Origin: a virus
Strand: one strand, 5' to 3'
Length of the DNA stretch: 26,018 nucleotides
Virus record (IMG/VR): IMGVR_UViG_3300020194_000727
Span: 1 to 26,018 of that record
Every line of letters starts with the position of its first letter. Position 1 is the first letter of the stretch. The notes under the pieces are model-generated. The model had not been told where the DNA came from and did not search any database. It saw nothing but the letters and a program-made list of their open reading frames with translations. Positions 1-26,018 of the stretch are shown piece after piece. A program made the position numbers and the translations under genes.

Positions 1-1
1 T

Positions 2-256
2 GGAAAGCTTAATGTTGTTGGACCAATTATGGTTAATAATATTTCATATTATGCATTAAATAATCTACAACAGGCTCAACTAGAAGTTCTTTCAGCTACC
101 GAATATGTGGGAATAGATCCAGAAGTAATATATGGAATTTTTACTGGAACTAATAAGGTTATTGTAGGAGACGACATTGCTTCTGGTCCTAAAAATATAC
201 AATATTCAGTTATAAACAACATTTCTGTACAGTCAGCTACCATTAAGCCAGTATAA
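2..256 (+). CDS. 3' end of an unidentified phage protein (5' truncated)
   Basis: The reading frame is open from the window edge to a TAA at 254-256, giving the last 84 residues of a protein that begins upstream. An ATG at 29 exists, but the frame continues without a stop before it, so that Met is probably internal. The piece is rich in Ile, Val, Asn and Ser with few charges, which suggests beta structure, and it ends SVQSATIKPV. It shows no terminase, portal or nuclease motif. Its place just before the portal block would suit a structural or packaging gene, but I do not recognise it. Confidence 0.6.
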   Translation, partial: GKLNVVGPIMVNNISYYALNNLQQAQLEVLSATEYVGIDPEVIYGIFTGTNKVIVGDDIASGPKNIQYSVINNISVQSATIKPV

Positions 257-267
257 TGTGTTATAAT
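252..267 (+). promoter_or_regulatory. Extended -10 promoter for a leaderless gene
   Basis: TGTTATAAT at 259-267 is a perfect extended -10 element (TGn plus TATAAT). The hexamer ends six bases before the ATG at 274, so the expected transcription start is the A of the start codon. There is no SD sequence before that ATG and no recognisable -35 hexamer about 17 bases upstream. A second TATAAT at 252-257 overlaps the stop codon of the previous gene. Confidence 0.6.
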
Positions 268-273
268 TGAACC

Positions 274-642
274 ATGTCCAACCACAAAAAGAATCCAATT
301 GGTAAAAGCAAAGCCACAATTATTGACAAGCAGTATGATTGGGGCATCTATGTGTGGAAAAAAGCTAATGGTAAATGGTTTACTGACGGAAATGGCAATA
401 TTTTAAATATTCCTTCACATAAAGGTGACATTTCTCAGCTAGCAAAGCTTCAGGCTGCAGCAGCACATTACGGAGAGCCAGATGGCAGTCCACATTTTTT
501 TGCTGGACTAAACAGAGTTTCTGATGAAGAATACAGCGAACAGCTAAATAGAATGCAAGAGGGTCTTATTCCTAACCTTAACGACCTCGGTGCTGTACAC
601 GCAGCAAAGCAAACTATTAAGCAGTATGGTGATGAGGAATAA
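274..642 (+). CDS. Small hypothetical protein upstream of portal
   Basis: This encodes 122 residues of unknown function. The protein has a basic N-terminus, an aromatic stretch (WGIYVWKKANGKWF, about residues 23-36), a Gly/Asn turn region, and a helical C-terminal half with the motif SDEEYSEQLNRMQEGLIP. It has no signal peptide or membrane segment. The start at 274 is supported by a promoter whose -10 box ends six bases upstream, implying leaderless translation, because no SD is present. Its stop codon overlaps the portal start by one base (TAATG), so the two are probably translationally coupled. The position fits a small packaging or portal-associated protein, which is inference from place only. 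Confidence 0.75.
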   Translation: MSNHKKNPIGKSKATIIDKQYDWGIYVWKKANGKWFTDGNGNILNIPSHKGDISQLAKLQAAAAHYGEPDGSPHFFAGLNRVSDEEYSEQLNRMQEGLIPNLNDLGAVHAAKQTIKQYGDEE

Positions 643-2243
643 TGGCTGAATACATTGTTGGTGCATCTATGCCAGAGATGCCACAAGAAGAAGACTTGTT
701 TAAAGCACAAGATCCATTCAGTAAAGACTGGAATGATCTAAAAACATTCAGTGGCTTAGACACAAACTTTAAGCGTCGCACAAGCAGGGTAGCAAAGGTA
801 GCATCAATGCCACCAAGCAATGGATATCTTGAGGCAGCAAAATCTACACCATCTGGCATTGAAGGTGCAAAGTCTAAAGAGATTAATCCTGGCGATGTTT
901 TCCGTAATGGCTACGGAATGTTTGACGTTATTACACCACCTTGGAATCTCTATGAGCTTGCAAATTATTACGACACCTCTTTTGCAAACCACGCAGCTAT
1001 TGATGCTAAGGTAGAAAACATTGTTGGGCTTGGATATGATTTTGAAACATCTAAGAGAACAATGCTACGTCTTGATGACAACTCAGATCAAGAAGCAACA
1101 GCCCGTGCTCGTAAAAGAATTGAAAGAGCAAAGGTAGAGCTAAGAGACTGGCTAGAAAACCTAAATGATGATGACTCATTTACACAAACACTAATTAAAT
1201 TTTACACAGATGTACAAGCGACAGGAAACGGGTATTTAGAAATTGGTAGAACTATCAACGGAGAGATCGGCTATGTCGGCCACATCCCATCAACTACAAT
1301 GCGTGTGCGCAGATTGCGTGACGGGTACGTACAGATAATTGGACAGAAGGTTGTTTACTTCAGAAACTTCGGGGCAAAGAACCCAAACCCAATGACAACA
1401 GATCCAAGACCAAACGAAATTCTTCACTATAAAGAATATTCACCACTAAACACATTCTATGGTGTTCCAGACATCATGTCAGCTATTACATCTTTGCAAG
1501 GAGATCAGCTAGCTTCACAATACAACATTGACTACTTTGGTAACAAAGCAGTGCCACGTTACATTGTTACTCTTAAGGGTGCAAAGCTGTCTTCAGACGC
1601 AGAAGATAAGCTATTTAGATTTCTTCAGACTAACCTTAAGGGGCAGTCACACCGAAGCCTATATATTCCACTCCCAGGAGATTCAGATGGCAACAAGGTT
1701 GAATTCAACATGGAGCCAATTGAGAATGGAGTTCAAGAAGCATCCTTCAAAGAATATCGTTTACAAAACAGGGATGACATTCTTATTGCCCACCAAGTTC
1801 CACTTTCTAAGATTGGTGGTGGCGATAGAACAGCTATTGCTGCAGCTCTCGCACAAGATCGTACATTCAAAGAGCAGGTGTCAAGACCAGCACAACGTAA
1901 TCTGGAAAAGATGATCAATAGAATTATCAAAGAGCGTACAGACATTATTGATTTTAAGTTTAACGAGCTTACGCTTACAGATGAGATTGCACAATCACAA
2001 ATTATTGAACGTTATGTTAAAACACAAGTAATTACTCCTAACGAAGCAAGGCAGCAGCTTGGTCTTCCGCAGAGAACAGATGGTGACGCACCATTTCAGA
2101 TGACATCTCGTCAGGCAACTGACATGAGAGCAAACACTGCTCAGAATAGAGCAAGGGATACAGAGCGATCAAACAATCAGGCAGATAGTCCTGGTACAGT
2201 AGATGGTCGTAATGCACAGGGTGAAGGTCCAGCAAGCCAATAA
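642..2243 (+). CDS. Phage portal protein
   Basis: At 533 residues this is a normal length for a portal, the dodecameric ring at one capsid vertex through which DNA enters and leaves. Portal-like features in order are: an N-terminal segment with PPWNLYELANYYDTSF near residues 100-115 and IVGLGYDFE after it, resembling PBSX-type portals; a GNGYLEIGR strand near 196; the conserved-type segment FYGVPDIMSAITSLQGD near 272; and a stem/crown region with AHQVPLSKIGGGDR near 383. The C-terminal 60 residues are polar, Gln/Asn/Arg-rich and probably disordered. The start overlaps the preceding stop, with GAGG at 634-637 as a modest SD. The protease and capsid genes downstream confirm the context. Confidence 0.92.
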   Translation: MAEYIVGASMPEMPQEEDLFKAQDPFSKDWNDLKTFSGLDTNFKRRTSRVAKVASMPPSNGYLEAAKSTPSGIEGAKSKEINPGDVFRNGYGMFDVITPPWNLYELANYYDTSFANHAAIDAKVENIVGLGYDFETSKRTMLRLDDNSDQEATARARKRIERAKVELRDWLENLNDDDSFTQTLIKFYTDVQATGNGYLEIGRTINGEIGYVGHIPSTTMRVRRLRDGYVQIIGQKVVYFRNFGAKNPNPMTTDPRPNEILHYKEYSPLNTFYGVPDIMSAITSLQGDQLASQYNIDYFGNKAVPRYIVTLKGAKLSSDAEDKLFRFLQTNLKGQSHRSLYIPLPGDSDGNKVEFNMEPIENGVQEASFKEYRLQNRDDILIAHQVPLSKIGGGDRTAIAAALAQDRTFKEQVSRPAQRNLEKMINRIIKERTDIIDFKFNELTLTDEIAQSQIIERYVKTQVITPNEARQQLGLPQRTDGDAPFQMTSRQATDMRANTAQNRARDTERSNNQADSPGTVDGRNAQGEGPASQ

Positions 2244-2246
2244 TTA

Positions 2247-2273
2247 CCTTTTTATAACAATTGCATAAAAGGG
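2247..2273 (+). repeat. Imperfect inverted repeat between portal and protease genes
   Basis: CCTTTTTAT (2247-2255) can pair with ATAAAAGG (2265-2272) with one bulged T and a nine-base loop. It lies directly upstream of the -10 box at 2277. There is no T-run after it, so it is a poor terminator candidate. It could be an operator-like dyad or chance AT-rich symmetry. Confidence 0.25.
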
Positions 2274-2276
2274 ATG

Positions 2277-2282
2277 TATAAT
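2277..2282 (+). promoter_or_regulatory. -10 promoter element of the protease/scaffold/capsid unit
   Basis: A perfect TATAAT sits nine bases before the ATG at 2292, with TG immediately before it. The likely transcription start is within two or three bases of the start codon, so the message would be leaderless or nearly so. No clear -35 is visible. I see no other promoter between here and the capsid gene. Confidence 0.5.
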
Positions 2283-2291
2283 AGAGATAGT

Positions 2292-3587
2292 ATGACTATG
2301 TTTAAAGCTCATTGGGATACAGAGGGCGACAGTGTTCGCCTCTCTATGCCGTTCAGTAAAGTTGATCAGGAGAGACGCATCGTCTCTGGTTTTGCTACCC
2401 TTGACAACGTAGATCGTCAAAATGACATTGTTACATCTGAAGCCAGCATGAAGGCTTTCTCTAAGTTCCGTGGTAACATTCGTGAAATGCACCAGCCATC
2501 AGCTGTTGGTAAAATGGTAGACTTTAAAGAAGAAAAATATTTTGACCCAGAAACAAAGAAATTCTATCAGGGAGTTTATGTTTCTGCATATGTTTCAAAG
2601 GGTGCACAAGATGCATGGGAAAAGGTTCTAGATGGAACCTATACAGGTTTCTCAATTGGCGGAAAGATGCTAAAATGGGATGATGGGTATGATTCAGAAA
2701 TGGATAACAAGATTCGTGTTATTAAAGAGTACGACTTGATTGAGCTTTCTTTGGTCGATTCCCCAGCAAACCAGTTTGCTAGTATCATTTCTGTTGAAAA
2801 GGTGGATGGCGTTGATGTCGTAAAGGGTATTGACGAAGACACTGTTCTTGAGAATGTGTTCTGGGATTCACAATCAGACATTGTTATTCTTTCAGAAAGC
2901 GATGCTGAAGTCAGCCCTATTTCTGGCGAGGTAATGGAAAATATTGGATTCGTTGAGAAATCAGACAGTGAAAAAGCAGACATGGTAAAGTTCTTAGTTG
3001 ATAGTGCTAAAGGCATTAACACTGAGATAACAAAGGAGGTAAGTCCTATGACTGACACAACAGAAGAAATCGTAGAGAAATCTGACGAAGTTGTTGAAGA
3101 GGTAGAGGTCGCTCCAGAGGCAGATGCCGAAACAGAGGTTGCCGAGACAGAGAAGGCAGATGCTGATGCAGATGTCATCAAGTCTGACGAGGTAGCTGAA
3201 GAAGCAGTTGATGTAGAAGCAGCTGTAGAAGTTGAGGCCGAAGCAGCCGATGAGGTTGTAGAGGTTGAAGAGGTATCTAAATCAGACACTACAGAAAATG
3301 TTGTTTCTGAAATTCAGAATACTATTACATCAGCCTTTAGCGATCTAGCAGAAACCGTAAAAGCTCTACACGAGCAGGTTGACGCACTAAAGAAATCAGT
3401 TGACTCAGTTAAAGCAGAAGTTGCTGAGACTCAGGAAAACATTGGAAAGCGTGTTGATGCCGTTGAGGCTGACACAGCTTTTCGCAAGTCTGGCGATCTA
3501 GGCGAGATCGTACAGGATGAGCCAGAAATGGTTCAAAAATCCCTATGGGGCGGTCGTTTCCTCAAAACTGCCGACTTATTTAATTAA
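2292..3587 (+). CDS. Prohead protease fused to a scaffold domain
   Basis: This encodes 431 residues in two parts. Residues 1 to about 175 resemble prohead serine proteases of the HK97/XkdF type: the opening strand IVSGFATLDNVDRQNDIV, a candidate catalytic His67 in EMHQPSAVGKM, a candidate nucleophile Ser121 in YTGFSIGGK, and the closing DLIELSLVDSPAN. Residues about 253-431 are a Glu/Ala/Val-rich acidic stretch, a predicted coiled coil (about 350-398) and a basic, aromatic C-terminal tail (QKSLWGGRFLKTADLF). This is typical of scaffolds whose tail binds the capsid protein. An ATG at 2274 would contain the TATAAT box inside the coding region, so 2292 is the better start; 2298 is also possible. 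A nested start at 3048 probably yields scaffold alone. Confidence 0.88.
   Translation: MTMFKAHWDTEGDSVRLSMPFSKVDQERRIVSGFATLDNVDRQNDIVTSEASMKAFSKFRGNIREMHQPSAVGKMVDFKEEKYFDPETKKFYQGVYVSAYVSKGAQDAWEKVLDGTYTGFSIGGKMLKWDDGYDSEMDNKIRVIKEYDLIELSLVDSPANQFASIISVEKVDGVDVVKGIDEDTVLENVFWDSQSDIVILSESDAEVSPISGEVMENIGFVEKSDSEKADMVKFLVDSAKGINTEITKEVSPMTDTTEEIVEKSDEVVEEVEVAPEADAETEVAETEKADADADVIKSDEVAEEAVDVEAAVEVEAEAADEVVEVEEVSKSDTTENVVSEIQNTITSAFSDLAETVKALHEQVDALKKSVDSVKAEVAETQENIGKRVDAVEADTAFRKSGDLGEIVQDEPEMVQKSLWGGRFLKTADLFN
3032..3040 (+). promoter_or_regulatory. Internal ribosome binding site for the nested scaffold
   Basis: AAAGGAGGT lies inside the protease-scaffold gene. Its GGAGG core is eight bases before an in-frame ATG at 3048. 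It is among the strongest SD sequences in the window, comparable to the one before the capsid gene. Confidence 0.7.
3048..3587 (+). CDS. Nested scaffold protein (internal in-frame start)
   Basis: An ATG at codon 253 of the protease-scaffold frame is preceded by a near-consensus SD at ideal spacing. It would give a separate 179-residue product with the same C-terminus. The product is a very acidic Glu/Ala/Val/Asp-rich region, then a coiled coil beginning AETVKALHEQVDALKKSV, then the basic tail. This parallels lambda, where the scaffold Nu3 is translated from an internal start in protease gene C. The free scaffold would be made in excess over the protease, fill the procapsid and be degraded during maturation. 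The SD and frame are seen directly. The role is inferred from composition and position just before the capsid gene. Confidence 0.72.
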   Translation: MTDTTEEIVEKSDEVVEEVEVAPEADAETEVAETEKADADADVIKSDEVAEEAVDVEAAVEVEAEAADEVVEVEEVSKSDTTENVVSEIQNTITSAFSDLAETVKALHEQVDALKKSVDSVKAEVAETQENIGKRVDAVEADTAFRKSGDLGEIVQDEPEMVQKSLWGGRFLKTADLFN

Positions 3588-3612
3588 GAAAAAATCACTT
3601 AGGAGGTGACAA

Positions 3613-4698
3613 ATGTCGGAAGAGATTATCAAGAACTATCCAGATGGTGATGGCAACCCAACCGTAAACGGTGAAGGTGGCTTCGCTTCTGGTGGCATTG
3701 GTGGTGTAACTGATCCAGGTGCTAGCACCCTCGGAAACATCCCAACCGCCGAGTTTGGTCTAACAACAGGTCCAAACGCTGTAAACCCTTCAGGTGAGGC
3801 AGGTAGTGGTATCCTACGTCCTGAACAAGCACGTCGTTTTATCGACTACGTTTGGGATGGAACTGTTCTCGCCAAAGATGGTCGTCGCGTTACTATGCGA
3901 GCTAACACAATGGAACTTGAAAAAGTTAACGTTGGAGAGCGTGTAATTCGTGCCGCCAACCAGGCCGACGCAACATACACAAACGCTGGTGCTACATTCA
4001 GCAAGGTTGAGCTTACTACAAAGAAGATCCGCCTTGACTGGGAAGTTTCAGCTGAAGCACTCGAAGACAACATTGAGGGTGCTGCACTAGAGGATCACCT
4101 AGTTCGTCTCATGACAAATGCTTTTGCAAATGACATTGAAGATCTAGCTATTAATGGTGACGGTTCCACTGGTGACTTCCTTTCCATCTTGGAAGGTTTT
4201 GTCAACAGAGTAACCACCAACGGTGACGCACACGAGCACGTTGCAACTGTTACTGACAATGCATTTACCCCAGAAGTTCTTCAGGGTGTAATCAACTCAT
4301 TGCCACGTAAGTACCGTGCACTCAAGAGTGGTCTAAAGTTCTATGCAGGTACAGATGCCTTCGCTGGTATCGTAAAGGCTAACGGAACTGACAGCCAGAA
4401 CATCTGGACTGAGCAGTACCGTAACTCCTACCTTGCTGGTACTGACCAGGTCATCGGTGAGGCTCGTACCACACGTGTCCTCGGTATTCCTGTCATGGAG
4501 GTTCCATACTACCCAGATGGTTATGTTGACCTCACATTCCCAAGCAACCGTGTTTGGGGCTTCCAGCGCGACATCACTGTAAACCGTGAATACGTTGCTA
4601 AGAAGGACACCATTGAATACACCGTATTCGTACGTTTCGGTATTCAGTGGGAAGAGGAAGACGCTGTTGCATTCGTTGATGCAGCTGCTGACAGCTAA
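3613..4698 (+). CDS. Major capsid protein (HK97 fold)
   Basis: This encodes 361 residues, starting after the window's best SD (AGGAGGTGA, 3601-3609). A flexible Gly-rich N-terminus (about residues 1-65) precedes ILRPEQARRFIDYVWDGTVLA, which resembles the N-arm/E-loop start of HK97-fold capsid proteins. Then come ATFSKVELTTKKIRLDWEVS, a long spine-like helix with ALEDHLVRLMTNAFANDIED, and a C-terminal A-domain with GIPVMEVPYYPDGYVDLTFP and VFVRFGIQWEEEDAVAFVDA. Position after protease and scaffold, and a dedicated terminator after the stop, support a highly expressed shell protein. Phe codons are mostly TTC (10 of 15), unlike nearby connector genes. The acidic/Gly-rich N-terminus is not scaffold-like, because scaffolding is supplied by the upstream gene. 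Confidence 0.93.
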   Translation: MSEEIIKNYPDGDGNPTVNGEGGFASGGIGGVTDPGASTLGNIPTAEFGLTTGPNAVNPSGEAGSGILRPEQARRFIDYVWDGTVLAKDGRRVTMRANTMELEKVNVGERVIRAANQADATYTNAGATFSKVELTTKKIRLDWEVSAEALEDNIEGAALEDHLVRLMTNAFANDIEDLAINGDGSTGDFLSILEGFVNRVTTNGDAHEHVATVTDNAFTPEVLQGVINSLPRKYRALKSGLKFYAGTDAFAGIVKANGTDSQNIWTEQYRNSYLAGTDQVIGEARTTRVLGIPVMEVPYYPDGYVDLTFPSNRVWGFQRDITVNREYVAKKDTIEYTVFVRFGIQWEEEDAVAFVDAAADS

Positions 4699-4720
4699 AT
4701 CTAACTAAATAACCCGATTA

Positions 4721-4750
4721 GGGGGCAGGGGGAAACCTCTGCCCCCTTTT
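4721..4750 (+). terminator. Rho-independent terminator after the capsid gene
   Basis: GGGGGCAG (4721-4728) pairs exactly with CTGCCCCC (4739-4746). The stem continues inward by a G-T wobble and two G-C pairs around a GAAA tetraloop, and TTTT follows (4747-4750). It starts 22 bases after the capsid stop codon. Confidence 0.92.
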
Positions 4751-4759
4751 CTAATTAAC

Positions 4760-4768
4760 TGATATAAT
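4760..4768 (+). promoter_or_regulatory. Extended -10 promoter restarting transcription after the capsid terminator
   Basis: TGATATAAT is a full extended -10 element, ten bases after the terminator T-run. The place for a -35 box is occupied by the terminator stem, so promoter strength would rest on the TGn motif. The SD AGGAGGA (4774-4780) for the next gene lies at or just after the expected transcript start. Confidence 0.6.
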
Positions 4769-4784
4769 TAACTAGGAGGAAAAA

Positions 4785-5090
4785 ATGTCTAAGAATCCAA
4801 TTCCTAAAAACTTTCAAAAACATACGGAAGCAGTTAAACAAATAAATGATGGAGTAATTGGTACAGGCAATTTGATCCCAGTAGTAAAAGAAAAAAATAA
4901 AAAAGAAAAAGTTAAAAAAGAATATAATATGGTAGCTATATTTTCTAGTAAAAATGTTAGCTGGGAAGGTGTTGGTTCTGTTCATAAAGGATACAACATA
5001 GTGCCAAGAGAGAGCGTAGAGAAGTGGCTTTCTCGTGATCATGTCAGAGAGGCTACTCCTAAAGAAATAGCCGAGGAGTATGGTTTATAA
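4785..5090 (+). CDS. Small hypothetical head/connector-region protein
   Basis: This encodes 101 residues, starting five bases after AGGAGGA. A Lys-rich, low-complexity linker (about residues 40-55) divides a basic N-terminal helix from a compact C-terminal part with VSWEGVGSVHKGYNIVPRE and KWLSRDHVREATPKEIAEEY. The second half looks like the short conserved proteins often found just after the capsid gene in actinophages, and could stand alone from Met49. It has no signal peptide or membrane segment. It is the first gene of the connector operon and nearly abuts the adaptor gene. Function is unknown; a capsid accessory or neck role is inferred from place. Confidence 0.75.
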   Translation: MSKNPIPKNFQKHTEAVKQINDGVIGTGNLIPVVKEKNKKEKVKKEYNMVAIFSSKNVSWEGVGSVHKGYNIVPRESVEKWLSRDHVREATPKEIAEEYGL

Positions 5091-5091
5091 C

Positions 5092-5970
5092 ATGGAGATC
5101 TTAAGAGTACCTTCGTTAGCAACAACTGCTACCGTTACTGGTCTTTCAGCTTCTACAGAATACGACTATTCTGTTCTTGATGATGTTGACCACTCTGTTA
5201 CCGAGGGTACTGCTACCACAGACTCTAGTGGTAAGCTAACTATTACCCTTCCTTCAGAATATGATAATTCTTATACCGTCACAGTTGACGGAGACGAGCA
5301 TTATTTTACTGTTGTTAGACCATACGTAGATCCTACAACTAAGGCAACTACAGCTTCTGATATTGCTGAATACCGTGGCTATGAAGAGCTTGCTAGAGCA
5401 ATCATCGATTCCATTGTGACTGAAGGTTTCTATTATCAGAAAAAGTTTATTGAAACTGTTGGTTTGGGTGCTGACTATATCCCTGTTTGGCAGAAGGCTA
5501 AAAAAGTATTAAAGCTCTATGAAAACAATGTATTGCTTTATGATGCAGCTAATCCAGAAGATTATATGACATCGTATTCATTGACTAGCGACAAAACAGC
5601 TATTGTTGAGGACACAGATGATCTTGTAAATAGGCTGGAGGGTGCACCTAATATTCTTCCAGCTGGTGGCTCTGATATTTTAGACACCAAGTACTCATAC
5701 CGTGGATTCCCAAAGACATTTGACTACAGGATTCTTATTACCCATGGGTATACAAGTATCCCACAAGACATTGTGAGGGCAGCAGAGCTACTTGTAGACG
5801 ACATCTCTTGCGGTAAGCTTGACTATTTCCAAAGATACATTACATCTTATAACACTGATCAGTTCAAGGTTCAGATGGCTCAGGAAGCACTTTCTGGAAC
5901 TGGTAATTTGATTGTAGATAAGATTCTCTCTAAGTATGCGAGGTTTTACGGAACTCCAGGAGTGTTGTAA
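5092..5970 (+). CDS. Head-tail adaptor protein with N-terminal Ig/FN3-like domain
   Basis: This encodes 292 residues from ATG 5092, one base after the previous stop. An in-frame ATG at 5080 overlaps the upstream gene but has the SD (GAGGAG, 5073-5078) only one base away, so 5092 is preferred, although its spacing is long. Residues 1 to about 80 are Thr/Ser/Asp-rich alternating strands ending YTVTVDGDEHYFTVVRPYV, like an Ig or FN3-type sandwich. From about residue 85 the chain is helical, with EYRGYEELARAIIDSIVTEG and HGYTSIPQDIVRAAELLVDD. The latter is the pattern of gp6/gp15-type adaptors that bind under the portal ring. It is followed by a stopper-like gene in overlapping translation. The adaptor assignment rests on motif and order. 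Confidence 0.75.
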   Translation: MEILRVPSLATTATVTGLSASTEYDYSVLDDVDHSVTEGTATTDSSGKLTITLPSEYDNSYTVTVDGDEHYFTVVRPYVDPTTKATTASDIAEYRGYEELARAIIDSIVTEGFYYQKKFIETVGLGADYIPVWQKAKKVLKLYENNVLLYDAANPEDYMTSYSLTSDKTAIVEDTDDLVNRLEGAPNILPAGGSDILDTKYSYRGFPKTFDYRILITHGYTSIPQDIVRAAELLVDDISCGKLDYFQRYITSYNTDQFKVQMAQEALSGTGNLIVDKILSKYARFYGTPGVL

Positions 5971-6416
5971 TGAATTGTGACACCAAAGACTTCCGCTTCC
6001 CAATGACAGCAGAGATCTACTATCCAATCATAGATCAAAGCCCATATGGAAATGTTTTAAAATCATGGACATTTGATAGAGTCATTGTTGGCAACTTTGT
6101 TTATGCTGGGGCAGAAGAAAAAGAAGAGCTAACTATTAATATTAATATAACTACTGATTCTATTCTTTCTGCACGTATAAAAGAAGATGTTAGAGTAAGC
6201 TCATTTGATGAAAATTTTGCTATTAGTAACATCGTAATCACTAATATTCGTGATAGAGAATGCAACGAAATTTATAAAGAGTTTGGTGGGCCACGAGATG
6301 GTCTTTCAACATTGTTTGAGGTAGCAACACAAAGACCTTTCGTTGGTCCTTTTGGTAAGGTTGAATACTATAACCTGATTCTAAAAAAGTCAGAGAATCA
6401 GGAGTTTGACGTATGA
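5970..6416 (+). CDS. Probable head closure (stopper) protein
   Basis: This encodes 148 residues. The start overlaps the adaptor stop by one base (TAATG). The protein is mainly beta, with FPMTAEIYYPIIDQSPYGN near the N-terminus, DSILSARIKEDVRV, and a long Ile/Val-rich middle (NFAISNIVITNIRD), ending in GPFGKVEYYNLILKK. Size, beta content and place (after the adaptor, before the neck and tail-terminator genes) fit SPP1 gp16-like stoppers, which seal the filled capsid. There is no decisive motif, so this is mainly a synteny call. Confidence 0.65.
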   Translation: MNCDTKDFRFPMTAEIYYPIIDQSPYGNVLKSWTFDRVIVGNFVYAGAEEKEELTININITTDSILSARIKEDVRVSSFDENFAISNIVITNIRDRECNEIYKEFGGPRDGLSTLFEVATQRPFVGPFGKVEYYNLILKKSENQEFDV

Positions 6417-7090
6417 TCTCCGTAACATTTGACAGAAAAGGAATATTTGCAAAGCAAATGGATAACCTTGTCAAATATTCTATTGGTTTTGTTGAAGGGG
6501 CTAACGCTGGGAAAAAACTTTTTTTTGCAACTTTTGGTGAAAAGGTCACAGAAGTTCTTGAAGAGTTTATTGACTCTGTAGCTAGACAAGAGCCAGAAGC
6601 ATTACATCACGTCTACGAATGGTATGAGACTGGAAATCCTGGGGCAAGGTTGTTTGATATTCGATATACTGTAAGTAATCTTGGACTATCTTTGAATTCT
6701 ACATTTAGACAGTCTACTTCTATAAAAAACGGATCTAAGGTTCCATTCTACAATAAGGCAGCGTTGATGGAAAATGGAATATCTATAACAGTTAGTCCAA
6801 AGGAGTCTGACGTTCTTGTTTTTGAGGATGGTGCAGAAACAGTCTTTACTAAAAATCCAGTCTCTATAGATAGTCCTGGTGGCTATGCCGTTGAGGGTAG
6901 TTTTGAAAGAACTTTTGATCTATTTGTTAACAGCTATTTTTCTCAAGCATTTTTACAAATTGCTGGAATAAATAGACAATTTACAAATCTTACTTCATAT
7001 AAGCAAAATCTGGCAGCTGGAATTAAAGTTGGAAAGGCAGCTGGAGTCAAGGCTGGCTTTAGATGGATAACAAATGTAGGAGTTAGGTGA
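6413..7090 (+). CDS. Neck / HK97 gp10-like head-tail joining protein
   Basis: This encodes 225 residues. The start overlaps the previous stop by four bases (ATGA). The N-terminal half is helical (MDNLVKYSIGFVEGANAGKK, then EVLEEFIDSVARQEPEALHH) and runs into HVYEWYETGNPGARLFDIRY, a segment type common in actinophage neck or minor-head proteins of the gp10 group. A beta middle (KVPFYNKAALMENGISITV) follows, and the C-terminus is basic and Gly/Ala/Lys-rich. Between stopper and tail terminator, this is the usual place of the gp10-like protein. The biochemical role of this family is poorly defined. Confidence 0.65.
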   Translation: MISVTFDRKGIFAKQMDNLVKYSIGFVEGANAGKKLFFATFGEKVTEVLEEFIDSVARQEPEALHHVYEWYETGNPGARLFDIRYTVSNLGLSLNSTFRQSTSIKNGSKVPFYNKAALMENGISITVSPKESDVLVFEDGAETVFTKNPVSIDSPGGYAVEGSFERTFDLFVNSYFSQAFLQIAGINRQFTNLTSYKQNLAAGIKVGKAAGVKAGFRWITNVGVR

Positions 7091-7092
7091 TA

Positions 7093-7641
7093 ATGGCAAT
7101 TACATATTTACCAGCACTAATTAATGAATACCTTGCTGAAAAGGTCGTAGAAAGGCTTCCAGGGCGTTTTAACGGAGGGTTTAAGCTATTTCCAACAATG
7201 CCAACAGATATCAATGCGTTAGTTAAAGCTAACCCAGCAATGGCAAAAGATGTGTTTGGCGTATATGACAGAATGTTTAGATTAAATCGTAAAGCTTTCC
7301 CCCACATTAAATGTGAGCAGCTAATGATTTATTTGTATAAGATGAATAGTGATCCAGAAGCATTGTTTGAGGTTATACAGGTTATTCATGATCTTCTAGA
7401 TCGTAAAGATGAGTCTGCTCAGGAGATAAACGCATGGATCTCAACCAAGGTAAACCAACAAGGTCTTGTTGTCCTTGGTACTGGAAGAATGCAAAGAACA
7501 TTTAAGCCAGTATTTTTCCATGAACTTAACGTATTTTCACTAGAAGAATCTAGAGATATTGTTTCTCAAAATACATCAAGAACTTATATGGCTAGTAAAA
7601 TAATTATTAACTATGACTACCACGTCAAAGATTATTCATAA
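7093..7641 (+). CDS. Tail terminator / tail completion protein
   Basis: This encodes 182 residues from ATG 7093, with GGAG (7079-7082) ten bases upstream. A GTG at 7087 overlapping the previous gene is an alternative start. The fold pattern is alpha/beta: ITYLPALINEYLAEKVVERL, then CEQLMIYLYKMNSDPEALFE, VIHDLLDRKDESAQEINAWI, and a final SRTYMASKIIINYDYHVKDY. The C-terminal YxxxKxIIxYDYH pattern and the position before the tail tube gene fit the hexameric protein (lambda gpU/gpZ role) that caps the finished tail and docks it to the neck. It is the last gene of the connector operon. Confidence 0.7.
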   Translation: MAITYLPALINEYLAEKVVERLPGRFNGGFKLFPTMPTDINALVKANPAMAKDVFGVYDRMFRLNRKAFPHIKCEQLMIYLYKMNSDPEALFEVIQVIHDLLDRKDESAQEINAWISTKVNQQGLVVLGTGRMQRTFKPVFFHELNVFSLEESRDIVSQNTSRTYMASKIIINYDYHVKDYS

Positions 7642-7649
7642 ATAGTCTA

Positions 7650-7662
7650 TATAATAGTATAG
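7650..7662 (+). promoter_or_regulatory. Promoter of the tail tube gene
   Basis: TATAATAGTATAG contains a perfect -10 box (7650-7655). The 13-base string recurs exactly at 9119-9131, upstream of the second chaperone gene. No TGn and no good -35 are seen. If transcription starts about seven bases after the hexamer, the tube message has a leader of about 45 bases, the only long leader among the promoters here. The leader can form a short TCATT/AATGA hairpin just before the SD. Confidence 0.5.
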
Positions 7663-7706
7663 AGGAAACACGCCCATATTTCATTATAGAAAATGAGGTG
7701 AAAATT

Positions 7707-8348
7707 ATGGCATATACTCGTGGTAATAGCTCACAGATTATCGTGGGTGCTGCTGCGCTATTCACTTACGAAGCAGGAGAGTTGGCTGACACCGACCTTC
7801 CTACAGTTGTTGAGGATGAGAGCTACAAAGACACTCTTACCGATGACACTGACTTCCGTAATGTTGGATACACCATGAACGGTCTTGAGATCGTTTTCCA
7901 GCCAGACTTCGGTGAAGTCCAGGTAGACCAGGTGCTCGACGTTGCCAAGCTTTACAAGCAGGGTATGCAGGTTAACCTTAACACTGCATTCGCTGAGGCA
8001 ACTCTAGAGAACCTTCTCTACTCAATCGCTGGTCAGGACTCAGATCTAGCTACAGCAGCTTCTGGTCCATTCAATGGTAACCCAGTTCTCAACATGAGTG
8101 CTGGTGACATCGGTGAATGTCCAGTAGAGCGTGGTCTAGTTGCAGTTGGTCCAGGTACAGGTGACTGTGCAGCATCAGAATCCATCGAGCGCGTATACGT
8201 TGCTTACCGTGCACTCTCAATTGAGAATGTTACAGTATCCGCTAAGCGTGACGAGCCAACTATGTTCGAGGTTTCTTTCCGCCTTCTTCCAAATGACACA
8301 GCTTCATATGGTAAGATCGTTGACAGAACTATCTCTCTCGTTTCATAG
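7707..8348 (+). CDS. Major tail tube protein
   Basis: This encodes 213 residues from ATG 7707, with SD GAGGTG (7695-7700) at good spacing. An in-frame GTG at 7698 overlaps that SD and is less likely. The protein opens MAYTRGNSSQIIVGAAALFT and continues with acidic beta segments, LDVAKLYKQGMQVNLNTAFA, and a C-terminal AYRALSIENVTVSAKRDEPT then MFEVSFRLLPN. This is the usual style of siphophage tube subunits, which stack as hexamers around the tape measure. Codon choice sets it apart: all 8 Phe codons are TTC, while the gene before it uses TTT for 9 of 11. With its own promoter and terminator, this marks very high expression. No sheath gene is present, supporting a non-contractile tail. Confidence 0.87.
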   Translation: MAYTRGNSSQIIVGAAALFTYEAGELADTDLPTVVEDESYKDTLTDDTDFRNVGYTMNGLEIVFQPDFGEVQVDQVLDVAKLYKQGMQVNLNTAFAEATLENLLYSIAGQDSDLATAASGPFNGNPVLNMSAGDIGECPVERGLVAVGPGTGDCAASESIERVYVAYRALSIENVTVSAKRDEPTMFEVSFRLLPNDTASYGKIVDRTISLVS

Positions 8349-8361
8349 TAACGATTAAGTT

Positions 8362-8400
8362 ATACCGCCCAGGGCAACCACCCTGGGCGGTATTTCTTTT
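8362..8400 (+). terminator. Rho-independent terminator after the tail tube gene
   Basis: ATACCGCCCAGGG (8362-8374) pairs perfectly over 13 base pairs with 8381-8393 around a six-base loop. It is followed by TTCTTTT (8394-8400). The stem begins 13 bases after the tube stop codon. Confidence 0.95.
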
Positions 8401-8408
8401 GCTACAAT
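8400..8408 (+). promoter_or_regulatory. Extended -10 promoter for a leaderless chaperone gene
   Basis: TGCTACAAT is an extended -10 element that shares its first T with the terminator T-run. The hexamer ends six bases before the ATG at 8415, so the transcript should begin at the start codon. The -35 position lies inside the terminator stem. No SD precedes the ATG. Confidence 0.6.
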
Positions 8409-8414
8409 ATAGTA

Positions 8415-9110
8415 ATGGCTAAAAAAGTTTATGAAACAGATTCTGTAGTTTTTATTGATGGAACTTTGGTTAATCTGGGTCCTTTAAAAATTAAGTTCAT
8501 GAGAGAGTTTATGGACATATTTCAACTTATTAAATTTACTGCAAATGATGAGCAGTCTATAGCTGTTTTGTCAGAATGTGCTACTGTTTGTATGAAGCAG
8601 TATTATCCAATAGTTGCTAGCAAAGAAGATCTAGAAGAGCTTGTTGATTTGCCTACAGTGTATAAGATTTTAGAAATATGTGCTGGCATTAAAATTAATC
8701 CTGATGAAGACGATGTAGACAAACAAGCTAAGGACCAGAGTGACAAGAATACGTGGGAAAATCTAGACCTAGCCTCTCTGGAAGCAGAAGCTTTTATTAT
8801 TGGTGCTTGGAAAAATTTTGAAGATCTTGAACTTTCTATGACAATGGCAGAACTTATTGCTGTTATTGAAAAAATAAGAGATTTAGACTACAATGAAAAG
8901 AAATTCCTCGCAGCTATGCAAGGCGTGGATCTTGATGAACAATCTGGCAAAAACAATGCTTGGGAAGAAATGAAAGCCAGAGTATTCAGCGGTGGAGCAA
9001 CAGATAATCCAAACGACATTACAGCACTACGAGGACTTAACGCTCAAAAGGCTGGGTTTGGTATTGGTATGGGTCTTTCATACGAAAAAATTGAACGTAA
9101 AAAAGACTAG
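8415..9110 (+). CDS. Tail assembly chaperone, long form (G+T-like domains in one frame)
   Basis: This encodes 231 residues. Residues about 9-95 form a G-like domain (IDGTLVNLGPLKIKFM, SECATVCMKQYYP, DLPTVYKILEICAG) that is paralogous to the whole of the next gene. From about 112 onward there is a second, T-like domain (LASLEAEAFIIGAWKNFEDL, RDLDYNEKKFLAAMQGVDLD, NAWEEMKARVFSGGATDN). It ends with a Gly-rich segment containing KAGFGIGMGLSYEKI. In lambda-type phages the G-T protein is made by ribosomal frameshifting; here both domains are read in one frame with no stop between. The chaperones bind the tape measure and recruit tube subunits, and are absent from the virion. Translation appears leaderless. 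The place directly before the tape measure supports the call. Confidence 0.82.
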   Translation: MAKKVYETDSVVFIDGTLVNLGPLKIKFMREFMDIFQLIKFTANDEQSIAVLSECATVCMKQYYPIVASKEDLEELVDLPTVYKILEICAGIKINPDEDDVDKQAKDQSDKNTWENLDLASLEAEAFIIGAWKNFEDLELSMTMAELIAVIEKIRDLDYNEKKFLAAMQGVDLDEQSGKNNAWEEMKARVFSGGATDNPNDITALRGLNAQKAGFGIGMGLSYEKIERKKD

Positions 9111-9115
9111 GACTA

Positions 9116-9131
9116 TGTTATAATAGTATAG
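9116..9131 (+). promoter_or_regulatory. Extended -10 promoter of the short chaperone / tape measure unit
   Basis: TGTTATAAT (9116-9124) is a consensus extended -10 element, six bases after the previous stop codon. The run from 9119 to 9131 is identical to the tail-tube promoter string at 7650-7662. The leader of roughly 24 bases carries the SD AAGGAG (9139-9144) for the gene at 9155. Confidence 0.6.
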
Positions 9132-9154
9132 CCAAGTAAAGGAGAAAGAGATCA

Positions 9155-9466
9155 ATGGCAACAAACATAAACGAAGAAAAAGAAATTACACTTATCGATG
9201 GGACAAAATTTAACATTAGACCACTAAAGATTTCTCTACTAAAACTATTTATGAAAAAATTTGAAGAAGTACAAGAAGTCTCATCGGATAACGAAAAATC
9301 TATGACAATTTTAATTGAATGTGTTCAGATTGCTATGAGGCAGTATAAGCCAGAACTAGCTGATGATGCAGAAAAGCTAGAAGACCTTCTTGATCTACCA
9401 ACAGTATACAAGATTGTCGAAGAGGCATCTGGGGTGAGACTGACAGATTCTCTTATTCAACAATAA
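9155..9466 (+). CDS. Tail assembly chaperone, short form (G-like domain only)
   Basis: This encodes 103 residues after SD AAGGAG. It aligns with residues about 9-95 of the previous gene: IDGT, PLKI, an EC pair, M-x-QY, and an identical DLPTVYKI near the end. By eye about 35 of 87 aligned positions are identical. It ends soon after (VRLTDSLIQQ) and has no T-like domain. The tape measure starts 14 bases after its stop, so there is no room for a frameshift extension, and I see no slippery heptamer near its 3' end. It looks like the stand-alone partner of the long form, performing the role that lambda gpG has relative to gpGT. It is led by its own promoter and an SD, unlike the leaderless long form. 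Confidence 0.8.
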   Translation: MATNINEEKEITLIDGTKFNIRPLKISLLKLFMKKFEEVQEVSSDNEKSMTILIECVQIAMRQYKPELADDAEKLEDLLDLPTVYKIVEEASGVRLTDSLIQQ

Positions 9467-9480
9467 GGGAGTAATTATTA

Positions 9481-12400
9481 ATGGCTGATGCACAAGCCCA
9501 TCTTAGTGTAAATCTTGATACTTCTAAGGCACTGGCTTCTATCCGTGCTTTGCAAGCAGAAATATCAAAATTTCACCAAACGCAGTCAGCACTAAACGCA
9601 CAGGCAGCCTCACAAGCTGCAGGTATGCAGAGAAACCTGATCAATAGCATTAATGCTACTGGTCAGTTTTCTGCACAAATGACAACTGTTGCAAGTACAA
9701 CTAGTGCTTTTACTCGTGCATTAGAAACAAACAAACTATCTCTTGGTCAATACTTCAAGTATGGTGTTGCTTCAACAAAAACATTTGGAAGAGTTTTTCG
9801 TAGTGAGTTTGACACTATTAATAGGGTTGCTCGTGAAAGAGTAAAGACTCTTCAGACCCAATACATAAAGATGGGTCGTGATGCCAACGGTGCAATGAGG
9901 GCTATTGCCGTTAGGCCACTTGCCCTTGATATGGAAAACCTTGCTACTAGAACAGCAATAGCAGCACAAAGACAAGCATTATTTAATCAGCTGTTGAGGC
10001 AGGGTTCTACTAGCCTACTAAACTGGGGTAAGAATACTCAGTGGGCTGGTCGTCAGCTTATGGTTGGTTTTACTCTTCCACTAACCTTGTTTGGCTCTGT
10101 TGCTGCAAGAACATTTATGGATCTTGAAGAACAGGCTATTAGGTTTAAGCGTGTTTATGGTGAGCTGTTTACTTCTCAAAAAGAAACAGATCAAATGTAC
10201 AAGGATCTTCAGGGCCTTGGTTCAGAGTTTACAAAATATGGTGTTGCTCTTAAAGACACCATGAAGATGGCTGCTGACGCAGCTGCAATGGGTAAGACTG
10301 GTGCAGATCTTATGGCACAGGTTAGACAAGCTGCTACCCTTGCCGTCCTCGGTGGGGTAGAGCAAGATAAAGCCCTAGAAACAACAATCTCATTAACTAA
10401 CGCATTTGGTGTTGCCACAGAAGAGCTTGCTAATAAGATTGACTTCCTTAACGCAGTTGAAAACCAAACTGTTGTTAGCATTGAAGATCTTACCACTGCT
10501 ATTCCAAAAGCTGGTCCAGTAGTCAAACAGCTTGGTGGAGATGTTGAGGATCTCGCATTCTTACTTACCGCCATGAAGGAAGGTGGAATTAATGCATCAG
10601 AGGGTGCTAACGCTCTAAAGTCTGGTTTGGCAAGGATTATTAATCCAACAGATCGAGCATCAGAAATGCTTGCTGGGCTTGGTATTAACATTAACGGAAT
10701 TGTAGAAGGTAATGCTGGCGACGTAAAGGGGACTATTGTTGAACTGGCAACTGCCCTAGACACTCTAGACCCTCTCAATAAAGCAAGAGCTATTGAAGAA
10801 CTATTCGGTAAGTTCCAGTTTGCTAGAATTTCAACTTTGATGCAAAACGTAATTGGCGAGGGTACACAGGCACAGCGTGTTCTACAACTAACTCAGGCAA
10901 GCACTGAAGAGCTTGCAATCCTAACTGAGCGAGAGCTTAAGCGAGTAGAGGATTCACCACTTTATAAGTTTAAGCAAGCTTTTGAAGACTTAAAGATTTC
11001 TTTGATCCCAATTGGTGAAGCATTCCTTAAAGCAGTGACACCTATTATTGAGTTTGGTGCTAGGCTGCTAGATAAGTTTGATGCAATGAATGATGGAGCT
11101 AAAAGCTTTGTTGTTGCACTTGTTGCTGGGCTAGGCGTTATTGCCCCGACTCTTCTTATGACCGTTGGTCTTGTTGGTAACGGTGTCGCCAACCTAATCA
11201 AATTCTTTAGCTGGATGAGTCAAATAGGCAAATCGAGTGCCAATATGACAGAGCTTGGCATGTCTACTCAGTATATGACTCAGGAACAGCTTGAAGCTAA
11301 TGCTGTTGCTTCTTCGCTAAATCAGACACACACTACTCTTAGGCAAACATTTACTTCTGAGGCAGCAGCTGTTAATGCACTGACCTTATCATACAATAAA
11401 GCAATTGCCGCACAAAGAGCATTGCTGGCAAGTGGTGGCGGAGCTAAGGTAGCTAGGGGAGCTAAGCCAGCTGGCATGGCAACGGGTGGTATCGTAAAGA
11501 AGTATGCTAAGGGCGTTACGATGGTCCCTGGTCCAAAGGGGGCTGGTGACGTTGTTCCAGCTATGCTTTCTCCAGGGGAAGCTGTTATTCCAGTTGAAGA
11601 AACTAAGAGATATTTTCCACTAATTCAAGCAATGATTGCTGGAGCTATCCCTGGCTTTGCTAATGGTTTTGATGGAGATTACACTAAACTAGCTCAACAT
11701 CTTGCTGGAAGAAAAACAAATATTACAGCAATTCGAGACTACCTTGTTACTAGCGGTCTAAGTAAAGATTTTTTAAATCAGCTCGCTAACAGTAAGGCTG
11801 GGTCTGTAACAACAAAAGCAGATTTGCAAAAGCTAACAACCAGCTTCATGAAGTCATCTGGCAGCATGGATTTTTCTCACACAAGATCTGCCACAAGAAT
11901 TAGTCTTTCCGATGCTTCAAAGTTTAGTGGTGCTGCTGGTGCAAGAGCACAAGAAATGATAAAGGCTGGTGGAACAACTGAAACAACTAACCCAAGAATC
12001 TACTCTTCTTGGGGTTTCATGGGCGATAGAGATTTAAATAAAGCATCTGGATCACTGGGTGGTGCAAATCTATCGGCCTATGCTGCTGCAACTAAGAATG
12101 TTACACCAGAGCAAATGTGGGGTCGTGCGTTCCAAGCTGGCGGTGCAGACATATTTGGTAAAGATTCTCCAGCCATGAAGGCTTTTGGAAAAGCTTTTCA
12201 AGGAGAAATGGATAAAGCTGCAAAAACTTTTGAAAAGGTTTTTGACACAGATGCAAGACTGAATAAAGCTCTTGAGAGAAATCCAGCTCTTAAGGCAACA
12301 AGCCTAGAAGATATTGAGCGTAAAGCAATGCAAAGGCTTCCAGCTCAGTATAAGGCACAGGTTGCTGGAGTTCAGGCAAAAGCTTTACAAACTCCAGCCC

Positions 12401-15400
12401 CAGGTGCAACTGCAGTTAAGTTTAACCCTACAGCCGAGTTGAGACAGCAGCTTGCAAAACTATTTCCAAAGGAAAGCAAGTATGTTAGACAGGGTGGGTC
12501 TGGAAAGCTTGTTACTGGCGGAATGGCTCTGGGTGTAAATAAATCAGACAGGACTTTGTTTGGAAAGCTAATTGCTAAAGATCTCAATGTTAGAGAAGAA
12601 GCCATTGCTGCTCAAGAGGAAGATACAAAGGTTGTTAGAAAAGGGACTGAGCAGAAAAAGGATACTGGAAAGAAGGCTGTTAAGGCTAGCAAGGCATCTG
12701 CTAAGGCTGCTCAGACTAGAGTCGTTGATGGTAGAGAGCAGGTTTTCCGAGGCGGTAAATGGGTTGATAAAGTAAGAAGCAACGCTGCACAAAGAGCAAA
12801 TCAAGAAAGGGCTGCAAGGACACAAGAAGCAGATCAGAAGAGAGAAGCTCGTAATGCTAGAAGAAGAGAGCTTTATGCCCAAAGAAAGGCTGCACAGCAA
12901 GTTCCAGCCCCAGATGCTGCAGAACAAAGAAGAGCACCTGGCATGGGCGGCGGTGGCAGGATGGGTATCGGTATGGCTGTTTCTTCAGCTGCTATTGCTG
13001 CTTCAATGGCTCCTGGTAAGGTTGGAGAAGTAGGTCAATCTCTTATTATGCCAGCTATTGTTGCTAGCTCATTGTTAATGCTACCGCCAAAAATTATGGT
13101 AGTTGTTGGTGCACTATCTCTTGCTGGATTCTCTATTTATAAAATGGTTGATGCTTTTAAGAGTGCATCAAAAGAAGCTATGACTTTGGCAGAAGAGCTT
13201 GGGGTAGGTTCTAAGTCTATGGATAGACTGTCAGAGTTTGCTGGAAATGTTACAGCCAGTCAAATTATGAACAAGAGAAGGGCAGAAGGCTTTGCCCCAT
13301 ATCAGATTCAACCAGGTAAGCAAACATTTGGTTCAGCCTTCTTGGGATCTGAAGCTGGAACAGAACTAAAAGATTCTATATCTAAAGCACTTGAGTCACA
13401 AGATCTACAGGCAGTACAACAACAAATTGTTAATCAGATGACAACTGCTATTGCTACTGGAGCACTTAACGCAGCACAGGCAAGAAGCATAGTTTATGAG
13501 CTTGGTAAAGAGCTAGGCGATTATTCTTTTGCTATCAATGTTAATGGTAAACTAACTCAGCTAATTGGGCCTAACGGAGAGAATTTGCTTAATGACCCGC
13601 TTGGCGTAAGGCTTGAGATCATGCAAGAGTCTGTTGATGCAGTAGAAAGCTCATTTGAGGCAATCGACGCATCAGGAGTCGGAGCTAGGCTTGGAACAAA
13701 GATAGGTCTCGGTGCGGCTGCAACTGTGGCTGGCGTTTGGGGCGGAGCAGCGATTGGAGCTAAAATTGGTGCTGCTGTTGGAACTGCCATCACCCCAGGA
13801 ATTGGAACAGCCATCGGAGTGCTTGCTGGTGCAGCTCTAGGGGTTGGTGTAACCGCAGCTATTAGCGTAGCTGATTTTGAAAAGATTGGAAACCTTTCTG
13901 GTGCCGCTATTGCTAACTCCGTAATGCTTGTTCAGCAAAGGCAGGATATTCTTGATTCTCTTGATATTGAGTATGAAAAGAGAATTGCGGCAGCGACAGC
14001 GGCGGGGGATACTGCTGAAGCAGATAGGTTAACCAACCAATACCTTGAGGAAAGACAGCAGTTCCTTGAACAAACTGGTCAAGCAATTAGCGATGTAGCT
14101 TCTCAGATTGCCAATGCCCCGTCATTCCTCGGCCTGTTTGGGGAAAAGCCAGCAATGCTTGATGCACTAAATGATGCAATTAAGATGGCCTATGAAGATA
14201 ACCCACTTGCTCAAATGATGGCCATGGGTGTTCAAGAACAAATCAAAGACATTGACTTTGGAGCAACAGAAAGAGAAGTAACCCTTTCTCTACTTCTTGC
14301 TTCAAAGGATATTGACCCAGCAGCACTTAGCGGCTTTTTAGCAACATTCGGCGGTGACACTGCAACAATAGATACTTTTATTGACATTACAACCAACCTC
14401 GGTGGTGCAGAGGGTGGCAGAGTTCTTCAGGTAATGAATCTTTTTGAAGATGATGTCAATAAGACTCAGTTCCTTGCAGATGTAAAAGCTAGGGGTGCAA
14501 ATGCAGCTGGATTCTTGGATGCATTCCAGCAGATTGCTCAGACAGCAGCGGGTGGTCAGGTAGACCTTCAAGCTTCCCTTGATTTCTATCTAAATAATCC
14601 AGAACTTCTTCAAGATTACGAACAAGATATGCAAAGGCTTAGAGCACAGGCAGCAGCAGGACCAATATCTCAGGACTTTATTATTAACTATATTGGAGAA
14701 AACGTTGCGGATATTATTGCCACAGATCAGGCATATTTTGATTCCCTTGACCCAGTTCAGCAGGTAACGTATATTCAAACTGTTAGAACCATTTATGAAA
14801 CATATGGAGAAAACTTTAGAGAAACTCCAGCCTTTGTTTCTTGGAGAAGAAGCCAGCCTTCTAGTGTTCCAGATGAAGGATTCTTTACCCAGTCAGCTAA
14901 TCAGCTGACACAGGCACCAGCCCTAGCACCTGGAGGAGCAGAAGAGCTTGCCCCAGAACCACAGGGCGGAGGCTCAAAAGATCAGTCTAGCATTCTTGAC
15001 GATGTTCTCAAGAAACTTCGTGATTATAGAGATCTTCAGGTAGGTATTCTAAAGGGCTGGAAGAATATTTCTACTAAGCTTGAAGAGCTTTTTGGTGGAG
15101 ATGCTGGTATTTCTGGATTCCGTGGACTCTCACAACAGATGAGAGATATTGGACTCGGTGAAAATTTCATTGAGATGATTGTTGGAATGAGTCCAGAAGA
15201 CTACGAGAAGTATAAGGACTCTTTGTTTGTATTTGATGACAAGGGTAATCTTGCTGGCATTACCACAGAAGCTAGAGCATTAGCTAAAGCATTAGATGCG
15301 ATCACTCTTGGAGAGTTCCAAAACGAACAAGAATCAACCCTTATTAGTATGCAAAAGCAGGTTGCTGCAGCTAGAAAACTTGTTTCTGCTGGACTTGACT

Positions 15401-17763
15401 GGTCACAAGCTTACGAGATGGCTGCAGATGCAGGACTTGCCGCTGCTATTGTTGCGGAGCAAAATCTCAATAATATTCGTGAACTCGTAAATCTTGTTAG
15501 GCAAACAGAGAGAATGACTGCAGATCAGGCTGCAGCTTCGGCAGTAGCTACAGCTAATTCTGCAACAGCTAATCTTCGTAAAGTGCAAGAATTTATTGCC
15601 AAGAATTCTTCAGCATTGACAGATCGTCAAAAAGAAGCAATTCTGAACGATGAAGATCTTCAAAGACTTGTTCTGAATCCATCAATCAATCCTGAAGTTT
15701 TGAGACAAGCTCTTAGAGATGCAGAAAATGCTGCACAGCTTGATCTCGAAATCAAGAAAATGACTTTCACTGGTTTGCAGGAAATCTTCACAGATGGCTT
15801 TGGCAAGGCGATGGAAGCTTTCGCTGCCAAAGAGCAGCAAATTGATATTGATTTCCAATTTTCGACTGCCTCTGACCAGGCTATTATTCAGGCAGCAGAA
15901 AGGCAGATATCAGACATTAGATATCTCGTTGATGATCTTGAGGCAGATCTTACTCGCATTAGATATCAAGAAGATGAAATCAATAAGAGGTATAAGGATA
16001 GGCTGGATGCTCTTAATGAGGTTGCCGATATTAATGAGAAGCTTTCTGCACAGCAAGAGGCACAGCTAACCGTAGCCGATGCTCTGTCCCGTGGTGATAT
16101 TTCTGCTGCCGCAAGAGCAGCTCAAGAATATAGGCAACAACTTGCACAAGATAATGCTACTCAGCAAAGAGATGACCTTACACGTCAAAAAGATATTGAG
16201 CTTGCAGCTGTGCGTGGACAGATGGGTATGTCTAGGTCACAAATTGAGGCACAGATCCTTGAATATCAGAAGCAAATCCTTGAAATTGAAGAGTCTCAGC
16301 TTGAGCCAGCACAGCAAAGAGTTACCCTTGCCGAAAGACTTAAGATGGATGCCATCGCTAGCCTTGAGATTCTTGGTAAGACAAGGCTTGAGTGGGAGGC
16401 TGTTAAGAACAGGGTAGACTTAGCAGTAACCAGCAGCGAAGATTATATTAACGCTATGAGGGAAGCTCTTGGTGTAGTTCAGGATATTGTTACATATTGG
16501 GATAGTATTGATAATCAGTCTAATAAAGATTTGTTTGTCAACGTAAGAATGAACACTCAAGAGTTTGATAACCTTCCGATACCTCTTGCTGATGGGGCAC
16601 AGCCTCTCTCCGATTCAAGCGGCAGCGGCAGTGCAACACCAGAGCCAGAGCCAGTGGTGACTCCACCAGCTTCTGCCGTAAATGTTAGCACATCAAGAGA
16701 TTCTGTTTCTATTTCTAGCAGTTTGCAGGAAGAAGAGGGAGCGATCGAGGGATGGTTTAATAACCTTACAAACCAAGGATGGTTTAAGAGTCTTCAGGCT
16801 ATCGGAATTGTCTTTGGACAAAAGGTACAAGAAGGATTTACAAATATCGGTGAGACTATAGATCAAAATATCATTCAGCCAATAAAAGATAAGTGGAATG
16901 AATTTGCAACTTGGGTTGATACAAATGTGATTCAGCCAATTAAAAATGCTTGGAACTGGGGGGTAGATTGGGTAAATACTACTATCGTTCAACCAATTCA
17001 AAACGGCTGGAATACTCTAACATCTTGGGTTGATACAAACATTATTCAACCGATAAAAGATAAGTGGAACTGGGGTGTGGACTGGGCTTACACTACTATT
17101 GTTCAGCCAATCGAAGAGACACTAACTACCTTCTTTGCTTGGTTTACTGAAGACGATACTCTTGAAAATAAAATATCTGACGTAGAAACATTTTGGGATA
17201 CTTCCGTTACCTATGTAACAGAAGATTTGTTTCCAAAGATTGTAACCTGGTTTGAAGAACTTCCAGAAAAATTAAGCTCTGTGTTTGAAAAGGTTGGGGA
17301 TGGCATAGCTAATAGTGTTAAGATTGGAATAAATAAAGCCATTGACTTTATTAATAAGTTTAAGATTACAATACCAGAAAAAATCCTTGGATTCACTGTT
17401 CCTGGTGGAGGCAAGAGCTTTGGGTTTAACATCCCTAGAATACAGCTAAATTCTGGAGGCGTTGTCCCTGGAATTGGTAATACCGACACCGTTCCAGCAA
17501 TGCTAACGCCTGGAGAGTTTGTTGTTAGAAAATTTGCCGTGAGTAGGTTTGGGCTAGAGAATTTGAAAGCAATTAACAGTGGTAACTACAGCAGTCTTTC
17601 TGCCTCAAAGTCATCGCAGTCAGCAGCAGGAAGCAATTCAGTGTATAATTATAGTTTGAACCTAAATGTTAAGTCAGATTCTAACCCAGAAGATATAGCT
17701 AGGGTCGTAATGTCTGGAATCAGGCAGGTTGAAAACCGTAGAATTAGAGGGAACACACTATAA
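9481..17763 (+). CDS. Tail tape measure protein
   Basis: This encodes 2760 residues, starting nine bases after AGGGAG. The N-terminal 200 residues are Ala/Gln-rich and helical. Residues about 213-470 carry the TP901-type tape-measure core (FKRVYGELFTSQKETDQMYK, MKMAADAAAMGKTG, AFLLTAMKEGGINASEGANA). Hydrophobic segments lie at about 542-576 and 1161-1224, with a Gly-zipper stretch at about 1400-1460 (GAKIGAAVGTAITPGIGTAI). A Lys/Arg/Ala-rich region spans about 1040-1143, a long coiled coil about 2137-2287, and a Pro-rich linker lies near 2385. Five 19-residue repeats fill 2463-2557. The motif GDVVPAMLSPGE near 688 recurs as TDTVPAMLTPGE near 2667. The protein sets tail length, and hydrophobic parts may enter the host membrane during DNA ejection. 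The frame is intact. Confidence 0.95.
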   Translation: MADAQAHLSVNLDTSKALASIRALQAEISKFHQTQSALNAQAASQAAGMQRNLINSINATGQFSAQMTTVASTTSAFTRALETNKLSLGQYFKYGVASTKTFGRVFRSEFDTINRVARERVKTLQTQYIKMGRDANGAMRAIAVRPLALDMENLATRTAIAAQRQALFNQLLRQGSTSLLNWGKNTQWAGRQLMVGFTLPLTLFGSVAARTFMDLEEQAIRFKRVYGELFTSQKETDQMYKDLQGLGSEFTKYGVALKDTMKMAADAAAMGKTGADLMAQVRQAATLAVLGGVEQDKALETTISLTNAFGVATEELANKIDFLNAVENQTVVSIEDLTTAIPKAGPVVKQLGGDVEDLAFLLTAMKEGGINASEGANALKSGLARIINPTDRASEMLAGLGININGIVEGNAGDVKGTIVELATALDTLDPLNKARAIEELFGKFQFARISTLMQNVIGEGTQAQRVLQLTQASTEELAILTERELKRVEDSPLYKFKQAFEDLKISLIPIGEAFLKAVTPIIEFGARLLDKFDAMNDGAKSFVVALVAGLGVIAPTLLMTVGLVGNGVANLIKFFSWMSQIGKSSANMTELGMSTQYMTQEQLEANAVASSLNQTHTTLRQTFTSEAAAVNALTLSYNKAIAAQRALLASGGGAKVARGAKPAGMATGGIVKKYAKGVTMVPGPKGAGDVVPAMLSPGEAVIPVEETKRYFPLIQAMIAGAIPGFANGFDGDYTKLAQHLAGRKTNITAIRDYLVTSGLSKDFLNQLANSKAGSVTTKADLQKLTTSFMKSSGSMDFSHTRSATRISLSDASKFSGAAGARAQEMIKAGGTTETTNPRIYSSWGFMGDRDLNKASGSLGGANLSAYAAATKNVTPEQMWGRAFQAGGADIFGKDSPAMKAFGKAFQGEMDKAAKTFEKVFDTDARLNKALERNPALKATSLEDIERKAMQRLPAQYKAQVAGVQAKALQTPAPGATAVKFNPTAELRQQLAKLFPKESKYVRQGGSGKLVTGGMALGVNKSDRTLFGKLIAKDLNVREEAIAAQEEDTKVVRKGTEQKKDTGKKAVKASKASAKAAQTRVVDGREQVFRGGKWVDKVRSNAAQRANQERAARTQEADQKREARNARRRELYAQRKAAQQVPAPDAAEQRRAPGMGGGGRMGIGMAVSSAAIAASMAPGKVGEVGQSLIMPAIVASSLLMLPPKIMVVVGALSLAGFSIYKMVDAFKSASKEAMTLAEELGVGSKSMDRLSEFAGNVTASQIMNKRRAEGFAPYQIQPGKQTFGSAFLGSEAGTELKDSISKALESQDLQAVQQQIVNQMTTAIATGALNAAQARSIVYELGKELGDYSFAINVNGKLTQLIGPNGENLLNDPLGVRLEIMQESVDAVESSFEAIDASGVGARLGTKIGLGAAATVAGVWGGAAIGAKIGAAVGTAITPGIGTAIGVLAGAALGVGVTAAISVADFEKIGNLSGAAIANSVMLVQQRQDILDSLDIEYEKRIAAATAAGDTAEADRLTNQYLEERQQFLEQTGQAISDVASQIANAPSFLGLFGEKPAMLDALNDAIKMAYEDNPLAQMMAMGVQEQIKDIDFGATEREVTLSLLLASKDIDPAALSGFLATFGGDTATIDTFIDITTNLGGAEGGRVLQVMNLFEDDVNKTQFLADVKARGANAAGFLDAFQQIAQTAAGGQVDLQASLDFYLNNPELLQDYEQDMQRLRAQAAAGPISQDFIINYIGENVADIIATDQAYFDSLDPVQQVTYIQTVRTIYETYGENFRETPAFVSWRRSQPSSVPDEGFFTQSANQLTQAPALAPGGAEELAPEPQGGGSKDQSSILDDVLKKLRDYRDLQVGILKGWKNISTKLEELFGGDAGISGFRGLSQQMRDIGLGENFIEMIVGMSPEDYEKYKDSLFVFDDKGNLAGITTEARALAKALDAITLGEFQNEQESTLISMQKQVAAARKLVSAGLDWSQAYEMAADAGLAAAIVAEQNLNNIRELVNLVRQTERMTADQAAASAVATANSATANLRKVQEFIAKNSSALTDRQKEAILNDEDLQRLVLNPSINPEVLRQALRDAENAAQLDLEIKKMTFTGLQEIFTDGFGKAMEAFAAKEQQIDIDFQFSTASDQAIIQAAERQISDIRYLVDDLEADLTRIRYQEDEINKRYKDRLDALNEVADINEKLSAQQEAQLTVADALSRGDISAAARAAQEYRQQLAQDNATQQRDDLTRQKDIELAAVRGQMGMSRSQIEAQILEYQKQILEIEESQLEPAQQRVTLAERLKMDAIASLEILGKTRLEWEAVKNRVDLAVTSSEDYINAMREALGVVQDIVTYWDSIDNQSNKDLFVNVRMNTQEFDNLPIPLADGAQPLSDSSGSGSATPEPEPVVTPPASAVNVSTSRDSVSISSSLQEEEGAIEGWFNNLTNQGWFKSLQAIGIVFGQKVQEGFTNIGETIDQNIIQPIKDKWNEFATWVDTNVIQPIKNAWNWGVDWVNTTIVQPIQNGWNTLTSWVDTNIIQPIKDKWNWGVDWAYTTIVQPIEETLTTFFAWFTEDDTLENKISDVETFWDTSVTYVTEDLFPKIVTWFEELPEKLSSVFEKVGDGIANSVKIGINKAIDFINKFKITIPEKILGFTVPGGGKSFGFNIPRIQLNSGGVVPGIGNTDTVPAMLTPGEFVVRKFAVSRFGLENLKAINSGNYSSLSASKSSQSAAGSNSVYNYSLNLNVKSDSNPEDIARVVMSGIRQVENRRIRGNTL
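16867..17151 (+). repeat. Five tandem 19-residue repeats in the tape measure
   Basis: Five back-to-back 57-base units encode a pattern close to (N/T)-(I/V)-(I/V)-QPI-x3-WN-x4-W-x2-T. QPI is present in all five. Copies 1 and 3 share the WVDT ending and copies 2 and 4 share NWGVDW, suggesting a 38-residue double unit. The fifth copy has lost the central WN but keeps QPI and the later Trp. Trp-bearing periodic repeats are known in tape measures; this length and QPI-WN signature are noteworthy. Confidence 0.85.
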
Positions 17764-18500
17764 TGGCTGACCTAGAATATATGCGTGGTAGACAAAAATA
17801 TCAGAGACCACAGGCCATGCTTTGGGCTAATAACCCTGGAACTGTTATTGAAGATACTGATTCTGAGTCACCAACATTCGGGCAGTTCTTTCATGTTCCG
17901 CTGGGTAATGAAATAAACTCTGCAGCATATTCTCCAACAGATACAAACGAATTCATTATTCTTTCTGACCACAATAGGTCTGATATTAACTTTCAAACAG
18001 AAAGACTAGAAACAAAACAGCGTATGGTCAACGGCAGAATGAGATCATACTTTATTGCCGACAAGCTTTCTATTTCTACCTCTTGGGATATGATTCCTTC
18101 TAGAGCTTATAGCTCATACCCAGATTTTAGTTCTGCTGGTGAGCCTAACCTGGTTAGCTCTGTGTCGGTAGAGACAGATGGTGGAACTGTAATAAAATCT
18201 GTTAAGTCTTCTGGATCACCATATTATAGTGACCAGCAGTTCACTGTTGATGGCGGTGCTGGCGGCGTTGATCTGCTAGACTGGTATGAAAGATATACTG
18301 GCTCTTTCTGGGTTTACCTTTCATATGATAAGCATACTAATTTTAAAAACCTAGAAGATAATAATGCGCAGTATGCTAATCTAAATAAATATAGCCAAAT
18401 TATTGAAGTATTTTTCGGCAGCTTTAAATATGATGTCGTAAAGCGAGGGGGAAGTAACTTCGACTTTTGGAATATTGAGGTAACTCTGGAAGAGGTATAA
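17763..18500 (+). CDS. Minor tail protein (distal tail region)
   Basis: This encodes 245 residues. The start overlaps the tape-measure stop by one base (TAATG). The first gene after the tape measure usually encodes the distal tail protein that joins tube and tip. The sequence is beta-rich and aromatic, with FIILSDHNRSDINFQTERLE then KQRMVNGRMRSYFIADKLSI near residues 65-105, SISTSWDMIPSR, and a C-terminal LLDWYERYTGSFWVYLSYDK. The arrangement of a conserved N-terminal sandwich and a final strand pair (FWNIEVTLEEV) fits a Dit-type or actinophage minor tail protein. I know of no catalytic motif in it. The next gene begins immediately after its stop. Confidence 0.72.
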   Translation: MADLEYMRGRQKYQRPQAMLWANNPGTVIEDTDSESPTFGQFFHVPLGNEINSAAYSPTDTNEFIILSDHNRSDINFQTERLETKQRMVNGRMRSYFIADKLSISTSWDMIPSRAYSSYPDFSSAGEPNLVSSVSVETDGGTVIKSVKSSGSPYYSDQQFTVDGGAGGVDLLDWYERYTGSFWVYLSYDKHTNFKNLEDNNAQYANLNKYSQIIEVFFGSFKYDVVKRGGSNFDFWNIEVTLEEV

Positions 18501-21500
18501 ATGTTTGTTAATCAAAAACTACAAGAACACCTCGAAACCTCTTCTAGTATTAGCAGCCAAGCAATGGTTGTTGCCGAATGGAACATGAATATTGCTGACA
18601 ATATTTCTACCATCGGAAACTATAGATACAGGCCAACAGCTGACATTGCCTCCTCAGAGGGCGTGTACGCCTCTGTGGCTGGCTCTTTTGATATTAACGA
18701 TGAGAACAATGCCGTCAAATTCTATACTGGTGCAACATATGCAGATGTTGTTGTTGACGGCGGTTTGGATAATGCTAACGATCCAGTAGCCTTTACAACA
18801 CCAAACGAAAAAGAAAGACTGCTTTATTCTTTAGAAGATTGCTTTAGAAGATTCAGGCCAAGATCTGGTATCAATAAGCTTAGATATTTTGAAGATAACT
18901 ACACCCACTTTGTTAATCAAAATCTTGCAACAAGGCCAAGATATTATATGGCAAGCAGAAATGATCCTTTTAAATACTGGACTTCTTATCGTAAAGAGAG
19001 TGGAGTAGAGAGAGGTCTTGCTAACAAAATACTAGGTGATCAATATGCAATTGATGATGCTGCACCTTTTGTAGTTTACAAAGACAACATTCCAGCTAAC
19101 AGGATTGTTGTCAAGATGCAAACTAATGTCGGTAGCGTTGACCTAGGGCCATTCTACGAAAACGGGACTTCTTTCGAAGACCCATTCTATGGTGAAGCTA
19201 ATAAGACTACGCCAACAAACTGGAGTATTCAGGTCCTAAAGGGAGATAACTGGGTTGATGTTGCAGTCTTTAATCCCCTGTCTGTAAGAAGAAACAACTC
19301 TCCAGTTATTGGAGACGATGGATATGTAGAGCTTGCTTACGGCATTATTCTACCAGAGCAATATCTCGACACCATTCACTTTGTTGGCTCGTATCCTTTT
19401 GCAAGTCTTCTGCCATCCAACCCAGCAATCAATTCAGCATTTTTCGTAAGAGAAACTCAAAATGAACAAGGCATGGTCTACGTTTGGAATGGCAGTTCCT
19501 ATGACTCTTTTGTTCCACAGTATGGTTGGTATCTTGCTGATGAAGATATAACTGAGCGTACAGCAATGGTTACTGAATTTGTTGACCCAGCATATTTTAA
19601 CGACGGCAATGAAATAAAGTATAAAGAGTTTGAGTATATCCGTGGTATTCGTGTAGTTGTAAAAACAATGAATAAAATCAAATCTACTTTTGATTTGATT
19701 GAGCTTTCTCCACGTCTTGTTGCAAACATAACCGATAGAACAAGAGCTTTCGATCTCAACAAGAGCGCATCAGATCTTGGTGTGAGTGGTATGCCAGTAG
19801 GTCAGCTTCTTGCCTCTAACGGTACGCTAGAGATATTTGATTTTGACGATTCGTTTAATCAAAACAATACCAGTAGCGTCTTGTCATCTTTTGTTTCCAA
19901 TAACTTACAGATTAAACTTTTTGAGAATATTAGCATCATCGACAATGATGCTGTTGAAACATTTTCTGTTCCACTTAAAATATTGTATGCTGATGGTTTC
20001 CCACAGACAGACTCTAAGGGTAGAAGCGTAAAGCTAGGTTTAAGAGATCTATTCTTTTACTTTGAAACACTGAATGCCCCACAGCTATTGGTCGAAGGAG
20101 CTTCTCTTAGCTATGCCGTATCGTTTTTGTTAGACTCTATCGGCTTCTCAAACTATGTGTTTAGAAGGGTAGAGGGTGAAGACGATCCAATAATTCCTTA
20201 CTTCTTCGTAAAGCCAGAAACTACAATTGCTCAGGTTCTACAGGAGTTAGCCGTAGCTACACAGTCAGCAATGTTCTTTGACGAATTCAATAACTTTGTT
20301 GTTATGAGCAAAAACTATATTATGCCATCAGCAGAAGAGAGGGCTACTGACACCCAAATCCTTGGCTCGTCTGATCAAACAAAAGATGGCGTAAACGAAA
20401 ACAGAACTACTGGGCAAAGCCTTTCAAATATTATTGAGCTTACTTCTGCCAATCAGGAAGTCTTCAATGATGGAAAGATTCTTTATGAAGAAAAGTATAT
20501 TCAAAAAGATTACGGCTCTCTAAGACAGGCAAACTTTGTGAATCAAGATAAAAACTGGGTTTATAAGCCAGTCCTCCTCTGGGAAGTAACAGGAACTCCG
20601 CCTATTAGGTCTGCCAATGAGTCTCAGGATCAGTCGTCTTCTTATGCTTTAGCAGCAGTCCCACTAAACTCAGACCTATTGGACGAAGAGCCATGGGTCA
20701 AGAAAAACCAACTTATTAACAACATAATTGATTTTGGCGAGGGTGCATATTGGGTAGCCAGATACAATGGATACTTCTACGCCAATGGTGAAATTATTAA
20801 ATATGACGCAATAGAATATAGCGTATCTGGCATTGGCAATGTGTGGATTAGTAGCTTGCGAGAATACCAAAACTATTATTCTAAGGTTGAGTATGGTGGA
20901 AGACTATATCCAACTGGCCGTGTACGAATTTATTCAGAACCATTCTATGAGGAGATCGATGGAATTGTTGTTTTGAAAAATGGTGCTGTTCGTAAACATG
21001 GTAGAGCACAGTTCGGAACCTCGATAGCTTACCACAGTGCTGGTCTTCCACAATACTGGTCAGACACTACTGACAATGCCCCAGTCCAGGGTATAGAAAT
21101 GGACTCTAGGTATCTATTCTCAACATTCGCCAATAAGAGACTTCTCGGTGCATATAACCAAGAGGCAATATCTATTGATGTTTCTGCAGAAATAGATGAG
21201 CCAAACAATATTTTTGGTATTGCCTATGCTGACGGTAAATGGGTTGGTGTCGGAGATGATGGTAATTTTAGAATTTCTACTAATGGGGAAGACTGGACAA
21301 TCTTTATTGATGATGGTGTTGCACTTATTGATGAAGATATTAGGCTAAAAGCAGTTGCCTATGGAACTGGGCCAGAGTCTAACTCTGTCTGGCTGGCTGT
21401 TGGTAGCAAGGGGACTGGAGACAGCAAAGAAGCATTAATGCTTTATTCTGAGGACGCTACCGAGTGGACAGAAATTACAGATCATGGCATTGAGTCAACA

Positions 21501-24500
21501 TCTCTTAATGATGTTCAGTTTAACAATAACTTGTGGGCTGTAGCTGGTAATGAGGCAGCCTTTGCAACTTCAACAGACACATCATCCTGGAGCGTTAAAA
21601 CATTAACTCTCGATGTTAAAGTTTCTAGTGGTGCAAACAAGAAAAAGATTTCAAGAACCTACAGACAAACTGGTATTTCTATATCTAAAATTTATAAGAA
21701 AAATAAAAACGAGGATTCTAGCGAGGCTGTTATCGTTAGAAAAAATCATGGCCTTAAAAATAATGAAAAGATTAAGTTTTCCACAACTGGAACTCTGCCA
21801 GCTGGATTATATACAAGTGCTGAAAGAGCTAATCCTTACTATGTAAAGATAAGAAACAAAGATAGCTTTTTTGTTAAAAACAATATAGGAGATGAAACTG
21901 GTGCACTAATTGACTCAAACGGTAGTGGAAGGCATAGCTATTCTAGAGAAGCTGCAACCTTTACAGTTAATAAACACAACTTCTCCAATAACAACTCAAT
22001 CAGAGTAATAGAGTCTGGAACGCTACCATCTGTATTGTCTGAAGATACTGCATATTACGTTCGTGTTATAGATAAGAATAATATATCTCTATCAACATCT
22101 AAAAATGGCGACTTGATTGACTTTGTTTCTGCACAATCTTCAAGCTCACACACAATAGAAGAATACGTCAAAAACAATATTAATACCATCGGATATGGAA
22201 ACGGGACTTGGGCTGTAGCTGGCAAGCAGGGGGTGTTTGCAACTTCAACAGACACAAATTCTTGGACAGCTAGGAATATTGGATTCTCTGGTGCTAAAGC
22301 TTACAAGATTGCCTATGGGCAAAACACGTGGGTTGTAGTTGGAGCATCTAAAAAATCTGTTAAATCAACAAATTTAACAAAATGGACTAGGTTTGATACT
22401 AAAATATCAAAAACTCTCAGAACTATCGGCTTCGGCAACGGGGTATGGATTGCAGCTGGTAGCAATGGGACAATGTCTAGGTCAACAAACCTTTCTAAAT
22501 GGAAAACAGTGAAGGCAAAACAACGCAAAGCAAACATTAATGATGTTGCTTGGAATGGATCTTATTGGATTGCAATTGGAAACAAGCTTAATATTTCTAA
22601 ATCTCAAGATGGTTCTTCATGGAACAGCAGGGCACAAAATAATGTGGGAGAGATTGTTTTTGAAAGTATTGTCCCTCACAATTTAGTTCCATTTGATAGG
22701 GTTATTCTTAATAGTACGGGAACAATATCTGAAGAAACTTTGACAGATGTCTCTATAAGTATTGCAAATCCAGCAAATTTTACTGCAGAAAATCACAAGT
22801 TAGCCAATAATGATCAGGTGGCTTTAAGAACTACTGGCTCATTACCAGAAGCTTTTGACGAAGATACAACATATTATGTAATCAGGATAGACAAAAATAC
22901 GTTTAGGTTGGCATCTGAGCCAAACGGTTCGGCAATATCTACAGCAGGAAACTCTCAAAGTGGCGATCACTCATTCTATTTCCCGCCAGTCTCCCTTGGC
23001 GAGCCATACTGGGTTAGCCCTAAAAATATTACAAGCAATACCTTTACAATCTCTAGCTCTAGGGACAACGCTAGGCTCGGCATTACAGTTAAAGGCAAGG
23101 GTGCAGAAAGTGGCGAGCATAACGTTACTCTCGACACCAACCTTGAATCCCGCTTAGTGACATCGTTAGGCTCGGAAACGGATAAGCTTAAGGTTACAGC
23201 AAGCAGTGCTATCTATGAGCCAGGGGATAGAATATATTTCGCAATGATGGAAAACCTTGGCGGGGGCCAATATTTGCCATTAGAGTTGAATAATCCAGCT
23301 AACTTAACAAGATATGCAGCATTCTACGTTCATTCTGTTGTTGGCGATGAGGGTAGGTCATTCCTAATTTCGGAATCTTTGGGTGGCGATGCAATTGATA
23401 GTCCAGGAGACGTAGACCTGTCAGAATATTTATCAGGCATACAAGAAGAAAACAATCTAGACTTTACTCCAGAGTTTAGAATTATGCTAAACCGAACCGA
23501 AGAAATTTTAAACTCGACATTGCTTTCGCCAAATTCTGTAGAGTTTTCTGTCGGTAACCTTTTAGAAATTAGCTCTACAGCTGGAGAACTTGTTTCGCCA
23601 ACAAGGGTTTCTGCCATACGTTCTGCAGCACAAATTGTAAAAGAAGTAACTATCTCTATTGGTAATCCAGCAATAGTTACATGTAACGACCATGGGCTAT
23701 TTGATCAAGATACTATTAGTTTTACTACTAATGGAACACTGCCATATGGAATTGAAACAAATATCAACTATTTTGTTGAAAGAATAGATAGTAATAACTT
23801 TAATTTGCTTACCTATAGCGAGTCTGATGAATCTTTTGTTTATGTAGAAACAAAGTCCTCAGACGAAGAGAATCCAGATGCTGAGATTGATTTGGATGAG
23901 CTAGACGCTGCCGAGGCAATAGAAGACGATGATGAGCGAGAGGCAGCATTTGCTGCAATCTATAACTATAGAGCACAAAACGGAAAACACTCCTTCGTAA
24001 AGTCTTTCAATGACAGCAACCAGGTTGTTATGAATAGAGAAGTCGCAGAAGTTGTCCCACAATATATTGTTACACAAGAAGAGGTTTTAATTGATGAAGA
24101 GGATGGGGAAACAGAAATTCAAACAACTTATGAAAACGTTTCTGCCAAAAACATTATCACTGCAATTCAAGAGCTAGAGGTAACTTCTGGAGAAAAGGCT
24201 GGATTCAGCGATGCGAATAAGTCACTTGCAAGAGCTGCTTCACGTAATGGTATCATAAAAAACTATTTTGCTAATTCTTCGTTTAGCGAAACTGATGTAA
24301 ATAAGTTCTTGGCAACACAAACTGGAACTGTACAGTCTTCAGCATTAGTGTTTAACGGACCAGTTTTTGATGACCTTGACAAAGAGCCGATTGACTTTAT
24401 CTCGTATGCCCATAAGCCATTGACAGACAAATATTCTCATTTTGGAACAAGGATGCGAATTGTTGGAAAGCAAAGCAAAGAGCAGTATGAGCAAAATATT

Positions 24501-25928
24501 CTGAGGGCAATGGATTATTTTGTTACTCCAAGCAATCGTGAAGGACAGCCTAAGACAGTGTCTGGAGGATCTGGTGGACTCGGAATTATGGTTAACCCAG
24601 AAAACAACAATGGATATTTCTTTGAAATAATTGCTTTGCCAAAAACAAATCCAGATTCTTATTCTGCCACAAGCGATGACCCAAGATTCCAGCAACTAGA
24701 AGAAGAGGGCCTTTTCAACGTTGTATTTTATAAGGTTGTTAGAAAAGTTCCTAATGAAGCTGAGGCAGCTGTAGAAGATTCTTCACAGGCCATACCAGTA
24801 AAGCTTTGGCAGGGAGTTACAAGCATTATTGCTGATGACGGATTGTTTATTGGTCAATCTCGAACGGTAAACGACAAAACGCCAAGCGTTTACGACATGT
24901 CTGTAGAGTATGAAGATATTGACGAAAACACTAGACGTTTTTACCTGATGATTAACAGCATAGTTATTGGAATTGTTGATGATACAGAGCCTCTGCCAAT
25001 TTATAACAATATGGCACTGTTTGTTCGTGGAACTACCAGGGCAATGTTTGAAAACATTTACGCTATTGCTAATAACTTTACACAGAATACTATTTTTGAT
25101 ATAGAAGCTCCAGTCAATTCTGTGTTCGGCACAGAAAAAATTAATGTTTCTCAATCGTTTAGAAAGTATGCAGTTAGCGGTGCCGTCCAATCAACCTACC
25201 TGTCTGGTATTGGTGTAAACGATGTTCCTAAATACAATATGTACTTTGAAGAATTTGGAACAATTATGCGTGAATGTGCACACTTTAATGTCAAATATGA
25301 TAAAGCATACCCAGCACTATATGCTAAGATTGCAGATACTTTTAATAAGATGAAGGGCTATACAGTATCTGGATTTGTTCCTAGTGCCTACGGTGCGGAG
25401 TTCCTTGTATTTAATAATACAGATACAGCACTTAATCTTGACGAAACAACTGGAAACTATCTTAGAATTCAGGGTGTTAGCTTTACACAGAATGTGGCAA
25501 GAGATTTGACGGTAGACGATTACTTTAACTCTATTAGTGACTTTTCTGATCCAGACATTAAAGAAGATGGCACAATCATCTCTCCAATAAGACAGCAACA
25601 AAGATATCTAGATATTAAAAACAGCAGACTTACATACGGTAGAAAAGAGTTCGTAATAGAATCAGCGTATATTCAAAGTCAAGATGATGCAAATGACCTG
25701 ATGGCTTGGATGATAGATAAAACCATGAGGCCAAGGAAATCTGTTGGTATGATTCTATTCTCAATGCCAACAATACAGCTGGGGGATATTGTTACAATCG
25801 ACTATACTTCTACAGACAGTATTGAGCAGATATCTTTAGACGATACCCGCTTTGTAGTTTATAATATTGAATATCAAAGAAACGATCTTGGCCCAGTTAT
25901 GACTGTTTATTTAAGTGAGGTTTTGTGA
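18501..25928 (+). CDS. Giant tail-tip (hub-like) protein with beta-propeller and module insertions
   Basis: This encodes 2475 residues, starting directly after the previous stop. Residues 1 to about 640 look like a baseplate hub: GLRDLFFYFETLNAPQLLVE (about 512) and KPETTIAQVLQELAVATQSA (about 570) resemble gp27/Tal-type domains. Residues about 903-1380 hold seven Asp-box-like propeller blades, split by two unrelated beta modules. Further beta modules lie at about 1387-1830, one carrying an acidic insert. From about 1840 a conserved-style body resumes: a jelly-roll resembling LamG/concanavalin folds (about 1977-2190; YSHFGTRMRIVG, MALFVRGTTRAMFENIYAI) and a C-terminal hub-like domain (FVIESAYIQSQDDANDLMAW, TIQLGDIVTIDY). 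The hub would seed tail assembly. The propeller and jelly-roll could bind surface glycans, which is inference. Confidence 0.82.
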   Translation: MFVNQKLQEHLETSSSISSQAMVVAEWNMNIADNISTIGNYRYRPTADIASSEGVYASVAGSFDINDENNAVKFYTGATYADVVVDGGLDNANDPVAFTTPNEKERLLYSLEDCFRRFRPRSGINKLRYFEDNYTHFVNQNLATRPRYYMASRNDPFKYWTSYRKESGVERGLANKILGDQYAIDDAAPFVVYKDNIPANRIVVKMQTNVGSVDLGPFYENGTSFEDPFYGEANKTTPTNWSIQVLKGDNWVDVAVFNPLSVRRNNSPVIGDDGYVELAYGIILPEQYLDTIHFVGSYPFASLLPSNPAINSAFFVRETQNEQGMVYVWNGSSYDSFVPQYGWYLADEDITERTAMVTEFVDPAYFNDGNEIKYKEFEYIRGIRVVVKTMNKIKSTFDLIELSPRLVANITDRTRAFDLNKSASDLGVSGMPVGQLLASNGTLEIFDFDDSFNQNNTSSVLSSFVSNNLQIKLFENISIIDNDAVETFSVPLKILYADGFPQTDSKGRSVKLGLRDLFFYFETLNAPQLLVEGASLSYAVSFLLDSIGFSNYVFRRVEGEDDPIIPYFFVKPETTIAQVLQELAVATQSAMFFDEFNNFVVMSKNYIMPSAEERATDTQILGSSDQTKDGVNENRTTGQSLSNIIELTSANQEVFNDGKILYEEKYIQKDYGSLRQANFVNQDKNWVYKPVLLWEVTGTPPIRSANESQDQSSSYALAAVPLNSDLLDEEPWVKKNQLINNIIDFGEGAYWVARYNGYFYANGEIIKYDAIEYSVSGIGNVWISSLREYQNYYSKVEYGGRLYPTGRVRIYSEPFYEEIDGIVVLKNGAVRKHGRAQFGTSIAYHSAGLPQYWSDTTDNAPVQGIEMDSRYLFSTFANKRLLGAYNQEAISIDVSAEIDEPNNIFGIAYADGKWVGVGDDGNFRISTNGEDWTIFIDDGVALIDEDIRLKAVAYGTGPESNSVWLAVGSKGTGDSKEALMLYSEDATEWTEITDHGIESTSLNDVQFNNNLWAVAGNEAAFATSTDTSSWSVKTLTLDVKVSSGANKKKISRTYRQTGISISKIYKKNKNEDSSEAVIVRKNHGLKNNEKIKFSTTGTLPAGLYTSAERANPYYVKIRNKDSFFVKNNIGDETGALIDSNGSGRHSYSREAATFTVNKHNFSNNNSIRVIESGTLPSVLSEDTAYYVRVIDKNNISLSTSKNGDLIDFVSAQSSSSHTIEEYVKNNINTIGYGNGTWAVAGKQGVFATSTDTNSWTARNIGFSGAKAYKIAYGQNTWVVVGASKKSVKSTNLTKWTRFDTKISKTLRTIGFGNGVWIAAGSNGTMSRSTNLSKWKTVKAKQRKANINDVAWNGSYWIAIGNKLNISKSQDGSSWNSRAQNNVGEIVFESIVPHNLVPFDRVILNSTGTISEETLTDVSISIANPANFTAENHKLANNDQVALRTTGSLPEAFDEDTTYYVIRIDKNTFRLASEPNGSAISTAGNSQSGDHSFYFPPVSLGEPYWVSPKNITSNTFTISSSRDNARLGITVKGKGAESGEHNVTLDTNLESRLVTSLGSETDKLKVTASSAIYEPGDRIYFAMMENLGGGQYLPLELNNPANLTRYAAFYVHSVVGDEGRSFLISESLGGDAIDSPGDVDLSEYLSGIQEENNLDFTPEFRIMLNRTEEILNSTLLSPNSVEFSVGNLLEISSTAGELVSPTRVSAIRSAAQIVKEVTISIGNPAIVTCNDHGLFDQDTISFTTNGTLPYGIETNINYFVERIDSNNFNLLTYSESDESFVYVETKSSDEENPDAEIDLDELDAAEAIEDDDEREAAFAAIYNYRAQNGKHSFVKSFNDSNQVVMNREVAEVVPQYIVTQEEVLIDEEDGETEIQTTYENVSAKNIITAIQELEVTSGEKAGFSDANKSLARAASRNGIIKNYFANSSFSETDVNKFLATQTGTVQSSALVFNGPVFDDLDKEPIDFISYAHKPLTDKYSHFGTRMRIVGKQSKEQYEQNILRAMDYFVTPSNREGQPKTVSGGSGGLGIMVNPENNNGYFFEIIALPKTNPDSYSATSDDPRFQQLEEEGLFNVVFYKVVRKVPNEAEAAVEDSSQAIPVKLWQGVTSIIADDGLFIGQSRTVNDKTPSVYDMSVEYEDIDENTRRFYLMINSIVIGIVDDTEPLPIYNNMALFVRGTTRAMFENIYAIANNFTQNTIFDIEAPVNSVFGTEKINVSQSFRKYAVSGAVQSTYLSGIGVNDVPKYNMYFEEFGTIMRECAHFNVKYDKAYPALYAKIADTFNKMKGYTVSGFVPSAYGAEFLVFNNTDTALNLDETTGNYLRIQGVSFTQNVARDLTVDDYFNSISDFSDPDIKEDGTIISPIRQQQRYLDIKNSRLTYGRKEFVIESAYIQSQDDANDLMAWMIDKTMRPRKSVGMILFSMPTIQLGDIVTIDYTSTDSIEQISLDDTRFVVYNIEYQRNDLGPVMTVYLSEVL
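21561..21581 (+). repeat. Exact 21-base DNA repeat shared by blades 3 and 4
   Basis: The 21 bases starting TTTGCAACTTCAACAG here recur exactly at 22236-22256. A second shared stretch, TGGGCTGTAGCTGG, lies shortly upstream in both blades. The two blades flank the inserted modules. Confidence 0.85.
21723..22157 (+). repeat. Two beta modules inserted into the propeller
   Basis: Two copies of about 70 residues (21723-21941 and 21951-22157) share the order: (K)HxxxNN, a strand, S/T-x-GTLP, YYV, a (D/N)K(D/N) turn, and a closing (R/S)HS/T. They belong to the same unnamed module type as the copies at 22749 and 23646. Confidence 0.75.
22749..22980 (+). repeat. Beta module copy after the propeller
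   Basis: This is a well-preserved copy with ENHKLANNDQ, TTGSLPEAF, TTYYVIRIDKNTFRLA and a closing GDHSF. A degenerate partial copy precedes it at about 22650-22740 (PHNLVPFDRVILNSTGT). More diverged relatives may lie at about 22995-23130 and 23190-23400. Confidence 0.75.
23646..24000 (+). repeat. Beta module copy carrying an acidic insert
   Basis: The copy has SIGNPAIVTCNDHGLFDQD, TTNGTLPYGI, NYFVERIDSNNFNLL and the closing NGKHSF. Between the last strand and the closing motif lie about 45 residues dominated by Asp, Glu and Ala, which are absent from the other copies. Confidence 0.7.
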
Positions 25929-26018
25929 TGGTAGAGGCAGTAGCAAATCAACCAGAGAAATATAGACCAGCCAGCCCATTCAGTAAATTTAAGGTAGCTG
26001 ACCCTCAGTATATCTTAT
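25928..26018 (+). CDS. Start of a further tail-region gene (3' truncated)
   Basis: An ATG at 25928 overlaps the previous stop by one base (TGATG) and the frame is open to the window edge, giving 30 complete codons. The fragment begins MVEAVANQPEKYRPASPFSK and is polar. Its position suggests another minor tail or tip protein, but too little is visible to name it. Confidence 0.65.
   Translation, partial: MVEAVANQPEKYRPASPFSKFKVADPQYIL

Follow-up and report, generated by a model that had tools for sequence, protein, structure and literature searches.

Among Asp-box propellers, those classed as 'type 2' are interrupted by an inserted domain, as in the Vibrio cholerae sialidase (PMC2716378). The photosystem II assembly factor YCF48 (PDB 5ojr, 5oj3, and 2xbg) has seven blades, and its eukaryotic form carries a short insertion (PMC10403576) at the same blade boundary that is interrupted in the protein described here. 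In phages, the K1F and phi92 endosialidase tail spikes (1v0e and 4hiz) are receptor-contacting proteins in which a propeller is associated with a beta barrel, and phage protein domain shuffling linked to host interaction is documented (PMC10684548).

The locus described here encodes a tail-tip protein with a predicted propeller that is split by two small beta modules. The explanation preferred for the whole arrangement, to which we assign a probability of about 0.6, is a lineage-acquired cassette of ~1,000 residues in which a nested propeller would serve as a scaffold and, together with the modules, bind a host surface polymer.

The tail-tip gene and its homologs

The DNA analyzed, referred to below as the window, is the whole of IMG/VR virus record IMGVR_UViG_3300020194_000727 (26,018 bases, single contig). 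It is probably a fragment of a larger genome and contains portal, maturation protease, major head, tail, and tape measure genes. The tail-tip gene and its parts are on the plus strand, and positions are given in window coordinates. The last complete gene (18501..25928) encodes a 2475-aa protein and follows the tape measure gene and a 245-aa gene. The name tail-tip (minor tail) protein was chosen because of this gene order, a match to the PHROG minor tail protein profile phrog_10359 (E 4e-51, in four stretches), and tblastn matches to Streptomyces phage minor tail proteins; the flanks of the cassette take their identity from the PHROG assignment and the gene order. Stanwilliamsviridae and other Streptomyces and Rhodococcus phages share a homologous tail-tip framework (phrog_10359) at ~25% identity. 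In phage Karp, unlike the cassette-bearing window, the matched span was only ~2.5 kb for more than 2,000 query residues, so that a cassette of such size is not present there. Pfam and NCBIfam gave no convincing family in the window protein, and sequence comparison of the N-terminal, C-terminal, and propeller profiles with the PDB matched nothing meaningful, nor did it match the flanks to a gp27-type tail hub. No prophage was found when bacterial genomes were scanned with the C-terminal profile, and a plasmid search gave no match.

Elsewhere in the window, a tail gene at 7698-8348 matched phrog_2175 (protein with Ig domain) and had a weak match to a family of major tail proteins. A 62-bp stretch of the tape measure gene (10021-10082) shared 92-97% identity with over 50 Streptomyces phages, the proteins themselves being distant. 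This stretch encodes the conserved peptide WGKNTQWAGRQL, and of 116 contigs sampled with a degenerate codon pattern, only 3 carried its exact DNA; a DNA element was therefore rejected as unnecessary, the conserved peptide being sufficient.

A search of viral contigs with the propeller region alone found no relatives, and for this reason homologs were collected with the C-terminal part, the best 80 of 394 relatives being retained. The site was readable on both sides in 71 of these, which were considered informative. Between the conserved N-terminal part (residues 1-876, 18501..21128), common to homologs without the cassette, and the conserved C-terminal part (residues 1908-2475, 24222..25925), common to all homologs, 68 of the 71 held 18-26 residues, some of these 68 being near copies of one another. 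The remaining three held 91 (L005), 968 (L003), and 976 (L004) residues, and the window carries ~1,035. The arrangement is thus not common to all homologs, since the block is missing from 69 of the 71. A sequence-only reading had proposed that residues 903-1830 were inserted between conserved tail parts; the insertion is borne out by this census, and its extent proved larger, with alignment placing the boundaries of the acquired cassette at residues ~877-1895 (21129..24185). With the window included, 3 of the 72 informative homologs carry it.

In a tree of the conserved parts, the window, L003, and L004 formed one clade with support of 1.0, and a single gain of the cassette before these three split would be the simplest account. 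The L005 tail protein has a different insert of ~70 residues at the site (residues ~877-968), which scored only 0.3 bits against the module profile and is not of the module type described below. Because this insert differs in sequence, more than one insert is accepted at the site, which looks permissive for insertions. With three filled sites set against 68 near-empty relatives, the family is a clear case of a tail tip that acquired a very large set of domains at a single position.

The interrupted propeller

A blade HMM was built only from other phage proteins, namely L086 and L084, the latter having an uninterrupted propeller of the same kind, and was then run on the window protein. It identified exactly seven blades at residues 906-1377, scoring 5.5-22.4 bits, as compared with a best score of 2.5 bits among 200 shuffled versions of the protein. 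Three blades precede the interruption: blade 1 (residues 906-933, 21216..21299, 22.4 bits), blade 2 (961-993, 21381..21479, 9.8 bits), and blade 3 (1007-1033, 21519..21599, 5.5 bits). Four follow it: blade 4 (1229-1259, 22185..22277, 18.4 bits), blade 5 (1269-1297, 22305..22391, 14.3 bits), blade 6 (1307-1334, 22419..22502, 11.6 bits), and blade 7 (1348-1377, 22542..22631, 9.7 bits). Blades 3 and 4 were separated by a gap of 195 residues (1034-1228). These positions agree with the initial proposal of seven blade motifs in 21207-22640 (residues 903-1380) once an interruption of ~190 residues is removed. When read by eye, the blades appear to carry a degenerate Asp-box-like motif, S-x-[DN]-x-x-x-W as compared with S/T-x-D-x-G-x-x-W. 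The same seven blade places were recovered in L003 and L004, each with one weak blade (-1.3 and 0.5 bits, respectively).

The gap is occupied by two modules, i1 (residues 1058-1148, 21672..21944) and i2 (residues 1149-1222, 21945..22166), of a type with a consensus of roughly NHGL-x-ND-x-I...TTGTLP-x-GL...YYV. An HMM trained only on the modules located after the propeller scored them at 47.5 and 52.4 bits, respectively, against a shuffle maximum of 8.1 bits, which confirmed that the interrupting segments are of the module type found after the propeller. The corresponding modules of L003 and L004 scored 31-87 bits with this HMM. All three carriers share the order of three blades, two modules, and four blades, and the uninterrupted state was not seen in the family. 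An assembly artefact was ruled out, as the same layout was present in three independent contigs.

AlphaFold2 models, each based on a three-row alignment, were obtained for residues 874-1393 of the window protein (mean pLDDT 74, pTM 0.64) and for its homolog L004, in which most of the propeller had pLDDT values of ~78-94 and the modules values of 71-91. Most blades were modelled with three or four strands. In Foldseek searches of the PDB, the best alignments spanned the interruption: YCF48 (5ojr_C) was matched with a target TM of 0.73 over 495 columns by the window model and 0.71 over 488 columns by the L004 model, and eight-bladed designs gave 0.53-0.59 and 0.56-0.61, respectively, the fold matches having high rmsd. 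The models thus support a predicted single seven-bladed YCF48/Asp-box-like propeller formed by blades 1-3 and 4-7 across the interruption, which answers the question of whether one propeller or two incomplete ones would be predicted. That the blades instead belong to two separate incomplete propellers, or are blade-like repeats with no closed ring, is very improbable: the alignment of each model to a single seven-bladed target runs through the interruption, and seven blade positions are present in 3/3 carriers as well as in an uninterrupted relative. Consistent with such a layout are the weak score of blade 3 in the window (5.5 bits, as against 24.1 in L003 and 14.4 in L004) and the low-confidence loops beside the insert in the window model, which leave ring closure unproven. 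In both models the insert lies in the loop from the last strand (D) of blade 3 to the first strand (A) of blade 4. Loops of that kind all sit on one propeller face.

Modules nested within modules

Further copies of the module follow the propeller, and two of them, designated P1 and P2, are themselves interrupted. The first half of P1 (residues 1383-1412, 22647..22736, profile positions 9-38) is separated from the second half (residues 1497-1545, 22989..23135, profile positions 39-82) by a complete module (residues 1414-1494, 22740..22982) which scored 103.8 bits over profile positions 3-81. P1 was split at the identical profile position in the window and L004, and was a single piece in L003, from which the nested module was absent; the profile included the nested modules, so the split position is descriptive, and the absence in L003 is independent of the profile. 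P2 (residues 1714-1836, 23640..24008, 91.3 bits) has an insert of ~50 residues according to the alignment. Its interior holds a complete extra module in L003, the ~50-residue acidic stretch in the window, and neither in L004. The strongly acidic sequence SSDEENPDAEIDLDELDAAEAIEDDDER, at ~23856-23942, occupies the place where L003 holds the extra module; a Pfam SGS match to this insert (E 0.009) was taken as a composition effect.

As read from these profile comparisons, nesting affects three kinds of site: the propeller, P1, and P2. When the modules were placed in a small tree, nested copies from the same site did not cluster and support for most deep nodes was weak, and for these reasons independent gains are indistinguishable from loss with replacement. 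One tentative and rather doubtful idea is that modules of the NHGL type are self-compatible insertion units, with ends suited to loops in propellers and in other modules of that type. If so, phages could build matryoshka-like receptor surfaces while the receiving fold stays unbroken. The module-in-module differences between close homologs suggest that such surfaces grow by nesting and not just by end-to-end addition. Each half of a split module gives a poor score when searched for by itself, which bears on domain annotation, and nesting and cassette gain together bear on how phages change host range.

Proposed role and comparison with known systems

Under the preferred explanation, one tailed-phage lineage acquired ~1,000 residues in its tail-tip protein, at a boundary between domains where insertions are tolerated. 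These residues comprise a predicted seven-bladed YCF48/Asp-box-like propeller with two small beta modules in the loop from blade 3 to blade 4, followed by more copies of the same module, some of them nested in one another. The propeller may act as a rigid scaffold at the tail tip from which the modules project on one face, and propeller and modules together may bind a host surface polymer, while the conserved parts before and after the cassette would keep their role in tail-tip assembly. Tail-tip proteins contact the host, and the cassette is probably a receptor-binding, changeable host-gripping part. In keeping with this role, the modules recur in tail fibres and minor tail proteins of other phages, and the K1F and phi92 tail-spike propellers were near the top of the L004 fold matches.

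The main rival has the cassette acting structurally, as a spacer or brace in the tail tip with no host binding, in the manner of the strings of beta modules in cyanophage wedge initiators. Baseplate wedge proteins of cyanophages also have propellers and such modules, possibly with a structural role. The window modules match phrog_2885, a baseplate wedge subunit, module-like segments are present in a Synechococcus phage wedge initiator, and the S-SSM7 wedge initiator was among the viral fold matches. Homologous tail tips, however, do without the cassette, which is therefore not needed for assembly, and module content varies among the three carriers, a better fit to a variable surface. We consider the brace less probable than host binding by a fair distance, and it is still the likeliest of the rivals. 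A glycan-cleaving depolymerase, with the inserted modules acting as substrate-binding domains as in the K1F endosialidase, is improbable. Asp-box propellers are often glycosidases (PMC2716378), and the L004 model had the K1F and phi92 enzymes among its best fold matches in the PDB (1v0e, 3ju4, and 4hiz), yet the non-enzymatic YCF48 was far better by target TM (0.71 versus 0.24), K1F has six blades (PMC2716378), and family searches matched no glycosidase family.

A related propeller is found in Actinomycetia phage DSL-LC01 (WJZ48562.1), in which the blade HMM identified a stand-alone seven-blade protein of 290 aa that is 34-40% identical to blades 4-7 of L004. Unlike the propeller of the window tail-tip protein, it is a separate protein without inserted modules, and no homolog of the window tail-tip C-terminus was detected in that phage. 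Its gene (OQ999401.1, 4995-5867) adjoins collagen-like fibre genes; because of this position its annotation, photosystem II assembly factor, is unlikely, and it probably encodes a propeller of the virion. Several large phage proteins of structural type (L085, L089, L091, L092, and L093) also contained blade-like repeats of this kind.

YCF48 itself was the best complete-target fold match of both models (target TM mostly 0.64-0.73) and shares the number of blades with the window propeller, whereas sequence identity was only ~10% and the insertion in the window, unlike that in YCF48, consists of two whole modules in a phage tail component. The Vibrio cholerae sialidase is an enzyme with a lectin-like inserted domain, in contrast to the window, where two copies of a module that recurs outside the propeller are inserted. 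The K1F and phi92 endosialidases differ in having six blades, in being separate tail spikes and enzymes, and in the family of their modules: the window protein has seven blades, not a six-bladed catalytic propeller, and no match to the GH58 endosialidase family, and Pfam End_beta_barrel reached only E 0.064 in L003, below the cut-off. Interrupted propellers and domain shuffling in phage proteins are thus already known; the new elements are a tail-tip propeller with a double-module insertion, the comparison of filled and empty sites, and the insertion of modules into modules.

Follow-up and report, generated by a model that had tools for sequence, protein, structure and literature searches.

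A six-stranded barrel module, repeated, set within a propeller and nested in its own kind in a large insert of a putative phage tail hub

What is the repeated beta module in a large gene of IMGVR_UViG_3300020194_000727, a linear virus record of 26018 bases (hereafter the window, the whole of the 26,018-nucleotide stretch analyzed), and how did it come to be there? The original prediction, made from the letters alone, placed an unnamed module with an HGL...TTGTLP...YYV...HSF signature in positions 21723-24000, which correspond to aa 1075-1834 of an ORF of 2475 aa (P0001). This ORF, a match to phrog_10359 (minor tail protein, E 4.2e-51, best stretch aa 374-613), lies 3' of the tape-measure gene with a 245-aa gene between them, the order of gp38-39-40 in Streptomyces phage Karp. 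From the PHROG name and the gene order, the protein is a putative tail hub. The genes 5' of it match PHROGs for a portal, a maturation protease, a major head protein, an Ig-domain protein and a tape measure, and thus belong to the structural region of a tailed phage. In a PDB profile search, the 10-member hub profile (A9) matched no relevant solved structure. A related contig (L065), whose hub end is 100% identical to the window over the last 276 residues, continues 3' of the hub with small genes and, from a reading of the translation, a helicase-like gene.

Two features 5' of the hub gene may be recorded here. Near the end of the tape-measure gene (16855-17111) is a 57-base tandem repeat in five copies, which encodes a WVDTNIIQPIKNxWNWG-like repeat. 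Adjacent genes 5' of the tape measure (8415-9110 and 9155-9466) both match phrog_10504, in the position where tail assembly chaperones usually lie.

Table 1. Features of the putative tail hub gene and its insert (positions in the window).
Feature	Position	Strand	Remarks
Putative tail hub gene	18501..25928	+	ORF, 2475 aa (P0001)
Insert	21120..24242	+	1041 aa, aa 874-1914; most relatives lack it
Blades 1-3	21177..21614	+	s-Asp-box S-x-[DN]-x-x-x-W at aa 926, 983, 1024
M1	21717..21944	+	barrel module after blade 3; leave-out profile 32.1 bits at aa 1073-1146
M2	21945..22160	+	barrel module directly 3' of M1, before blade 4; leave-out profile 42.4 bits at aa 1151-1216
Blades 4-7	22170..22643	+	s-Asp-boxes at aa 1249, 1289, 1328, 1368
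M3 first half (outer, split)	22644..22736	+	aa 1382-1412; joined halves 16.8 bits; L148 orthologue uninterrupted
M3i (inner, nested in M3)	22737..22982	+	leave-out profile 43.4 bits at aa 1424-1481; pLDDT 94.6; missing from L148 site
M3 second half (outer)	22983..23135	+	aa 1495-1545; joined halves; uninterrupted orthologue in L148
Doubtful degenerate module	23136..23420	+	about aa 1552-1640; weak scores
M6 body	23643..23831	+	leave-out profile 41.9 bits at aa 1724-1776
Acidic linker in M6 loop	23814..23960	+	49 aa: 20 D/E, 2 K/R; nested module there in L148
M6 closing strand (NGKHSF)	23961..24002	+	YRxQxGxHSFxKSFND conserved in window, L066, L148

At the level of sequence the repeated module is real, with four clear copies, one split copy and one doubtful copy in a single protein of 2475 aa. 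A leave-out profile of 29 module rows, built without the window and L066 sequences, scores the clear copies (M1, M2, M3i and M6) at 32.1 to 43.4 bits, against a best of 10.5 bits in 1000 shuffles of aa 1075-1840. The fifth copy is split, and its halves score as in Table 1 when joined in silico (best of 500 shuffles 6.1 bits, best of 500 random joins 5.4 bits) with a profile that had the clear window copies among its sources. The sixth, degenerate copy (-0.3 bits in the window, 8.9 in contig L066, 1.6 in contig L148) is doubtful as a true module. The four clear copies of the original prediction thus stand, but of the up to three degenerate ones that it allowed, one is the split copy, one is doubtful and a third was not found. 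The signature is present in a looser form than was proposed: the full Y[YF]V-x-R-I-D-x-N-[TN]-F occurs in two of the four clear copies, and the closing HSF reads HSY, HTI, HSF and HSF, the last behind the acidic linker of 49 residues. The sole Pfam match of the whole protein, SGS on that linker (E 0.0094), lies below the cut-off and was taken as an effect of composition.

The module is predicted to be a small six-stranded barrel of the type found in the FCCH domain of ubiquitin E1 and in phage endosialidases, and sequence profiles agree independently. The AlphaFold model of a single copy, M3i, is confident (pTM 0.83, six strands), and 30 of 999 chains match it at Z of at least 8. The best superposition is with the FCCH of UBA6 and UBA1 (Z 8.9; 72 of 82 residues of UBA6 at 2.2 A), a shared fold that indicates no function. 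VIA-align places the endosialidase barrels of phi92 (4hiz, Z 6.6) and K1F (1v0e, Z 6.4) on 70-71 residues at 2.6-2.7 A, values below 8 and so in the range where common arrangements also score. Foldseek lists an endosialidase first for the single module (probability 0.98), with an E of 0.14 that is its best and is weak. Among phage tail proteins, the outer domains of the FCWL1 (Z 7.3) and T1 (Z 7.1) proteins match the same model.

Sequence comparison leads to the same barrel. The Pfam family of the endosialidase barrel, PF12195, matches 14 of the 36 members of profile A3 at E of at most 1 (best 1.3e-4); the A3 profile finds the endosialidase 4hiz in the PDB, on the barrel, with E 9e-4 (1v0e, E 0.12); and on the K1F barrel (aa 438-496) the leave-out profile reaches 10.6 bits, whereas none of 1000 shuffles exceeds 5.4. 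Profile A1, made from the four window copies, gives weak matches in the PDB (best E 0.17; 4hiz E 0.35). With E limits of 10 for the entire window protein and 1 for the inner M3 copy, PF12195 gives no match, and its gathering cut-off of 35 bits is not reached, the L148 protein scoring 12.2 bits. Since the window copies fall below the Pfam cut-off, the module is a relative of PF12195 and not a member. The second family, PF16190 (E1_FCCH), matches two of the 36 A3 members at E of at most 1 (best E 0.017), the first-listed window copy not being one of them. The original prediction held that no named family could be attached; the module can instead be tied to the folds of both these families, and a profile match to an already well characterized domain has largely been found.

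The likeness might yet have arisen by convergence on a small barrel of a common kind, with the phage module as a separate family that does something else, and the missed Pfam cut-offs, the endosialidase Z values of chance arrangements and the sparse E1_FCCH matches would all fit that. This seems unlikely, because three routes that make no use of structure (the Pfam scan, the PDB profile search and the leave-out profile on K1F) arrive at the same barrel, and do so in register, with the letters HGL-x2-GD-x-V and IDK-x-NF of the module falling on those of the endosialidase barrel. These letters recur in proteins with different ligands, and are therefore probably residues of the fold and not of a binding site. 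In three solved settings (E1, T1 gp41 and the K1F endosialidase) the domain matched by the model lies within another domain as an insertion. The propeller blades of the K1F endosialidase surround its barrel. For E1, the FCCH is described as an inserted domain in an excerpt of PMC12355090.

All copies of the module lie in an insert of 1041 aa that the original prediction had missed. Related hubs on viral contigs align to window aa 1-875 and about 1900-2475, with little in between. Among the best 80 of 476 matches, which are close relatives and a non-random sample, 58 distinct hub ORFs span the insert site, and the site is short in 56 of them (49 measured at 23-38 aa, and seven, which escaped the measuring pattern, read as short by eye); the other two of the 58, one of them on contig L102, have 121 aa there. 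Karp gp40 (1062 aa), in the equivalent gene order, has no module (best score -1.5 bits). Inserts of comparable size are found in two contigs, L066 (992 aa) and L148 (974 aa). In all three pairs of viruses the insert is less conserved (44.7-48.9% identity) than the hub flanks (68.8-79.1%), as expected for a region that faces the host. The G+C content speaks little for a foreign-DNA origin of the nested copy: it is 39.0% for the inner module M3i, close to the 38.7% of the whole insert, the two outer M3 halves being at 34.3% and 47.7%.

At the same hub site, an ORF on contig L109 (3888-8465, + strand) carries a different insert of 121 residues (VEDISNITVGQIVTKISG..., approximately residues 873-994), which is also present in L102. 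The occurrence of this other insert in L109 and L102 suggests that the hub loop at the site is a general insertion hot spot.

The insert consists of a seven-bladed propeller, two barrels between its blades 3 and 4, and further barrels behind it. All seven blades have the motif S-x-[DN]-x-x-x-W, a shortened Asp-box according to an excerpt of PMC2716378; the pattern also fell on two sites outside the blades, both ending in F. A structural model of 660 residues covering propeller and modules (model 2) is weak overall (pLDDT 67.1, pTM 0.55) but better over most of the blades: in blades 1-3 most 10-residue blocks have pLDDT 74-91 and some 57-60, and the outer M3 is poorly modeled (10-residue blocks of about 33-60). 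It was made from a three-row alignment (A8), a 12-row alignment (A7) having been dropped for misplaced fragment ends. VIA-align superposes this model on seven-bladed propellers with Z 30.1, the 267 aligned residues lying within model residues 10-484, so that M1-M2 can be accommodated as an excursion; the seven-bladed ring closes across them. Foldseek lists endosialidase NF first for the same model (E 3.8e-9), and GH74 enzymes as well. A PDB profile search with the propeller-module region (A8) returned nothing useful. The modules had been described as clustering beside a propeller, and they do adjoin it, but copies 1 and 2 lie more exactly between blades 3 and 4, with the rest behind blade 7; the position of two modules inside the propeller, and of one module inside another, had gone unnoticed.

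On either side of M1-M2, a stretch of 58 bases is 81% identical in DNA between blades 3 and 4 (21534-21591 versus 22209-22266), and the corresponding blades of L066 are less alike by eye. Local homogenization is a possible source of this likeness.

By comparison of sequences, the M3i barrel sits inside the outer M3 barrel, and L148 is the natural un-nested counterpart. Between shared flanks the M3 site measures 164 aa in the window, 165 aa in L066 and 80 aa in L148, and in L148 the outer M3 runs uninterrupted at the standard module length (24.1 bits; 16.2 bits with the leave-out profile). The M6 site (123 aa in the window, 105 aa in L066, 172 aa in L148) has the opposite distribution: here it is L148 that bears an additional, complete module (54.2 bits; 44.3 bits leave-out) in the loop leading to the closing GxHSF strand, a place taken by an acidic linker in the window and L066. 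The outer M3 halves might instead be unrelated linkers in a plain tandem array of copies, in keeping with the low scores of the halves taken alone (5.0 and 10.0 bits), with the poor model of the outer M3, and with a scan of 213 modules in 67 ORFs that returned only the window case, barely above control (11.8 versus 11.0). That scan is an insensitive one, which missed the two other known cases, and L148 joins both halves in one standard module between identical flanks; unrelated linkers are accordingly very improbable, and a plain tandem array is contradicted by the continuous outer M3.

The same copy is 41-63% identical across viruses and different copies are 19-43% identical, so the copies predate the split of the three viruses. 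The nested copies T6i and W3i are no closer to their host modules than to other copies, which makes a recent local duplication an unlikely origin for them. The hub flanks of L066 share more identity with L148 (73.5% and 79.1%) than with the window (68.8% and 70.4%), so that M3i may either have been gained in one lineage or have been precisely lost or exchanged in L148.

The module is shared with structural proteins of other aquatic phages, as had been supposed: a profile scan located it at 62 viral loci, and the named phage records that match it include tail fibers, minor tail proteins and gp7 baseplate proteins. In one profile search the matches numbered 218 with the window's own; removal of these, and the requirement that a match span from position 5 or earlier to position 55 or later, left 77, which clustered to 32. 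With one copy as the query, tblastn matched 45 of 50,697 phage records at E of at most 1, of which 24 cover at least 80% of the query; minor tail proteins of Microbacterium phages, tail proteins of Rhizobium and Sinorhizobium phages and tail fibers of Leptospira phages are represented, with gp7 baseplate proteins of cyanophages as weaker matches. A comparison with predicted viral structures gave 15 matches at E of at most 0.001, some of them tail fibers. No relative came from scanning viral contigs with a single copy, and scans of the contigs with alignments A4, A6 and A5 confirmed one, three and two loci, all from the L066 and L148 contigs except a fragment, L067.

A gene of Actinomycetia phage DSL-LC01 (L152), labeled as a photosystem II assembly factor and situated among collagen-like genes, matches the window propeller.

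The insert is probably an appendage for host adhesion that took shape through recursive insertions of a plug-in barrel; here we infer the hub identity, the exposure, the ligand and the role in host range. The barrels and the seven-bladed propeller would form an appendage set into a single loop of the putative hub in an uncultured siphovirus, most likely projecting from the tail tip and making contact with the host envelope ahead of hub opening. Both the propeller and the barrels would provide contact surfaces, by analogy most likely for surface glycans, and the barrels would also set the reach; the insert as a whole may set the host range. The barrel would act as a plug-in domain, a compact unit that can be set between blades, in series, or inside the loop of another barrel, and to judge from the fold matches new barrels could be accepted in loops because the ends of the barrel are close together. 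Glycan binding by the modules is plausible from the precedent of the K1F endosialidase, which has polysialic-acid sites in propeller, barrel and stalk, and the loops of whose barrel are a hotspot of host discrimination (excerpt of PMC12632334). PF12195 is in use as a marker of receptor-binding proteins (excerpt of PMC9230537).

Somewhat short of an even chance is the broader reading that the barrel is a self-nesting adhesion cassette, with phages enlarging and varying their host-binding appendage at one hub hot spot as entire barrels are gained and lost in loops, those of the barrel itself among them. Near relatives with nested barrels at different places would follow from it, as seen in M3 of the window and L066 and in M6 of L148, and the other short insert of L102 and L109 at the hub site may be cited beside it.

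Two other accounts assign the parts differently. The barrels could be spacers only, setting reach and stiffness, with the propeller as the sole binding part. The outward domain of the T1 tail-tube protein (residues 16-94), inserted in a beta-sandwich (excerpt of PMC11945409), matches the M3i model as its FCWL1 counterpart does, the signature residues look structural, and no ligand is shown by this analysis, all of which suits a spacer. It remains rather unlikely that the barrels do nothing else, given the polysialic-acid site and host-discriminating loops of the related K1F barrel and the contact of the FCCH with ubiquitin (excerpt of PMC12355090). Alternatively, the insert could be an endosialidase-like enzyme that cuts capsule or envelope glycan, the barrels holding the chain for the propeller. 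A propeller with an inserted barrel is indeed the combination found in endosialidase, and the Foldseek results for model 2 name endosialidase NF and GH74 enzymes; yet the propeller has seven blades, against six in the K1F endosialidase (GH58; excerpt of PMC2716378), its closest superpositions are with non-enzymatic seven-bladed propellers, no catalytic residues were identified and Pfam found no glycosidase, and we regard an enzyme as improbable. An adhesion appendage is preferred to both.

Parts of this architecture resemble known systems. Like the PF12195 barrel of the K1F and phi92 tailspikes, the window module is a six-stranded barrel by model, shares the letters in register and is set inside a beta-propeller of a phage tail protein; unlike it, the module occurs in several copies, serial and nested, in a putative hub instead of a tailspike, with a seven-bladed propeller and scores below the Pfam cut-off. 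The FCCH of ubiquitin E1, which gives the best superposition and is likewise an inserted domain, differs in belonging to a cellular enzyme with a protein ligand, at 18% identity and with a weak sequence link. Type 2 Asp-box propellers are also interrupted by inserted domains (excerpt of PMC2716378), but the window propeller, with its s-Asp-boxes in every blade, lies within a tail hub and its inserts are FCCH-type barrels. In cyanobacterial RNA polymerase, domains are found inside domains to as many as six levels (excerpt of PMC13114784), and BEAN and HABAS are recurrent insertion domains (excerpt of PMC11515920); in contrast to polymerase-type nesting, the window has one small domain as both host and guest, the protein belongs to a phage tail, and near relatives differ visibly by gain or loss. 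The outer domain of T1 tail-tube gp41 is also inserted and of similar size, but occurs as a single copy on the tail tube and is called Ig-like by its authors (excerpt of PMC11945409).

That T1 domain (PDB 9l0f_G, residues 19-96) superposes on the FCCH-type model, and its Ig-like label may deserve a second look.

The barrel fold, propellers with inserted domains (excerpt of PMC2716378) and nested insertions (excerpt of PMC13114784) are thus already known. Searches of the open-access literature found no description of the module in phages or of a barrel nested in the same barrel, and as far as these searches show, what is new is a phage tail protein in which one barrel lies inside another of the same type, and for which nature also provides forms lacking the insert or the nesting.

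A fold can now be given to a module that recurs in the tail proteins of numerous aquatic phages and has for the most part stayed hypothetical, and tail proteins of cyanophages, actinophages, rhizobial phages and Leptospira phages are tied to a barrel whose role with glycans is known from endosialidase. The three hubs with the insert, set beside the relatives that lack it, constitute a natural experiment on how phages build their host-binding parts, and on whether a domain can be enlarged by insertion into itself.
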